Origin: Clostridiales bacterium | GTDB taxonomy: Bacteria > Bacillota > Clostridia > Saccharofermentanales > Saccharofermentanaceae | Direction of reading: 5' to 3' | Length of the DNA: 64,000 nucleotides | Assembly: GCA_017545245.1 (NCBI GenBank) | Contig: JAFWPB010000014.1 | Span: 1 to 64,000 of the forward strand | Shown here: positions 1-64,000 of the stretch, piece after piece | Position numbering within the stretch: the stretch's first letter is position 1 | Layout of the letters: each line of letters starts with the position of its first letter | Notes under the pieces: model-generated | Told to the model about the DNA's origin: nothing | Databases searched by the model: none | Seen by the model: the letters and a program-made list of their open reading frames with translations, nothing else | Translations under genes and position numbers: made by a program

Positions 1-42
1 CGTCCACTGCGCCAAACGGATCTCATACGTGCTCTTATCCAT
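1..42 (-). CDS. IS66-type transposase accessory protein, 5' fragment
   Basis: Only the first 14 codons lie in the window; the gene runs off the left edge. An ATG at 42-40 is preceded by a GGAGG ribosome site. The residues (MDKSTYEIRLAQW) match my recollection of the start of the small first ORF (TnpA-like) of IS66 elements, which begins with MDK-T-E-R and a tryptophan shortly after. The sequence GTAAGCGTC at 141-133, read inward, has the form of an IS66 terminal repeat and supports the call. The function of the IS66 small ORFs in transposition is only partly understood. The element is assumed complete, but that lies outside the window. Confidence 0.6.
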   Translation of the reverse strand, partial: MDKSTYEIRLAQWT

Positions 43-141
43 GCCCGCCTCCAGACTCTAATTTCTCCAACTAGTTTTTTGAGTTTTTTAAAGTCTGACA
101 TATCCGGGCTCATTTTTGAAGGCGCATGTTTTGACGCTTAC
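1..141 (-). mobile_element. End of an IS66-family insertion sequence
   Basis: The outer end GTAAGCGTC (141-133, minus strand) fits the GTAA-starting terminal repeat usual for IS66 elements. About 90 bases of non-coding sequence separate it from the first transposition ORF, as in typical IS66 elements. The other end is outside the window, so the 8-bp target duplication cannot be checked; the candidate copy on this side is 142-149. Confidence 0.55.
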
Positions 142-189
142 CTTTAAAATCTTTATTATATATCACACTAATCAGGGGCTAAGAATGAA

Positions 190-225
190 AACGACGATCG
201 GATCATTTACTATCCAATCGTCGTT
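190..225 (-). terminator. Hairpin, possible minus-strand terminator
   Basis: A stem of 14 positions with one mismatch (190-203 with 212-225) has an 8-base loop. On the minus strand it is followed by TTTTCATTCTT, the form of an intrinsic terminator. No protein gene lies just upstream on that strand, so it would end either read-through from gapA or a non-coding transcript covering the palindrome array. Confidence 0.45.
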
Positions 226-351
226 CCATGGGCGCATCTTTCGCGTTTCTTTTTCAACTTTTGTTAAATGCTTGTTAAATCCCGTTTTTTGATTTAACAA
301 TTTCTCGCAAACCCTTAATTTGCAGGGGTTTCAAGACACGCTTTTTTGTTT

Positions 352-373
352 TGGCGGAGCCGGTGGGATTCGA
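352..373 (-). other. tRNA/tmRNA 3'-end-like segment (possible attachment-site remnant)
   Basis: On the minus strand the 22 bases read like the 3' end of a tRNA or tmRNA, from the T-loop (TCGAATCCCAC) through an acceptor strand (CGGCTCC) to a terminal CCA. The upstream half of the T-arm and the remainder of a tRNA are absent. Such 3'-end copies are the usual core of attachment sites left by tyrosine-recombinase elements. No integrase gene is visible in the window, so this may be a remnant. Confidence 0.35.
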
Positions 374-392
374 TAGTGCGGCATCGCCAGGA

Positions 393-616
393 TAGTCCCA
401 CTGTTTCGCCTGTTCGTTGGGACTAAATCGGACAACGCCGGTTATGTAGTCCCATTAAGAGCTCATATGAGTGGGACTTAACGGGTAGATATAAGTGATT
501 TGATCCCATTCGGAGTTCTCGTGAGTGGGATCATTCAATGTAGCCAAGACTATTTAGTCCCATCTACTACTCTCAAAAGTGGGACTAACTGGGCACGCTA
601 ACACCATCTAGTCCCA
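393..616. repeat. 54-bp-period array of palindromic sites
   Basis: Left arms TAGTCCCA (or TGATCCCA) start at 393, 447, 501, 555 and 609, exactly 54 bp apart. Right arms TGGGACTA (or TGGGACTT, TGGGATCA) start at 418, 472, 526 and 580, also exactly 54 apart. Each unit is an 8-bp arm, a 17-bp centre, an 8-bp arm and a 21-bp spacer; the fifth unit has only the left arm. Centres and spacers diverge, but units 2 and 3 still share 11 of 17 centre bases. Unit 3 changes AG to GA in one arm and CT to TC in the other, keeping the pairing. Either RNA hairpins or spaced protein-binding sites would explain this. Confidence 0.8.
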
Positions 617-725
617 GCCACCTCGATGGCGCCTTCTTTTCATGCGCAAAAAGCACTTATGCCAACTACCTCGTTCTATTTTGCTCGAATCCACCGTACA
701 CATGGGCTAACTGTATGGCGCAACG

Positions 726-756
726 AAAAAAGGACTGTTCCCGAAGGAACAGTCCT
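726..756 (-). terminator. gapA intrinsic terminator
   Basis: An 11-bp perfect stem (731-741 with 746-756) closes on a CGAA loop (TTCG on the minus strand). The stem is followed on the minus strand by a run of five to six T. It lies about 70 bases past the gapA stop. Confidence 0.9.
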
Positions 757-781
757 CATTGTTGTTTCGATTGATCGAGAC

Positions 782-842
782 TCTATTAGCCGAGTTCAGC
801 GTTTATGCCGAACTCTCTCAGATCTATTAGCCGAGTTCAGCG
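782..842. repeat. Duplicated 3' end of gapA
   Basis: A 20-bp sequence covering the last gapA codons and stop (823-842) is repeated exactly at 782-801, 41 bp further downstream. In the minus-strand RNA the second copy pairs with intervening sequence (GAGTTCGGC with GCTGAACTC, one G-U pair, six-base loop) to make a 9-bp hairpin between the stop codon and the terminator. Confidence 0.85.
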
Positions 843-1828
843 AAGTACTTAATTGTACGAACCATCTGAGATGTGTAGGAGTTCTCGTTGTCATACCAGG
901 AAACTACCTGAACGAGGTTGTCAGCGCCAACCATTGTCTGTGTAGCATCGAAGATAGAACCGAATGTAGAACCAACGATATCAGAGGAAACGATCTCGTC
1001 CTCGTTGTAACCGAAGGACTCGTTAGCAGCAGCTTTCATAGCAGCGTTGATTTCTTCCTTAGTAACGGACTTCTCAACTGTAGCTACGAGAATTGTTGTA
1101 GAACCTGTCGGTGTCGGAACACGCTGAGCGGAACCGATGAGCTTACCGTTGAGCTCCGGGATAACCAGGCCGATAGCCTTAGCAGCACCTGTGGAGTTCG
1201 GAACGATGTTAACTGCGCAAGCGCGGGATCTTCTGAGGTCACCCTTACGCTGCGGGCCATCGAGAGGCATCTGATCGCCTGTGTAAGCATGGATTGTGCT
1301 CATGATACCGGACTTGATTGTAGCCAGATCGTTAAGAGCCTTAGCCATAGGAGCCAAGCAGTTTGTTGTGCAGGAAGCAGCGGAGATGATCTTGTCATCA
1401 GCTGTCAGAGTTGTGTGGTTAACGTTGTAAACGATTGTCGGGAGATCGTTACCAGCCGGAGCGGAGATAACAACCTTCTTAGCACCAGCGTTGATGTGAG
1501 CCTGTGCCTTTTCCTTAGATGTGTAGAAACCGGAGCACTCGAGAACTACGTCAACACCGAGCTCACCCCAAGGGCAATTGTTAGCATCCGGCTCTTTGTA
1601 GATCTTCAGTGTCTTACCATCAACTGTGATGGAATCTTCACCAGCGGAAACTGTGTCCTTCAGAGCGTAGGAACCCTGAGCGGAGTCATACTTCAGAAGA
1701 TGAGCAAGCATCTTCGGGGATGTGAGGTCGTTGATAGCAACTACTTCGTAACCTTCTGCGCCAAACATCTGACGGAAAGCAAGACGGCCGATACGACCAA
1801 AACCATTGATTGCAACTTTAACTGCCAT
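827..1828 (-). CDS. gapA: Glyceraldehyde-3-phosphate dehydrogenase, type I
   Basis: This glycolytic enzyme oxidises glyceraldehyde 3-phosphate to 1,3-bisphosphoglycerate with NAD and phosphate in the cytoplasm. The 333 residues are the normal length. The NGFGRIGR nucleotide-binding motif is at 8-15, Asp34 fits NAD rather than NADP use, and the catalytic cysteine is Cys153 in SCTTNCLAP. The C-terminal WYDNENSY motif is intact. The ATG follows an AGGAGG ribosome site, with a promoter at 1900-1928 and a strong terminator at 726-756, so the gene is probably a single transcription unit. The stop is a tandem TAATAG, and its 3' end is duplicated just downstream. Codon choice (many AAC, GTT, CTG) looks like that of a highly expressed gene. 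Confidence 0.97.
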
Positions 1829-1899
1829 GTTAAAATCCTCCTATATTTTCCCCTCAATCGGGGATTATTAATGAGATCGTGCAAAAAAGCACCGATAAA

Positions 1900-1928
1900 A
1901 TTCTACAACAGAATCTCTTTTATTACAA
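1900..1928 (-). promoter_or_regulatory. gapA promoter
   Basis: On the minus strand a -35 box TTGTAA (1923-1928) is separated by 17 bp from a -10 box TAGAAT (1900-1905). This leaves an untranslated leader of about 65 bases before the gapA ATG. Confidence 0.6.
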
Positions 1929-2060
1929 TCAAATTTCATAGCGAAAAGACGAAAAGTGCAGTTTTTCTTCTTAATTCCTGCATTTTTGTTCCCAAATGAT
2001 TTTCATTCCCTGACCACAACCGAACTGCCCTGAGGCGCACCCTGACCATGAGGCAGATCT

Positions 2061-3440
2061 TTACTCATCTCTGGTGATATTCTTCACCCACTTGTACTTC
2101 TTGTAATGGAGGTACACCGCCGGAATCTTGACGAACTCATCCAGTGTCAGGATCGCAGCCACGGCAACGACCGGGAGTTTCCAGACAAAAGCGGCGAGCA
2201 TGCCAAGAGGCACGACAACACACCAGAGCGTGACGCAGTCACAGATCATGCCGAATTTCGTGTCTCCTCCCGAAGGGAAGATACCTCCGATGACCGTGGA
2301 ATTCAAAGAGTTTCCTATAATGTAGTAGGCGCCCATCAAGAGCATCCACTTCATATACCCGTGTGCTACAGGCGTCATATCTGTCGGAATAAGGAGCGCC
2401 AGCGGAGTCAGCCCCAGGATGATCACACCACAGGCCACACCGATCAGAAGCGACAGGCGCACAAACTTGCCGCCGCAGCGCTTTGCCTTCTCGAGCTCGC
2501 CCGCGCCAAGCATCTTTCCGATAATGATGCCCGCCGCCGTGGCCAGCGCCCAGCAGACACTTGCGATAATGTTACGCACGATGCCCGCAATCGAGTTCGC
2601 TGCTGTCGCATCGTTTCCGAGATGGCCCATAATGACCGAATACATCGTCACACCGCCGCCCCAACCGAACTGGTTGATCAGGATCGGAACGGAATACTTC
2701 CAGAAATCCTTGTGGATGAACTTCTTCGCCACGCGAATGAGCTTTTTGATACGAAGCGGCGTAATATCCGTCGTCTTGACTGCCACCGCAACCATCACGC
2801 ACTCCAGCGCACGGGAAATTACTGTCGCCAGTGCCGCGCCCTCGATGCCCATCTCGGGGAAAGGTCCGACACCAAAGATCAGAAGGCCGTTCAGGATAAT
2901 GTTGATCACTACGCCGACCGATGAGATCACTGAACTCAATGTGGTCTTCTCGCAGATCTTCATGATGCAAAGATACGGATCGCAGTAGCTCATGAGGAAA
3001 TAGGAAAGGGCAACCATGCGAAGATACTTCACACCACCCGCGATCATCTCCGGGTCGTTAGTAAAGACACGCATCAGCACACTCGGGAAAAACTCAGCAG
3101 AAAGCGTGAACACAAGGCCGGCGATCATGGAATAACGCAGCGTAATACCCACGATATCTTCCATCGCGGCAAAGTCCTTCTTGCCCCAGTACTGCGCACC
3201 GATGACGGTCGCGCCGGTAATGAACGTATTGATAAAAAGATAGAATACAAAAGCTACCTGTCCCGCAAGAGACACGGCAGACAGCGACGCCTGGTCCAGA
3301 AATCCGAGCATGAACGCATCGGACGCCGTGACCAGCGACGACATGAAATATTGGAAAATGATCGGAAGCACGATGACCAGAAGTGCACGATAAAATGCCT
3401 TCCGATTATCGAGATCCGGAAAAGTAGTTTCGTTTCTCAT
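2061..3440 (-). CDS. MATE-family multidrug/cation efflux protein
   Basis: A polytopic inner-membrane protein of about 459 residues with roughly 12 hydrophobic segments, the usual MATE architecture of two six-helix bundles. MATE proteins export drugs, dyes or metabolites using a Na+ or H+ gradient; the substrate cannot be read from sequence. The start is uncertain: the ATG at 3440 gives a typical 16-residue N-terminal tail but has its G-rich stretch too far upstream, while a GTG at 3470 would add 10 residues. It follows the metallo-hydrolase on the same strand with a 114-base gap, so co-transcription is possible. Confidence 0.9.
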   Translation of the reverse strand: MRNETTFPDLDNRKAFYRALLVIVLPIIFQYFMSSLVTASDAFMLGFLDQASLSAVSLAGQVAFVFYLFINTFITGATVIGAQYWGKKDFAAMEDIVGITLRYSMIAGLVFTLSAEFFPSVLMRVFTNDPEMIAGGVKYLRMVALSYFLMSYCDPYLCIMKICEKTTLSSVISSVGVVINIILNGLLIFGVGPFPEMGIEGAALATVISRALECVMVAVAVKTTDITPLRIKKLIRVAKKFIHKDFWKYSVPILINQFGWGGGVTMYSVIMGHLGNDATAANSIAGIVRNIIASVCWALATAAGIIIGKMLGAGELEKAKRCGGKFVRLSLLIGVACGVIILGLTPLALLIPTDMTPVAHGYMKWMLLMGAYYIIGNSLNSTVIGGIFPSGGDTKFGMICDCVTLWCVVVPLGMLAAFVWKLPVVAVAAILTLDEFVKIPAVYLHYKKYKWVKNITRDE

Positions 3441-3554
3441 ATATTTATTTGCGCAAGGATCCCCCTGCACTCTCTTTCTTATAATTTCTTAGAATGATTT
3501 AGATGGCGCGGCTCATCCGGGCACAAACGCCCCCACCGCCTTCTCACAGCGTCG

Positions 3555-4208
3555 TCACGGTTCGATCTTAAGCACAACTCTGGTATCCGGAACCCGCGTT
3601 GCCAGTTCTTTTGCAAAAGCACTTGCGTCTTCTACTGTGCCCACGATATCACCATAGTGCGTCGGAACCACATAATCCGGCTTGATGGCTTCGATCAGAT
3701 CCACGGCTTCTTTCCATGTCATGGTGTATGTTCCTCCGATCGGAATCAAGGCCACATTGCACTTCACGCTCTTTGCTTCTTCTGTCGCATCGCTATCGCC
3801 TGCTACATAATAACGGACTCCATTCTGCTCCACGATGTATCCAAGATACTGCTTCTCAAAAGGATGGAACTGCTTTCTGCCCTCAAGGTTATACGCCGCT
3901 ACTGCTTCGATCTTGATCCCCTGGATCTCCATCGTCTCACCTGCACGCATGCCGAATACCCGATCCTCACTGACACCCAGTTTCTCTACCGTTTCTTCCA
4001 AAACCGAAAGTGGTGTTACGAAAACAGTGTTGTCTTTCGCCACTTTTTCTACATCCTCCGGAGACAGATGATCGTAATGGTCATGTGTAAAGAAAAGGAT
4101 ATCGCCATCCTTCGTTGCTTTTTGTATATGAAAGGGATCGAAATACAGCACCTCTCCCAAGTCAAGGCGGATGCTGCTGTGCGCATTGATCGTAATAGAA
4201 TCAGTCAT
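3555..4208 (-). CDS. MBL-fold metallo-hydrolase, UlaG-like
   Basis: This 217-residue protein has the metallo-beta-lactamase fold in its compact UlaG/UPF0173-like form. Metal ligands are visible in THDHYDHL (about 41-48, HxHxDH), AGDSDAT (about 137) and PTHYGD (about 183). Members of this group hydrolyse lactones, phosphodiesters or other esters; the substrate here is unknown. The ATG has a GAGGGAAAG ribosome site. A possible promoter lies between it and the divergent aquaporin gene. The 9-mer AAAAGCACT falls inside the gene at 3615. Confidence 0.88.
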   Translation of the reverse strand: MTDSITINAHSSIRLDLGEVLYFDPFHIQKATKDGDILFFTHDHYDHLSPEDVEKVAKDNTVFVTPLSVLEETVEKLGVSEDRVFGMRAGETMEIQGIKIEAVAAYNLEGRKQFHPFEKQYLGYIVEQNGVRYYVAGDSDATEEAKSVKCNVALIPIGGTYTMTWKEAVDLIEAIKPDYVVPTHYGDIVGTVEDASAFAKELATRVPDTRVVLKIEP

Positions 4209-4245
4209 ATTTCTTTCCCTCTCTTTATATTTGTTTTACATTTTG

Positions 4246-4273
4246 ATTATAACACTAAAACCCTAATCGCAAG
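4246..4273 (-). promoter_or_regulatory. Possible promoter of the metallo-hydrolase
   Basis: Minus strand: a perfect -10 TATAAT (4246-4251), with CTTGCG 16 bp upstream (4268-4273) as a weak -35 box. Confidence 0.5.
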
Positions 4274-4326
4274 CGTGATATTCTTATACCATAGGTAAAT
4301 AGATTTTATCATAAGGAGGTATTATC

Positions 4327-5007
4327 ATGGATTCTTTGAAAAAATATCTGGCTGAATGCATCGGTACTTTTGTACTTGTATTCTTCGGATGTGGTACAGC
4401 ATGCGTTGTCGGCTGTGATGCATCAATCGGCTCTGGCTATATTCTGACCGCACTTGCTTTTGGTCTCGTTATCGTAGCAATGGCATATTCAATCGGTAAT
4501 ATTTCAGGCTGTCACATCAACCCTGCCGTTTCCCTGGCTATGCTCATTAACAAAAAGCTGGACGTGAAGGATTTTCTCTTCTACGTTGCTTCCCAGCTGG
4601 TCGGAGCCGTTCTCGGCGCAATCTGCCTGGCTGCTTTTGTAGGCGTAGACTCCAAGCTTGGCACCAATGCTCTTTATAACGGAAACGTATGGCAGTCATT
4701 CGTTATCGAACTGATCCTGACATTCGTATTTGTTATCGCTATTCTGGGCGTTACATCCAAAACTGAGAACAGCTCGATCGCAGGCCTTGTTATCGGTCTG
4801 ACTCTCGTTCTCGTACACATTCTCGGTATCGGATTTACCGGTACATCGGTTAACCCGGCAAGAAGCATCGGCCCGGCCATCCTCGTTGGTGGCGATGCTG
4901 CAAAAGATCTCTGGGTATTTATCGTAGCTCCTCTCATGGGTGCTGCCATTGCCGCATTGATCTACAAGTTCTTATCATCGGATGAGAAAGAAGTAGCTAA
5001 GAAATAA
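4327..5007 (+). CDS. aqpZ: Aquaporin, AqpZ-type water channel
   Basis: A 226-residue membrane channel with six helices and the two half-helix signatures of the family: NPA at 65-67 (CHINPAV) and NPA at 176-178 (SVNPARS). A histidine in helix 5 (His164) and Arg179 fit the narrow selectivity filter of water-specific aquaporins rather than the wide glycerol filter of GlpF, so water is the likely substrate although a glycerol kinase gene lies 35 kb away. An AAGGAGGT ribosome site precedes the ATG. The gene stands alone, ending at a terminator at 5034-5066. Confidence 0.93.
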   Translation: MDSLKKYLAECIGTFVLVFFGCGTACVVGCDASIGSGYILTALAFGLVIVAMAYSIGNISGCHINPAVSLAMLINKKLDVKDFLFYVASQLVGAVLGAICLAAFVGVDSKLGTNALYNGNVWQSFVIELILTFVFVIAILGVTSKTENSSIAGLVIGLTLVLVHILGIGFTGTSVNPARSIGPAILVGGDAAKDLWVFIVAPLMGAAIAALIYKFLSSDEKEVAKK

Positions 5008-5033
5008 TTCTGCCATGCCAAATCCATATTGGG

Positions 5034-5068
5034 ACCGGCCTTCGGATTTCCGGAGGCCGGTTCTTTTT
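5034..5068 (+). terminator. Aquaporin terminator
   Basis: ACCGGCCTTCGG pairs with CCGGAGGCCGGT (5034-5061, short loop), followed by a T-rich tail that runs into the stop codon of the convergent GGDEF/EAL gene. Confidence 0.85.
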
Positions 5069-7142
5069 AATCCTGAACAACGATAATGCCGTTGATGCTC
5101 GCGTCGCGCTTTTTGGCCTGAAGATTATGTATCTTTACAAAAGAACTGTACTCTTCAAAGCCCATAGGCCGTGCATAGTAGAATCCCTGGATATAGTCTG
5201 CACTGCTTCGGATGCAAAGGTCTGTCTGCACCTTCTTCTCGGCGCCCTGTACGATCGTCGTCATTGCCATCTTTCGGAAAACATCGATCGCGTTTTCGAA
5301 CATGACCAGATCTTTTGGAGAACTCTCTGCCGAAGTCAGCATACAGCGGTCGATCTTCACGATGGAGAACGGAAGCGAAGTCAGGTTCACCACATTGGTA
5401 AAACCACTGCCAAAATTATCGAGGGCAAAGCGGAAACCCTTATCCGCCAGGATCTGTATATTCTCCGCCATCAGGAGATACGACGTGGTCGTTGCCGATT
5501 CGGTAATATCAAAAACGATCCGTTCATGCGGGATCTCAAACTCATCCACGATCTCGCAGACCTTCTTTGAGAACGCCGACGCCGCCAGTTCCGTCACCGA
5601 TAGGTTGATGCTCACAGCCTGAAGCTGCAGTGTTTTCTCCGCCTCATAATCACGGAGGAAAGCACATACTTTACGCAGGACAAATTCATCGATTGCGGCC
5701 ACCAGACCATACTTCTCGGCAATCGGGATAAACTCGCCGGGTGAAACCACACCGAACTCGGAATGGGTAAAGCGCACCAGCGCCTCCGCTGCCGTAAACT
5801 TGCCGCTCTCGATCTCCAGGATCGGCTGCAGATTCACTTCCAGCGTACCTTCCTTGATTGCCTCCGAAAGCTCGTGTTCGATTGAGATCTGGCGCTCGAT
5901 ACGGGACAGTACCGGATCGCTGATCGTGACCGTATCGCCCTTTGGAACGGTCGGCAGCATGATTTCCACGACTTTATAGAGTTCTTCTCCGGATGCAAAA
6001 GAACTGGTGTTTCCCATGTCGAGCATAGTCTCCATGAGCTGCAGTTCCAGTCCGCGGATGACCCATGGCTCTTCAAAACGCTGGTGGATATATCCGGAGA
6101 TCGTCTCTGCCGTTTCTTCGCTCGAGCTGACGATCGCAAACTGATTGCTCATCAGACGGAACGTCCATGCCATCGGCAGTTTCTTCTCCAGTTTTCTCGC
6201 ATCGCCCATCTGGTTATCCGTCTCCGAATAGCTGTACTTTTCCGCATTCTTACGAAGCCGGCTTCTCTCCTTGAGGTCCGGCGAGAATGTCGACAGGAAA
6301 TCCGCCACGCACTGCAGTGTCAAGCTTCCGACCGTGTATCCGAAAATCTGGTTGATACGGCGGATATTCTCGACTTTCACCACAAGAACGTGATAATGGA
6401 TGTCTCTGGAAACGAGTTCATCGATGTAAGAAATCATGGCATCAAGATTCAGAAGACCGGTAAGAGTATCGACCCGCTCTTCTGGTTTTTGCACGACGAA
6501 ATACATTACGAGAAGAGAAAGCGCGATGGCCATACTGCTGGTCATCCATCCTATGGCTTTGATATGGAACGCCACAGTCAGACAGCAGAGAAGCGAAAGC
6601 ACGAGCACCGTCGGCACCATACCCGAAGGCATCTGCTTCTTCTTAAGGACCAGATAGACCACACAAAGCGCGCTGTCAAAAAGCGCCACTACATGCAGGA
6701 ATCCAAATGCCCGTCCCAGATAGAACGTACTGTTCTCGAAATAGAAGAACCCCTGCATGATCGGATTCAGGAGGATCACGGCTGCACAAAGGATACCCGG
6801 AAGCATGGCAAGCGTGATGTATTTGATGTTGCTCTTTTTCAGCTGACGTGTCAGCGACAGGATATAGAGGACCAGCATCGACGGGAAATACAGCTGCAGC
6901 AGATAATAAATGCTGAGCACCGTATAGGCCAGCGGCAACGGAAACAGTGCCACATGGCTGATGACCAGTCCCGAAAGGATATGAAAAACGATATCGACCA
7001 TGCCTACCAGGAGGGTCATGGAAAAGATTCTGTTTTGAAGGATCGGGAGCTGACGCTTACTGAAAAAATGCCCCATAATGGCAAACAGAAACAGCAGCGC
7101 ACACGCCGGAATTCCGTAAAGAATGGTTGCTGTAATCGGCAT
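5067..7142 (-). CDS. Membrane GGDEF/EAL protein with altered catalytic motifs
   Basis: An integral membrane sensor of about 691 residues: some seven hydrophobic segments in the first 220 residues, then a GGDEF domain, then an EAL domain (about 430-680). Active forms make or break cyclic di-GMP. Here the GGDEF signature is replaced by SNQFA, so synthesis is unlikely. In the EAL half, EALVRF is kept, but the usual DDFG reads DNFG and AEGVE reads VQGAE, losing two residues normally needed for metal binding and catalysis. It may therefore bind cyclic di-GMP or a partner without cleaving it. The ATG at 7142 has GGGAGGA eight bases upstream; an upstream TTG at 7199 has no such support. Confidence 0.85.
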   Translation of the reverse strand: MPITATILYGIPACALLFLFAIMGHFFSKRQLPILQNRIFSMTLLVGMVDIVFHILSGLVISHVALFPLPLAYTVLSIYYLLQLYFPSMLVLYILSLTRQLKKSNIKYITLAMLPGILCAAVILLNPIMQGFFYFENSTFYLGRAFGFLHVVALFDSALCVVYLVLKKKQMPSGMVPTVLVLSLLCCLTVAFHIKAIGWMTSSMAIALSLLVMYFVVQKPEERVDTLTGLLNLDAMISYIDELVSRDIHYHVLVVKVENIRRINQIFGYTVGSLTLQCVADFLSTFSPDLKERSRLRKNAEKYSYSETDNQMGDARKLEKKLPMAWTFRLMSNQFAIVSSSEETAETISGYIHQRFEEPWVIRGLELQLMETMLDMGNTSSFASGEELYKVVEIMLPTVPKGDTVTISDPVLSRIERQISIEHELSEAIKEGTLEVNLQPILEIESGKFTAAEALVRFTHSEFGVVSPGEFIPIAEKYGLVAAIDEFVLRKVCAFLRDYEAEKTLQLQAVSINLSVTELAASAFSKKVCEIVDEFEIPHERIVFDITESATTTSYLLMAENIQILADKGFRFALDNFGSGFTNVVNLTSLPFSIVKIDRCMLTSAESSPKDLVMFENAIDVFRKMAMTTIVQGAEKKVQTDLCIRSSADYIQGFYYARPMGFEEYSSFVKIHNLQAKKRDASINGIIVVQD

Positions 7143-7213
7143 GAAATCGTCCTCCCGAAGTTCTTCCTTGTTCTTTGCCTGAGTTCCTGTTTCAAGCAAT
7201 TCTATTTTACACG

Positions 7214-7240
7214 ATTCGGATTCTTTTTTCTTCCGAAATC
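7214..7240. promoter_or_regulatory. Inverted repeat between divergent genes
   Basis: ACGATTCGGA and TCCGAAATCGT face each other around a T-rich centre between the divergent GGDEF/EAL gene and the membrane-protein gene. One bulged base interrupts the repeat. It could be an operator for either gene; no partner is known. Confidence 0.35.
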
Positions 7241-7270
7241 GTCCGTGGAATGTGAAAGATTTGAAAAAAC

Positions 7271-7299
7271 TTTTTTATCCGTCTGTTTTCATTTATAAT
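7271..7299 (+). promoter_or_regulatory. Possible promoter of the polytopic membrane protein
   Basis: A perfect -10 TATAAT (7294-7299) has only a T-run 17 bp upstream as a -35 region. It would start the transcript about 25 bases before the ATG. Confidence 0.5.
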
Positions 7300-7331
7300 G
7301 ACTAATAGCAAAAAGTGACTTGGAGAATGCT

Positions 7332-9020
7332 ATGCCTTCTTTAAAAGAAAAATCACAACGCCGTCTCAGCAGATTCGAGTGGGTCCTTCTGGCATTTATC
7401 GCAATGCAGTTTCTCATGATCTGCTATGTCAACCTCACCCAGCTCCGACTCCTGACCGGCTACGACAGTTCTCTGTCCTATCTTCTCACGCGGAAGATGT
7501 GGGAACAGAAGACCCTCTTTCCAAGCGGCTTCTCACACATGCGCACCTATGGCTGGTCAAGCCCGGTCGTGCCGGCGTATTTCCTCTGCTATCTCACGCA
7601 CGATGTTTTCCTTTCCTCCGGAATCGTCAACATCTTGTTTGTCCTTCTCTTGATCGGATCTTTCGCCCTGCTTCTCCGTGAGCTCGGCCTTCGCGGTAAA
7701 TTCGCCCTTCTTTCGGTCATCTTCCTTCTGACCCCGTACACGGCAAGCTACGCGACGGACAATGCACTGGATTATCTTTCGATGACCTGCATCAACTACT
7801 GTCCTTACACGAGCCGCCTGATCTTTCTTTTCCTGATCACGGTCGTCTATCTCCGTCTCCAGAAAAAAGAACGGAAGAAATCCACCTGGGTCCTGCTCGG
7901 GGTTTCTCTTCTTCTTTCCTTCCTGATGGGTATGTGCGCAGGCATCTCGACGCTGCTTCTTTTCATCGCGCCATTTCTTCTTCACGCGCTCATCCGTTTC
8001 TTCGCCAAGAATGATTTCACGGAGCTGAAAACTTCCGCTTCGATCTACTCGTATATTCTCGCTGCAGTCATGTTCTGCGGCACGCTCTTTGCCTCCGGCA
8101 TCATGCATTTCACAAGCCGCTCCGAAGGCATCGTCTGGGTCAACGCCGACGAGCTTCTCGACAATTTCCGTGGCATGCTCGGCGGCTATTTCTCCTTGAC
8201 CTCCGCACTCCCGTTCCAGAGTGAAGTTCCGGTTTCCGGCAAGATGGGGCTTGCGTTCGGCGTACTCCTTTGCATCGCACTGTTCCTGATGATCAGTTCT
8301 TTTTACGAAGCGCGAAAAGCACTGAAGAAGAAAGATGTTTCCCATCCTTATTTCCCGGTCATCCTTCTTGTCTTCGTAAACCTTTTCGTATTCCTGTTTG
8401 CTGATCTGAGACTCAGCACCTCGATGACGGAATCCCGCTATTTCATTCCGGTCCTGGTTTCTTTCTTCCTTCTTGCTTGTTCATTCCTCCAGGATCTTCT
8501 TTCCGAAACAAAAACGATCCTGAAAAAAGTGATCCTTCCAGCGATCGTTCTGGCTCTCGCTTTTTCCAATGCACTTTCGTATTATTCTCTGTTCCACCAT
8601 CGTCTGGACGAGAATAAGTACACGCGCATTTCCGACCTTGTCAGCACGACAGGAACTGACCTTGTTTATTCTTACGGCTCGAAAGTTTCTTCCGACTCCC
8701 GCATCCTGCGCGTCATGGATCCGGATCACACCTACCACCAGATCGGTGAAGACGTTTCCTTCATTGAGAGCGCAGCGGATTCCACGGAGTACGCAACTGC
8801 AGATACGTATCCGGGCGGTGTGTGCCTGATCACGACACTTCAGGATTTCGAGCTTCTTCCGACCGCTGTTTCGGATTCCTACAAGCTGATCGGCGAGACA
8901 GACGGATATGCGATCTACTATGCAGATAAAAATGTACTTTCCGATGATTACCTTGCCTCCGACAAAGATGGTTATGTGCCTGTCATTCGCGTTGTCGAAG
9001 ACGCGGCGTACGCGAAATAA
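7332..9020 (+). CDS. Polytopic membrane protein, GT-C glycosyltransferase-like
   Basis: About 562 residues with some ten transmembrane segments through residue 420, followed by a soluble extracytoplasmic domain of about 130 residues. This layout resembles GT-C membrane glycosyltransferases that use lipid-linked sugars, but I recognise no catalytic signature beyond an acidic residue in the first loop (TGYDSS), so the enzyme role is inference. The ATG at 7332 has GGAG six bases upstream; a TTG at 7320 is inside the ribosome site. The next gene begins 27 bases later on the same strand and is probably co-transcribed. Confidence 0.7.
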   Translation: MPSLKEKSQRRLSRFEWVLLAFIAMQFLMICYVNLTQLRLLTGYDSSLSYLLTRKMWEQKTLFPSGFSHMRTYGWSSPVVPAYFLCYLTHDVFLSSGIVNILFVLLLIGSFALLLRELGLRGKFALLSVIFLLTPYTASYATDNALDYLSMTCINYCPYTSRLIFLFLITVVYLRLQKKERKKSTWVLLGVSLLLSFLMGMCAGISTLLLFIAPFLLHALIRFFAKNDFTELKTSASIYSYILAAVMFCGTLFASGIMHFTSRSEGIVWVNADELLDNFRGMLGGYFSLTSALPFQSEVPVSGKMGLAFGVLLCIALFLMISSFYEARKALKKKDVSHPYFPVILLVFVNLFVFLFADLRLSTSMTESRYFIPVLVSFFLLACSFLQDLLSETKTILKKVILPAIVLALAFSNALSYYSLFHHRLDENKYTRISDLVSTTGTDLVYSYGSKVSSDSRILRVMDPDHTYHQIGEDVSFIESAADSTEYATADTYPGGVCLITTLQDFELLPTAVSDSYKLIGETDGYAIYYADKNVLSDDYLASDKDGYVPVIRVVEDAAYAK

Positions 9021-9047
9021 AACGAGCATTAGCAGGAGGCCCGGAAA

Positions 9048-10154
9048 TTGAGAAACATCATGGATTTCATAAAAGAGGAACAGCGTACTTTTGACGAGTT
9101 CCCTTTCACACCGGTCGATGCGCTGATCTTTTCGGAAGCGACATATTTTCAGTGGGAATATATCCTTCAGAACATCTGGTCAGCAGAGTGGCCGTACAAG
9201 AATTCCGACTCACTGTTTCTTTCTGACATGCCCGCGACGCAGGATATGCCGGTCTTCGGACAGTATACCGCAGATACGCCGAAAAACATTAAAATGATCG
9301 ACGCGATGCGTCTCAGCCCACGATACTGCAATGTTTCCATCTCGCACTTCTGCGCAAGGACAGATGAAAACGAACAGATCCAGTTTGCGGCGATGTGCTT
9401 TCATCTGACCGACACGCTCGTCTACGTTGCTTTTCGCGGAACAGACGGCACCTGGATCGGTTGGAAAGAAGATTTCCAGCTCTCCTACCGTTACCCGGTT
9501 CCTGCACAAAAAGAAGCGGAGCGGTATCTCGCGTATCTGGCACGAGAACTCGCTCCGGAATTGACGTTCGCGATAGGCGGCCATTCTAAAGGCGGAAACC
9601 TTGCAATCTATGCCGCGACCGGCTGTGTGGATGCGCTGAAGTCGCGCATCCAAAATGTGTATTCTTTCGATGGACCCGGTTTTTCCTTCCATCTTCATGA
9701 CACGGACGAATATAAGAAGATCGAAGACCGTGTCGCGCATATTGTGCCCCAGTCTTCACTTGTCGGCATGCTCTTAACCAGCGCCCCCGGGACGAAATAT
9801 GTCTCCAACCGGAGTCTCTGGCTGATGCAGCACAGTCCTTTTACCTGGGAAATCGGAGAAAATGATTTCATCTTCAAACCAAACCTGGATAAGAGCGCCT
9901 GCGTCCGTATCGCAGCGATCCACAGCTGGCTTGATGACCTTTCCTACGAAGAACGCGAGAATTTCACGGAAATGCTCTACAAGATCGCTACCGCTTCCGG
10001 TGCCACCAATATTTTCCAGCCCAAAGTCGGTCTTACCCAGCGTATGGCCTACATCATCGATGCAACCAAGGCGATCGATTCAAAAGCCCGCTCCAAGATC
10101 ATCGAGACGATCAAGCTTTTGTTCCTGATGACCATCCAGCAGCGCCGCCTGTAA
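9048..10154 (+). CDS. DUF2974 (Mbeg1-like) alpha/beta hydrolase
   Basis: A 368-residue protein of the DUF2974/Mbeg1-like family, which has a lipase-like alpha/beta-hydrolase fold. The nucleophile elbow is GGHSKGGN (about residue 178), with the serine as probable nucleophile. Substrates are unknown; lipids or peptides are possible. A TTG start is preferred because AGGAGG lies eight bases upstream, whereas the ATG twelve bases later would be too far. No signal peptide is visible, so it is probably cytoplasmic. It follows the membrane protein by 27 bases, with a plus-strand terminator at 10405-10429. Confidence 0.82.
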   Translation: MRNIMDFIKEEQRTFDEFPFTPVDALIFSEATYFQWEYILQNIWSAEWPYKNSDSLFLSDMPATQDMPVFGQYTADTPKNIKMIDAMRLSPRYCNVSISHFCARTDENEQIQFAAMCFHLTDTLVYVAFRGTDGTWIGWKEDFQLSYRYPVPAQKEAERYLAYLARELAPELTFAIGGHSKGGNLAIYAATGCVDALKSRIQNVYSFDGPGFSFHLHDTDEYKKIEDRVAHIVPQSSLVGMLLTSAPGTKYVSNRSLWLMQHSPFTWEIGENDFIFKPNLDKSACVRIAAIHSWLDDLSYEERENFTEMLYKIATASGATNIFQPKVGLTQRMAYIIDATKAIDSKARSKIIETIKLLFLMTIQQRRL

Positions 10155-10184
10155 CAACATCCCTGATCACAAGCAAAGCCTCTG

Positions 10185-10286
10185 TCACGGCTTCAGTGTC
10201 AATGGACTTTCCAATTCCAGTTCCTGGCAGAAGAATGTCAGGAAATTAACGACCGCCGTTAACATAGTTAAAAACTGCTTTTTCAT
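10185..10286 (-). CDS. Small ORF, 33 residues, hydrophobic head with single cysteine
   Basis: An ATG at 10286 is preceded by a strong AAGGAAGGTGG ribosome site. The peptide starts MKKQFLTMLTAVVNFLTFF, a basic then hydrophobic segment, followed by CQELELESPLTLKP. The layout of helix, cysteine and acidic proline-containing tail recalls cyclic-peptide signal precursors (AgrD class), but no agrB-type processing gene is nearby, so this is only a resemblance. It lies downstream of the flotillin terminator on the same strand and antisense to the space after the DUF2974 gene. No promoter was recognised. Confidence 0.45.
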   Translation of the reverse strand: MKKQFLTMLTAVVNFLTFFCQELELESPLTLKP

Positions 10287-10342
10287 TTTTGCCACCTTCC
10301 TTTTTGATCACCCCATGCACACAAACCTGACTATCTTATTTA

Positions 10343-10384
10343 AGAAAAAGGGAGACCATCTCTCCACATGGAAACAGTCCCCCC
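10343..10384 (-). terminator. Terminator of the flotillin operon
   Basis: A 13-bp stem with several G-U pairs (10350-10362 with 10371-10383) and an 8-base loop, followed on the minus strand by CTTTTTCTT. It lies about 50 bases past the flotillin stop. Confidence 0.75.
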
Positions 10385-10404
10385 TTCTTCAATTTTCCTT
10401 TTCC

Positions 10405-10429
10405 AAAAGAACTCGCGTTCTTTTTTCTT
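10405..10429 (+). terminator. Plus-strand terminator after the DUF2974 gene
   Basis: AAAAGAAC and GTTCTTTT pair around a TCGC loop (10405-10424), followed by TTCTTTTT. It is convergent with, and next to, the flotillin stop codon. Confidence 0.7.
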
Positions 10430-10430
10430 T

Positions 10431-12098
10431 TTAGATCTCTGTCGGCAGATCACCGTCTGTCGGGAGTGGATTCTTTGTCCAGATCGGACCTTCCTCTACC
10501 GGCTTCGGAGCAGCCTGGGCAGCTTGTGCAGCCTTCGCTTCCGCCGCCGCTTTTGCCGCCTGGGCAAGTGCCTGAGCCTCAGCCTTCTTTTCTGCTTCTG
10601 CCTTCTTTGCTGCCGCTTCCTGGGCTGCCAGATCAGCATCCGAAGTCTTCGGCGCTTCTGCGCTTTCTACTTCTTTTGCCTGTGCTGCCACTGCCGCTGC
10701 ATCACCGGAAGAAACTACTTCGCCATCCTTTGGCGCCATCTTCTTTCCGAGGAACTCAGGCAGCTGCATGCCGGCCATCTCGAAGATCTCGTTCATCGGA
10801 GGAACACTCTTCATGAGGCCGGAGATAAAGTTCGCTGTCGAACCCTTGCCATCGGTACCTGTGCCGGCGCCACTGTCCCAAACGGTTACCTTGTCGATCT
10901 TGAGGTCGCGGATTGCTTCTACCTGGATCTTCATGAGGTCTTCCATCTTATCAGCAAGCATGAGCATCATCGCGTTCTTGGCGTCGCCACCTGCTGCTGC
11001 AACGATTCTCTCGAAACCTGCAGCCTGCTTGGTGAGGATTTCCTGCATACCACGAGCCTGCGCTTCCATCTTTGCATAGATTGCGTCCGCTTCACCGGAA
11101 GCTTGTCTTCTGATTTTCTCTGCTTCTGCTTCTGCAGCGAGCTCGATCTCTCTCTTATTGATCTCAGCCTTAACGATAACGTCTGCTTCGAGTGTTGCTT
11201 TTTCACGAGCCGAACGGGAAAGCTCAGCTTCTTTTTCAGCCGCATACGCTTCTTCGAGAGCCTTAGCAGCCTGAACTTTTTCTGCCGCGATAGCAAGTCT
11301 CATAGCTTCAGCGGCCTTCTCACGACGTACAGCCTCAGAATTTGCAACTTCGATCTTCGCGGAGTTCTCACCCTGGATAGCCATGGAGTTTGCAGATGCA
11401 ACCTGGATACGCTGATCTTTCTGGGCAAGAGCCTCACCGATAGAACCGTCTCTCTCTTTCTCAGCAACGTTCTTCTTCGCGTCGTTGATCGCCTTTGCCG
11501 CTGCTTCTTTACCAAGAGCTGCGATGTAGCCGGACTCATCACTGATATCCGTTACGTTTACGTTGATCAGACGGAGACCGATCTTCTTAAGCTCTGTCTC
11601 CACGTTTCTTGAAACAGCCTCGAGGAACTTGTCACGGTCTGTGTTGATCTCCTCGATATCCATCGTCGCGATGACCAGACGGAGCTGACCGAAGATAATG
11701 TCCTTCGCCAATTCCTGGATCTCTGCGAGCTTGAGTCCGAGAAGACGCTCAGCAGCATTCTGCATGATACCGGGCTCTGTCGAGATACCTACTGTAAAGA
11801 TAGACGGTACGTCGATACGGATGTTCTGACGGGAAAGTGCAGAACGAAGGTCAACCGCGATGGAGATCGGGGTCAAGTCCAGGTATTGATAAGACTGGAT
11901 GACCGGCCATACAAACGCCGCACCACCGTGAATACACTTGGATGAACGGGCCGTTCCATCTGCATTCTTTCCGACTTTACCGTAGATGACCATGATCCGG
12001 TCAGACGGACATTTTCTGTATCTTGACAGGAAGATCAAGAACAGTGTGAATACCAAAAGAGCGATTACAACTAATAAGCAAATTACTTCTACTGGCAT
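10431..12098 (-). CDS. Flotillin-family SPFH membrane-scaffold protein
   Basis: A 555-residue flotillin: one N-terminal membrane segment (about 4-25), an SPFH domain (about 35-200), and a long Glu/Ala-rich coiled coil (about 205-350) with the EAEAE-type repeats of flotillins. Flotillins assemble in ordered membrane patches and affect fluidity and signalling. The C-terminus (about 440-555) is an Ala/Lys/Glu-rich low-complexity tail ending in a PIWTKNPLP segment; a related PIW motif recurs in the large zinc-ribbon protein of this window. It lies 22 bases behind the NfeD-like gene; flotillin and NfeD pairs are a known conserved gene arrangement. Confidence 0.93.
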   Translation of the reverse strand: MPVEVICLLVVIALLVFTLFLIFLSRYRKCPSDRIMVIYGKVGKNADGTARSSKCIHGGAAFVWPVIQSYQYLDLTPISIAVDLRSALSRQNIRIDVPSIFTVGISTEPGIMQNAAERLLGLKLAEIQELAKDIIFGQLRLVIATMDIEEINTDRDKFLEAVSRNVETELKKIGLRLINVNVTDISDESGYIAALGKEAAAKAINDAKKNVAEKERDGSIGEALAQKDQRIQVASANSMAIQGENSAKIEVANSEAVRREKAAEAMRLAIAAEKVQAAKALEEAYAAEKEAELSRSAREKATLEADVIVKAEINKREIELAAEAEAEKIRRQASGEADAIYAKMEAQARGMQEILTKQAAGFERIVAAAGGDAKNAMMLMLADKMEDLMKIQVEAIRDLKIDKVTVWDSGAGTGTDGKGSTANFISGLMKSVPPMNEIFEMAGMQLPEFLGKKMAPKDGEVVSSGDAAAVAAQAKEVESAEAPKTSDADLAAQEAAAKKAEAEKKAEAQALAQAAKAAAEAKAAQAAQAAPKPVEEGPIWTKNPLPTDGDLPTEI

Positions 12099-12120
12099 TT
12101 TCGTTTCCTCCTACTACTTC

Positions 12121-13221
12121 TTATTTATGTTTGGTCACAATCAGTGTTGTACCCTTTGTAATACCGATCACCGTGATCGAAGATCCTGTGGCGATCTTTT
12201 CTTCATCGTCCGTGACCGCGTCAAATTCCGAGACCTGGTCCTGGACCTTTACCATAACTTTTCCCGAGTTCTCACGTTTTCCTGGAATCGGGATATACAC
12301 TTCACCGGACATGCCCAGTGCATTTTTAATATTCATCGTTCCATCTGATTGTATCTTGAGCATGCCCCACATGGCAAGTGACATAAGGAACATTGCCAAG
12401 AATCCGCATACCGCTGCAACGAAAGCCGATGGAGTAGCATGCCATCCGGCTGCTTTTGTGAAGATCAGACCCGTCCATCCGTAGATGCTGAAGAATGCGA
12501 TGATTCCCTGCATCGTAAAGAGCTTGAATCCGGAGCCATGCACCTTGTCTGCACGATCGACGTATGTTCTTCCATCCGGCAGATCCTGATCCGGAATACC
12601 GACGTCCGGTCCGTGGACCATCAGATCGTGCGGCACGGCTTCTGCAAGATAGATATCGCCGCTGTGCACATCCACGACCACGCCGCCCTGTACTTCTGCG
12701 AATTCGTGAGCCATCTGGCCGACATGTGTGTGGCCTGCCTGCATGTCATGATCATAATCAAATGTACCATCTGCCTGACCATGTGCAGGGAAATCGGAAT
12801 GTGCATCTGCACTGAAGTCTGTATCAAGATCTGCACCGCCATGACCGAAATCATGTCCGACGTTTCCGTCAAATCCTCCGAAATCTCCGTGTCCGAAATC
12901 GTGTCCGAAATCACCATGTACGTGTCCGCCGAAATCATGTCCGACATCTACGTCTGCGCCACCGTGTCCAAAGTCGTGGCCTCCAAAATCGTGTCCTGAA
13001 AAATCACCGTCGTGACCGACATCCATGTCGTGACCAGATCCAAAATCATGTCCATCGCCACCCACATCGTGACCACTCATGTCGCCACTTGCGTGAGATG
13101 CGGCGCCGATCAGAAGAAGAATAAACTGAAAGATCAGCAGGACGGTAAACACAACTGCGATACATGCAAAAATCTGCTCAGGCAGATTCATGGATTCAAA
13201 CCATTTTACAAAGTTACCCAT
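12121..13221 (-). CDS. NfeD-like membrane protein with His/Asp/Gly-rich insert
   Basis: A 366-residue protein with an N-terminal membrane segment (about 17-39), two or more membrane segments near 232-290, and a C-terminal OB-fold-like NfeD domain (about 298-366). Between the first segment and the rest, residues about 45-165 are an imperfect repeat of GHDFGHG/GGADVD units very rich in His, Asp and Gly. Such a segment could bind divalent metals on the outer face of the membrane; that is inference. NfeD proteins usually work with flotillins, and the flotillin gene follows 22 bases later. The 27-base gap to the DUF1836 gene suggests a three-gene operon. Confidence 0.85.
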   Translation of the reverse strand: MGNFVKWFESMNLPEQIFACIAVVFTVLLIFQFILLLIGAASHASGDMSGHDVGGDGHDFGSGHDMDVGHDGDFSGHDFGGHDFGHGGADVDVGHDFGGHVHGDFGHDFGHGDFGGFDGNVGHDFGHGGADLDTDFSADAHSDFPAHGQADGTFDYDHDMQAGHTHVGQMAHEFAEVQGGVVVDVHSGDIYLAEAVPHDLMVHGPDVGIPDQDLPDGRTYVDRADKVHGSGFKLFTMQGIIAFFSIYGWTGLIFTKAAGWHATPSAFVAAVCGFLAMFLMSLAMWGMLKIQSDGTMNIKNALGMSGEVYIPIPGKRENSGKVMVKVQDQVSEFDAVTDDEEKIATGSSITVIGITKGTTLIVTKHK

Positions 13222-13248
13222 TTTCTTACTCCTTTCTTCTCTTTCAGA

Positions 13249-13773
13249 TCAAATATCCTGAGCCATTCTTTCCGCCTCTTTCTTCAGGATGATCGAGAGG
13301 TGGGCCGTGTAAAGGATCGTCAATAACCGTCGTACCTGCTCACGGCTTGTTTTGCTGTAATTAAAATCATGACCGGAAATGGCGTTGTCGATGATTTCGT
13401 TGAACTTCGTTTCCGACCGGATCGGATCGACCGGCGAGAGTGCCAGCAGCGAACAGAACGCGGCGTACACTGTATTATCCTGATCCGCCATCTTCAAAAG
13501 GGAAATGATTCCTTCGAGTGAAAACACATCTTTGAAGTAATTCAGAAATGCCAGCCGCACGAAACGGTCCTGATCGTAGATCTTCTTGACTGGCGAAGCC
13601 ACAAAACCTCGCTTCACCCAGTTCTGGACTGTGTGGGCCTCAACGCCGGTGAGGTTCATCACCTGCCGAAGCTGCATCCCACCTGATAGGAACATCGGAT
13701 CAAAAACCTGCTTGACGTTCTCCAGATGGTTTTTCGATACCGGGATCAATGTTCCGGGTAGTAACAGTTCCAT
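13249..13773 (-). CDS. DUF1836 putative DNA-binding protein
   Basis: A 174-residue DUF1836 protein. Residues about 33-95 carry a MerR-like helix-turn-helix (MQLRQVMNLTGVEAHTVQNW), supporting a role as transcription regulator; the rest is helical. As first gene of the operon it may control flotillin and NfeD, but this is inference from position. The ATG at 13773 has GGAG eight bases upstream; a GTG nine bases earlier overlaps the ribosome site and is rejected. Confidence 0.85.
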   Translation of the reverse strand: MELLLPGTLIPVSKNHLENVKQVFDPMFLSGGMQLRQVMNLTGVEAHTVQNWVKRGFVASPVKKIYDQDRFVRLAFLNYFKDVFSLEGIISLLKMADQDNTVYAAFCSLLALSPVDPIRSETKFNEIIDNAISGHDFNYSKTSREQVRRLLTILYTAHLSIILKKEAERMAQDI

Positions 13774-13927
13774 GCGCAGCACTCCTTTCTTCGTCGTTGT
13801 ATCAATCTTACCACGCGGTCACGTGACTGTCAAGAACGTTCGCGCGAACTTTTATTATTTTCACACGACCCCAAAGAAACGCCTCGGCGCAAGTGCTTTT
13901 CGACCGCAAAAGGACTCGCAAATCGTG

Positions 13928-13933
13928 TATAAT
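13928..13933 (+). promoter_or_regulatory. Possible -10 box before the lipase-like gene
   Basis: A perfect TATAAT lies 33 bases before the ATG; no good -35 box is 16-18 bp upstream. A minus-strand copy of the 9-mer (13892-13900) sits just upstream. Confidence 0.4.
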
Positions 13934-13966
13934 GTAAGTATCGATATCTTGGTGGAGGAAGACGAT

Positions 13967-14908
13967 ATGTCTTATCAGAAAGAATCATTTACCAGTTCCG
14001 ACGGAAAGTCGACCATTGCCTACTTTATCTGGTCCCCGTCTGTTCCGGCCCGAGGCGTCGTACAGATCGTGCACGGAATGTGTGAGTATATGGGCCGCTA
14101 TTCCATGCTCGCACACTATCTTGCCGAGAAAGGTTACGTAGTCTGTGGCGAAGACCACCTAGGGCATGGACAGAGTGTCGGCGACAAAGATACTTTCGGA
14201 TTTTTCGGGAAACGCGGTGGTGCTGACTTTCTGGTTGAAGATGTAGAGAAACTGCACCAGATCATGAAAGAAAGCTATCCAGGCAAGCCATACATCATGT
14301 TCGGACATTCGATGGGTTCTTTTATCGTGCGGAACTGGTTTGCTAAATACGGCAACGACTGTGACGGCCTGATCCTATCCGGCACCGCAGTTGCTCCCAA
14401 ACTTCTGAAGCCTCTCCGTCTGCTTGCCAAGATCCAGCGTTTCTTCGTGCGCGACAGAAAACCCGCCACCATGATTGCCGGTATGATCAACAAAACCTAT
14501 ATGAAGAAGATTGAAAACCCGTCAACGACGGCAGATTGGATCTCCTATGATTCCGAGGTCGTAAAGCGTTATACCGGCGATCCGTTCTGCACTTTTACAT
14601 TTACGCACGCAGGTTACATCGACCTGTTCAATCTCCTCGAGCGCTGCAACAGCGAAGAGTGGTACAAAACTATTCCTAAAGACAAGCCGATCCTCATTCT
14701 TTCCGGCGACGAAGATCCGGTGGGAGATTATGGTGAAGCACCTCAGAAGATCTACAACAAACTCATCGAGTCCGGCCAAGGCCGCGTCACGCTTGATATC
14801 CGCCACGGCATGCGCCACGAACCACATAACGAAATCGGCCACGAAGCCATCTTCCAGCGCTACGTCGCATATCTCTTCGATAACTTCGTACGGAAAGCCG
14901 GGACCTGA
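13967..14908 (+). CDS. Alpha/beta hydrolase, monoacylglycerol-lipase-like
   Basis: A 313-residue serine hydrolase of the S33/lysophospholipase group. The nucleophile elbow is FGHSMGSF (about residue 111), and the other triad members are likely in the C-terminal SGDEDPVGD and MRHE segments. It probably splits monoacylglycerols or lysophospholipids in the cytoplasm; no signal peptide is seen. The ATG has GGTGGAGGA seven to eight bases upstream. Reading further upstream in frame gives an open stretch that overlaps the divergent DUF1836 gene and is not believed. It ends at a shared terminator. Confidence 0.88.
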   Translation: MSYQKESFTSSDGKSTIAYFIWSPSVPARGVVQIVHGMCEYMGRYSMLAHYLAEKGYVVCGEDHLGHGQSVGDKDTFGFFGKRGGADFLVEDVEKLHQIMKESYPGKPYIMFGHSMGSFIVRNWFAKYGNDCDGLILSGTAVAPKLLKPLRLLAKIQRFFVRDRKPATMIAGMINKTYMKKIENPSTTADWISYDSEVVKRYTGDPFCTFTFTHAGYIDLFNLLERCNSEEWYKTIPKDKPILILSGDEDPVGDYGEAPQKIYNKLIESGQGRVTLDIRHGMRHEPHNEIGHEAIFQRYVAYLFDNFVRKAGT

Positions 14909-14933
14909 GTTTCGTCTTTAACCCGTAAAAGAA

Positions 14934-14974
14934 AGGGGTGTCTCACCGTGATCCAATCACTTTGAGACACCCCT
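14934..14974. terminator. Bidirectional terminator (lipase-like gene / aconitase-family gene)
   Basis: AGGGGTGTCTCA (14934-14945) pairs with TGAGACACCCCT (14963-14974), with an inner GTGAT/ATCAC pairing. On the minus strand it is followed by TTTCTTTTA; on the plus strand by a weaker T-rich run. Confidence 0.85.
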
Positions 14975-15002
14975 CATTGTTTTGTCTAATTCTCCGAGCG
15001 CC

Positions 15003-17291
15003 TTACACTCTGTTGTAGTTGATCAGGCAGCCCTTCAGGATGATCTGACGCTCTTCATCGGTCAGGTCGCCGAGACGGAGATCAAATTCCTTCAGTCCTT
15101 CAGATCCAACTGTGTACGCCTTGATGACTTCGGTCTTGTTCTCTACCGCCGCGCGGATGCCCGGGATAAAGATATAGTCGAGGTTCTTAAACGGCAACTC
15201 GCCCTCTTTGATCAGGAACGGGAGCATACCCCAGTTGATGAGGTTGCTTCTGTAACGCTTGGTTGCATACTCGTTTGCGATGTTTGCCCATCCGCCCAGT
15301 ACTTTCTGGCAGGAAGCTGCCTGCTCACGTGCGGAACCGTCACCCGGCTTAACCGCAAAGATCGTAGAACCAAATCCAGTGTTGGTCTTATGCACATCCG
15401 GGAAGTCCTTCTTGATGGTCTGCATGACTGTATGGATCTCCGGGAAAAGCTCGCAGAGCTTCTGTCCATCTTCTCTTGCCTTCTCGACCTTCTGGATCTC
15501 CTTGGCACGACCAACATACTCCGGATCCTTACGGCTCAGTGTGAACTCAGCAAGACCCAGCGGGTTGGAACGGTAAGAAGAAGTCTCACCGGAAGGAATC
15601 AGCTCGTCGGTCGTGGTTACCGGATCGTGGATCTCGGAAACGCAACGGAGTACGAGGTTATCTGTCAGAGCAACCATTGCCGGCCAGTCTTTGATGTTCG
15701 GACCGAAGTGGATCTCCTGGGAAGGATCTGCCACACCGTTACTGTCAAATACGCGGTTAGCATAAATCTTGGAATCGAAGAAGTACTTGTACTTACCGAT
15801 CTCACCATCAAATTCAGTTGCAGCTGTCAGCTCGCCCTTGTTTGCAGCCGTTGCAGCGATGGAACGAGCGTCCATAAGAGCAACAGAAGAAATCTGGCCG
15901 TTCTGGAGCTTCGAACCTTCACGGTTCGGGAAGTTTCTCGTAGAGTGACGGATACTGAATGCATTGTTTGCAGGAGTATCACCGGCACCGAAGCACGGTC
16001 CGCAGAATGCTGTCTTAATGATCGCACCTGTCTCCATGATCGTTGCTGCACAACCGTTTCTAACCAGTTCCATGTAAACAGGCATGGAAGCCGGATATAC
16101 GCTGAGTGTGAACTTGTCGGATCCGATGTAGGAACCACGCAGAATGTCTGCTGCTGCGCAGATGTTCTCAAATCCACCACCGGCACAACCAGCGATGATT
16201 CCCTGATCGACCATGAACTTACCGTTTACAACTTTGCTTCTCAGCGAGAAATCAACTGCATCACCGAGGGAAACCTTTGCGCGCTTCTCGACATCGTTGA
16301 GGATATCGTCGAGGTTGGCCTTCAGTTCTTCGATCGTGTATGTGTTACTCGGATGGAACGGCATAGCGATCATCGGACGGATCGCAGAAAGATCGATCTC
16401 CACAACACCGTCGTAGTAAGCCACTTCGCCCGGGTTGAGTTCTTTGTAATCATGAGCACGGCCATGGATATCGTAGAAGCTCTTCACTTCGTCATCTGTC
16501 TGCCAGATAGAAGACAGACATGTGGTTTCCGTGGTCATAACGTCAACACCGATACGAAAGTCAGTCGAAAGGGACTTCACGCCAGGTCCGACAAACTCCA
16601 TGACCTTATTCTTTACATAGCCGTTAGCAAATACAGCACCAATGATCGCGAGCGCTACGTCCTGCGGACCAACACCCTTTACCGGAGCACCCTTGAGATA
16701 GATAGCAACTACACCTGGCATGTTAATGTCGTATGTCTGGTTGAGGAGCTGCTTAACCAGCTCCGGTCCGCCTTCACCCATCGCCATGGTACCAAGTGCA
16801 CCATAACGTGTATGGGAGTCAGAACCCAGGATCATCTTGCCGCCACCGGCCAGCATCTCACGTGCAAACTGGTGAATAACAGCCTGATGCGGCGGTACAT
16901 AAACACCACCATACTTCTTGGCACAGGAAAGACCAAACATGTGGTCATCCTCATTGATCGTACCACCGACTGCACAAAGGGAGTTGTGGCAGTTCGTCAG
17001 TACATACGGAACCGGGAATTTCTGCAGTCCCGAAGCTCTTGCCGTCTGGATGATTCCTACGAAAGTAATATCGTGGGAAGTCAGCTTATCGAACTTGATC
17101 TTCAGTTTCTCCATGTTGTCGGAGGTATTGTGATCTCTCAAAATACCATACGCAATGGTCTCTTTCTTCGCCTCTTCTTTTGAGATGGTCTTGCCGGTCT
17201 TCGCAGCAATAGCCGCTGCGGCCTCCTGGTTATCCGGAATGATCTCCGTACCACGGATCAGGTACGCACCGGAATCAAGTAATGAAATCAT
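15003..17291 (-). CDS. Aconitase-family hydratase (YbhJ-like)
   Basis: A 762-residue member of the aconitase superfamily, which dehydrates and rehydrates hydroxy-acids such as citrate through a [4Fe-4S] cluster. Cluster cysteines are likely those in IAGCAGGG (about 395) and FCGPCFG (about 450); substrate loops [10 protein letters not shown] and [16 protein letters not shown] are present. The [11 protein letters not shown] and GCAGGG segments differ from classical AcnA/AcnB and recall the YbhJ-type hydratases, so citrate may not be the substrate. The ATG at 17291 has AAGGAGG five bases upstream. It has its own promoter and a leader that can fold a large hairpin. Confidence 0.88.
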
Positions 17292-17313
17292 AAAAACCTC
17301 CTTGATATACACA

Positions 17314-17360
17314 GGATCAAGTTTCTTCCGCGCCAAAAGCACTTGGCCTCGGCTTGATCC
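17314..17360 (-). promoter_or_regulatory. Leader hairpin upstream of the hydratase gene
   Basis: GGATCAAG (17314-17321) pairs with CTTGATCC (17353-17360) in the leader RNA, enclosing a second hairpin CCAA/TTGG whose loop contains the 9-mer AAAAGCACT. It ends about 20 bases before the start codon, near the ribosome site, so it could modulate translation. Confidence 0.5.
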
Positions 17361-17379
17361 GTTTTTTCTGAACATTCTT

Positions 17380-17407
17380 ATTATATGGAAAACAGAAGAA
17401 CTTGCAA
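17380..17407 (-). promoter_or_regulatory. Promoter of the aconitase-family hydratase
   Basis: Minus strand: -35 TTGCAA (17402-17407), 16-bp spacer, -10 TATAAT (17380-17385). It lies just past the stop of the upstream surface-protein gene, so the hydratase can be expressed independently. Confidence 0.75.
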
Positions 17408-17420
17408 GAAGTCCCGTCCT

Positions 17421-19946
17421 TTATTTCGTCTTCGCGGACACTATCGGGCTGTATCCGCCATAAATCCTGTGTTCCGTTCCGTCCGCATCTTTGTAGTAAT
17501 AGTATGCTCTGACACGGTAATAATACGTCGTTCCGGACTTGAGATTCGTACTGACTTTGCTTGTTTCCTTATATCTTCCCAGGCAGGCTCCCGGCAGGTT
17601 ATTCGGATCATCGATTCTCCATACTTGGTAGAAGATACTGGTTCCATTCACCTTGTTCCAGCTCAGGCTTATGGAGTTACTTGTCGTCGCCGTCACCTTC
17701 AGGCCGGTTGGTACATCGACTTTTGGTGTCGCACTTACCACAGTACTATAGCCGGAATAGACATTCGTTCCGTTGCTCAGTTTCTTATAACTCCGCAGCT
17801 TATAGTAGTACGTCTTATTCGGGGTCAAAGACTTCGAAACAGACTTTCCATCTGAAGCATAGTAGGTTCCGAGAAGCACATAGTCGCTCTGCTCCGCATT
17901 CGGCTTATGTGTTCTCCATACTTGAACGAAGTCGGTATTCGGTGCCGGCGTCCAGCTGATGTCCACCGTTGTCGGCGACGAAGCCTTGGCCGTCACATTG
18001 CTCGGAGCGGAGACCTTTATAGTCGGAGTCGGCGTTGCCGTTGGTTTCTTAGTCGGCGTATTTGTCGGCTTCTTGGTTGGTGTATTCGTCGGCTTCTTAG
18101 TCGGCGTATTTGTCGGCTTCTTGGTTGGTGTATTCGTCGGCTTCTTAGTCGGCGTGTTCGTCGGCTTCTTAGTCGGCGTATTCGTCGGTTTCTTCGTTGG
18201 TGTATTTGTCGGCTTCTTAGTCGGCGTATTCGTCGGCTTCTTGGTCGGCGTATTCGTCGGCTTCTTGGTTGGTGTATTCGTTGGCTTCTTGGTCGGCGTG
18301 TTCGTCGGTTTCTTCGTTGGCGTCGGAGAAGGCGTATTTGTTGGAGTCGGTGTGGCAGGCTTCTTCGTCGGAGTCGGCGTCGCTTTCACAAGTTTGACTT
18401 TGGAAGCCACCGTCTTCCCATCCTTCTGATAAACATTCTTACTGTCACTTCCGAGCGTTCCCGAAGCCGGCGTCGCAATATGCATACCGTTCATCGTGAT
18501 TTTTCCTGTCCCGGATGTAATGTGCAGCGCACTGTAACCGGAAGTCGTCTCGATCACGAACGTCTGGTTGCTTGAGGAAATAGAAATGCCGGCTGACGCT
18601 TCGCAACCCGAATTCTTTCCCGAAGATAAGATATCCATCTCTTTACCGTTGAAAACCACCTGTTTTCCACGAATCGGCAAAGAAAAGGACTCTCCGGTGA
18701 TCTTGCTGCCAGAAGCAAAAATCAATTTACCTTCTGACGCGAAGATTTCTTGTTTGCTGAACAGCGTACCGGTTCCCTTGATCGTCAGATCCTTGGTACT
18801 ATAGAAAAGCACGGTATCCAGCGCGTCCCCTCGCCCATCGTAACCCCTTGCGGTCCATAAGGCAAGTTCTCCCAAAACATCCAGATCTCGAAGCAAGATC
18901 GTATTGGTCTTGTAATCGTATTCTGCATATCCATAACCGAAATATCTATGGTCCAGTACAATAGGGTCGGACAGTGATGTCTGCTGTACACCGTTTACCC
19001 ATAACGGAGCATACTCCCATGCGAAATAAAACTCCTCCGAAGCAGTAACGGAAATCGGTGTAAGAATTCCATAAGTCACTTTTTTCACAGCGGTGACTTC
19101 CACGGTATACGTAGTATCATTTTCTACGGACTCTTCATAAAGCCTCTTATTTACATTGTAGCTTGTTTTTTCCGTACTGGTTGACAAGACGATATTTTCA
19201 TCCGGATCTTTGACCTTGACAGTATATTCCTTCGCTCCAGGAAAAGCGTCCCAGGTAGCGATCCCATCTTCGTCGATCTTCAGATTTGTAATCGCGGCAG
19301 GATTGAAAGCCCTCACACACCCCGTTTCGATTAAATATTCACTTCTTTGATACCCTGGAGCACGGGCAACCACGGAAAAACCGTATTCATAGGTGCCGAC
19401 CTTGATGAACTCATAGATATCAAGTTTTGGCTCGTTAGTGATTCTACGACTCCAAGCCAGCATATCCCCGTTTTCCGAGACAGTTGCAAAAACTTCATAC
19501 TCGACATCAGGGACTTCCTGTCCGTTACAAGTCACACTGGTCCAAGTGAGGTATTCCTCGCCAAAAGTAAAATCCTTGATCTCGCCGATCGCAGGATACG
19601 GAGAGGAATAACTATAGCTTCCGCTCCATTGCGCAAGAGGCGCTCCACCATTCGACCCATATGCCCTGAGCTTAACCGTAAAAGAACCGCTACGCTCATA
19701 TTTGGAATCACAATATGCTTTCAGATCGTAACTTAGAACAGTGGAAGATAAGGTAATATCACCTTCGCCGATATCGACATAATATTTTCCTGCATCTGCA
19801 ACCGGATCCCATGACAGGATGCCTTTCGATGAAATGCTGACATTTGTGAATGTTGCAGTTGCAAACGTTTTTGTTTTGATACCTACTCCACTGAGAAGCA
19901 TCGCCAGAACAAGAACGATACTGAAAAAACACTTATTCCTACGCAT
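17421..19946 (-). CDS. Secreted fibronectin-type protein with Pro-Thr-Lys repeat linker
   Basis: About 841 residues. A basic and hydrophobic N-terminus (1-30) is a signal peptide. Several fibronectin-type-III-like modules (about 32-300) lead to a beta-rich region with short repeats (about 330-510), then a PT-rich linker with about 12 tandem copies of PTKKPTNT, then two C-terminal fibronectin-type-III domains (about 660-840, each with TYYYK/RLRSY-type strands). No sortase motif or C-terminal membrane segment is seen, so it is probably secreted or held non-covalently. The role is unknown; adhesion or polymer binding is plausible. The ATG at 19946 has AAGGGG seven bases upstream. Confidence 0.85.
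18030..18325 (-). repeat. 24-bp tandem repeat encoding the PTKKPTNT linker
   Basis: About 12 direct repeats of 24 bp, differing at a few synonymous positions. The array is prone to copy-number change by slippage, which would change linker length without breaking the frame. Confidence 0.9.
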
Positions 19947-19995
19947 ATTCATACCCCTTTTTCATCCCCGCCCAACCTGCGGATAATATGCGAAT

Positions 19996-20024
19996 ATTAT
20001 ATATTAGGCAGGACGTGCAAACAA
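19996..20024 (-). promoter_or_regulatory. Promoter of the fibronectin-type protein gene
   Basis: Minus strand: -35 TTGTTT (20019-20024), 17-bp spacer, -10 TATAAT (19996-20001), about 50 bases before the start codon. Confidence 0.6.
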
Positions 20025-20144
20025 CTACTCGGCCACTCCCACTTCCAAACCCAAAACTGTTCATAACTTCGCAACAATTTTTATGATCCTTTGTAGTATC
20101 ATAGAGTTGGTGATTTTTGCTTGGCATACAAAAGGAGCATAGAG

Positions 20145-22109
20145 ATGAAAGCAAGAAAGAAAGTAGCCGTCTTTTCAGCAAACATTTATGAGCCGATGAC
20201 CCACGCTATCCAGGAGGGCATTAATAAAGCTGCGCTCGAACTGGGTGTCAAAGTCATCTATTTTGCAAGTTTCAGTGATAACTTCAGCGGCAAGATCTAC
20301 GAGCAGTATCACAACTACGATGTGGGTGATATTGTTTCCTTTGAGTTGCCTGACTTGGATGACTTTGATGGAATCGTCCGTATCGACCTTACTTACGGAC
20401 CATATTCCCTTGAACATCTTGATGCACGTCTTTCCAATGTGAAGATTCCGATCATCAATGTCGGTGGCTACGACAACCGCTATCCGAACATCGTTAGTAA
20501 TGAAGCCGCTTCTTTCAGAAATGTGGTCGATCATCTGATCACCGTCCACGGCTGTAAAGATATTTACCATCTTGCTGGTATTAAGGAGAGACATTTTACC
20601 CAGCCACGTATTGACGCATATCGAAAAGCACTTGAAGATCACGGCATTCCCTACGATGAGAATAAAGTTTACTACGGTACCCTCTGGCACGATTGCGGTA
20701 ATCCGGCATTGGATTACATTCTCGCCGATTGTGCCAAGCACGGGAAGAAATTCCCGGATGCGATCGTATGTGCCAATGACTACTCCGCAGTTGGTCTTAT
20801 TGATGCTTGTCATGCCCGCGGCATTGATGTACCCGGTGATTTCCTTGTTACCGGTTATGACGGTCTCGAAGAGGCATATCAGGGCTACCCTTCCATTACA
20901 ACAGGCGCCCAGCCGTTCTTCCAGTCCGGTTATGAAGGTATCTATGCTCTGAGCCGTTTCTGGGAAGATAACAAGCCGCTTACGGATTACCTGATCAGTG
21001 GGGATCTCAAATGCAACCAATCCTGCGGATGCGTTCCAATGAATTCCTATAATGTTGACGATATCCGAGCTATCTATACTCAGCGTCTGGATCGCGTAGC
21101 TGATCTTGCCCAATCTACGACCAGCCTCATTTTGAGTGTTTCAAGCGCCAGCACGATGGAAGAGTGTTTCAGCGAGATCACACGCAACTCGTCCATTGAT
21201 TCCGGCTTTACAGACATGCTCTTATGCCTGGCACCGGATTGGGAGAACCAGCGCGTTATCGATGAGGACTTTTCTGATCTGGATGAAGAGATGACCGTTG
21301 TTGCCGGATTCATAGGTGATACTCCGGTGAAACGCGAGACATTCCAAAAGAAGGATCTCCTTCCTCCGGAGCTCCTGAACGATCCAAATCCGTATTACAT
21401 TTTTGCCATTCACCATTTGCAGTATTACATGGGATATCTTATCGTTTCCCCACAGAATCATGCACACGAAGCCATTTTCATGAAGTCATGGATCGTTAAT
21501 CTCGGATCGATGCTGGAAAACTGGAGGATCCGCCAGAAGCTCAATATGACCGTTCAGCGTCTGGAGAACCTTTACAATCGTGACATGCTGACAAATCTAT
21601 ACAACCGTCACGGCTACGAGCCGTTCTTCTCTCAGATCTTTATTGAATGCCGTGAGAAGCATGTTCCGATGTGCGTCATGATGATCGACATGGACGACCT
21701 CAAGCTGGTCAACGACAACTACGGTCACTCCGAAGGCGACTACAGCCTTTGCACCATTGCCGATGGTATGCGTTTTGCCGCCACAAATGGTGAAGTCTGT
21801 CTGCGTACCGGCGGTGACGAATTCGTAGTTCTTGCTAAGGATTATTCCGAGGCAAAAGCGGCTGCCTACGAGAAGACTTTGTGTGATTTTGTCGCCAACC
21901 GCATTCAGCGCGACAAGAAGCACTATACCTTCCATGTAAGTATCGGATATTGTGTGAAAACCCCGCCAAAGCATATTGCTGAGGATCCGAATCCCGAAGA
22001 TGCAGAGCTCACGGAAGAGGCGATTCGCGAATTCTCGGAGGAATATCTCCGCATTGCCGATGCAGGTATGTATATCCAGAAGAAAGCACACAAAGCCGGC
22101 CGCAGCTGA
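20145..22109 (+). CDS. Sugar-binding-type sensor fused to GGDEF diguanylate cyclase
   Basis: About 654 residues. The N-terminal 280 residues have the LacI/periplasmic-binding fold (VAVFSANIYEPMTHAIQEG start; DAIVCANDYSAVGLIDA signature) but lack the LacI DNA-binding head and any signal peptide or membrane segment. A middle region of about 200 residues leads to a GGDEF domain with an intact RTGGDEF motif, so it probably makes cyclic di-GMP in response to a cytoplasmic sugar-like ligand. No RxxD inhibitory site is seen at the usual place before GGDEF. GGAG precedes the ATG by seven bases. Unlike the two GGDEF/EAL proteins of this window, its catalytic motif looks active. Confidence 0.88.
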   Translation: MKARKKVAVFSANIYEPMTHAIQEGINKAALELGVKVIYFASFSDNFSGKIYEQYHNYDVGDIVSFELPDLDDFDGIVRIDLTYGPYSLEHLDARLSNVKIPIINVGGYDNRYPNIVSNEAASFRNVVDHLITVHGCKDIYHLAGIKERHFTQPRIDAYRKALEDHGIPYDENKVYYGTLWHDCGNPALDYILADCAKHGKKFPDAIVCANDYSAVGLIDACHARGIDVPGDFLVTGYDGLEEAYQGYPSITTGAQPFFQSGYEGIYALSRFWEDNKPLTDYLISGDLKCNQSCGCVPMNSYNVDDIRAIYTQRLDRVADLAQSTTSLILSVSSASTMEECFSEITRNSSIDSGFTDMLLCLAPDWENQRVIDEDFSDLDEEMTVVAGFIGDTPVKRETFQKKDLLPPELLNDPNPYYIFAIHHLQYYMGYLIVSPQNHAHEAIFMKSWIVNLGSMLENWRIRQKLNMTVQRLENLYNRDMLTNLYNRHGYEPFFSQIFIECREKHVPMCVMMIDMDDLKLVNDNYGHSEGDYSLCTIADGMRFAATNGEVCLRTGGDEFVVLAKDYSEAKAAAYEKTLCDFVANRIQRDKKHYTFHVSIGYCVKTPPKHIAEDPNPEDAELTEEAIREFSEEYLRIADAGMYIQKKAHKAGRS

Positions 22110-22159
22110 ATATCTCCAAACGAAAAGCACTGGAGCTTTTCAAACACACATAAAAAATC

Positions 22160-22201
22160 AGGGATGCTTCTTTGTGATTCACATCACTTCAAAGCATCCC
22201 T
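22160..22201. terminator. Bidirectional terminator
   Basis: AGGGATGCTT (22160-22169) pairs with AAGCATCCCT (22192-22201). T-rich runs follow on both strands, serving the sensor-GGDEF gene and the convergent surface-protein gene. A copy of the 9-mer in a small GAAAAGC/GCTTTTC hairpin lies just upstream (22122-22141). Confidence 0.85.
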
Positions 22202-22240
22202 TTCTTTTATCTTATGATATTGGATTTCGACACAATGGAA

Positions 22241-24961
22241 TCAGATCGTTCCTCTGTCGATGCCGTACTTCTTACAGATATTCGTAAACTCCGGTGATTG
22301 TCCGAAGAAGGCAAGTACACTGTCTTTTGTCTGTGTACCCTTCTTGATCTCGCCTACCCAGTATGCGACTTCACTTGCTTCCGGATCTCTTCCCATGAAG
22401 GTCGTGTACAGTCTTCTCACATACTCATCGTTCTTCAAGCCGAAGCCGACGAATTCATCACCTGTAAAGAAGAACTTTGCGGCCGAGCATCCTGTCTGTT
22501 CAAGGTTTGTAAGAGCTAACGACCAGTAGGCAAGTCCTCCCTTTTCCGGCTCACGGTTCAGACAGCAGGTGTAAAGTCTGGTCGCAAAATCTTTCGCATT
22601 CTGGGATGCTACCTCTGCCTTTGCATTTGGTGCTCCGGACTTCACTCCATAAGAGGCACAGATATTGCACCACTCTGTAGAATCAATGAATCCGTTGATA
22701 ACATCTTCTTTTGTCTTTGTGCCCTTCTTCAGTTCTCCTACCCAGTATGCCTTACCTGCAGGTTCAGAATCACGTCCGAAGAAAGTCTTGTAAAGTGTCT
22801 CAACAAACTCCTCTTCACTTAATCCACGATTCAAAAACTCAGGTGCATCGATCAGGAAGAAGTGCGCACACTCTCCACCTGTCTTGTTGCCATTCTTGAT
22901 TTCATCCGACCAGTACTTCAACCCTTCTGCATCCGACTCACGCCCAAGAGCTACTGTATAAAGACGCTCAGCAAATTGCTCGATTGTCCCCTCTGACGTT
23001 GGAGCCTGTGTAGGTGTCGGTTCAGTTGTAGGCACTTTTGTCGGCTCGCCAGATGGAACCGGACTAACAGTCGGAGCCTTTGTCGGTTCGCCAGACGGAA
23101 CTGGCGTAGCTGTTGCCGGAGTCGGGCTAATCGTCGGCGCCTTAGTTACGGTCGTAACAGGAGTCGGTGTATTTGTTGGATCCGGCAGTTTCTCCCACTG
23201 GGCTACGAAAATAACATCACCTCGGCGATAACGATTCTCATCATTGCGCTCAAAACGGAAAGAATAATCTTCATTCTGAGCGTAGAGTTTATTAGTTTTA
23301 TCTCCCTCGAGTTTCCATCCTAAGAACTTATAACCTTGCTTCTCCACTTTAAACGGTTTGCAGATATGATAATCTTTCTCTTCAATTTCATCCCAGACAT
23401 CCACATTATCTTTGTACCATTCATCCGTTAAATCGGTATCCAGGCAACCGACTTTAATCGTTGAATCTACATATGATTTTGCCTCATAATCATACTCAGG
23501 AGAGACAAAGAATGCACGCCACTCCCCCTCATCAGAGAAGAGATTTTTCTGCGTAACATCATCAACAAACGATCCGCCATTCGTCTCATATCTTATCGTG
23601 TAGGGAATAAAATACATATTGTATTCAGACCAAAGTTTCTGATCTGTCGCAGGCTCCCATTGCGCTACCATAACCATATCTTTTTCAACAACAATTAAAT
23701 CTTTTCCGAGGTAAAGTTTATTGTCTGTGGAATCCTTGATTTTCCAACCTGTCATCACCATGCCTGGTTTTAACATCTGTTCCTCAGGCTTCGTTCCTTC
23801 ATATACTCTTGCAACACGAGTAAGCGTGCCGACACACTGATAGTTCTGAATCTCCAACGTAGGAGCACCTATACTGTAAGCTGTATCAAGGCCTCCATTT
23901 AAGTCATGATCTACTATTGTAGGTTCACCCCAAACTGCAACAAATGTAGTTTCTTTTTCAATGGTGACCTCTACTCCCCATGCAAAATAGTAGAGTTTTC
24001 CTGACGCATCACCTTTGACAGTCCATGCATAGCAATAGTTTCCGTCCTGATCATTTGGATAATGATAATTATTTCCTGAGAATTCGTCTATACAAAAGTC
24101 AGTTCCTTTTCCTCTGTAGAAGACTGACTTGGTATATGTTTCATCTCCATCCTTTTTGCCTTTTGTAAAATAATTATTTGCAAACACATGCCCTTCTCCG
24201 GCCTCAAACGTTATCTTCACCAAAGGAGACCATATTGCTTCAAGCGTTACATCTTTTTTTGCCTGATAGTAGATTTGGGGATCATCAATAACTTCTCCAG
24301 TTTCTTTATCTTTCCAACCAGTAATCTCATATCCTTCTTTGGTGATCGTGCTAACTTCACGTTCTTTGGAAAAACCATTGTCATACTGTCTGATCAGCCA
24401 TCCAAATCCTGTTACAATCGTCTTGGATGTATTTCCTTCTTTGTCTGTACCACCATTATAGTCCAGTTCCACTGTAACCAGTTTTTCCCATACTGCTACA
24501 AATTCGGTATCATTAAACACTGTGTAGTTTAGAACCGCCTTGTAGCCGGTAATCTCATCCGGCTCCATCTCGTTCTCTTTACCAACAAGCGCCCAGCCAA
24601 CACAAACGTAGCCATCACGTTTAGGATAGGTGGGACCATCCAACTCTTGAATATCGATAAGAAAGGTTCCTCTCTCATCCATCATTCCGATCCAGCCGTT
24701 TCCACCTACACCTGTAGTCGTGTAATAACCATAACGCAAAGAAATTGTATACCCGCCAGCAATTTTCTCTGTATATGTCGAATCCTTCTCTCCGTCTTTT
24801 TCAAAATATCCACCATTCGCGTCATACGTGATGGTGTAATACCCATCCTCATCAGCTCTAGTTTTCGCAGACATCATTGCGATGACACCAAACATTGCGA
24901 TAATCAGAATCATTGCAAAGAAATACATTCTGCAAGAACTTCTTCGTTTGAAACCTTCCAT
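22241..24961 (-). CDS. Surface protein with InlB-type repeats and DUF4214 modules
   Basis: A 906-residue exported protein. A hydrophobic segment at about 11-31 is a signal peptide or anchor. Residues about 40-600 hold several InlB-type (Listeria-Bacteroides) beta-grasp repeats, recognised by the recurring YDANGG, GYEITGWK, FVAVWE pattern. A Pro/Thr/Ser linker (about 605-675) leads to four DUF4214-like units in two pairs (about 680-900: LYTVALGRESDAEGLKYW, LYKTFFGRDSEPAGKAYW and so on). DUF4214 occurs in surface and glycan-linked proteins; its exact role is not settled. Start ATG at 24961 has a GGGGAGGTTCGT ribosome site. No sortase motif is seen. Confidence 0.88.
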   Translation of the reverse strand: MEGFKRRSSCRMYFFAMILIIAMFGVIAMMSAKTRADEDGYYTITYDANGGYFEKDGEKDSTYTEKIAGGYTISLRYGYYTTTGVGGNGWIGMMDERGTFLIDIQELDGPTYPKRDGYVCVGWALVGKENEMEPDEITGYKAVLNYTVFNDTEFVAVWEKLVTVELDYNGGTDKEGNTSKTIVTGFGWLIRQYDNGFSKEREVSTITKEGYEITGWKDKETGEVIDDPQIYYQAKKDVTLEAIWSPLVKITFEAGEGHVFANNYFTKGKKDGDETYTKSVFYRGKGTDFCIDEFSGNNYHYPNDQDGNYCYAWTVKGDASGKLYYFAWGVEVTIEKETTFVAVWGEPTIVDHDLNGGLDTAYSIGAPTLEIQNYQCVGTLTRVARVYEGTKPEEQMLKPGMVMTGWKIKDSTDNKLYLGKDLIVVEKDMVMVAQWEPATDQKLWSEYNMYFIPYTIRYETNGGSFVDDVTQKNLFSDEGEWRAFFVSPEYDYEAKSYVDSTIKVGCLDTDLTDEWYKDNVDVWDEIEEKDYHICKPFKVEKQGYKFLGWKLEGDKTNKLYAQNEDYSFRFERNDENRYRRGDVIFVAQWEKLPDPTNTPTPVTTVTKAPTISPTPATATPVPSGEPTKAPTVSPVPSGEPTKVPTTEPTPTQAPTSEGTIEQFAERLYTVALGRESDAEGLKYWSDEIKNGNKTGGECAHFFLIDAPEFLNRGLSEEEFVETLYKTFFGRDSEPAGKAYWVGELKKGTKTKEDVINGFIDSTEWCNICASYGVKSGAPNAKAEVASQNAKDFATRLYTCCLNREPEKGGLAYWSLALTNLEQTGCSAAKFFFTGDEFVGFGLKNDEYVRRLYTTFMGRDPEASEVAYWVGEIKKGTQTKDSVLAFFGQSPEFTNICKKYGIDRGTI

Positions 24962-25003
24962 ACGAACCTCCCCAAAATACTGTAGTTCTTTTCGAACTGC
25001 ACC

Positions 25004-25029
25004 AAGAAAGAGTTTGTCTTAACAAACTC
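25004..25029 (-). terminator. Terminator of the Pr6Pr gene
   Basis: GAGTTTG (25010-25016) pairs with CAAACTC (25023-25029), followed on the minus strand by TTTCTT. A second small hairpin (24982-25000) follows before the next gene. Confidence 0.6.
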
Positions 25030-25056
25030 GTAAACCCACAAATTCAGTATAACAGT

Positions 25057-25683
25057 TTATTCTTTCGATGCACAGCGGGGATTTTTCTTATTGATCCATC
25101 TGAGTAAACATGCGATGCCCCAGCTGGTGAGTACCACTACAGCGAAAATAACGATTCCGACACCGAGTCCCCAGTTGACGAAGCCATACCAGTCGTTGCT
25201 ATGAGGCCAGGTACCGGTTCCATTGATCAGGATATTTGCTAAGTAGAAGGCACCATATACCAGAGCCGGTGCGCCTGCCAGGAAAGTATATCGGAACGGA
25301 AACTCACCATCGAGAAGTATGAATTCCACTATGGCCAGAACCGGGACGATAAGATGGAACATGAGATTTGATCCCTGATAAAGCTTCAGCCAGCCATAAA
25401 GCGGGCCGAAGAAAACCGCAATCATGAGAAAAGTCAACGCTACGGCAGTCGCTGCCATGAGTTTCCAAGGAAGAAGTTTCTTTGATTTGCATCCTGCTAT
25501 GAGAAAAGCACTAGCGACGATCCCGCAGAAAAGATTGGACAGTACTGTGAAGTATTTGAGATTCTCTACTCCGCTCGTTGTCAGCATGCTGTTCTTTCCC
25601 GTGCCAAGAATCATCATGACCACACCGGCAATAGTGCCGGCCACGATCAGGATATTTAAGATAACCACCGCTTTTTTCCGCAC
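25057..25683 (-). CDS. Pr6Pr-family integral membrane protein
   Basis: A 208-residue protein with six hydrophobic segments in the pattern of the Pr6Pr family (FAR-17a/AIG1-like). The conserved ENLKYFTVLSNLF segment (about 40-52) and HW/WPHSND region near 165 are visible. Function is unknown in bacteria. The GTG start has a GAGG ribosome site. It lies 30 bases behind the polyphosphate:AMP phosphotransferase gene and is probably co-transcribed. Confidence 0.8.
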   Translation of the reverse strand: MRKKAVVILNILIVAGTIAGVVMMILGTGKNSMLTTSGVENLKYFTVLSNLFCGIVASAFLIAGCKSKKLLPWKLMAATAVALTFLMIAVFFGPLYGWLKLYQGSNLMFHLIVPVLAIVEFILLDGEFPFRYTFLAGAPALVYGAFYLANILINGTGTWPHSNDWYGFVNWGLGVGIVIFAVVVLTSWGIACLLRWINKKNPRCASKE

Positions 25684-25713
25684 GTTCTACCTCACTGCCT
25701 GCATCACATCTGT

Positions 25714-27192
25714 TTACTTCAGTTTCTTTTCCAGTTCTTCGATCACGATCTGGAGAGCCTTGATCCGGGCATACTTCTTATCAACAGATTCAAGAATATG
25801 CCACGGTGCAAACTTGGTGCTTGTCTTAGCGATCATCTCATTGATCGCATCTTCGTAGACATCCCACTTCTCACGGTTACGCCAGTCTTCTTCCGTGATC
25901 TTCCACTGTTTTTCCGGAGTATTCTGCCGGTCGGTAAATCTCTCCAGCTGGGTATCTTTATCGATCTGCACCCAGAACTTGATGATGACCGCACCCCAAT
26001 CGTCGAGTTCTTTTTCAAACTCATTGATCTCGTTATATGCACGTTTCCAGTCATTCTCGGAACAGAAGCCTTCGATTCTTTCTACCATTACGCGGCCATA
26101 CCAGGTACGGTCAAAAATCGCAACGTGACCATCTTTTGGAAGACGCGTCCAGAAACGCCACAGATAATGACGGGATTTCTCGTGTGGCTCCGGGCTGGCA
26201 ATCGGATGCACTTCGTATCCTCTCGGATCCAGCGCTTCTGCAATACGCTTGATGTTACCGCCTTTTCCTGCGGCATCCCAACCTTCGTATGCGATGATCA
26301 GCGGAACACGTTTTCTGTAAAGACGGTTGTGCAGTTCAGAAAGACGATCCTGCAGCTTATCGAGTTTCTCCTTATACTCCTCGTCCGACAGTTCTTTTCC
26401 ATCGAGAGGAATATCAGCCAGTTTCGGCATCTTCACCAATGGGAAAGTATTCTGCAGGAGCGGGACAGCAAGTGAGTGATTCTGAAGTGCGATATCGATG
26501 CCTTCGTTCATGCGTTCAAGCACCTGAAGCTCCGTCCACTTCTCTGACTTCGCGTCGACAATGTACCACGGAGCAGAGGAAGTATCGGTATCCTCCAGAT
26601 ATTTCTCGAAGATCTTCGCGCAGGATTTGTAATGTTTATTTTGCCAGATATCGCCTTCGTTTACGCGCCACTTCGTGTCGATATGTTCTTTCAATGCATC
26701 GATGCGTTTCTTCTGCTCTTCTTCGGATATATGCATGAAGAATTTCAACACGAGATATCCGTTATCGGTGAGCTGTCTTTCAAATCTTCGGATGCTGGCA
26801 ATGCGCTTTTCGTACAGCGAATCAGACATCGTTCCATCCAGGCGGCTCATCACGATTTCATTCATCCATCCGGTGTTATAAAAGCGGAATTTTCCTGCTT
26901 CCGGAAGGGCTTCAAAATACCTGCAAAGGAACGGCTTTCTCTTCTCCAGATCGGTCGGCATATCGAAAGTCGCCACCTTGTAAAAACGAGGGTCGATGTT
27001 GTTGATCACGTTACCGATAAGTGTACCCTTACCGGCCGTGCCCCAGCCTTCAACAAGTACCACTACAGGTAGTTTGTTGTCCTTGATCTTATTCTGGTTT
27101 ACAAACAGAAGGTCTTCCTGTTCTTTCAGACGCTGCTTGAGTATTTCCTTCTCCGGCTTTTCATTCAGATACGCATTCTTCAACAAGGCCAT
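25714..27192 (-). CDS. pap: Polyphosphate:AMP phosphotransferase (two-domain PPK2)
   Basis: At 492 residues this has two tandem PPK2 domains, the layout of class II PPK2 enzymes that phosphorylate AMP to ADP with polyphosphate. The first domain carries VEGWGTAGKGT (about 47-57), the second YEGWDAAGKGG (about 300-310), both Walker A-like. In two-domain enzymes the C-terminal half is usually catalytic; here it also keeps the lid-type Arg-rich segments (FDRTWYGRVMVERIEG). It would link stored polyphosphate to adenylate balance. Its promoter is at 27215-27243; Pr6Pr follows by 30 bases. Confidence 0.92.
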   Translation of the reverse strand: MALLKNAYLNEKPEKEILKQRLKEQEDLLFVNQNKIKDNKLPVVVLVEGWGTAGKGTLIGNVINNIDPRFYKVATFDMPTDLEKRKPFLCRYFEALPEAGKFRFYNTGWMNEIVMSRLDGTMSDSLYEKRIASIRRFERQLTDNGYLVLKFFMHISEEEQKKRIDALKEHIDTKWRVNEGDIWQNKHYKSCAKIFEKYLEDTDTSSAPWYIVDAKSEKWTELQVLERMNEGIDIALQNHSLAVPLLQNTFPLVKMPKLADIPLDGKELSDEEYKEKLDKLQDRLSELHNRLYRKRVPLIIAYEGWDAAGKGGNIKRIAEALDPRGYEVHPIASPEPHEKSRHYLWRFWTRLPKDGHVAIFDRTWYGRVMVERIEGFCSENDWKRAYNEINEFEKELDDWGAVIIKFWVQIDKDTQLERFTDRQNTPEKQWKITEEDWRNREKWDVYEDAINEMIAKTSTKFAPWHILESVDKKYARIKALQIVIEELEKKLK

Positions 27193-27214
27193 CGCCCCCT
27201 TTCCCTATACTGTA

Positions 27215-27243
27215 ATTATAGCGCGTTCGGGACCTCCTGTCGC
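27215..27243 (-). promoter_or_regulatory. Promoter of the polyphosphate:AMP phosphotransferase
   Basis: Minus strand: -35 GCGACA (27238-27243), 17-bp spacer, -10 TATAAT (27215-27220). Confidence 0.55.
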
Positions 27244-27293
27244 TAGGAAAGAGGGATTACAAAGAAAACCATTCAGGGCAAGGCCAAGTGCTT

Positions 27294-28829
27294 TTACATG
27301 ATTGGAGAAAGAAGTCTGAGCGCCAGTCGGAACAAACTCCAGACACGGTGGTAGTTCAGTTCTTCCGGCAGCACTTCGTCAGAGAGTTCGAAAGATTTGA
27401 GCATGTCCTGATAGACGTCGTGAACGGTGTCCGTCCCGCACATCCAGACCGCACTTTCAAAGTGCAGATACAGGCTTCGGTAGTCCCAGTTCACCGAACC
27501 CACGATAGCAACACGATCATCTACGACCATGGTCTTACTGTGCATGAATCCTGGCGAATATTCGAAGACACGCACGCCCGCACTGACAAGGTCACGGTAG
27601 TAAGAACGTGTCGCCTGATGGATCATCCATTTATCGTATTTGCTCGGCGTCACGATGCGTACATCGACGCCGCTCTTGGCCGCAAGGCTCAAAGCAGAGA
27701 TCACTGTCTCATCAAGGATAAGATAAGGCGTACTGATCAGGATCGATTTCTTCGCAGAACTGATCATGTGCATGTACACATTTTCCCCGACATACTCGGT
27801 ATCGATCGGCGCATCACTATATGGCTGGACAAATCCATCGTCTTCGATCGGACAGGGCTGGGTACGCCAAGGATCGTATTCGGAAAGATCCAGATTCTCA
27901 TTGTCGAACATATTCCACATCTGCAGGAAGAAAACAGTAATGCTCCATGCAGCACGTCCCTCGACCATTACCGCCGAATCCTTCCAGTACCCGAACCTCT
28001 CCTTCTCGTTGACGTATTCATCTGACAGATTCAAGCCGCCGCAGAACGCCACTTTTCCATCGATGGATGTGATTTTTCTGTGGTTTCTGTTGTTCTGGAT
28101 CGTCGTAAAGAAAGGACGGAAAGGATTAAAGATCTTGCATTTTATCCCAAGCTTTTTCATCTGCTCCGGAAAATCCGAAGGAAGGCTCAGGAAGCACCCC
28201 ATGTCATCGTACATGATACGCACATCAACGCCTGCTGCAGCTCTCTCTTTTAGCACTTCAAGAATGGAATTCCAGAACTTTCCTTCACCGATCGTAAAGT
28301 ATTCCATGAAGATATACTTTTCAGCTTTCTTCAGTTGCTCGAGGAACTCCGGCCAGAACACCTCTCCTGGGGAAAGATACTTCGTCTTCGTATTGGTATA
28401 GAGCGGAAAATGCATCGTATTCTGCAGGTAATCCACGCTCTTTTCGTATTCGGGAAAAGCACTTGCGAGTTTTGCTTTTGCTTCTTCGTCAAACTCAAGG
28501 AACCTCATGGTATTTTCAATCGTATTACCCAGATTCTTCGCATAATATGTCGTGGTCATCTGCGAGTTGATGAACACATAGAGAACGCCTCCGAAGACCG
28601 GGAACACAAGGATCAGGAATACCCATGTCAAGCGGTATCCACCCTTATCGTTTTTGCTGATCACATAGAGCGCTACGATCACGCTGATCACACGGAACAG
28701 AATGGAAGCGATTTCCGAATAGAGGGATCCGGCAAGAATCAGGAAAAAGAACGAAGCAATTTCAACCAGCAAGATCAAGATAATGATCGCTCGTCTCATC
28801 AACAAAGATTGAAACCATTGTTTACGCAT
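27294..28829 (-). CDS. cls: Cardiolipin synthase, phospholipase D type
   Basis: A 511-residue membrane enzyme that condenses two phosphatidylglycerols to cardiolipin. Two N-terminal membrane segments (about 13-65) precede two phospholipase D domains with HxK(x4)D motifs: HRKITSIDG (about 251) and HSKTMVVDD (about 424), the second followed by VGSVNWD. All catalytic residues are present. The ATG has a GGAGGGAG ribosome site, and the promoter is at 28859-28886. A minus-strand copy of the 9-mer overlaps its stop codon (27287-27295). Confidence 0.93.
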   Translation of the reverse strand: MRKQWFQSLLMRRAIIILILLVEIASFFFLILAGSLYSEIASILFRVISVIVALYVISKNDKGGYRLTWVFLILVFPVFGGVLYVFINSQMTTTYYAKNLGNTIENTMRFLEFDEEAKAKLASAFPEYEKSVDYLQNTMHFPLYTNTKTKYLSPGEVFWPEFLEQLKKAEKYIFMEYFTIGEGKFWNSILEVLKERAAAGVDVRIMYDDMGCFLSLPSDFPEQMKKLGIKCKIFNPFRPFFTTIQNNRNHRKITSIDGKVAFCGGLNLSDEYVNEKERFGYWKDSAVMVEGRAAWSITVFFLQMWNMFDNENLDLSEYDPWRTQPCPIEDDGFVQPYSDAPIDTEYVGENVYMHMISSAKKSILISTPYLILDETVISALSLAAKSGVDVRIVTPSKYDKWMIHQATRSYYRDLVSAGVRVFEYSPGFMHSKTMVVDDRVAIVGSVNWDYRSLYLHFESAVWMCGTDTVHDVYQDMLKSFELSDEVLPEELNYHRVWSLFRLALRLLSPIM

Positions 28830-28858
28830 TTGCTCCCTCCAATAATCCCTACCTAATA

Positions 28859-28886
28859 ATTATCAACATTCTGGAAATTTAGTCAA
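28859..28886 (-). promoter_or_regulatory. Promoter of cardiolipin synthase
   Basis: Minus strand: -35 TTGACT (28881-28886), 16-bp spacer, -10 GATAAT (28859-28864). Confidence 0.6.
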
Positions 28887-28958
28887 ATAGGTATAGGAAT
28901 TTAAAATGGCGTGTAATAAAATAAAAATATTCTGAAGAGTGTTTCGGAGGGCGAATTT

Positions 28959-30773
28959 ATGAGTAGTAATTCAAGTAACAACAAGACCTCTCTTCTTCCC
29001 TTTTGTATTATCGGTAATTATGTGCTGAGTGCCGCGATCACCTATCTGGTCTGTGCGACCGGTGGTGCACCAAGCATTTATGCCAACCTGATCCTTATTC
29101 CGATCGCAATCATTGCACTCTTCACCCCTGTATGGCACAGCGTACTTTTTGCCGCGCTCTGCGGTCTTGCGATGGGTCCTTTGACCACGGCGATCACAGG
29201 CGGCGACATGAACAATTTCGCATGGGTGATCCGCTTTATCGTCTATATCGTTTTAGGTCTGGTCATCTCCGCGATCTCCAACATGATCAAGCAGCGTGAG
29301 CAGCACTTTAAAATCCTCGCTACGCAGGATCCTCTGACCGGCATTCACAACATTCGTGCTCTGGAGCAGGCACATATTCCATCTGACTGTACAATGACCA
29401 TACTCATGATGTCCTTCATCGACTCGAGCGATATGCAAGGCCTTTTCGGGAATGATTTTTATCAGTCGATCATTCTCCGTATTTCAAAAGAACTGCAGGA
29501 TCTCCTTTCTTCCTATCCGAATGCGAAGCTGTATAAAGGAAACGACCTGAATTATGCGATCACGGTTTCACACCATACCGAAGAAGGAAGTCTGGAAAGT
29601 CTTCTCGCTTCACTCAGCAATCTGAACGATGTAACGATCACGATCGATCAAGTGCCTGTCTACGTGCAGTACCGTATCGGATTCACGATCATCCAGGATG
29701 GAGAGAGTATCACAGAAGGTCTCCGGAATGCCAATATCGCTCTCCGCTATTCGTTCTTGAAAGAGCAGCAGATCAGCCGCTACACCGAGGCTATGCGTGA
29801 CTATTACAAGGGCACTGTAAGCATCGCAAGTGAATTCTCCACCGCGCTTTCAAAAGGCATGGTGCAGGCTTCGTACCAGACGATCCATGATGCGAAAACC
29901 AAAGAAGCACACAGCGTCGAGATCTTTGCTAAGTGGATCCGCGAAGACGGCTCGAAAATGACTGCCGAAGAATTCGTTCCGATCCTGGAAAAGACCTCAT
30001 GCCTGCATGAACTGACTTTGTTTATGACGAAAGAAGCGCTTCGTTATGCGCGTCTTCCGATGAACGAGAATCATCTTTTCCATATCAATTTTGCCGCTTC
30101 CGAATTGAACGAGAAGAGCGTACAGGAGTTTGTCCATACTGTAGAAGATTCCGGCATCAGCCCCGAGAATGTCATGCTTGAGATTGCCGGTCGTCTTCCT
30201 GAAGATCCATACATGGTAAGAGAAAATCTTCTCTTCCTGCATAAGCACAAGATCCGCATCGCGATCGACTATTTCCACTCAGGATTCTCTTCTTATGTCA
30301 TGCTTGCAGATGTCCCGATCGACGAGATCAAGTTAAGCCGTTCACTGACATCCCATATCGAAAGTGAACGTGGATATGCGCTGGTCAAGAGCATCGTTTC
30401 TTTCTGTAAAGAGACGAATATCCTGACGGTTGCTGAGGGCGTAGAAAATGAACACCAGGCCAATCTCTGTTCCCAGGCCGGTATCGATTATCTGCAGGGA
30501 TATTACTTCAGCGTTCCGCGTCTTCTCAGCGATGTGCGGGAGACAGTCGATATTCTCAGTGCCCGCTCCGCCGCACCTTCCGATGAGCCCATCGATATCG
30601 AAGAACTGAAGGGTTACAGCACTATCTCCGTAGTGAGGAAGAGCACTGCAGCAGAAGAAGAGGAAAGTGACGCAGTTTCCGATAGTGAAGAATCAGAAAG
30701 CGAATCTTCCACAACGGACGAAGAAGAAAATGAGAATAAAAAACCGGACGAAGAGAGTCCGGTTTCCGAGTGA
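28959..30773 (+). CDS. Membrane protein with degenerate GGDEF and EAL domains
   Basis: A 604-residue protein. Three or four N-terminal membrane segments (about 14-108) are followed by a degenerate GGDEF domain (about 115-275; the signature position reads KGNDLN) and a degenerate EAL domain (about 285-530). EAL reads EIF, DDFGTGYS reads DYFHSGFS, while AEGVEN and QGYYFS are retained. Neither synthesis nor cleavage of cyclic di-GMP is expected; ligand binding or protein contacts are more likely. The C-terminus is a striking acidic Glu/Ser tail (about 565-604). The ATG has a GGAGGG ribosome site. The terminator of the convergent glycosyltransferase gene is embedded in its last codons. Confidence 0.83.
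   Translation: MSSNSSNNKTSLLPFCIIGNYVLSAAITYLVCATGGAPSIYANLILIPIAIIALFTPVWHSVLFAALCGLAMGPLTTAITGGDMNNFAWVIRFIVYIVLGLVISAISNMIKQREQHFKILATQDPLTGIHNIRALEQAHIPSDCTMTILMMSFIDSSDMQGLFGNDFYQSIILRISKELQDLLSSYPNAKLYKGNDLNYAITVSHHTEEGSLESLLASLSNLNDVTITIDQVPVYVQYRIGFTIIQDGESITEGLRNANIALRYSFLKEQQISRYTEAMRDYYKGTVSIASEFSTALSKGMVQASYQTIHDAKTKEAHSVEIFAKWIREDGSKMTAEEFVPILEKTSCLHELTLFMTKEALRYARLPMNENHLFHINFAASELNEKSVQEFVHTVEDSGISPENVMLEIAGRLPEDPYMVRENLLFLHKHKIRIAIDYFHSGFSSYVMLADVPIDEIKLSRSLTSHIESERGYALVKSIVSFCKETNILTVAEGVENEHQANLCSQAGIDYLQGYYFSVPRLLSDVRETVDILSARSAAPSDEPIDIEELKGYSTISVVRKSTAAEEEESDAVSDSEESESESSTTDEEENENKKPDEESPVSE
30737..30765 (-). terminator. Terminator of the glycosyltransferase, inside a convergent coding region
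   Basis: AAACCGGAC (30741-30749) pairs with GTCCGGTTT (30757-30765), followed on the minus strand by TTTTTTATT. It overlaps the final codons of the convergent EAL-type gene. Confidence 0.85.
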
Positions 30774-30793
30774 TAGTTGAAACTAGCTTCACA

Positions 30794-32164
30794 TTACTTT
30801 TTACGCAGTCTAAGAAGATGAGCATATCGTGCCGCCGCGCGATATGCTTTTTTCGCGTTGGCCTTTAGTCCGCCCTTCTCTTCCTCTTCCAGATTCTCTG
30901 ATGCTACCGGCACCATCTTCGCCTTCTTCAGTTTACGGGAAGAATGGATCTTGCCTACATGAGCACGACGGATCGCCTTTTCTCTGACATGACGTGCGAT
31001 TGCATTTTTATATGCATCTTCTACACGGTTTGCAAACGTCTCTGCAGAGTACGTCTCGACCGTCTCCTCCGCATTGTCCGAAAGCATACGCATCTTATTT
31101 TCGTCTGTAAAAAGTGCATACAGGATATCTGGAATATCGTTTTCTGCTTCGAAAAGGCATGCATTTCTTCCATCGACGAAAAGCTCATTGACTGCATCGT
31201 CTTTTCTTGCCATGACCGGAAGACCGGCAGCCATCGCTTCGTAATAGGTCAGGCCTTGTGTCTCGGATGTGGAGCAGGAAATGAATACATCGCCCATCTG
31301 ATAGTAGCGGCCAATATCCGAATAAGGAACGGAACCTGCAAAGATCACCGAGTTTGAAACACCCAACTCGTTTGCCTGCTTTTTCAATCCTTCCAGTGCC
31401 GGTCCGTCACCAACGACCAGAAGCTTGACCCACGGCATTTTCTCCGTGATCGCCGGCATCTGAGAGACGATCTTGTCAATGCTCTTCTCTTTTGCAACAC
31501 GGCCAAGAGAAAGAAGGACTTTATCGCTGTCCTTGATGCCAAGGGAACGGCGTAGTTCAAGGAGTTCTTCTTCTTTAAAATTCGATCTCTTGAAAGGAGA
31601 AATATCGATACCGGTCGGGATAACATAGATCGGTTTTTTTACTCCATAGGATCGAAGACTGTTCTTCACTTTTTCTGTCGGAACGATCAGGCCGGTCGGC
31701 ACGTTGCAGAATACTTTACTGTACTTCTGCGCCATCTTCGGCGTAATGACCTTCTTGGCATGACCATTCAGAATATAGTGGGTATAATCTTCCAGCATGG
31801 TGTGATACGTATGCACGATCGGAAGATGCAGCTGCATAGAAGATGTCAGTCCTACCAGGCCCATCGAAAACTCTGTCTGGGTATGGATGATATCGATCTT
31901 CAAGCGTCTCACGATCTGTACCAGACGCAAGGAATATGGCATAGTCGTCCGATAAGGTCTTACAAGAAGCATCGGAACGCTTGGTATGCGGAAAACCGGT
32001 GGTTTCTTGTGTACACGTCGAACGATCGGAGAGTTGTTATCCGATGTCGCAAAAATATAAACACGATGTCCCTTCTTACGCAGCGCGCACGCCAGTGTAT
32101 AGATCGAGGAAGTGACACCATTGATATCCGGAAAATATGTATCCGTTATAATCGCAATATTCAT
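30794..32164 (-). CDS. GT4 glycosyltransferase, diacylglycerol-glucosyltransferase-like
   Basis: About 456 residues with a GT-B fold. The N-terminal MNIAIITDTYFPDINGV with the G-V/S acceptor loop, and the SETQGLTYYEA motif (E-x7-E) in the donor domain, place it in family GT4 near enzymes that put glucose on diacylglycerol for glycolipids. A C-terminal basic extension (about 400-456, many Lys/Arg) may contact the membrane. The ATG at 32164 has GGAGG eight bases upstream; a GTG at 32179 lies inside the ribosome site. Substrate assignment is by family likeness. Confidence 0.85.
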   Translation of the reverse strand: MNIAIITDTYFPDINGVTSSIYTLACALRKKGHRVYIFATSDNNSPIVRRVHKKPPVFRIPSVPMLLVRPYRTTMPYSLRLVQIVRRLKIDIIHTQTEFSMGLVGLTSSMQLHLPIVHTYHTMLEDYTHYILNGHAKKVITPKMAQKYSKVFCNVPTGLIVPTEKVKNSLRSYGVKKPIYVIPTGIDISPFKRSNFKEEELLELRRSLGIKDSDKVLLSLGRVAKEKSIDKIVSQMPAITEKMPWVKLLVVGDGPALEGLKKQANELGVSNSVIFAGSVPYSDIGRYYQMGDVFISCSTSETQGLTYYEAMAAGLPVMARKDDAVNELFVDGRNACLFEAENDIPDILYALFTDENKMRMLSDNAEETVETYSAETFANRVEDAYKNAIARHVREKAIRRAHVGKIHSSRKLKKAKMVPVASENLEEEEKGGLKANAKKAYRAAARYAHLLRLRKK

Positions 32165-32362
32165 TTCTCTTTCCTCCACAACATACCATTCAAATTATAA
32201 CACAATCTTTTTTTTATATTTCTACCATCTTGGATGTATAACTATTTTCAAGTCGAAAAGATAGTCGGATTTCTGTTATAAACAACGCCATTTTCTTATC
32301 TATTCACGTTGGGTTTTGCTATACTAGGACAAGGAGCAAAAAACAAACAAGGAGGTACGACC

Positions 32363-33712
32363 ATGACATTTTCGAAAGATTTCATCTGGGGTGCAGCCGC
32401 AGCTTCCTATCAGATTGAGGGAGCATGGAATGAAGACGGAAAAGGTCCTTCTATCTGGGATACTTACACACACCAGCGTCAGTCGCCTGTACATTTTCAC
32501 GAGAACGGTGATGTAGCCTGTGATCACTACCACCACATGAAAGAGGACGTAGCTCTGATGGCCGAGCTGGGCATCAAGGCGTACCGCTTCTCGATTTCCT
32601 GGCCGCGCGTACTTCCAAACGGAACAGGAAAAGTTAACGAGAAAGGTCTCGCTTTCTATTCCGAACTGGTCGACGAGCTCAAGAAATACAACATCGAACC
32701 GATGATCACCCTCTACCACTGGGATATGCCGCAAGCGCTTTTTGATCGTGGCGGATGGATGAATCCGGACGTCGTCACATGGTTTTCGGACTACACCAAG
32801 ATCGTCGTCGATGCATTATCTGACCGTGTGAAATACTGGTTCACCATTAACGAACCGCAGATTTTTATTGGCCTTGGTTATTCTCTCGGTGCGCATGCGC
32901 CATTTTTGAAGATGACCGACCGCGACATTATCCTGATGAGCAAACATGTTCTTCTGGCTCATGGTACGGCCGTCCGCACGATCCGTGCCAATTCCAAACT
33001 TACACCAATCGTTTCTTTTGCACCAACCGGTCCAAGTGTCGAGCCGAAAAACGATTCGGCAGAAGCCATTGAGGAAGCAAAGAGAAAGACCTTCGAATTC
33101 GAGGACAGAGCCTATTTCCTCTCTTCGTCATGGTGGGCTGATCCGATCTTCTTCGGAAAATTCCCGGACGGCGCGATGGAGCGTTTCGGCGATATCTTCC
33201 CTGAGATCACGGAAGAAGAATGGGATATTATCAAGACGCCGATCGACTTCTATGGCTGCAATATCTATAATTCCATCGGAAAAGAACTGGACCCGAACAA
33301 CGAGAGCGATTGTGGCAAGGCGATCACGCTGGCTCGCTGGCCGGTCACACCGGACGTCCTTTACTGGTCCGCGAAATTCCTTTACGAACGTTATGGACTT
33401 CCTGTCCTGATCACGGAGAATGGTTGCGCGAGCGCCGATTCCGTACATCTGGACGGCAAGGTCAACGACCCGCAGCGCATTGACTATACCAAGCGTTACC
33501 TGCGCTCCTACTATCGTGCCGCGCAGGAAGGTGTACCGCTGGTCGGATACATCCACTGGTCTTTCATGGACAATTTCGAATGGGCAGAGGGCTTTGACCT
33601 TCGTTTCGGTCTTGTTTATGTAGATTACCAGACACAGAAGCGCACACCGAAGGAATCCGCATACTGGTACCGCGACGTGATCGCATCCAACGGCGAACTT
33701 ATCTGGGAATAA
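32363..33712 (+). CDS. Beta-glucosidase / 6-phospho-beta-glucosidase, GH1
   Basis: A 449-residue family GH1 glycosidase that releases glucose from cellobiose-like substrates in the cytoplasm. The N-terminal FIWGAAAASYQIEGAW signature is complete, the acid/base is Glu164 in TINEPQ, and the nucleophile is Glu352 in LITENG. The C-terminal NFEWAEGFDLRFGLVYVDY segment, with Glu and Trp at the sugar C4/C6 pocket, fits a non-phosphorylated substrate better than the phospho-type. An AAGGAGG ribosome site precedes the ATG. It is a single gene with its own terminator; no sugar transporter is adjacent. Confidence 0.94.
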   Translation: MTFSKDFIWGAAAASYQIEGAWNEDGKGPSIWDTYTHQRQSPVHFHENGDVACDHYHHMKEDVALMAELGIKAYRFSISWPRVLPNGTGKVNEKGLAFYSELVDELKKYNIEPMITLYHWDMPQALFDRGGWMNPDVVTWFSDYTKIVVDALSDRVKYWFTINEPQIFIGLGYSLGAHAPFLKMTDRDIILMSKHVLLAHGTAVRTIRANSKLTPIVSFAPTGPSVEPKNDSAEAIEEAKRKTFEFEDRAYFLSSSWWADPIFFGKFPDGAMERFGDIFPEITEEEWDIIKTPIDFYGCNIYNSIGKELDPNNESDCGKAITLARWPVTPDVLYWSAKFLYERYGLPVLITENGCASADSVHLDGKVNDPQRIDYTKRYLRSYYRAAQEGVPLVGYIHWSFMDNFEWAEGFDLRFGLVYVDYQTQKRTPKESAYWYRDVIASNGELIWE

Positions 33713-33734
33713 AGAGCATTCATCAAGCTTCAAC

Positions 33735-33770
33735 AAAAAAGAGTAATGGTTTTCCATTACTCTTTTTTTT
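33735..33770. terminator. Bidirectional terminator
   Basis: GAGTAATGG (33741-33749) pairs with CCATTACTC (33754-33762) around a TTTT loop, flanked by A6 and T8 runs. The stop codon of the convergent zinc-ribbon gene lies within it. Confidence 0.92.
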
Positions 33771-35340
33771 CGCTATCGATGTTCTTTTGAAAAGGACTCG
33801 GGCCGGACGGATCAAACTCTGGAAGATCGGCCAGGCCTTCTTCGACGGCTCTCTCTTCCCTTGTAATGTCGTCATATACCGAATCCGAATGGATACCTAC
33901 ATCACGATCCACCGGTTTCTGAGGAAGCCGCTCGCCACGTCCGAGGCGGCGGTCCTGGATCTCCTGCTTCATCATATAAAGTGGAGAGTGCTGCTCTGGA
34001 AGAGGAACAGGCGCACTTGGAATAGGTGTAGAGGCCAGTTCTTTCATCTCCTCATCCAGTTCTTCTTCATAGGCTTCGGCAACCGGAACAGAAAGATTGA
34101 TATCGTTCTTCCGGAAGGACCGCTCAAGACGGAACAGGGATTTATCCGAGGCGGATTCATTCAGCTGGGACTCCAGCATGATCGAGGAAGAAACCGTATC
34201 GACCATATATGTACGGCAATTCAAGGGATTACCGGTATTGGCAAGATCTGTCTGCTTGAAGTTACGAATCTTCTTCTTATTCAAAGAAGCCAGTGACGTC
34301 GGGGAATTCTGTTCGACCCGCGTCTCAGATGCTGCAGTACTGACCAGTTTCAGATCGGAAGGCGAACCCGTCAGTCCATTCATGAACCAGCAGTACAGGT
34401 CCTCTTTTTTCTTATTCTTCATGATCCATACAGGGAAATAAGCCAGCTGGCCAAGTCCTTTTTCATAGGAAGAATTATCCACGTAGGAACTCACTTTATA
34501 GTGCTCCATGCTCTCGCTCAGCACAAACTCCTTGACCCATGCGCGGACAGTACTGGTAAGATTCTCGTTGATCTCATCCCAGGGACGATCGACCGGCAGG
34601 AAACAGCCGTCCTCGCGAAGTGGTTCCATGTCTTCGTAAATGCCGCTTTTTATGGAAAATGGCGAGATCTTCTCGAACTGTTCTTTATCAATGGCCGTGC
34701 AGGCAGGAATAGGAAGGTTTTCCCAGATCATCTCTGCCACGAAATTCTTCGGATAGGGCTCAACGGTAGACGACGTATATTCCAGCGTCAGATCACTTGC
34801 CGTCAACAGATTAAAGAAAGACTCTCCACGATGGGTATTCTTTATGATCGGCACGACGCTGATGACAGCATGGCAACCTACGTTATAGTCGTAGAGGAAA
34901 CAAGGAATATACACAGGCGTGATCGATTCGAGGAAGGCTTTTCCTTTACACTGGTGCATATGCCAGCCTTCCTTCTTGACGCTTTGTAGATAGCTCTCTA
35001 CAGCTTCCTCACGGGAATACTTGAACGGGATGACCTTGATTCCTTTCGGAAGCTTTACAGGCAGGTTCTTCTGCTTCAAGGAAGGGCTTCCGCAGTTCAC
35101 GCAGGTATGAAGTTCCATCGAGCTCTGCTTCGGCACAAACATCAGTTTCTCACAGTCCTCACAGGAGACAGCGATCACTTTTGGAGGAGTCAGATATCCC
35201 GGGGTATGGAAGCCCCAGTCGACATCCTTCACGGCGTTCTCATCTTTTAAAGATAACGAACAGAAGCAACAGACATTGTCTGCTGCTTCTGAAAGTAATA
35301 CTTGTGCTCCACATCGAGGGCATAAAAATGCTTTATCCAT
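33757..35340 (-). CDS. Zinc-ribbon protein of unknown function (short paralogue)
   Basis: A 527-residue protein. Two zinc ribbons open it: CPRC...CCFC (about 7-31) and CEDC...CVNC (about 60-84), resembling the TFIIB-type ribbon. A conserved central region (about 95-345) matches the larger neighbour (for example LGQLAYFPVWIMK here, IGELVLFPIWYMK there). The C-terminal 150 residues look disordered and end with DLPEFDPSGPSPFQKN plus a short acidic tail. No membrane segment is clear. TFIIB-type zinc-ribbon proteins are encoded with SPFH proteins in other Firmicutes (ydjG with ydjI in B. subtilis), so a membrane-stress link is possible. It lies 29 bases behind the large paralogue. Confidence 0.75.
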   Translation of the reverse strand: MDKAFLCPRCGAQVLLSEAADNVCCFCSLSLKDENAVKDVDWGFHTPGYLTPPKVIAVSCEDCEKLMFVPKQSSMELHTCVNCGSPSLKQKNLPVKLPKGIKVIPFKYSREEAVESYLQSVKKEGWHMHQCKGKAFLESITPVYIPCFLYDYNVGCHAVISVVPIIKNTHRGESFFNLLTASDLTLEYTSSTVEPYPKNFVAEMIWENLPIPACTAIDKEQFEKISPFSIKSGIYEDMEPLREDGCFLPVDRPWDEINENLTSTVRAWVKEFVLSESMEHYKVSSYVDNSSYEKGLGQLAYFPVWIMKNKKKEDLYCWFMNGLTGSPSDLKLVSTAASETRVEQNSPTSLASLNKKKIRNFKQTDLANTGNPLNCRTYMVDTVSSSIMLESQLNESASDKSLFRLERSFRKNDINLSVPVAEAYEEELDEEMKELASTPIPSAPVPLPEQHSPLYMMKQEIQDRRLGRGERLPQKPVDRDVGIHSDSVYDDITREERAVEEGLADLPEFDPSGPSPFQKNIDSEKKE

Positions 35341-35369
35341 CTAGGACTTTTCCTTCTTTTCTGGTAGGA

Positions 35370-38300
35370 TCAGTTCTTCTTGAAAGGGCTCGGTCCATCC
35401 GGGTCGAATATAGGAAGATCCCGCATTGCTTTCTTTACGTTCTCTTCTTCTGCTCTTAATCCTTCACGGATCGGATTGATACCGCCTCTGGCAAGGGACG
35501 GGATATCGTCATCACTTGCGAAATTCCGGACGTTTTCGACTTCAGTTTCTTCTTCCACTACCTGACGGCGCTGTGCAAATGTGCGTGGACGCTGCTCAGC
35601 AAAGCCGGACGGCTCTCTTCTTCCGAAGCGGTCTCCATCGTCACGACGGTCAAATTCCGGCTGCGGTATCTCTACACCCACCTCACGGCGGGCACGCGGA
35701 GCCGGCATCTCAACCTCGATCTCACGACGGGCACGTGGGGGCTGTGGTCTCTCTACAGGAATATCACGACGGCCACGCGGCGGCATCTTGACTTCTACTT
35801 CACGGCTTTCCTCACTGCGGCCGAACTTCGGCATCGGAATCTCTCTTGCTTCAGAAGAGCTCAAACGTTCTTCATGACTCGGCAGTACCTCTTTCGGCTG
35901 ACCCTCGTCATATCTTCCAAGTCCACCAAGACCCGGACGCGTTCTCGGCTTTTCAACATCGATGATCTGTCCCTTCGGCTTTGTAAGAGAGCCTGCCGGT
36001 CTCTGATCATCGTTGAATCCCATAGGAGTGCCCCATGGAGACAGCGGACGGTCGGTATCTGGTACACGTTCCCAGATTGGAACCTGCTTCTCCGGCTTTT
36101 CAACTGCACCGGCAGTAGCACTGCGTGCACCTGGTCTCTCTGACATCGGACGACCACCTTCAGGACGGGATGCGGTTGGTCTTGCACCTGGTCTTGACGC
36201 GGTCGGTCTGGAAGGTACCGGTCTTGAAGCTGTCGGTCTGGCAGCAGGTCTTGTTGTCGGTGTTCTATCACTCTGATCTGGTCTTCTAAAAGCACTGGAA
36301 CGGTTGAGCGTCTCTTCCTGCTCTTCCGGTTCTTCATCTCTTCTTCCACGACCCATCAGTTCATCACGAGAAGGTCTTCTGACACGGTCTCTCGGAGAAC
36401 CCAGACGGGATTCTCTCGTCTCACCACCCTGCGGCTTTGCCCAGGACGGAGTCTCTGTTGCTTCTGGCATCTCGCCCCAGCGTCCACCGCCTCTTGCCAA
36501 CGAAGGAATCTGGTGAACATCGTCATCAATACCATGCTCAGCAATATATTCTGCACTAGGTGCAACTTCAGTTACTCTAGCAAGAGGTGCAGCCGGACGG
36601 GAAGCCAACGGACGGTTGTTCTCGTCTTCTTCCGGATGGTGCTCTACTTCTTCCACATAAACATCATTACGGACCTGTGCCAGAGGAGCTGCAGGACGGT
36701 ACTTCAACGGACGATCATTCGCATCACTTCCGAAGTAATTCTCGGATACATCGTTCTTTTTCTCTTCGAGTGTTTCCGGAGAGTACTCTACGACATCCGT
36801 GTCACGCTGGCGTGCCACACCTGGCAATACACCAGAGTCGTACTCGGAGTTCATGATCGCCATACCCCGTTCCCGTGCCGGACGCTGTTCAGGCATTCTC
36901 GGGATCGAAGTTCCGGACATGGTCTTGTGCTCACGCTCAGCGGCCTGCTTCTTCTTGTTAAAGGAAAAAGTAATATTGGCCACCATATCCTCATTGCCCT
37001 CTGTATATTCTTCAAACTCGGGCAGATCATTCTCTTCGTCCTTGGAAAGTTCATCTGCAGGCGCGGAGATTTCTTCAGGAATCTCTTCAGGGATGACTTC
37101 AGGAACGACTTCCGAAACATCTTCCGGAATAACCTCCGAAATCGCTTCTTCTACCGCACCGGCACTCATCTCTTCGATCTGCTGCGGGATATCCTCTCCA
37201 AAGTCTTCAGCCGGGAACTGTTCTTCCTGACCATACTCTTCCTCGTAGCGCTCGATTGCTTCTTCTCTCGCTGCACGGAGTGAAGCCTCATATTCTTCAG
37301 CTTCTCTTCTTGCCTGTTCGAGAACATCGTCTACACTCTCTACAAGGCCGGATTCGTGTCTATCATCCAAACCATAGGATTTTACCTGCACTTCACGAGC
37401 CGGTTCACCCAGATCACGGTCATCATCTCTTCTGTTGCGGTCGCCACGACGCTGGTAATTACCAAGCGAACCTAGCGGCAGAGAATTGATCATATCCTGA
37501 CCCAGCTCCGGTACATGCTCGTCATCAGAAAGCATATCATCCGGATCACGATTCCAGATCGGCTGATTCATCCGGCTTTCGCCTTCTGGCTTCGGATTAC
37601 GGGAAACCCACTCAGCCAGAGATGCAGGCTTGCTGTTCGAGAATCTTGAATCCTCGAGGATATCTTCACTTCTCTCCCAAAGCGGCTTGTTACCGGAAGA
37701 AGCCACACTCGGCTTTTCCATTGCCGGTTTCTTAGTACGTACACTACGCTTGTTTGGCGTACTGGAAGCGGCCGGTGGCGGAGTTACTGCCTTCGCCCAG
37801 CTCGGTGCCTCAGAAGCAGCCTCCATCGGTGCTTTCGCACCTTCACGGGCAGCAGCACGGAGTCTTGCGGCTCTTTCCTTATCACGCTTCGCCTCATCTG
37901 CCTTCGAAAGCTGCAGGGACTTGAGGTCTGTTACAACCTGAACATCAAGCGGCACAGCTGGTTTCTTCGTCTTGGACGGAGCAGGTTTCTCTTCCGGAGC
38001 GGCTTCTGCCTCTGCCTTTTCCACGTCCTCTGCTTCCGGTGTCTCCAACTCCGGCTCGGTAATGGCATGAGAGATGGAAGAAGACTTCTTTCTTCCATCT
38101 GCTGTCAACTTGGAATCTCTTGGCTTCTCGAAGAAAGAATAGTCCAGGATCTCGATATTCGGATCATGGATATTAAATTCAAAATGTGTATCCGTCAAAG
38201 CGGTGCAACGGGACTTGTCCCAGAAAGACTGGTAGGTAAGACCGGTATTCTTGCTGGAAACCTTAGACATCGGGATATTTGCTTCGACCTCGCCGGTCTG

Positions 38301-39305
38301 TCCGTTCATGGAGAAGAAATATTCTCTTCCGGAATAGTCACCTTTCATGTACCAGATCGGGAAAAGGACCAGCTCACCAATACCCAGCGGGTAATCGGTC
38401 TTATCCTGGAAGTACGAGATATCATAGGAATCGGAGTGCGCATCCATGATCATCTGACGAGTCCACTTCTTCACACGGTCCATGAATTCCTGCATACATG
38501 CGATCGGATCTTTCTTTATTGCCAGTACCGGTGTGTCGCCCAGTATCTTTTCGCTTAGATTTACCAGTTTTGACTGGTCATACGGCTGCAAGCCGGAAAT
38601 GACGCTCTCAGGCAGAATGCCTGTCGCATCAAAGGGAATTCCCTGCCAGGAAAGTACACCACCGGTTACATGCTCAGATGGCTGGTTAGCGGCGTCTTTC
38701 GCATTTTTACCTTTTCGTCCCTGGAAACGGGAGAAAGAAGAACGCAGCGCAGAAAGCTGCTCCGCAATGGCTTCTGTACCATTGATACCCAGGAAGGTCT
38801 TGCTCTCATTGGCTCTATTTCGGATCGTGACTGTCAGCTTTGCGTGTGCCACGACTTCATAAGTAAAGATCCAGCAAGGAACATATGCTTTATGTAGAAG
38901 TGCCTTATTCTCTTCTGTTGCAAGTGTCCGGCCAACAGCAGAATTATTTCGCAGATAATCGAGGAACATTTCCTCAGCCTGCTGTTTGGTATGCGCAAAA
39001 GGGATCGCACGCTTCGGCATCGCACCGATAACTGGTCCCTGGTCTTTCAAAGCTGCTGCGGAGCAGAGTGGGCATCCTTGCTTCGCGTTCGCGGTTTTCA
39101 TGATAAACTCGCCGTTACAATCTTCACATTTATATTGATGATACAGATCCTCATTCCAGGCATCCCCGACGTAGTATCCGCCCTCCAACTCGCGGACCTC
39201 GTCTTTACCTGTAAGAGTAGTATGGCAAAAGCAACATGTGTATTTCTTCGACTCGTCGAAAATCAGGTCGGCGAGACAGTTGGGACAATGAAAAGCTATT
39301 TCCAT
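35370..39305 (-). CDS. Large zinc-ribbon protein with long disordered motif-rich tail
   Basis: About 1311 residues. The N-terminal 400 match the short paralogue: two zinc ribbons (CPNC...CCFC about 6-30; CEDC...CPLC about 58-81) and the conserved core. The other 900 residues are charged, proline-rich and probably disordered, with repeated short motifs: PIWNRDPDD, PIWERVPDT and PLWERSEDI; IPSLARGG twice; RPAAPLA twice; PSWAK twice; and an Arg-Pro/Ala run of TASRP units. It ends in DLPIFDPDGPSPFKKN, nearly the same as the neighbour. The ATG at 39305 is 10 bases after AGGAGG; a TTG nine bases earlier is too close. A strong promoter is at 39334-39362. Confidence 0.75.
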   Translation of the reverse strand: MEIAFHCPNCLADLIFDESKKYTCCFCHTTLTGKDEVRELEGGYYVGDAWNEDLYHQYKCEDCNGEFIMKTANAKQGCPLCSAAALKDQGPVIGAMPKRAIPFAHTKQQAEEMFLDYLRNNSAVGRTLATEENKALLHKAYVPCWIFTYEVVAHAKLTVTIRNRANESKTFLGINGTEAIAEQLSALRSSFSRFQGRKGKNAKDAANQPSEHVTGGVLSWQGIPFDATGILPESVISGLQPYDQSKLVNLSEKILGDTPVLAIKKDPIACMQEFMDRVKKWTRQMIMDAHSDSYDISYFQDKTDYPLGIGELVLFPIWYMKGDYSGREYFFSMNGQTGEVEANIPMSKVSSKNTGLTYQSFWDKSRCTALTDTHFEFNIHDPNIEILDYSFFEKPRDSKLTADGRKKSSSISHAITEPELETPEAEDVEKAEAEAAPEEKPAPSKTKKPAVPLDVQVVTDLKSLQLSKADEAKRDKERAARLRAAAREGAKAPMEAASEAPSWAKAVTPPPAASSTPNKRSVRTKKPAMEKPSVASSGNKPLWERSEDILEDSRFSNSKPASLAEWVSRNPKPEGESRMNQPIWNRDPDDMLSDDEHVPELGQDMINSLPLGSLGNYQRRGDRNRRDDDRDLGEPAREVQVKSYGLDDRHESGLVESVDDVLEQARREAEEYEASLRAAREEAIERYEEEYGQEEQFPAEDFGEDIPQQIEEMSAGAVEEAISEVIPEDVSEVVPEVIPEEIPEEISAPADELSKDEENDLPEFEEYTEGNEDMVANITFSFNKKKQAAEREHKTMSGTSIPRMPEQRPARERGMAIMNSEYDSGVLPGVARQRDTDVVEYSPETLEEKKNDVSENYFGSDANDRPLKYRPAAPLAQVRNDVYVEEVEHHPEEDENNRPLASRPAAPLARVTEVAPSAEYIAEHGIDDDVHQIPSLARGGGRWGEMPEATETPSWAKPQGGETRESRLGSPRDRVRRPSRDELMGRGRRDEEPEEQEETLNRSSAFRRPDQSDRTPTTRPAARPTASRPVPSRPTASRPGARPTASRPEGGRPMSERPGARSATAGAVEKPEKQVPIWERVPDTDRPLSPWGTPMGFNDDQRPAGSLTKPKGQIIDVEKPRTRPGLGGLGRYDEGQPKEVLPSHEERLSSSEAREIPMPKFGRSEESREVEVKMPPRGRRDIPVERPQPPRARREIEVEMPAPRARREVGVEIPQPEFDRRDDGDRFGRREPSGFAEQRPRTFAQRRQVVEEETEVENVRNFASDDDIPSLARGGINPIREGLRAEEENVKKAMRDLPIFDPDGPSPFKKN

Positions 39306-39333
39306 ATAAGACAACCCTCCTACTTCACTCTAT

Positions 39334-39362
39334 AATATAAAGTCGAATGGTAAGATTGTCAA
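39334..39362 (-). promoter_or_regulatory. Promoter of the zinc-ribbon operon
   Basis: Minus strand: consensus -35 TTGACA (39357-39362), 17-bp spacer, -10 TATATT (39334-39339). It is the closest match to consensus in the window. Confidence 0.8.
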
Positions 39363-39446
39363 TTATCACCTCATATGCTAAACTGTTTTTATTCGGTTTT
39401 GACAAATTCCGCAAACCGTAGAAACACATACGAAGCAGGTAAATAG

Positions 39447-40547
39447 ATGAGGAATATTGCATTTTCATCTGAATATGCAGAACAATATAACCGACAGTTC
39501 GAGATCCTTTTTCGTGATGAAAATCGTAGAAACAAAGAGGAAGGATGTTTCGCCAACGGCTATTCTCTCCTGGCAGAGAGCTTCGAAGGCGAACTGGATG
39601 GAGAACATCGTCTGGCTGCCCGTTATGCGCTTTTCGCACCTGATCACGAGCCGGTTTTCGATTACGCCTGCCTGGATAACGCCAATCCCCTGTGTGAGAT
39701 GATCACCCACAAAGACGGCAAGACCTATTTTCTCTTCCGTCGTGACCGTTTCGGTTTTTCCGTTCTCGATCTGGATTCTCTCCATGAGCACCGTTACTAT
39801 TCCGATGAAGCTTTCAACACTGGTAATGACTTCATCTGGTGCAGCGCGGAATACTATCCGGACAGAAATACGATCTTTGTCGCCGGCCATATGCTCGGCG
39901 CCCCTTTTGAAGTATACGAATTCGACTTCTCTGACCCGTTGACCTGCGTGGCCCACGTTCCGGATGACGCTTTGATCCTGACCCGTCCGACGACTGATTT
40001 CGCTGACGAGATGGAAGATTTCCGCGACGAGTATGTAAACTGGGGCGAAGAAGAGATTTACGGATCTGCACTTCTCAATTCTTTTGACGATATTGCCGAG
40101 TGGTTCGCTTTCGTCGATACACTCGGTTCCAGAAAGACCGCACCGTCTTACTATATGCCGTCCACGCCGTTCATCGCATTCCGTATGTCCGATGGTATCC
40201 CGGTCGGCATGATTGAGGTCAAGCACGAGCTGAATGACTACCTTTCCAAGCATGGCGGTCATATTTCCTATTCCGTACGTCCGTCGGAGCGTCGTCGTGG
40301 TTACGGAAAGAGAATGCTAGCCATGGTCCTTCCTTATGCGAAGATTCTCGGTCATTCCAAGGTCCTCGTCGTCTGCCACACGGACAACGAGCCTTCCCGC
40401 CGTACGATCCTGGCCGACGGTGGTGTCTACGAGCAGACGTATTTCAGTGAACTGGATAATATTTATAATGAGAATTATTGGATCAGAACGACACCGGATA
40501 ATTCCTCCGACCCACAGGGCATGAAGAAAGAAGGAAACGTATCCTGA
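39447..40547 (+). CDS. GNAT acetyltransferase with N-terminal beta-strand domain
   Basis: A 366-residue two-part protein. The first 190 residues look like a piece of a beta-propeller or sheet domain (DGKTYFLFRRDRFGFSVLDL, NTIFVAGHMLGAPFEVYEFD) with no recognised catalytic site. The C-terminal 170 residues are a GNAT domain with the acetyl-CoA loop RRRGYGKRML (about 286) and the NEPSRRTILADGG motif. The acceptor is unknown. No strong ribosome site is seen before the ATG; CAGGT lies about nine bases upstream. It is convergent with the AEC/glpK pair, ending at a shared terminator. Confidence 0.78.
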   Translation: MRNIAFSSEYAEQYNRQFEILFRDENRRNKEEGCFANGYSLLAESFEGELDGEHRLAARYALFAPDHEPVFDYACLDNANPLCEMITHKDGKTYFLFRRDRFGFSVLDLDSLHEHRYYSDEAFNTGNDFIWCSAEYYPDRNTIFVAGHMLGAPFEVYEFDFSDPLTCVAHVPDDALILTRPTTDFADEMEDFRDEYVNWGEEEIYGSALLNSFDDIAEWFAFVDTLGSRKTAPSYYMPSTPFIAFRMSDGIPVGMIEVKHELNDYLSKHGGHISYSVRPSERRRGYGKRMLAMVLPYAKILGHSKVLVVCHTDNEPSRRTILADGGVYEQTYFSELDNIYNENYWIRTTPDNSSDPQGMKKEGNVS

Positions 40548-40578
40548 GTTCTTTTGAATACGAATGATAACAAAAAAC

Positions 40579-40614
40579 AAGAGTACTGTCCGAAGACCGG
40601 ATGGTACTCTTTTT
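40579..40614. terminator. Bidirectional terminator
   Basis: A 13-bp stem (40580-40592 with 40598-40610, two G-U pairs) has a five-base loop, followed by TTTT on the plus strand and preceded by an A-rich run that gives a U-tail on the minus strand. Confidence 0.88.
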
Positions 40615-41542
40615 AGATGAAGAGCTGGGAACAGACGTACACCATGACCGGCAGGGTGACCATGCACAGGATCATGCTGAGCACGGTCGAACGGGCGGCA
40701 AATTCCGGTGCGCAGTTATACTTTTCGGACAGGATCACATTCATGGAGCCGCAAGGAAGCGCACACATCAGCACGGTAACGGAAGCGGTCGCAGGTGCCA
40801 TACTGATTCCACGGAACACGAAAAACATACCTAGGAGCATGGCTCCCGGCAATATGATGAGACGCATCAGCGAGATCAGATACGACTTCGGGTCGCCAAG
40901 TACTTTTGCAAAAGGAATGGCGGCGAGATTGGAGCCGATAATGATCATAGAAAGCGGCACTGTCATCGAGGCGATCAGGTCGATCGGTTCACTCACATAA
41001 GACGGAAAACTCAGTGGAGATGCGAAGATCAGGATCGCTGCCACCGAAGCTATGTTCACCGGATTCAGAAGAAGGTCCTTGAGTTTGCCGGTTTTTCCGC
41101 TGAGAAGATGGACGCCGTATGTATACATAAAGAGGTTATAGGCCAGATTAAAAACAACGGCCAGAAGAAGTCCGTGATTTCCGTAAAGAGCGGACATCAC
41201 CGGGAAACCGACGAATCCCGTGTTGGCAAAGACCGTCATCGTGACAAACACCCTCTTCTCTTTCTCTTCATACGGGAGTTTTCTGCTAAGAAGGCGCATC
41301 GCTACAAGCGAAACGATGTAATAAATCAAGGCCGCCACCAGGGTAACGATCATGCCATGCGCCACCTCAGGCGTTTTTTCGTAGTTGGATGAGGAAAGGA
41401 TCGAAAAAGGAAGGATCGCCAGAAGAAGCATGTCTGACAACCCTTTCTGCATACGCTCGTCGATAATGTGTCTCTTACGAAGCACAAAGCCAAGTGTTAC
41501 TGCTACAACGATCTTTATAAAGACTTTCAGAAGAACCGTCAC
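40613..41542 (-). CDS. AEC-family membrane transporter
   Basis: A 309-residue protein with about ten membrane segments in the AEC (auxin efflux carrier / malate permease-like) pattern. The NTGFVGFPVM motif of the first half and the LPCGSMNVILSEKY segment of the second half are characteristic. Bacterial members carry organic acids or similar anions. The GTG start overlaps the glpK stop (GTGA), so translation is coupled to glycerol kinase. The substrate might be a glycerol-derived acid; that is inference only. Confidence 0.88.
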   Translation of the reverse strand: MTVLLKVFIKIVVAVTLGFVLRKRHIIDERMQKGLSDMLLLAILPFSILSSSNYEKTPEVAHGMIVTLVAALIYYIVSLVAMRLLSRKLPYEEKEKRVFVTMTVFANTGFVGFPVMSALYGNHGLLLAVVFNLAYNLFMYTYGVHLLSGKTGKLKDLLLNPVNIASVAAILIFASPLSFPSYVSEPIDLIASMTVPLSMIIIGSNLAAIPFAKVLGDPKSYLISLMRLIILPGAMLLGMFFVFRGISMAPATASVTVLMCALPCGSMNVILSEKYNCAPEFAARSTVLSMILCMVTLPVMVYVCSQLFI

Positions 41543-43056
41543 TCTTCTTTTTCCTCCCAGGATGCTGCGCGGGAGACCGCTTTCTTCCAGTTGCCCAGAA
41601 GTTTGTCGCGAACGTCATCCCGCATATTTGCCGCAAAAAGAGTATCACAATGACGGAGCTTGCGCAATTCATCCAGATCATTCCAGTAACTGCAGAACAG
41701 TCCCGCAAGATATGCGACGCCCTGGGAAGTCGTCTCACGTTCTTTTGCCCGGTCAACATTACAATTCAGGATATCGGCCTGGAACTGCATCATGAAGCGG
41801 CTTACAGACGCGCCGCCATCGACCTTGAGCGTAGTGATCTTTATATCGCTTTCTTCCTGCATCAGCGTAACGAGATCGTAGACCTGATAGGCGATGCCCT
41901 CAAGTGCAGCTCTGGCAATATGTGCCTTGGTCGACCCGCGTGTCAGTCCGAGGAGCGCGCCTCTTGCGTACATATCCCAGTACGGTGCGCCCAGACCCGA
42001 GAACGCCGGCACGAGATATACACCCGCATTATCCGGCACAGTCTCCGCCAGTACATCACAGTCCGAAGCATGGTCGATAAGTTTCAGTTCGTCGCGGAGC
42101 CACTGGATCGTGGAACCGCCGTTAAAAACACTGCCTTCAAGTGCATATGTGGTCTTTCCGTCGATTGACCATGCCGCTGAAGTGACCAGTCCTTTTTTTG
42201 AGACGATCGGTTCATCCCCAACGTTCATGAGCGTGAAGCAACCTGTTCCGTACGTATTCTTAATGTCGCCTTTGTCGAAGCATGTCTGCCCGAAAAGCGC
42301 TGCCGGCTGATCGCCGAGAATACCATAGATGCCTACCCCGGCAAGCACCTCCAGTCCGGGAATATCTCCCGTGACATAGCCGAATTCCGAGGCCCCGGGA
42401 AGGACCTGCGGCAGCATGCAGACTGGAACATGGAAAAACCTGCAAAGCTCCTCGTCCCAGGACAATGTAACAATGTTAAACAGCATGGTACGTGAGGCAT
42501 TGGAGTAATCTGTGGCATGGGAGCGGCCACCTGTCAGCTTATAAAGGATCCAGCTGTCCACCGTGCCGAACAGGATCTCGCCCTGCCCTGCTCTGGCCTT
42601 TAGCCCCGGCACCTCTTCCAGGATCCACTGGATCTTCGTTGCAGAAAAATACGCATCGGGAACGAGGCCCGTCTTATCGCGGACGGTCTCAATGAAGTCC
42701 GGATCCGATGCTTTCAGTTTTTCAACCAGAGGCGCGGTTCTTCTGCACTGCCACACGATCGCGTTATAGACCGGACGGCCCGTGTTCTTTTCCCAGAGGA
42801 TCGTCGTTTCTCTCTGGTTGGTAATGCCGATGCCGGAGATCTGTCCCGGCTGGATGTTGGCCTTTGCAAGCGCCTGACGGATACAGTCGCACACCGTTCT
42901 CCAGAGGTCCTCCGGATCATGCTCGACCCAGCCCGGCTTTGGATAGTGCTGTTCAAACGCTTCCTGCGCGGACGCCACGCATGTGCCGTCGTTACGGAAT
43001 ATCATGGCACGGGAACTCGTCGTTCCCTGATCGATCGAAAGCATGTATTTCTCCAT
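41539..43056 (-). CDS. glpK: Glycerol kinase
   Basis: A 505-residue FGGY kinase that phosphorylates glycerol to glycerol 3-phosphate with ATP in the cytoplasm. The N-terminal SIDQGTTSSRAMIF phosphate loop, the GITNQRETT and NAIVWQCRR substrate motifs, and the C-terminal LKVDGGASVSRFMMQFQ ADP-binding motif are all present. The ATG at 43056 has GGGAGG six bases upstream; the ORF extends seven codons further without support. No glycerol facilitator is adjacent. The next gene, an AEC transporter, starts within its stop codon. The upstream malQ gene is insulated by a terminator. Confidence 0.97.
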   Translation of the reverse strand: MEKYMLSIDQGTTSSRAMIFRNDGTCVASAQEAFEQHYPKPGWVEHDPEDLWRTVCDCIRQALAKANIQPGQISGIGITNQRETTILWEKNTGRPVYNAIVWQCRRTAPLVEKLKASDPDFIETVRDKTGLVPDAYFSATKIQWILEEVPGLKARAGQGEILFGTVDSWILYKLTGGRSHATDYSNASRTMLFNIVTLSWDEELCRFFHVPVCMLPQVLPGASEFGYVTGDIPGLEVLAGVGIYGILGDQPAALFGQTCFDKGDIKNTYGTGCFTLMNVGDEPIVSKKGLVTSAAWSIDGKTTYALEGSVFNGGSTIQWLRDELKLIDHASDCDVLAETVPDNAGVYLVPAFSGLGAPYWDMYARGALLGLTRGSTKAHIARAALEGIAYQVYDLVTLMQEESDIKITTLKVDGGASVSRFMMQFQADILNCNVDRAKERETTSQGVAYLAGLFCSYWNDLDELRKLRHCDTLFAANMRDDVRDKLLGNWKKAVSRAASWEEKEE

Positions 43057-43106
43057 AGGTACCTCCCGTCTTACCACGCCAGGACCGGCGCGGTTGTTTC
43101 TTCTCT

Positions 43107-43140
43107 AGAAAAAGCACCTTCCGGTCATCTTTCCGGAAGG
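43107..43140 (-). terminator. malQ terminator
   Basis: CCTTCCGG (43117-43124) pairs with CCGGAAGG (43133-43140), followed on the minus strand by TGCTTTTTCT. It includes a one-base variant of the 9-mer (AAAAGCACC). Confidence 0.85.
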
Positions 43141-43149
43141 CGCGTTGTT

Positions 43150-44661
43150 TTAGAATCTCTTATAGACCCAGTTCAGCTTTGCAAGCCACTTGGTGTCCAT
43201 CTGTTCGATGGATTCCGTACCGAAGCGGATGTGCCACTGACCGGTCGCGGTTCCCGGTGCATTCATTCTCGTATCGGAACCAAAGCCCATTACATCCTGA
43301 AGTGGGGCTACTGCCAGCTTGGCTGCGGATGACCAAACACTCGTCAGCATTGCACGGCAAGCTGGTGCATGTACACCGCCATCGCCCCAGTTGTCGCCAT
43401 GGAAGCGGCAGTAGTCAAGTGCGAAACGGCGGTCTTCTTCGGAGGCTTCCCACAGCCATCCGAGAAGCGTATTGTTATCGTGCGTGCCGGTATAGGCAAT
43501 GCAGTTCTCCGGATAGTTATGCGGCATATGCTTGCTGTCGTCGTGCGGTACCATACCGAACTGCAAGACACGCATAGTCGGAAGACCGGTCTCTTTCAGG
43601 AAACTCTCGAGTGCCTCATCGGTCTCACCAAGATCCTCGGCGAAGATAGCCGGTTCACGACCGAATTCTTCGAAGATCCGGTTCCAGAGTTTCATTGCCG
43701 GGCCGTCTGTCCAGACGCCGTTTCTAGCATTCTCGGCATCGGCCGGGCAGGAATAATATCTCGAAAAACCACGGAAGTGGTCGATACGGATCACGTCATA
43801 CAGACGGAAGTTCTGATGCAGACGGGAAAGCCACCATGCGTAGCCGTTCTTCTCGTGCACCGGCCAATCGTAGACCGGATTTCCCCAGAGCTGGCCGTCT
43901 TCGCAGAAATAATCCGGCGGAACACCTGCCACACGCTTGAAACTGCCGTCTGCATTCATCTGGAAGAGCTTTCTGTTCGCCCAGACATCGCAGCTGTCAC
44001 CGGAAACATAGATCGGGATATCACCGATCACCTTAATTCCGATTTCGTTGATCTTCGCCTTCAGTTTCGTCCACTGATCGTAGAAGATGTACTGGATAAA
44101 CAGATAGAAATCACAGAGTTCACGGTGCTTATCCGCGAAGAAAGTCAGTGCTTTTGCATCGTGCTTCTTCAGATCCTTGTCGTCCCATTCCCACCAGGCT
44201 TTCTGGCCCTGGCTCTCCTTGATGGCCTGGAAGAGTTTCACTTCCGTGACCCAGGCATTCTCCTGTTCAAAGACTTTCATGGCAACACGTGTCTCATCGT
44301 CGATCTTGGCAAAAGCACTCTTGAGCATCTGCATGCGGTTCTCCCTTACCCATGCGTAATCGACGCTGTAGCAGGAACCCGGATATTTGCATGCCGCCAG
44401 TTCCGCGTCCGTCAACAGTTTTCTCTGGTGAAGATCCTCCGGGTCAATGATCAGCGGGCTTCCGGCAAAAGCGGAATCGCTCTGGTACGGGGAATCTCCC
44501 GATCCCGGATTGGTAAACGGAAGGACCTGCCAGTACCCCATTCCGGCTTCCTTCAGTTTTCTGGCAAAAGCGACGGCCTCTTTTCCGAAACCGCCGATAC
44601 CAAATTCTCCCGGTAAAGATGTAATGTGTAATAAAACACCTGCGCTTCTGTTCACTTTCAA
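43150..44661 (-). CDS. malQ: 4-alpha-glucanotransferase (amylomaltase), GH77
   Basis: A 503-residue family GH77 enzyme that moves maltosyl units between alpha-1,4-glucans, freeing glucose during maltodextrin and glycogen use. Catalytic segments are present: VIRIDHFRGFSRYY with the nucleophilic Asp, FAEDLGETD with the acid/base Glu, and YTGTHDNNT with the third carboxylate. It starts with a TTG that overlaps the stop of the upstream NYN-domain gene (TTGA), five bases after AGGAGG. A terminator follows. No other maltodextrin genes are near. Confidence 0.95.
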   Translation of the reverse strand: MKVNRSAGVLLHITSLPGEFGIGGFGKEAVAFARKLKEAGMGYWQVLPFTNPGSGDSPYQSDSAFAGSPLIIDPEDLHQRKLLTDAELAACKYPGSCYSVDYAWVRENRMQMLKSAFAKIDDETRVAMKVFEQENAWVTEVKLFQAIKESQGQKAWWEWDDKDLKKHDAKALTFFADKHRELCDFYLFIQYIFYDQWTKLKAKINEIGIKVIGDIPIYVSGDSCDVWANRKLFQMNADGSFKRVAGVPPDYFCEDGQLWGNPVYDWPVHEKNGYAWWLSRLHQNFRLYDVIRIDHFRGFSRYYSCPADAENARNGVWTDGPAMKLWNRIFEEFGREPAIFAEDLGETDEALESFLKETGLPTMRVLQFGMVPHDDSKHMPHNYPENCIAYTGTHDNNTLLGWLWEASEEDRRFALDYCRFHGDNWGDGGVHAPACRAMLTSVWSSAAKLAVAPLQDVMGFGSDTRMNAPGTATGQWHIRFGTESIEQMDTKWLAKLNWVYKRF

Positions 44662-45488
44662 TTATCCTCCTTATTGCGAACATAGATCAGTTTTACCTGC
44701 GGATTCTTCTCGTTGACCCGCAGTTCACACTCAACAAAATCCAAAGACTGCATAAGCTTGCTCATCTTCGTAAACCCATAGTTACGGGAGTCAAAAGACG
44801 GGCTCTTCTTGTTGATCAGGTTTCCGACATCACCAAGGAATGCCCAGCCGTCTTCATCAGCCAGATCCGAGATCGAACTTGCGATCAGGTCGCAGGTCGA
44901 GTCATCCATAAACTGGATCGTTCTCTCTCCAGTAGTATTCTCCTTCGTTTCTGAAGCAGCATCCTCGGATACCACTTCCTCCTCCAGTTCTTTTGGCGAA
45001 GAAGCAGCATTCTTCGATCCTGCATTCTTCTTGTTCTCCTGATCTTTTTTCGGAGACAGGATCTCGAGGAACAGGAAACGGTCACAGGCAGCAACAAAAG
45101 GCGTCGGCGTCTTCTGTTCGCCGATACCGTAGACGATCTTGCCGGATTCACGGAGTCTTGTCGCGAGCCTTGTAAAATCACTATCGCTGCTGACGAGGCA
45201 GAACCCGTCGACACTCTCTGTATAGAGAATATCCATGGCGTCGATGATCAAAGAAGAATCTGTGGAATTCTTGCCGCTGGTATAGCCGAACTGCTGTACC
45301 GGTGAGATGGCGTGATCCAGGAGCACCTGCTTCCAGGGTCCCAGCTGTGGTTTCGTCCAGTCGCCGTAGATACGCTTGATCGTAGGATTGCCGTAACGCG
45401 CGATTTCAAGCATCATAGGCTTGATATAGGTGGCAGAAATATTGTCCGCATCGATCAACACTGCCAATCGAACATCTTTTCCCGACAT
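44658..45488 (-). CDS. NYN-domain putative ribonuclease with C-terminal LOTUS/OST-HTH domain
   Basis: A 276-residue protein. The N-terminal 145 residues are a PIN-like NYN domain: LIDADNIS (11-18) and SSDSDFTRLATRLRE carry the conserved acidic residues expected to bind metal for RNA cleavage. A charged Lys/Glu-rich linker (about 150-195) leads to an OST-HTH/LOTUS domain (about 200-276, with NYGFTKMSKLMQSLDF), a known RNA-binding module. The pairing is typical of bacterial NYN-LOTUS proteins; substrates are unknown. The ATG at 45488 follows AAGGGG. An upstream in-frame open stretch is only the antisense of prfC. It is coupled to malQ by a 4-base overlap. Confidence 0.9.
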   Translation of the reverse strand: MSGKDVRLAVLIDADNISATYIKPMMLEIARYGNPTIKRIYGDWTKPQLGPWKQVLLDHAISPVQQFGYTSGKNSTDSSLIIDAMDILYTESVDGFCLVSSDSDFTRLATRLRESGKIVYGIGEQKTPTPFVAACDRFLFLEILSPKKDQENKKNAGSKNAASSPKELEEEVVSEDAASETKENTTGERTIQFMDDSTCDLIASSISDLADEDGWAFLGDVGNLINKKSPSFDSRNYGFTKMSKLMQSLDFVECELRVNEKNPQVKLIYVRNKEDN

Positions 45489-45662
45489 ATGCACCCCTTT
45501 TTCCTTGCCCTCTCCCAGCAAGGCTGATATAATATTGTGGCTTGTTTTCCAAGTCCGAAATACTACGTCCGGTTTTTCTCTCCGCGCGAAGCCCGGATTG
45601 GAAACGACCATTTCTATTATATCGTATTTTGCTATTGTAACCAAACCAGGAAGGTATGAAAT

Positions 45663-47276
45663 ATGGATCAGAGTGTTCTTAATGAGATCAACCGCCGCCG
45701 CACCTTTGCGATCATCTCGCACCCGGACGCCGGTAAAACAACAATGACGGAGAAACTTCTTCTTTACGGAGGCGCCATTCATATGGCCGGTTCCGTTAAG
45801 GCTCGAAAAGCGGCGCATCACGCAACTTCCGACTGGATGGAGATCGAGAAGCAGCGTGGTATCTCGGTTACGTCTTCCGTCATGCAGTTCAACTATGACG
45901 GTTACTGCATCAACATTCTGGATACTCCTGGTCACCAGGACTTCTCCGAGGACACATACCGTACACTCTGTGCCGCAGACGCCGCAGTCATGCTCCTTGA
46001 CGGCGCAAAAGGTGTCGAGGCCCAGACGATCAAGCTCTTCGCCGTTTGTAGAAAGCGTGGTATCCCGATCTTCACTTTCATCAACAAGATGGACCGTGCC
46101 GCCAAGAATCCTTTCGACCTCATCGATGAGCTCGAAAAGGTACTCGGCATCCGTTCCACTCCGGTCAACTGGCCGATTGGTACCGACGGTGACTTCCAGG
46201 GCGTATATGTCCGTGAATCTGAGGAAGTACTCCTCTTCGACAATGAAACCAAAGACCATGGTGCTTCCATGGTTAAGTCTATCAGTGCCGGCATCAACGA
46301 TGAAGAAGCACTGAAGAAGATCCTGAGCGATCATCACTATGAAACATTGAAGAACGATATCGAGCTCCTCGATATGGCCGGCGATCCTTTTGACCTCGAT
46401 AAGATCCTGGCCGGCGAGCTGACTCCGGTATTCTTCGGTTCCGCGATCACCAACTTCGGTGTCGAGCCGTTCCTGAAGAAGTTCCTGGAGATCGCGCCTG
46501 GTCCGCAGAGCCACGAGACTTCCGAAGGCGTGGTAGCTCCGACTGAAGATTATTTCTCCGGTTTCGTCTTCAAGATCCAGGCAAACATGGACCCGAACCA
46601 CAGAGACAGAATGTCCTTCCTGCGTATCTGCTCAGGCAAGTTCGAAAAGGGCATGAACGTCAAGCATATCCGTACAGGCAAGAAGATCACGCTGGCCCAG
46701 CCGCAGCAGTTCATGGCGCAGGACAGAACCATCGTGGAAGACGCCTATGCCGGCGACATCATCGGCCTTTTCGATCCGGGCATTTTCCGTATCGGCGATA
46801 CCGTCACCACTTCTTCCAAGAATTTCAACTTCGCCAATATCCCGGTCTTCCCACCGGAACATTTTGCACGCGTGCAGCCGAAGGACTCCATGAAGAGAAA
46901 GCAGTTCCTGAAAGGTATCGAGCAGCTCTCCGAAGAAGGCGCCGTCCAGCTCTACAAGCAGCCGGGCATCGGTACTGAAACCTACATCATGGGCGTGGTC
47001 GGTGTTCTCCAGTTCGAAGTTCTCGAGCATCGTCTGAAGACAGAATATGGTGTAGATATCCTGAGAAGCAATCTCAACTATCGTTTTGCAAGATGGTGTG
47101 CCAAAGAAGACGAGTCTGCTGACATCGATTTTTCCAAGTTAACGCTCACCTCCACCTCCATGCTGGTTCTGGACAGAGACGAAATGCCGGTAGTGCTTTT
47201 CGAGTCGGAATGGGCGATTTCCTGGGCACTGGAGCATAATGAAGGTCTCAAGCTCGACGATATCCACGAAAGATAA
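45663..47276 (+). CDS. prfC: Peptide chain release factor 3
   Basis: A 537-residue translational GTPase that recycles release factors RF1/RF2 from the ribosome after termination. G1 SHPDAGKTT (about 19-27), the RGISVTSSVMQF switch region, DTPGHQDF and NKMDR are all intact, and the length is normal for RF3. A ribosome site AGGAAGG precedes the ATG. It is divergent from the NYN-LOTUS gene. A weak inverted repeat overlaps its stop codon. Confidence 0.97.
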   Translation: MDQSVLNEINRRRTFAIISHPDAGKTTMTEKLLLYGGAIHMAGSVKARKAAHHATSDWMEIEKQRGISVTSSVMQFNYDGYCINILDTPGHQDFSEDTYRTLCAADAAVMLLDGAKGVEAQTIKLFAVCRKRGIPIFTFINKMDRAAKNPFDLIDELEKVLGIRSTPVNWPIGTDGDFQGVYVRESEEVLLFDNETKDHGASMVKSISAGINDEEALKKILSDHHYETLKNDIELLDMAGDPFDLDKILAGELTPVFFGSAITNFGVEPFLKKFLEIAPGPQSHETSEGVVAPTEDYFSGFVFKIQANMDPNHRDRMSFLRICSGKFEKGMNVKHIRTGKKITLAQPQQFMAQDRTIVEDAYAGDIIGLFDPGIFRIGDTVTTSSKNFNFANIPVFPPEHFARVQPKDSMKRKQFLKGIEQLSEEGAVQLYKQPGIGTETYIMGVVGVLQFEVLEHRLKTEYGVDILRSNLNYRFARWCAKEDESADIDFSKLTLTSTSMLVLDRDEMPVVLFESEWAISWALEHNEGLKLDDIHER

Positions 47277-47312
47277 AGAGAAAAACTCACCGTGCAGATG
47301 TTTTCTTTATCT
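47271..47312. terminator. Weak AT-rich inverted repeat between convergent genes
   Basis: AGATAAAGAGAA (47271-47282) pairs with TTTTCTTTATCT (47301-47312) across the prfC stop. No clear T-run follows outside the stem, so terminator function for prfC or the convergent kinase gene is only possible. Confidence 0.35.
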
Positions 47313-47341
47313 TAAGACGCAGTGATTACACATTGGTTGTC

Positions 47342-48721
47342 TTATTCGATATAGATTGAAAATTCCATTTCGCCACTTTCCGGAAGTCTTCTTGCGAAGA
47401 TGTTTCCACCAAGGGAGGTGGCGATCTTTTTTGCGGTGTAAAGGCCGATGCCGCTGCCGTCTTTATTTACAGAGTTACTGCCTCTTCTGAAACTCGTGAA
47501 GATGAAGGAAAGTTCTTCTTCCGGAAGAAGCTCGCCTTTGTTTCGGACGGAAATCAGGATGCCCTCTTCCTCTTTGGAAAGAGAAACCGTAATCCCTGTT
47601 CCATCTCCGTATTTGACTGCGTTATCCAGAAGCAACGAGACGATACGCAGGATGCCGTAGCTGTCACTTTTTACCATCGGGTTATCCGAGCATTCGACAG
47701 CAAATGGGATTCTGGAAAGCTCCATCTGCTGTGCATATTCCTCGTTGATCAGATTTGCCAGTTCTTCTAGATAGAATTCGCTGATTTCGGGTTCATAGGA
47801 AGTGACGGATTCCACAGATGCATTGATTACGTCCGTAGCGATCTTCTGGATCCTGTCCGCATTGTTGTCGATCTTGGCTGCGATGTCTTTGATGTCTGCT
47901 TTGGAGCCGTCTTCAAGCGTAAGACCATTGTTCAGTGCCTCGGCATAAAGACGGATATTCATGACCGGCGTCTTGACGCTGTGTGCGATCGAAGCCACAA
48001 GGATCTGCCGCTCGCATTCCAGTTTTTCGTTGCGGCGGCGCTCGCGTCCCAGTGTGTCCCGAAGAAGATTCATACCCCAGATGTATTTGCCGAACCAGCG
48101 GTTCTTGTTCTCCGGAAGATGCTTCGCATCCGGAAGTCTGGCGATCTTTTCCGGATAGTTTGAGAGACGCTTGAATGGATTCAGGATATTGAAACGCACA
48201 TACAAAAACAGTCCAAGCGTCAGCAGGAAAAGCACTGTGATCGTGATGTTGACGATAAGCCGGATCGAGGACGCATAATCCTGTTCATAATGGTATCTTG
48301 CAAATCCCACCAGTTCGCCGCCACGGAAGATCGGGCAGATAATATCATTCCCTTCTCCCACTGCCACAAATGGCGATTCGTACGTTGAAGTTTCGGTAGA
48401 GAGATATTCGACCAGGTCCGGCGCATCTTTTCCAAATGCATTTCTCCAGGCCTGCATATGCTCCGCGATGCTCTCTTTCGCAGCAGCATCCCGCATTTTC
48501 GGGGTTGCCGGCCAGTTGACCTTCTCGTCTGGCGCAGGAATATAGTCTAAAACATCAATTTGCGCGATGTCCTCACTTAGTTCCGCATTGATCCGGTTGA
48601 CCGCGACGGTACGTCCTTTCATGCCTTCTTTTCTGACGTGCTCGATCGCAAAATTAAACACAAGTGCGATCACACCGAAAAGAAGAACCAGCACGAGAAC
48701 GGAACGCAGAACCTTTTTCAT
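47342..48721 (-). CDS. Sensor histidine kinase
   Basis: About 459 residues. Two membrane segments (about 5-27 and 155-176) flank an extracellular sensor of about 125 residues. The dimerisation helix has His247 in SIAHSVKTP; the residue after the histidine is Ser instead of the usual Glu or Asp, which may weaken kinase or phosphatase activity. The ATPase domain keeps LLDNAVKYG and GSGIGLYTAKK. The ATG shares one base with the response-regulator stop (TGATG), so the two are coupled. It belongs to the ABC-transporter operon and probably senses the exported compound or envelope stress. Confidence 0.92.
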   Translation of the reverse strand: MKKVLRSVLVLVLLFGVIALVFNFAIEHVRKEGMKGRTVAVNRINAELSEDIAQIDVLDYIPAPDEKVNWPATPKMRDAAAKESIAEHMQAWRNAFGKDAPDLVEYLSTETSTYESPFVAVGEGNDIICPIFRGGELVGFARYHYEQDYASSIRLIVNITITVLFLLTLGLFLYVRFNILNPFKRLSNYPEKIARLPDAKHLPENKNRWFGKYIWGMNLLRDTLGRERRRNEKLECERQILVASIAHSVKTPVMNIRLYAEALNNGLTLEDGSKADIKDIAAKIDNNADRIQKIATDVINASVESVTSYEPEISEFYLEELANLINEEYAQQMELSRIPFAVECSDNPMVKSDSYGILRIVSLLLDNAVKYGDGTGITVSLSKEEEGILISVRNKGELLPEEELSFIFTSFRRGSNSVNKDGSGIGLYTAKKIATSLGGNIFARRLPESGEMEFSIYIE

Positions 48722-49413
48722 CAGCAACCACCCTTGGCGTCGCCAAAACGATACCCGATCTTATACACGGTATTAATGATCGTAGGGTTTTTCGGGTCCT
48801 CTTCGATTTTTTCACGGAGCCAGCGGATGTGCACGATAACCGTACTTGGTTCCGTCACGCAATCACTTCCCCACACTTCATTAAAAAGCCTGTTCTTGTC
48901 GAGCGCTTCCCCACTATGTTCCATAAGGCATTTCAAAAGATCGAATTCCTTCGCATTGAGCTGGACCGGTTTCCCGTTTTTTGTCACGGTCCGTGCGGAA
49001 ATATTGAGTTCGATTCCGAAGCCGGAAAGAATATCAGAGACGTTCTCACGGTTGCCGCCACGCTTAAGCATGGCCTTGATCTTCGCAAGCAAAACCGTCG
49101 TTGAAAAGGGTTTCTCGATAAAATCGTCTGCGCCGGTTTCGTAGCCGAGGAGCATACTGCTCTCATCTGCTCTCGCGCTCATAAGAAGGATCGGAATGTC
49201 CCCTTTTTCACGGATCGCACGCGCCACCTCATAGCCGCTGCGAAGCGGCAGCATGATGTCCAGAAGCGCCAGCCGGAAAGACTCGCCCGGAAGAAGTGCA
49301 AGTGCTTCTTCTGCGGTATAAACAAGCACCGTGCTGTAACCCGCCGACGAAATAAAACTACGAAGGAGCGCACCTAAGTCAGTATCATCTTCTACGATCA
49401 GGATATCTGTCAT
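48721..49413 (-). CDS. OmpR-family response regulator
   Basis: A 230-residue regulator with a receiver domain (phospho-acceptor Asp52 in LLDIML, EKPFS lysine near 104) and a winged-helix DNA-binding domain (about 130-228, ending in NTVYKIGYRFG). It is the partner of the overlapping histidine kinase gene. It lies 27 bases behind the C45-type gene and likely regulates the operon in which it sits, as is usual for two-component systems linked to FtsX-type exporters. Confidence 0.95.
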   Translation of the reverse strand: MTDILIVEDDTDLGALLRSFISSAGYSTVLVYTAEEALALLPGESFRLALLDIMLPLRSGYEVARAIREKGDIPILLMSARADESSMLLGYETGADDFIEKPFSTTVLLAKIKAMLKRGGNRENVSDILSGFGIELNISARTVTKNGKPVQLNAKEFDLLKCLMEHSGEALDKNRLFNEVWGSDCVTEPSTVIVHIRWLREKIEEDPKNPTIINTVYKIGYRFGDAKGGC

Positions 49414-49440
49414 GCGAGGCCCTCCTTTCGATTTATTATA

Positions 49441-50493
49441 TCAGAAAGTACCGATCTCGTAGAAAACCGGCGGCTCGCCTTTCGCATCTTCCCTGGCAAA
49501 CGAAGCCTGAAGTGTCCGAGTTTCGTAGTCGGCGATGACCAGATGGAATCCGGTGTCATTATTCCCAATCTGTACCAGAAAAGCCTGTTCATCGGGGCGC
49601 TCGCTAGTCATGATCTCCTTAAACGATCCCAAGGAAAAAGAACTGTCGCCCGCGAACCATTCGTTAAAGCGTTCCCAGCGGATGAGATTTCCGGAAAACT
49701 TTATTCCCGATGGATTGCGGCCTTCACAAACATATGCGTTTACAATAATGAGGCAGTCCTGACAGTCGTTGACGATCTCATCCAGGAGCTTCGTATTCTT
49801 GTCGCGAATGATCACCTCGCCGTCCGATTCCGTGACCGGCATTTCGACACATAACGCTTCGTTTTCATCTGTGACAAGGATATTGGCGCAGTATGTATAC
49901 TCTCGTGCATGTTCCGCCAGATACTCCGCTACTTCCCTCGCCGTCGGATAGTTTTCGATCGCGTATCGCATGGCGAATGTATAGCTGCTCTTATCCTGGA
50001 TCTGGTAGTCTTCACTAACCGAGCCGACATCCAGTTCGCCGACCATAACGCCGGAACGGCTGATGGCCGTAAGCGTGGTCATGAGTCCGAGGGATCCCAC
50101 TGCCGTATATGATTTTTCCGCATTTTTGATATGGGTTACCGTATGGATCTTGGCCACCTGGTTTTCCGTTCCGATATACCACTCAAGAAGGCGTGACGTG
50201 ATCCGCTTCCCGCTCTTTGTTCTCGACCCGTCAAGCGAGACCGCACTGCAGGCCGTGCCACGGACTGCATCCGGAACAAACTGTGCCAGACGGAATTCTT
50301 CGAAAGAAAGCTTCCCGTCCTTGATCATTCCCTCACCGGATGCAAATGCTTCCGCGATTCCGCGAATTTCGTATTGATACTCTTTTTGAATCGAATCAAA
50401 GAGAATCGTTGCCCGGATGTCCAGACGATGATAAAGCGTATCGTCAACATTGGTAAAGGCATCTTCAATATTCTCATAGATATACGATTCCAT
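49441..50493 (-). pseudogene. C45-type acyltransferase/hydrolase, C-terminal part of a frameshifted gene
   Basis: This 350-residue reading frame carries the catalytic part of a C45-like (acyl-CoA:6-APA acyltransferase / choloylglycine-hydrolase-like) Ntn hydrolase. Cys82 in RGTACSAVSLDG is the likely self-cleavage nucleophile, followed by GKRITSRLLEWY, the counterpart of the usual G-x-L-DWY. The frame has no ribosome site at its first ATG. The preceding frame (50325-50825) encodes a lipoprotein signal and the family's N-terminal GKAYGEAI segment, then runs out of phase near 50495. Together they make one normal-length protein. Either an indel has broken the gene or the sequence has an error here. 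Confidence 0.7.
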
Positions 50494-50825
50494 ATGCCTT
50501 CCGCTTCCGGCATGATCTTCATGATCGCTTCACCATATGCTTTTCCGACAGCATAGTGGTCACCTTTTTCGAAATCGAGCGTAACGTCGTAATATACGCC
50601 TTTATTCTCAATCACGCAGAGCCCGTCGTCCGATGAAGCCTTTGCAATCGTTGGGAGTACTTCTCCGTGATCTTCGTAATGCGTCTCAATCTTATGCTGA
50701 TCGATCGGAGTGATCGTACTCTTCCCTGCATTTTGCGGAAAAGAAAAGTTATCGTATCCGTTACCTGTGCATGCACAAAGCAATGTCGAGCAGGAAAGAA
50801 GGATTACCAAAAGTTTCTTTTTCAT
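50325..50825 (-). pseudogene. Lipoprotein N-terminal part of the frameshifted C45-type gene
   Basis: The ATG at 50825 has AGAGAGG eight bases upstream and begins one base after the ABC ATPase stop. The start MKKKLLVILLSCSTLLCACTG is a lipoprotein signal with lipobox LLCAC, so the hydrolase would be tethered outside the membrane. Family-like sequence continues to GKAYGEAIMKIMPEAEG; beyond that this frame turns to unlike sequence and stops at 50325, while the family sequence goes on in the other frame (49441-50493). A one-base gain or two-base loss would restore one protein of about 460 residues. Confidence 0.65.
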
Positions 50826-50826
50826 G

Positions 50827-51585
50827 TTACCAACCTCTCTCCAAAAGCCACGCATTCAGTTTTTTCTCGCGATCCTTCATGTCGCTTTCTGTCTCCATCT
50901 TTCCTAGCTGAAGTTCACCCTGGATGCCGCCGTCCATAAGATAGATCACGCGCTCGCTTCTAGCCGCCACTTTGACCGAGTGCGTGACCATGAGTACACT
51001 CGTTCCTTCTTGATTTGCTTTCAGAAGTTCATCCATCACACCGGACGCTGCTTTCGAATTCAGCGCGCCTGTCGGCTCATCTGCAAAGATGATCTGCGGC
51101 TGATTGATCAGCGCACGGCAGAGGCACGCACGCTGAAGCTGTCCACCCGAAACTTCGTTGATCTCGTTCTCGGCGATTTCGATAATGCCAAGTCTTCGCA
51201 TCAACTGTTCGGCGCGCGCATTGATCGTCTTTCTTTCCTCTCCGGACTGGTATCCAGGGAGCACGATATTGTCGAAGATACAGAGTTTTTTCATCATGTA
51301 CATCTGTTGGAAGATGAAACCCATCTTGTGAAGACGGAGCTGCATCATTTCTTTTTTCTTCATGGAGGTCAGTTTCTTCCCGCAGAAAGTCACCTCGCCG
51401 GCCGTCACGTTATCCATGCCGCTCACCGTATAAAGCAGTGTGGACTTGCCGCTTCCCGAAGGTCCCATGACGCTCACGAACTCACCGGGTTTCATTTTGA
51501 AATTCACGTTACAGAGCACATTGTTGCTGATAGAATTTACGATATATGTCTTACACAGATCTTTGACTTCAAGTATGTTTTCCAT
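50827..51585 (-). CDS. ABC transporter ATPase, FtsX/MacB type
   Basis: A 252-residue ATPase of the lipoprotein-exporter/antimicrobial-peptide group. Walker A is GPSGSGKST (41-49), the signature is VSGGQLQRA, Walker B is IIFADEP, and the H-loop is MVTHS. It powers the FtsX-type permease encoded just upstream. The start at 51585 is preferred because GGAGG lies five to six bases upstream; an ATG at 51597 shares a base with the permease stop (TAATG) and is the alternative. Confidence 0.94.
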   Translation of the reverse strand: MENILEVKDLCKTYIVNSISNNVLCNVNFKMKPGEFVSVMGPSGSGKSTLLYTVSGMDNVTAGEVTFCGKKLTSMKKKEMMQLRLHKMGFIFQQMYMMKKLCIFDNIVLPGYQSGEERKTINARAEQLMRRLGIIEIAENEINEVSGGQLQRACLCRALINQPQIIFADEPTGALNSKAASGVMDELLKANQEGTSVLMVTHSVKVAARSERVIYLMDGGIQGELQLGKMETESDMKDREKKLNAWLLERGW

Positions 51586-51596
51586 TTTCTCCTCCA

Positions 51597-52775
51597 TTAT
51601 TCTTCCGCAATATCAGAAAGCGAGATTTTCTTCAGCTCATGCAGTTTCAGGATCGTCGGAATCAGAACCGACCCCAGGACGATTAACGGGATATACACTA
51701 ATGTGACCTTAGGAAGCCAGATGAATTTATACCCGTAGATCCTTACATATTCGAAAAGCACTCCTGACAGCAACTGTCCCAGGGTATTGACAAGCAGAGT
51801 GCCGATTCCCAGTGCGATCAAGGCAAGGAACGTCATCCGAAGTACCTGCCAAAGTGCAATTTTCCTGTCAGAGGTTCCCAGCATATGCAGAAGGGCAATG
51901 TCACTTCGCTCCTCGAAACGGAATATATTCGTGTAGAGTACTGTCATCAGCACCGTGATAAAGATCACCGTGACTGCCATGACCACTTTGAGGATATCGA
52001 AGAGGCCCGCGTATTCAGACATGAAATCCAGAATACCTTCTCTCTCATCCAGCACGTATTCCTCTCCATATAGATCACGAATCCGGTCAAGGGTCTTTTC
52101 TCCTCCCTCGTCAATAACCAGAGAGCTCCATCCGTGTCCGGCATGGTATCCGTCATGGTACTCGCTTCCCATCAAGGCCGAGCGCGTATTCATTTCTGCT
52201 TCCAGTAGGAATCCTGTCACAACAAGTTCTTTTCGGACCACGATCAGATTTCCTTCTTCATCTTCTTCACACATATCTACCGTGATCACATCCCCGATCC
52301 CGATGCCATGCTGTTTTGCCGTATATTCGGTTATGGCCACTTCGTTGGCAAGGACCGGTACGCGGCTTCCTTTGGTGAACTGGAACTTTTCGTTCTCGTT
52401 GCTTTCAAAGCGTACATCGTATTCCAGTTCTTGACCATCCACGATCAGCTTAAACATCGTATACTGATACAATTCTGCGTGCGCCGGGATATCGTTCTTT
52501 TCGAGATCCTCGTTGATCAATTCCCAGAAATCTTTACCTTCCTGAAGCTCGCGGTTATCGTACTCGCGCGTCATCTGGCGGTTAAAACTCAAATAGAAAT
52601 CCATGCGGTTGATGCCGTAATATTTGGCAAATCTCACGTTGATCACCGATCCTGCAATATTAAACACAAGAAGGAGGACCGAGACGCCGATCGCATATCC
52701 GGCCACAAGGAAGAAATACCGCTTGAAGCCTTTCAGAATATCCGAGAGCGAGAGAAACAGCGGGACCCCTATTTT
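51597..52775 (-). CDS. ABC permease, C-terminal FtsX half (continues the upstream half in the -1 frame)
   Basis: The frame encodes a second four-helix FtsX unit: one membrane segment, an extracellular domain of about 200 residues, and three C-terminal segments. Its first possible start, GTG at 52706, falls inside the first membrane helix and has no ribosome site. Coding sequence clearly continues upstream in the same frame (VPLFLSLSDILKGFKRYFF) to a run of seven A at 52772-52778, where the previous half stops. The two halves therefore form one permease of about 790 residues, joined by a -1 shift or split by an indel. Confidence 0.75.
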   Translation of the reverse strand, partial: KIGVPLFLSLSDILKGFKRYFFLVAGYAIGVSVLLLVFNIAGSVINVRFAKYYGINRMDFYLSFNRQMTREYDNRELQEGKDFWELINEDLEKNDIPAHAELYQYTMFKLIVDGQELEYDVRFESNENEKFQFTKGSRVPVLANEVAITEYTAKQHGIGIGDVITVDMCEEDEEGNLIVVRKELVVTGFLLEAEMNTRSALMGSEYHDGYHAGHGWSSLVIDEGGEKTLDRIRDLYGEEYVLDEREGILDFMSEYAGLFDILKVVMAVTVIFITVLMTVLYTNIFRFEERSDIALLHMLGTSDRKIALWQVLRMTFLALIALGIGTLLVNTLGQLLSGVLFEYVRIYGYKFIWLPKVTLVYIPLIVLGSVLIPTILKLHELKKISLSDIAEE

Positions 52776-53974
52776 TTTCTCTTGTGAAGGAAAAGGTACG
52801 AACTCTTACCAAAGCGTTCACCACCGGCTTCCCCATGTATCGCGTTGATCACCGAGATCTTCGAGATCTTTCTCATGACAAGGAGACAGAAAAGGATCAT
52901 GATCAAAGCCAATACTGAAACCGATAGGATTCCGATGACCAGTTTCACACCTGCCGGCGGAAAAAGCAGATTGGAAGAGAATGTATTGAGGAAAGCATCG
53001 GAAAGGAAAAATCCCGCGACGATTCCCAGGATGCCTCCAAACACCGCAAAACCTATATACTTTGCCGAAAAAAGCCATCGGAAACTCAGGTTATCCACAC
53101 CGATCGCCCGCATGGTACCGATTTCTTTTTCCTCATCCCGAATAGCGGAAAGCATGGTGAAGCGGATCGTCATGAAGATGATCAGGATCATAAAGAGACT
53201 GCATACAAGAACAAATGCCGAAAGAATAAAAAGCATCGTGTCATCATTGGTCATGCCGTTTCGGGAAAACCACGAGGCCACAACACCCTTTTCTCTCAGG
53301 GCCACTTGAATATTGCCCAAGGTCTCATATTCTGCATCCTTGGCATTCACTTCCAGGCATACCACATGGTTCAGATATTCTTTCGAAAGCACTTCATAAT
53401 CTGCATCGGAAAGAATGATCCTCATCCGGCTGTTCGTCACTTCTTTATAGAAATTCGCAATCGTAAATTCATATGTATTGCCATAATCGGTGGTGATGCG
53501 GACTTTATCTCCGATGGATGCACCCGCATATTCTCCTACACTGCGGGGCAGCACGACTGTACCGTCTTTGACATAAAATGGCCTGTCATGTATGTCATAG
53601 ACCAGATCCGCCTCTCTCGGCTGTTTCACGATCAAATACCGGTTATTGAAAAAGTTGGAATCTTCGAGTTCATCATACTGATTGAAATCGATCAGAGTAT
53701 TATTGATCGTACATCCATAGGAAACAGTGTAATTATTCACCATCGGGTGCTGATCCATGACCGCTCTGGCTTTCTCTTCGTTCTCCTCTTTCACATAAAA
53801 ATACGAATTGTATGCCTTACACATACGATCGGTATAAGAAGAACCGGTGATTACCGCATAGAGCTGCACCGTCCCGACAAACACCAACGCTGCCGCTGCG
53901 ATCATGAAAATAAAGACGATCAGATTCAGACCCTTCTTCGCCTTCAGATCGTTTTTAAGCATTCTGAAAAACAT
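52769..53974 (-). CDS. ABC permease, N-terminal FtsX half
   Basis: About 401 residues: one membrane segment (about 20-40), an extracellular domain (about 45-250), and three membrane segments (about 255-380) ending in the FtsX motif (EEKEIGTMRAIGVDNLSF). It stops at TAG directly after AGA-AAA-AAA, an in-phase A_AAA_AAA heptamer, the classical -1 slip sequence. The ATG at 53974 has GGAGG six bases upstream. It heads an operon of permease, ATPase, lipoprotein hydrolase, response regulator and histidine kinase. BceAB-like or MacB-like roles (peptide resistance or lipoprotein handling) are possible; the substrate is unknown. Confidence 0.8.
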   Translation of the reverse strand: MFFRMLKNDLKAKKGLNLIVFIFMIAAAALVFVGTVQLYAVITGSSYTDRMCKAYNSYFYVKEENEEKARAVMDQHPMVNNYTVSYGCTINNTLIDFNQYDELEDSNFFNNRYLIVKQPREADLVYDIHDRPFYVKDGTVVLPRSVGEYAGASIGDKVRITTDYGNTYEFTIANFYKEVTNSRMRIILSDADYEVLSKEYLNHVVCLEVNAKDAEYETLGNIQVALREKGVVASWFSRNGMTNDDTMLFILSAFVLVCSLFMILIIFMTIRFTMLSAIRDEEKEIGTMRAIGVDNLSFRWLFSAKYIGFAVFGGILGIVAGFFLSDAFLNTFSSNLLFPPAGVKLVIGILSVSVLALIMILFCLLVMRKISKISVINAIHGEAGGERFGKSSYLFLHKRKK

Positions 53975-54051
53975 CGTCCACCTCCGCATTTTTCCAGATT
54001 ACGATTCTGTTATAACGGAAGTGCGATTAAAAAGTCCTTAAAAACTACAGA

Positions 54052-55557
54052 TTATTTCTTCAACAAGTCCAATACTGTCTGGCGCATATTCTCCTTTTCG
54101 ATCAGGAGATTATGGAGGATCGGCTTCTTGTTGATGTCCTTCAAACCGTATGGAATCTCCAGACCACTCTCTTCAGAAAGTTCTTTTGTAATCACTTCAT
54201 CAGAACGGCCGTTGCTGTATCCCGCACCATTCAAGGAATCCATGACCGATGGCGCGAATTTAAAAGGACTTGCCGTGGAGACGAATACTGTCTTGGTCTC
54301 ATCGCCGGATCTCTGGTAGTAACGGTTATAGATGTTGAAACCGACAGCGGTATGTGTGTCGACCACATTATCGCAACGGTCATATACGTCACGGATCGTC
54401 TTCATGATGCCGGCTTCATCAGCAAATCCGCCGACGAATGTCATCTGGAGAGTATGCAGTGTTTCCGGATCTACAGTATATGTACCCTTGGTCTTCAGTT
54501 CTTCCATCCATGTCGCAGTCTTTTCTGCGTTCTTGCCGGTTACTTCGAAAAGAAGTCTCTCGAGATTGCTGGAAATAAGAATATCCATTGACGGTGAGTT
54601 TGTCTTGAAGAACTCACGGTTACGGTCATATGTACCACTTCTAAAGAAGTCGGACAATACTTTGTTCTTATTGGAAGCACAGATGAGTTTCTTCACCGGG
54701 ATACCCATCTTCTTCGCATACCAGGCAGCAAGGATATTTCCGAAATTTCCTGTCGGAACGACCACATTCATCTTCTCGCCGAAGTTGAATTCTTCATATT
54801 TCAGAAGTTCCACATAGGATGCAACATAGTATGCGATCTGCGGAACGAGACGGCCCCAGTTGATCGAGTTGGCCGAAGATAGAACGATACCCATGTTATT
54901 CAGTTCCTCTGCCATGGACGGATCACCGAAGATTGCCTTCACACCGGACTGCGCATCGTCGAAGCAGCCGTTGACGGCTACAACATGTACGTTATTTCCT
55001 TCCGTCGTGATCATCTGTTGCTTCTGCGCATCCGATACACCCTCCGAAGGATAGAATACGATAACTTCTGTACCCGGAAGATCTTTGAATCCCTCAAGCG
55101 CAGCTTTTCCTGTATCACCGGATGTAGCAGTCAGGATGCAGATTTTTCTGTTTTCTCCTGTCTTTCTGGCCGAAGCTGTCATCAGGTGTGGCAGAAGCTG
55201 GAGTGCCATGTCTTTAAATGCTGCCGTCGGACCATGCCACAGTTCGAGCATGTACTCGCGCGGATTATACTTATTCAGCTGAACCAGTGGTGCCGGCTTC
55301 TCGCCGAACTTTTCTTCCGCATAGGCCTGCTCGGTATATCCGAGAAGTTCATCGTAGGTAAAATCAGTCAGATATTTGCTCAGGACCGTCGCCGCGATCT
55401 GCGGATAAGTCATCTCGGTCATCGCCATGATCTCTTTTTTAGTAAGCTGAGGAATCTCCTCCGGCACGAAAAGGCCACCATCCGGTGCAATACCCTGCTT
55501 GATCGCCTCTGCCGAGGTAAACTTCTTTTCATATCCTCTTGTGCTGATGTACATCAT
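54052..55557 (-). CDS. thrC: Threonine synthase
   Basis: A 501-residue PLP enzyme converting O-phosphohomoserine to threonine. The PLP lysine is Lys115 in PTAAFKDMALQ; the SGDTGKAA phosphate loop and GNFGNILAAWYAKKMG segment are intact, and the length fits the long (class II, yeast/E. coli-like) form. An AAGGAG ribosome site precedes the ATG pair; either ATG could serve. It is the last gene of a run that begins with the cohesin-like surface protein, 14 bases after the TPR gene. No other threonine-pathway gene is near. Confidence 0.96.
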   Translation of the reverse strand: MMYISTRGYEKKFTSAEAIKQGIAPDGGLFVPEEIPQLTKKEIMAMTEMTYPQIAATVLSKYLTDFTYDELLGYTEQAYAEEKFGEKPAPLVQLNKYNPREYMLELWHGPTAAFKDMALQLLPHLMTASARKTGENRKICILTATSGDTGKAALEGFKDLPGTEVIVFYPSEGVSDAQKQQMITTEGNNVHVVAVNGCFDDAQSGVKAIFGDPSMAEELNNMGIVLSSANSINWGRLVPQIAYYVASYVELLKYEEFNFGEKMNVVVPTGNFGNILAAWYAKKMGIPVKKLICASNKNKVLSDFFRSGTYDRNREFFKTNSPSMDILISSNLERLLFEVTGKNAEKTATWMEELKTKGTYTVDPETLHTLQMTFVGGFADEAGIMKTIRDVYDRCDNVVDTHTAVGFNIYNRYYQRSGDETKTVFVSTASPFKFAPSVMDSLNGAGYSNGRSDEVITKELSEESGLEIPYGLKDINKKPILHNLLIEKENMRQTVLDLLKK

Positions 55558-55571
55558 AGAAAAACAACTCC

Positions 55572-56423
55572 TTATTGTCCATATTTCTCATGATATTCGG
55601 AAAGGATCGCTGCTACTTCAGGATCCCCTGCATTCTCTTCGAGTTTGGATTCAAGATACTCGACCTTGTCCACTGCCTTGGCTTTCTCTGAAGATTTCGA
55701 TATAGCCGGAATGATCAGATATTTACATGCAAAAAACAAGCCAACCAGAATAAGGAATACGACCACGCCGATCAACGTCATGCGCATCTTTTCGGCTGGT
55801 GTTTTCGGGAAATCCACTTCGATCTCGTCATCCGGGATCTCGCCATTAGACGAGGTCGTCTGCATCAAGGCATCCCGGATCTCCTTCTCCGTCGCAAGGC
55901 GGCGCTTGGTCGGTTTTCTCGGGGCTTTGAGAAGGATCGGCGCCTGCATATGGATCCGCTCGCGGTTCTCACTCTCCGCAACCATTGGTGACTCCTGGCG
56001 CGTAATAGCCGAAGAAAGTGCTTTTAGCGGAGACTCTTCCGTCTTCTCATCCGGCACGGCCGCCTGCGCCTCTTCCATATCTTTCTTCGCTTCGGACAGG
56101 CAGAACTGCGCAAGCTCCGTCATCTCCTGTGAATGAAGTCCGCTCGTGAGCGCATGTTCAAAACAAGAGAGCGCCCTGTGATACTCTTCACACTGCGCGA
56201 CGCAGATACCAAACATCAGTGATGGTTCGCCCCAGTCCGGGTAGACCGTGATGATCTTCTTCAGGGATATGATCGCCACATCCGCGCCGTCATTATTTGT
56301 ATTAAAGAGCGCGCGGTTATACTGTCGTGCCAGCTGCTCCGCTTCTTCCGGCGCCAACCGGAATGCGGCCAGGTCACGTGTGGTGATCTCCGGGATCGAT
56401 TGTCCTACAGTTTTCCAGTCCAT
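55572..56423 (-). CDS. TPR-type protein with C-terminal membrane segment
   Basis: A 283-residue protein. Residues about 22-125 form TPR-like helices (YNRALFNTNNDGADVAIISL, YHRALSCFEHAL), followed by a polar linker (about 130-205) and one membrane segment (about 213-233) with a short charged tail. The TPR part would face the cytoplasm. No catalytic motif is seen; it is probably a membrane-tethered adaptor. It lies 13 bases after folC and 14 bases before thrC. Confidence 0.72.
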   Translation of the reverse strand: MDWKTVGQSIPEITTRDLAAFRLAPEEAEQLARQYNRALFNTNNDGADVAIISLKKIITVYPDWGEPSLMFGICVAQCEEYHRALSCFEHALTSGLHSQEMTELAQFCLSEAKKDMEEAQAAVPDEKTEESPLKALSSAITRQESPMVAESENRERIHMQAPILLKAPRKPTKRRLATEKEIRDALMQTTSSNGEIPDDEIEVDFPKTPAEKMRMTLIGVVVFLILVGLFFACKYLIIPAISKSSEKAKAVDKVEYLESKLEENAGDPEVAAILSEYHEKYGQ

Positions 56424-56436
56424 TTCGCTTTCCTTT

Positions 56437-57864
56437 TCAGGTTTTACCCTGTCGCTTCTCCCATCCCGATACGATCGTTTCCCGGACCTGTCCGAGAAGA
56501 TAAAGTGAACCGATCACATAGAGCGGCGAACGGTTCCGCACAGCCCGCGCAATGGCATTCGCACAGGCATCAGTCGCATCATCGCAGGAAGCGAGTTTTT
56601 CTTTAGCATTATACATACAGGATTGCGAATTGTAAAACGCTTTCCCGTTTACTAACACTTCTTCAAAAGCTCTTTTCAGGGAGACTGCGTCCATCGCCCT
56701 TTTCTGTTCAGGACGCACAAACGTGATCCGTCCGAGCGGGACACACCATCTTTCCGCCAGAATGGAGAGCATCTTGCTCACGTCTTTGTCCGCCATGACG
56801 CCCATGACGATCTCGCAAGGTGCGCAGTTTCTAAGTCTCTTCGTATCCTCCAGAAAATCACAGAACGCAGTAATTCCCTGCGGGTTATGCGCACCATCGA
56901 GGATGATCGGAAGTTTGTCCGAGACCACTTCCAGTCTTCCCTTCCATCTTGTATGAAGGATTCCCTCTTTTCTGGCCTCTTCGGAAACCAGATCCTGCAT
57001 TGCGGTGATTGCCAGCGACGCATTAATGATCTGGTAGGCACCCTGCATCCTTGTAAAATACTCCACACCGTCCAGTACGAATTTCTGTCCGGAAAGATCC
57101 GATGAGATCCTTCTGGCCGCATTATTCTTTACGAAAAGCATCGGCGCGTGTTTTTCTTCTGCGATCCTGCGGAGTGTTTCCTTAGCGGAAGCCGCTTCCT
57201 CTGGAGTCACCGCCGCCTGCTCTGTCTCCATGGCAAATACCGGGCAGCCTTTCTTGATAATGCCGCCCTTTTCTGAAGCGATCTCAGAAAGTGTATTCCC
57301 CAGGCGGTCCATATGATCGTACCCCAGTGCGGTAATGATCGAGCACACAGGGTTTTCAATTACGTTTGTCGAGTCGAGACGGCCACCCAGTCCCGTCTCA
57401 AGAACAACATATTCACAGTTCTTTTCACAGAAATACAGGAATGCAACGGCTGTCACCAGTTCAAATTCTGTCGGATGTTCTTCGCCCTCTGCGAGAAGCT
57501 CCCTGACTTTGTTCTCCACGACTTCGGAAAGCCGCCAGAGATCGTCCGGCCCGATTTCACCGGACTTGTCGTCTTTTTCCCATGCAAGAAGACCTTCTTT
57601 TCCGTCCAGTATACGGATCCTCTCCGAGAAACGTTCAAGATAGGGGGATGTATAAAGGCCGACTTTGTGTCCGTCACAGGCCAGCATGGCCGCACAGAAG
57701 GCGGACACCGATCCTTTTCCATTCGTTCCGGCAATATGCACCGCATGAAGATCTTTCTGCGGATCTCCTAATTTGGCAAGCAGCGCCTGCATTCTGGAAA
57801 GACCGAGTTTGATTCCGAAACGGTTGGCCGACTGAAGAAATAGCGGAGCACTCGAATCGATCAT
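56437..57864 (-). CDS. folC: Folylpolyglutamate synthase / dihydrofolate synthase
   Basis: A 475-residue Mur-ligase-family enzyme that adds glutamate to folates, and often to dihydropteroate as well. The P-loop HIAGTNGKGS (43-52), the YTSPYLERFSERI substrate segment and the LDGAHNPQGI motif are present. The ATG at 57864 begins one base after the gtrA stop and follows AAGGAAG; the ORF extends 33 codons further into gtrA without support. Confidence 0.94.
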   Translation of the reverse strand: MIDSSAPLFLQSANRFGIKLGLSRMQALLAKLGDPQKDLHAVHIAGTNGKGSVSAFCAAMLACDGHKVGLYTSPYLERFSERIRILDGKEGLLAWEKDDKSGEIGPDDLWRLSEVVENKVRELLAEGEEHPTEFELVTAVAFLYFCEKNCEYVVLETGLGGRLDSTNVIENPVCSIITALGYDHMDRLGNTLSEIASEKGGIIKKGCPVFAMETEQAAVTPEEAASAKETLRRIAEEKHAPMLFVKNNAARRISSDLSGQKFVLDGVEYFTRMQGAYQIINASLAITAMQDLVSEEARKEGILHTRWKGRLEVVSDKLPIILDGAHNPQGITAFCDFLEDTKRLRNCAPCEIVMGVMADKDVSKMLSILAERWCVPLGRITFVRPEQKRAMDAVSLKRAFEEVLVNGKAFYNSQSCMYNAKEKLASCDDATDACANAIARAVRNRSPLYVIGSLYLLGQVRETIVSGWEKRQGKT

Positions 57865-57865
57865 G

Positions 57866-58438
57866 TTATGCTTCCTTGACCTCTTCGGCTGCATCTTCCA
57901 CCTTCGGCTCTTCCTTCTTCTTAAAGATGAAGATCTTACTAAAGATATAGTTGGCAACAACAACGAAGACGGCTATAAAGATCTTGATGATATATTTGTT
58001 TGTCACATTGAAACCAAAAATAGAGAACCAGAGATCATCCTGCGGCATATTGAATGCATTTTCCATTACCATGATGCCCAGCGTAAAAAGACCGATCTCG
58101 AATGCAAACAATGTAAAAAGCCGTGCAACTACGAAGTTGAAAAACTCGCGCACTACATTACCTTTGGTCTTGAAAACAAATTTCTTATTCGTAATATATG
58201 CGAATACAATGGCAACGACCCAAGCCACGACGTTAACGAAAACGATATACAAATCAAGATCGAATCCGAAGATACTGACCGGCCACTTTACATCGAAACA
58301 CTTATCGAGAACGGTAAATGCAACAAGATTTACTACCGTCGTCAAAACTCCAAACACGAAGTACCAGAAGATTTCCTGAAATTTCTTGCTTTTTATGAGT
58401 GTCTTCAGTTTAGATTGTCCTTCTACATTATTCGACAT
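57866..58438 (-). CDS. GtrA-family membrane protein
   Basis: A 190-residue protein with four membrane segments in the GtrA/DPMS_TM pattern (FVFGVLTTVVNLVAF; ITNKKFVFKTK after helix 2; NYIFSKIFIF at the end of helix 4). GtrA proteins are thought to help flip or deliver lipid-linked sugars for wall or teichoic-acid decoration. It lies two bases after the surface-protein gene and one base before folC, so the three are translated closely together. A highly charged C-terminal tail (KKKEEPKVEDAAEEVKEA) follows the last helix. Confidence 0.9.
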   Translation of the reverse strand: MSNNVEGQSKLKTLIKSKKFQEIFWYFVFGVLTTVVNLVAFTVLDKCFDVKWPVSIFGFDLDLYIVFVNVVAWVVAIVFAYITNKKFVFKTKGNVVREFFNFVVARLFTLFAFEIGLFTLGIMVMENAFNMPQDDLWFSIFGFNVTNKYIIKIFIAVFVVVANYIFSKIFIFKKKEEPKVEDAAEEVKEA

Positions 58439-58440
58439 CG

Positions 58441-59925
58441 CTATACTCTCCTTGGTTTGGCCTGACGGCGGAATTGATGGCGCCTTCTATAGAACATCAG
58501 ACCGATGATCAGCGCTTCAACCACAGCTATACTAGCACAAACAATGAATAAATACAAAAACAGGTTCTGCGCCGGAGCCGTATTCTTATACGGATAGAAA
58601 TCCTTGTTCGCGGAATCAATGACATAGAACTGCGCACTGCCGTCTTCCGTCTTGAGATAAGCGATATTCGTACTCTTATCTTTCGAACAATAGCCATCGA
58701 TCTTGATTGTTCCGAACGGGATCGATGTCGGAGTAAATCCTTCCGGGATCAGGATACTGCTCGGCACCTCCGCCACAGTCAGGATCAAAGAAGAACGCAG
58801 AAGCATCTTTCCAGGTTCATAGAGACGGAGCACATTGGTTTCCTGATTATACGCAAAAAGTCCTGGCTCAGAGTCTTCGGTCCTGGCGTAGATCAGGAAG
58901 CTCTTCACTCCGTCTTTCTTAAAGCAAGGCACTTCTTTTCCTTCCAGAAGCACAGTCGTCTGCTGGAAATCAGACGGAACGACCAACGTCTCCGGCAACG
59001 GCTGGAAGAAATACTCCACGCCATTTTTATCCTTGACGGACAGACCTTCTACGGAAATCACATCGCTTCGGAAAATATTGATCGTATACACGTTGACCGA
59101 TTCGCCATCCTCCGCTTTTACCGTCACGGTAACCGCATTGTTGCCCATCTGTAGGTTCGACTCACCGTCTACCGTAACACTTGAATTGATATTGAAAGCC
59201 GTGGCGTTGACCGCAACGTCGGTTGTATTCTTGGAAACGACCACCTGATACTCGAAAATGCCGGGATCAAATTCCGGTGTAAGCTCAAAAGCGCCTACCG
59301 AAAGCGAAGACAGTGTAGCATCCGAGGAAACGACAGCCTGTACAATAACTGACGCAGCATTTCCTGCTCCGGCCACTACATTTTCAAAAGCACTGTCACG
59401 AAGTCCGGTGATGCTGCCGAGCCAGGCTTTGACCTCACCTCTTGCTGATTCCTTGATACGGAAATTCAAAATGGCAACTTTGACCGGTTCATCGGAATAA
59501 AAAGCATCGCTCATGACGCTCTTTCCTGTGGTCTCACTGTCGCCGCTGCTCTCTGTCGTACTCTGCAGAATCGCTTCTTCCAGCTTTTCGTTTACGGCAG
59601 AAAGCCGGATCACGGCGTTCTCTTCATCTTTTTCCGAATTTAACTCAAAACCTTCCAGGACCTCGCCAGCACTTGCACTGACAAACTCCAGGTTTTCCGC
59701 TTCATAGTTGATTTCGATCGGGCCAAAACGCGTAACTCCAGGAAAAGAACTGAACATAACATCGAGATGAACGATATCTCCGGCTGTCGCCGAGGTTTCC
59801 TGGAAAGAAAGATCAACAGAAACACCACCGGCAGCGATTGTTGTCGCTGCTGGATGAACGAATAATAACGCACATATCAAAAGTAATAAGATACAATTGT
59901 ATATCTTACTTCGTCTCATTTTCAT
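58441..59925 (-). CDS. Cell-surface protein with cohesin-like and cadherin-like domains
   Basis: About 494 residues. A signal peptide (1-30) is followed by a cohesin-like beta-sandwich (about 32-190: AGDIVHLDVMFSSFPGVTRF), a cadherin-like sandwich (about 200-290: ATLSSLSVGAFELTPEFDPG), and a long membrane-proximal region. One membrane segment (about 450-472) and a basic tail rich in Arg close it, so it is anchored with the domains outside. Cohesin-like folds bind dockerins in cellulosomes, but no dockerin is visible here. It heads the operon with gtrA, folC, the TPR gene and thrC. The start is uncertain: no strong ribosome site precedes the ATG at 59925 or 59919. Confidence 0.8.
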   Translation of the reverse strand: MKMRRSKIYNCILLLLICALLFVHPAATTIAAGGVSVDLSFQETSATAGDIVHLDVMFSSFPGVTRFGPIEINYEAENLEFVSASAGEVLEGFELNSEKDEENAVIRLSAVNEKLEEAILQSTTESSGDSETTGKSVMSDAFYSDEPVKVAILNFRIKESARGEVKAWLGSITGLRDSAFENVVAGAGNAASVIVQAVVSSDATLSSLSVGAFELTPEFDPGIFEYQVVVSKNTTDVAVNATAFNINSSVTVDGESNLQMGNNAVTVTVKAEDGESVNVYTINIFRSDVISVEGLSVKDKNGVEYFFQPLPETLVVPSDFQQTTVLLEGKEVPCFKKDGVKSFLIYARTEDSEPGLFAYNQETNVLRLYEPGKMLLRSSLILTVAEVPSSILIPEGFTPTSIPFGTIKIDGYCSKDKSTNIAYLKTEDGSAQFYVIDSANKDFYPYKNTAPAQNLFLYLFIVCASIAVVEALIIGLMFYRRRHQFRRQAKPRRV

Positions 59926-59980
59926 GTTTGGTCCCAATACCTGAACTTCGTTCGTGTTAGCTTGTGTTTATTTCCCCTGC

Positions 59981-60010
59981 ATTATAAAGGATAGAAGCGC
60001 CCTCTTGCAA
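59981..60010 (-). promoter_or_regulatory. Promoter of the surface-protein/gtrA/folC/thrC operon
   Basis: Minus strand: -35 TTGCAA (60005-60010), 18-bp spacer, -10 TATAAT (59981-59986). It lies right after the stop of the upstream glucosaminidase-like gene. Confidence 0.7.
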
Positions 60011-60014
60011 TAAT

Positions 60015-62573
60015 TTACGGCAAAGTGCCATAATCGTTTGGCATTTCTTCATAAATAGGGATGATGAACACGAAGGCCTCGTCGATCATATCCTGCGAAG
60101 CATACGCAGTGAAATACCGGATCGACTCATTGCTCGCCATGGAAATGTTCTGGGCATACTGATGCTGATAGAGTCCGTCTTCATTGTCGATGATATCGAA
60201 CTTCTGGAAATACAGCGTATCCTGTCCGATCTCGATGTAGCTCTTTCCGATCCACATCGCACCTCCGCAGATCGCCTTCTCCTCACTTGTCCAGGGCAGA
60301 AGCATCTCTTTTTCTTCCGCAGTGATTTTCTTCTCATTCGCCTTATATCCGTACATGGCAAACTTCGCACCATTGATCAACGCACCGTCCTTGATCTCCG
60401 GATCCGGTGTCGAGCCGATATTGTAGAAGTTATAGTACCCTTCGTATCCAGAAAGCGTTCCGTGCGCAAGTTTCGATTCGCCGTTTCTTCCCATCTCCTG
60501 CAGGATACGGCTGGCAAGAAAGTACGGCGAAACTTTTGCCGTCTCACCTGCACGGAAAAGGATCGAACTATATTCCGGATCATCCGCATCCAGGAAAGAT
60601 CCCTTCGTCATCGCCTTGATTCCCTCAATCGAGTGGACACTTGCATCAAAAGAGAGCTTCTCGAACTGGAAAACACCTGTTGGCGTGAGGAAGTTTCTCG
60701 GATCCATAAAATAGGAGACGACCTCTCTCTTTGCTGCTTTCCAGCTCTTTCCATCGTAGACCTTGCTATCCGGCTTGACCCATGTCGGGTTATATGTCGA
60801 ACTTGCCAGGCTCCGGCTGGTCTTGTCTTCATTACTCAGCACTTCTTCAAAATCGAGATTTGTGTTATATGCCTGGAACTGGTACTTCGGATGCAGGCAG
60901 TGCAGAAGCCACAGACCGTCCGCATAGGACTGCGGGAATTGCGCCATCGTCTTTGCGGCAAACCCTTCCTTATCCTGTCCATCCAGAAGATGAAGCGTAT
61001 ATGTCCGGCTGATATCATCGATTGAACTGACCGTTAACGTGATCTCATTCTTTCCTTCCTTCACGGAAATCTGGGTCCCGGAAAGAGAAAAGATCGGGAT
61101 GACCGAACCACTCTTATTCGTAAGATTTATGCTCGCCGCATACCCTTCCTGCGCCGTGCACTGGACAGTGATCTCTTCAAAAGATCTGCCGACGATTGCA
61201 TAGTCAAAGGTATTCTGGTCAAACTCCGGGTAAATTTTCAAGTCCTTGCCGGCTTTATCCTGGAAAGCCAGTTCTGTCAGATAACCATTAATCGGCAGGA
61301 ACTTCAGATCTCCCCTCTTGTATTCGACGTCGTTCATGTTCAGGTTCCGGCAACGTACGATCACGTCATTCGCTCCGTCCGGGATCGGTGCCGTCGGTCT
61401 CGGTGTCGGCACCACTCCAACATCGTCCAGAACCGCAAGGTATTCTCCATTTTCATCCTGCGCCACTTCCAGAGACTGCACCAGAGTAAAGTCGATCTTC
61501 GCTACGGAAGGCGGTGCCTCCGGGCTTCGCTTGACTCTTACATAGAATTCATTGGCGCTCCGGTCTTCTGCTGTTTCTTCATCCGAAAGCACATCCGTCT
61601 GTTTCTTTCCGCGGAGTACCTCATATTCGCAGTTATGAAGATCGTTCTCTCCAACAAGATTTCCGTACCGGTCATATAGTGCCACCGCAACATCCGATTC
61701 CAGACCAACAACATTTACATAGGCATTCTTCTCCTTCGCATCCAGAAGATACCAGGATTCCTGCATACCCTGCTCAATATTGCCGCTCTGTACCGCATCC
61801 GGCAGAAGCGTATAGCACTTCGGAATATAAATCGCACCTCCGGTCACCACCTGTCCACGTCCGTCCGACGTACGAAGAAGCACGACAACGTTGTGATTTC
61901 CGGGGATCTCGTCATGGGTATCCCACTCCATCGAAAAATCCACTTCACCGGATATCTGTGGCACATAGATCTGCCCCGGTCTCGGCTCTTCATCCACGAA
62001 AAAGTCAGCACGAAGCTCAGATCCATCGATCCTCATGGAACCATCGATTTTCCGGATACCAAAAGCATATCCTTCTTCGTTCTGAAGAGGATTGTTGATC
62101 GTTACTCCGTCAAACCGCGTACCTTTCTCATCGGAAAAACCGCCCAAAGGTCTATACTCACCCTTGACGTCTGTAAGGATCTTCTCTATCGCGTACTTTC
62201 TGGAACCGCCATCAATAAGCGTGTCGATCTCTTCTGTTTTATTCGAATCGTTATAGGCCACACATGCCAGGTCCGCTGCAAAAGCACTGTCATCTTTTCC
62301 GGATAGGAGATAATCATGTCCGGTAAAAACGATACGGACATAATCCGCAATACTTACATGGCCCTGTTCCACTTCATTCTCCCAGGTCGGAAGTGCACTC
62401 TCCGTATTCGAAAGAAGCGCGGCACGATACATCGTATCCTTGTCCGCGTTGGAAAGGGACATGCCTCCGCTAAGAGAAACCAGGGCACCGCAGACTGCAA
62501 TCAGAAAGAGGATTCCGATAAGCGCGGTAATGGAAGCCAGAATGATATAACTTTTACGAAGTTTTGCGTTCAT
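60015..62573 (-). CDS. Exported glucosaminidase-like wall hydrolase with cadherin-like domain
   Basis: An 852-residue protein anchored by one N-terminal membrane segment (about 9-33). A long beta-rich region (about 60-400) is followed by a cadherin-like sandwich (about 430-530: YLTELAFQDKAGKDLKIYPEFDQNTFDY) and a C-terminal domain of about 290 residues resembling LytB-type beta-N-acetylglucosaminidases (SPYFLASRILQEMG, GYYNFYNIGS, LYFQKFD..., QHQYAQNI). The glutamate in LQEMG is the likely catalytic acid. It would trim peptidoglycan outside the membrane. It follows the HD-domain gene by eight bases. Confidence 0.83.
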   Translation of the reverse strand: MNAKLRKSYIILASITALIGILFLIAVCGALVSLSGGMSLSNADKDTMYRAALLSNTESALPTWENEVEQGHVSIADYVRIVFTGHDYLLSGKDDSAFAADLACVAYNDSNKTEEIDTLIDGGSRKYAIEKILTDVKGEYRPLGGFSDEKGTRFDGVTINNPLQNEEGYAFGIRKIDGSMRIDGSELRADFFVDEEPRPGQIYVPQISGEVDFSMEWDTHDEIPGNHNVVVLLRTSDGRGQVVTGGAIYIPKCYTLLPDAVQSGNIEQGMQESWYLLDAKEKNAYVNVVGLESDVAVALYDRYGNLVGENDLHNCEYEVLRGKKQTDVLSDEETAEDRSANEFYVRVKRSPEAPPSVAKIDFTLVQSLEVAQDENGEYLAVLDDVGVVPTPRPTAPIPDGANDVIVRCRNLNMNDVEYKRGDLKFLPINGYLTELAFQDKAGKDLKIYPEFDQNTFDYAIVGRSFEEITVQCTAQEGYAASINLTNKSGSVIPIFSLSGTQISVKEGKNEITLTVSSIDDISRTYTLHLLDGQDKEGFAAKTMAQFPQSYADGLWLLHCLHPKYQFQAYNTNLDFEEVLSNEDKTSRSLASSTYNPTWVKPDSKVYDGKSWKAAKREVVSYFMDPRNFLTPTGVFQFEKLSFDASVHSIEGIKAMTKGSFLDADDPEYSSILFRAGETAKVSPYFLASRILQEMGRNGESKLAHGTLSGYEGYYNFYNIGSTPDPEIKDGALINGAKFAMYGYKANEKKITAEEKEMLLPWTSEEKAICGGAMWIGKSYIEIGQDTLYFQKFDIIDNEDGLYQHQYAQNISMASNESIRYFTAYASQDMIDEAFVFIIPIYEEMPNDYGTLP

Positions 62574-62581
62574 TCAAGCCC

Positions 62582-63184
62582 TCATTTACTGATCTCGTCC
62601 AAAGTCATTCCATAGGCCGGGACAAAATGCTTCATATAGTATTCCGCTTCTTCACATTCGAGTTTATGGATCGAAGCTTCGATCGTCTCTCTTGCAGAAT
62701 GGAACTCATCATTTCCGGCTTTATCTTCCATCAGGCACTTGAGATAGGCACTCAGGCGGTCTGCCGCCTTGACCAGTTTATGTACCTGCTTACGCTCTTC
62801 CGAAGAAAGGTCCGGGAGAAGAAGCGAACGGTAACTCTCCGTGACCGGCTCAGGAAGAAGTTCCAGCATAGTATTGGCAGCCTGTGCTTCTACCGCCTTA
62901 TACGCCGTCTTCAACTCATCATTCTTATACTTGATCGGAGTCGGCATATCGCCTGTAATGATCTCGGTAATATCGTGGTATAATGCCTCGCCCATCGTCA
63001 AAAGCGGATCTATGGCCGGCTTTTTCAATATCTCGTTATGGATCAAAGCCAGGGCATGAGCAATCACGGCCACATCAAAACTGTGTTCCTTCAGGTTTTC
63101 TGTTCTCGTATTCCGCATCAGACCCCAACGCTGGATGTACTGCATACGGTCCAGCATGGCGTAGAAATTGTATTGTTCTTCCAT
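62582..63184 (-). CDS. HD-domain nucleotidase, YfbR-like
   Basis: A 200-residue HD-fold phosphohydrolase. NLKEHSFDVA (about 30-39) and ALYHDITEIITGDMPTPIK (about 67-85) give the H...HD...D metal set and match YfbR-type 5'-deoxynucleotidases, which dephosphorylate deoxynucleoside monophosphates. Cytoplasmic. It lies 49 bases behind the dGTPase-like gene, so two HD enzymes acting on deoxynucleotides are probably made together. Confidence 0.88.
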   Translation of the reverse strand: MEEQYNFYAMLDRMQYIQRWGLMRNTRTENLKEHSFDVAVIAHALALIHNEILKKPAIDPLLTMGEALYHDITEIITGDMPTPIKYKNDELKTAYKAVEAQAANTMLELLPEPVTESYRSLLLPDLSSEERKQVHKLVKAADRLSAYLKCLMEDKAGNDEFHSARETIEASIHKLECEEAEYYMKHFVPAYGMTLDEISK

Positions 63185-63233
63185 TCCTCTATCCTTTTCT
63201 CTTTCCTTCTCTTCTCACCGGCAGATTTCTTTC

Positions 63234-64000
63234 TCAGATCCAGTAGATCTTCTCATAGCAGGAAGTGGCAAAAGAATCTGTCATGCCGGCAATATAATCC
63301 ACTACCATCTGTGTATCGCTCACATCCTTCTTCGGATAGTTCGCGGCATAGCGTGCCATGCCCTCGAACACAGAGTTACCGGAAGCGGCCGCTTTCTCCT
63401 TATCTTTCATCGCACCCATCAGTGCCTCGAAAAGACCTTCAATCGAATTCTTCACCGTCGCTTCATAACGGTTGATCTTCTCCGATCGGTAGATCCGCGA
63501 TACGTTCACTTCCAGAAGTTCTTTCATCGCTTCTCCGGCCTCATCAGAAAGGCGGATCTCATCTTTATCCAGACTGTTATGGATCAGGTCTTCTACAAGT
63601 GTATTGATGATCTGTGAATTCGTCTTACCCAGTCGTGAAGTAATTGCCGGAGCAATATCTTCAAATTCCATAATGCCGGCAAGCCGGGCATCTTCAATAT
63701 CTCTTCCGATATAGGCGATCTTATCTGAAATACGTACCACACAGCCTTCCAGGGTTGCCGGCATGACCGAGAGTGCCTGTTTCTGATCCAGGATCAATTC
63801 TGTCGGCTTCTCACGGAAAGGGGACAGCACATATTCATTATATGTCTCTCCACAGTGGGAAACGATACCATCTCTTACTTCAAAAGAAAGGTTGATACCG
63901 CCGGGCGTTCCTACCGGACGCTCTTCCAAAAGATCTACGACACGAAGGCTCTGGAATTCATGACGGAATGAAAAATTCGGCTCGTACTTACGGGCGCACT
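63234..64000 (-). CDS. dgt: dGTPase-like HD-domain protein, C-terminal part
   Basis: The 5' part of the gene is beyond the right edge; the frame is open to the last base. The first visible residues (YEPNFSFRHEFQSLRVVD) and the segments GIVSHCGETYNEY, RISDKIAYIGRDIEDA and TRLGKTNSQIINTLVEDLI are typical of deoxyguanosinetriphosphate triphosphohydrolases, which split dGTP to deoxyguanosine and triphosphate. The first metal ligands lie outside the window. The YfbR-like gene follows on the same strand. Confidence 0.9.
   Translation of the reverse strand, partial: CARKYEPNFSFRHEFQSLRVVDLLEERPVGTPGGINLSFEVRDGIVSHCGETYNEYVLSPFREKPTELILDQKQALSVMPATLEGCVVRISDKIAYIGRDIEDARLAGIMEFEDIAPAITSRLGKTNSQIINTLVEDLIHNSLDKDEIRLSDEAGEAMKELLEVNVSRIYRSEKINRYEATVKNSIEGLFEALMGAMKDKEKAAASGNSVFEGMARYAANYPKKDVSDTQMVVDYIAGMTDSFATSCYEKIYWI

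Follow-up and report, generated by a model that had tools for sequence, protein, structure and literature searches.

The window, which is the whole 64-kb stretch of DNA that was analysed, carries at positions 393-616 an array of short inverted arms adjoining a GAPDH gene (827..1828, minus strand, domains Gp_dh_N and Gp_dh_C), whose 3' end points toward the array. Within the array, TAGTCCCA arms alternate with TGGGACTA arms, and the period is exactly 54 bp. Left arms TAGTCCCA start at 393, 447, 501 (as TGATCCCA), 555 and 609, and right arms TGGGACTA (variants TGGGACTT and TGGGATCA) at 418, 472, 526 and 580, the members of each set being exactly 54 bp apart. Direct reading of the window sequence confirmed this period and the five left and four right arms reported in the first-pass annotation, together with the double change of its unit 3 (AG becomes GA in one arm, and CT becomes TC in the opposite arm), which reads TGATCCCA...TGGGATCA. 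The motif AAAAGCACT (reverse complement AGTGCTTTT), a genus-specific and over-represented sequence found beside most arrays, is located at 649..657 on the plus strand. An exact 20-bp direct repeat, TCTATTAGCCGAGTTCAGCG, occupies positions 782-801 and 823-842, at or just past the 3' end of the GAPDH gene. Judged by eye, positions 1-141 of the window comprise the start of a putative IS66-type accessory transposase ORF (minus strand), and one end of this stretch resembles an IS66 inverted repeat (GTAAGCGTCAAAACATGCGCC).

While arms and period were described correctly, the register of the proposed unit was not: TAGTCCCA-N17-TGGGACTA consists of a 17-bp spacer and the two arms adjacent to it. As comparison with the other arm families shows, the dyad site that is conserved spans 36-37 bp and reads TGGGACTA-N20/21-TAGTCCCA. 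Read in this register, and with no strand assigned to any of the features, unit 1 is a 37-bp palindrome TGGGACTA-N21-TAGTCCCA (418..454), unit 2 an imperfect palindrome TGGGACTT...TGATCCCA (472..508), unit 3 reads TGGGATCA...TAGTCCCA (526..562), and unit 4, TGGGACTA...TAGTCCCA, forms the array end (580..616). The 17-bp spacers lie at 401..417, 455-471, 509-525 and 563-579, and this length was kept in 54 of 56 family-A cases. An extra TGGGA at 364-368 shares the 54-bp register, so that the array extends to 364 and gains a unit 0 (364..400, TGGGATTCG...AGTCCCA), whose left arm is contributed by a tRNA-Ser fragment at a fusion point. Chains of at least three such palindromes did not occur in shuffled copies of the analysed sequence, whereas dozens were present in the real sequence, and the exact two-unit pattern gave 23 matches in the source genome (at most one mismatch) against none for a reversed control.

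The fragment that provides this left arm was previously described as an 'att-like' segment. It is the truncated 3' end of a tRNA-Ser gene (21-22 bp, 352..373, minus strand), and the segment 183..373 is 95% identical to the DNA that flanks the tRNA-Ser 3' end in relatives of the genus. The array in the window is a shortened copy, its left end being fused at TGGGATTCGA to the tRNA-Ser 3' end and its usual flanking DNA. An intact tRNA-Ser gene is located on contig C3 of the source genome, and comparison with the window piece revealed no element between the two. Since the segment is a tRNA-Ser 3' end fused to a shortened copy, it lies outside the array system, and the junction is a rearrangement, an element remnant or an assembly joint. 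Consequently, the earlier suggestion of arm-type recombinase sites beside this segment is without support. In a wider form, in which the dyads serve a site-specific recombinase as arm-type sites or res-like subsites, such a function would fit A/T-centred dyads at 53-bp spacing and the tRNA fragment that abuts the array. However, other arrays have no tRNA fragment, an array can comprise as many as nine equal units, the listed flanking ORFs included no recognisable recombinase gene linked to an array, and the TGGGA of the tRNA accounts for the junction by micro-homology. We thus regard a recombinase as highly improbable.

Further arrays were found in the source genome as well as in its relatives, so that the pattern is not confined to the one example from which the first-pass annotation started. 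A scan that ignored arm sequence was used to find arrays of the same layout with different arms in incomplete, MAG-type assemblies, for which the longest ORFs served as gene calls. Arms of the type GTKCTATAAGA occur in the source genome and in G014, with up to nine units and, on contig C20 of the source genome, with six, TRGGACTAAA arms in G002, TGGTACTAA and GGGATCAAA arms in G012, and ATARGATCAAA arms in G013, while TAAGTCGGAAA arms (TAAGTCG type) form 127 palindromes in the source genome and 7 in G014. Smaller sets were detected elsewhere, and at least five arm types share the architecture. Tandem inverted-repeat arrays with periods of 61-62 bp and TCTGAA or TCAGATA arms were also noticed in G013 (L160:9625-9905) and G018 (L170:9215-9377 and L171:9255-9405).

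The tested arm types are restricted to one genus. Among 59 genomes of the order, TGGGAYYA and TTCTATAA palindromes were present in array form in this genus only. In about 426 kb of DNA from the same family but from outside the genus, the geometry recurred in just two pairs, one spaced at 51 bp and one at 73 bp, without any longer array, and 200 kb of a same-order genome contained no array of the same geometry. A scan of named genomes gave true matches only in a Clostridiales MAG from goat omasum (JAFRQR01), which carries the same arrays as G002; two matches in an uncultured Clostridium MAG turned out to be unrelated inverted repeats. A viral origin was considered as well and rejected: the TGGGA pattern matched viral contigs only at L067 and L068, where the arms are absent and the matches look coincidental, and TTCTATAAGA and TAAGTCG palindromes had no match in viral contigs. 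Literature searches, which covered few subscription papers, returned no description of such arrays.

The most surprising fact is that whole arrays have switched arms at two orthologous loci with their symmetry kept. At the orthologous rpmE locus the arms are TGGGACTA in G002 and TGGTACTA in G012, and at the second locus (L117/L122) TGGGACTA stands against GGGATCA.

What all arm types have in common is a dyad unit of 36-38 bp, with dyads 51-54, 62-63 or 73 bp apart. These spacings correspond to 5, 6 or 7 helical turns, while half-turn values are absent. Measured from centre to centre, pairs of same-arm palindromes cluster at 51-54 and 62 bp, with none at 40-50, 55-61 or 63-70 bp, and the TAAGTCG family comprises spacings of 52, 62 and 73 bp plus the sums 114 and 187. 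Whole-turn phasing was significant across 11 family/spacing classes (Rayleigh p ~1e-4), where copies share descent and independent observations are few; in random draws of seven distinct spacings the corresponding value was 0.0007. Lengths are constant too, although the searches left wide ranges open. In family B the spacer was exactly 15 bp in 32 of 32 cases, all 32 listed TAAGTCG palindromes had 36 bp with 28-38 allowed, and TGGGAYYA...TRRTCCCA matches in genus members with arrays measured 36-37 bp with 24-54 allowed. Among the options put forward earlier, an array of multiple operators, set five turns of the helix from one another, is therefore favoured. The variety of periods also bears on the idea that the arrays encode a degenerate protein repeat of 18 residues (VP......GT........). 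Several arrays of the source genome are indeed spanned by open frames, which are 91-123 aa long. However, such frames lie on different strands or are interrupted in other copies, and periods of 52, 53 and 62 bp elsewhere break any frame; with a probability close to nil, this explanation was rejected.

Which parts of the unit are conserved can be judged from an orthologous array shared by the source genome (C20) and G014 (C52). Here divergence amounts to 8% in the arms and 4% in the 4-bp centre, compared to 44% in the interior, 27% in the spacer and 18% in the flank. Similarly, the TGGGACTA copies of the source genome differ by 11% in the arms vs. 34% elsewhere, and these comparisons indicate that the arms are under selection. 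The dyad centre has an A/T fraction of 0.92-1.00 in GTKCTATAA arrays and of 0.94-1.00 in TAAGTCG arrays, and the central tract occurs in either orientation, as AAAA or TTTT inside one array. In TAAGTCG arrays, the DNA on either side of the centre is GC-rich and another A/T block lies about 8 bp out, so that A/T and G/C blocks alternate about 8-10 bp apart, a pattern that resembles DNA wrapped on a protein. In the source genome, the window's own arm family, TGGGACTA, has lost the A/T centre (about 0.57-0.65 AT). The membership of the window array in this superfamily is thus judged from arms and geometry, the centre being the main gap for this array.

The symmetry of the arms was initially taken to mean that pairing is selected, and this claim holds in part. 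Between families, arm changes are indeed symmetric: positions 4, 6 and 7 are complementary in 27/27, 27/27 and 26/27 cases, whereas about 17-19 would be expected. Within families, however, variable arm positions are independent on the two sides (at GTKCTATAA position 3, 13 were complementary against 17.8 expected), and in orthologous arrays arm changes affect one side only. Neither inner-stem covariation nor compensatory covariation inside arm families was found, the symmetry being limited to the comparison between families. Given this independence of the degenerate positions in the two arms, selection does not act on base pairing as such, and the pattern would better fit a protein with a tolerant half-site position than an RNA or DNA stem.

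This weakens the proposal that the arrays act in 3' untranslated regions as chained RNA hairpins that alternate between folds. Besides the symmetry between families, the frequent location of a stop codon just before an array speaks for such a chain, as does the predicted RNA fold of the window array, which beats all 200 shuffles (z -4.4); however, any palindrome array would fold well, and the 64-kb window gave no Rfam match at gathering scores. In addition to independent and one-sided arm changes and the absent inner-stem covariation, a centre that is AAAA or TTTT within the same array fits DNA recognition better. Some arrays lie directly upstream of a start codon (L117), and RNA offers no reason for whole-turn spacing. 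Hairpins are thus quite unlikely, and recognition at the level of DNA remains the preferred reading.

About nine more TGGGACTA arrays are present in the source genome (contigs C5, C15, C17, C20, C22, C23, C30, C45 and C56), some of them divided over contig ends. Once oriented alike, they can be aligned as copies of a single dispersed element, which starts with AAGTGCTTTTCGAGGAGGAG in the source-genome arrays and ends with GTCTCGTCAAACGGGACGAATACT in several copies; fixed end modules of this kind were not seen in the other arm families. With near-identical copies at two loci and 127 TAAGTCG-type sites in the genome, the arrays also spread as dispersed elements, and mobility or copying is evident. 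The TAAGTCG element combines several palindromes, carries GCTCGAAAAGCACT at one of its ends and recurs at many contig ends (L136, i.e., contig C7:1-250; L138-L140; L050:12430-12765). Contig C7 in addition contains a 77-bp tandem repeat of a AAAAGCACT block.

From such copies one might conclude that the arrays are non-autonomous repeats of the REP/BIME, BOX or MITE kind without host function, the arms of which are kept by a mobilising enzyme and the units of which expand by tandem duplication. Near-identical arrays at two source-genome loci that have one contig-end sequence in common, the recurrence of the TAAGTCG element at many loci with the same 52/62/73 layout, and the identical tandem units present in C30 and G014 would all be consistent with this. 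The same applies to a 31-bp direct repeat, CAAGCGGGTAATATCGGGTAAAAAAGAYGAGG, that seems to flank the array at L046/L048 as if the target had been duplicated, provided that contigs C17 and C5 are neighbours. However, a gene for the Y1/RAYT transposase (Y1_Tnp, PF01797), by which REP/REPIN elements are mobilised, had no match in the array-bearing source genome, G002, G012 and G013 and was present only in G014, G003, G009 and G015. Moreover, arrays of different species remain at orthologous positions even where their arms have changed, and mobility alone does not explain the A/T centre and whole-turn phasing. We therefore consider repeats without host function unlikely.

With regard to genomic context, the arrays are intergenic and most start shortly past the 3' end of a gene. 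Several are located between convergent genes (C5/C17, C22, C23, C45 and source C5:11.7 kb), and others upstream of a gene, at L117 just before the start codon. GTKCTTTT was found within 76 bp of 16 of the 21 arrays, an association that is suggestive only, since the motif is enriched in intergenic DNA. The longer form AAAAGMACTK has 1,320 copies in the source genome vs. 77 for the reversed control, and 115 to 988 copies in other members of the genus, whereas outside the genus, in the rest of the family and order, its frequency is close to background. Examples of AAAAGMACT (AGTKCTTTT) in the window start at 649, 10405, 13891, 20622, 22123 and 47192. It was further observed that this motif extends downstream as far as about +20 and that most copies fall within coding DNA, where certain frames are preferred. 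It resembles a DNA-uptake-sequence-like or chi-like motif, and the literature search found no description of a motif of this type in Clostridia.

Taken together, we propose that the arrays probably are helically phased tandem operators, acting at the level of DNA, for a putative DNA-bending protein or protein family. Each unit would represent a dyad site of 36-38 bp, composed of two inverted half-sites of about 8-11 bp that are about 1.5 turns apart, and in most families the dyad centre is 4 bp of A/T only. As units are whole turns apart (5, sometimes 6 or 7), all sites would come to lie on the same face of the helix, and a DNA-bending dimer, or a set of paralogues that differ in the half-site they recognise, might bind cooperatively along the array. 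What the sequences show is the geometry, its phasing, the selection on arms and, except for the window's arm type, on the centre, the arm switching and the restriction of the tested arm types to one genus, whereas the binder, its cooperativity and its role are inferred. Given that the arrays occupy intergenic DNA, in most cases past the 3' end of a gene and frequently with convergent genes on either side, the role is likely to be in chromosomal architecture or as a transcription roadblock or insulator, comparable to BIMEs. Several arm types per genome would require several proteins or one tolerant protein. More tentatively, and with somewhat less than even confidence, one might speculate about a genus-wide chromosome-organising or insulating system that keeps its geometry and swaps the half-site array by array, possibly with a link to AGTKCTTTT (~1,300 copies in the source genome). 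If so, it would involve a family of DNA-bending proteins, or one protein that can be re-targeted, with a specificity that shifts in step with entire arrays. A geometry that stays constant, with a dyad of 36-38 bp, spacing by whole turns and in most cases an A/T centre, suggests that a protein reads the DNA or wraps it. The identity of the putative binder would show how a genus of Clostridia organises or insulates its intergenic DNA and how the recognition sequence of a site family can change in place. Furthermore, the rule of phase and dyad offers a simple way to detect such arrays where sequence searches fail.

Among known systems, CRISPR arrays likewise alternate conserved and unique stretches in a regular manner. 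However, the conserved stretches described here are only 8-11 bp long and alternate in orientation, the unique ones comprise only about 15-21 bp, and the arrays are short, dispersed and, in the window, without an Rfam match. Partition centromeres and the res sites of the Tn3 family contain dyad sites whole helical turns apart for cooperative binding, and subsites I and II of Tn3/gamma-delta res are 53 bp apart from centre to centre. While the arrays share this whole-turn spacing of dyads, such sites are single loci with a linked cognate gene, whereas the arrays are scattered over the chromosome in several arm types and lack a linked gene.

The pneumococcal BOX element, boxA-(boxB)n-boxC, is modular, its ends being fixed and the number of tandem units between them variable, and is intergenic and over-represented between convergent genes (PMC3049150). 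The arrays share the variable tandem units, the intergenic position and the location between convergent genes. In contrast, boxB units belong to a single family and are homologous over their entire sequence, while the arrays keep only half-sites and geometry, many unrelated arm types share this geometry, and unit lengths and arms differ from the published BOX description.

REP, BIME and REPIN elements are extragenic, dispersed and regularly spaced short sequences of alternating orientation, which as doublets give inverted repeats; DNA gyrase is bound by BIME-2 and IHF by BIME-1 (PMC2817692, PMC3116915). The arrays likewise form extragenic clusters in regular alternating orientation. However, their arms are 8-11 bp long and not themselves palindromes, and the unit profiles, the arms of which differ between families, contain no GTAG/CGTC tag of the kind that marks the base of a 20-40 bp palindrome. 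Whole-turn phasing and the A/T dyad centre set them apart as well, as does an arm sequence that is constant neither among the arrays of a genome nor among orthologous ones. The layout is thus best read as BIME-like, yet not REP/RAYT: while most bacterial palindromic repeats are defined by their sequence and tied to a transposase, here the sequence is interchangeable and the geometry constant.
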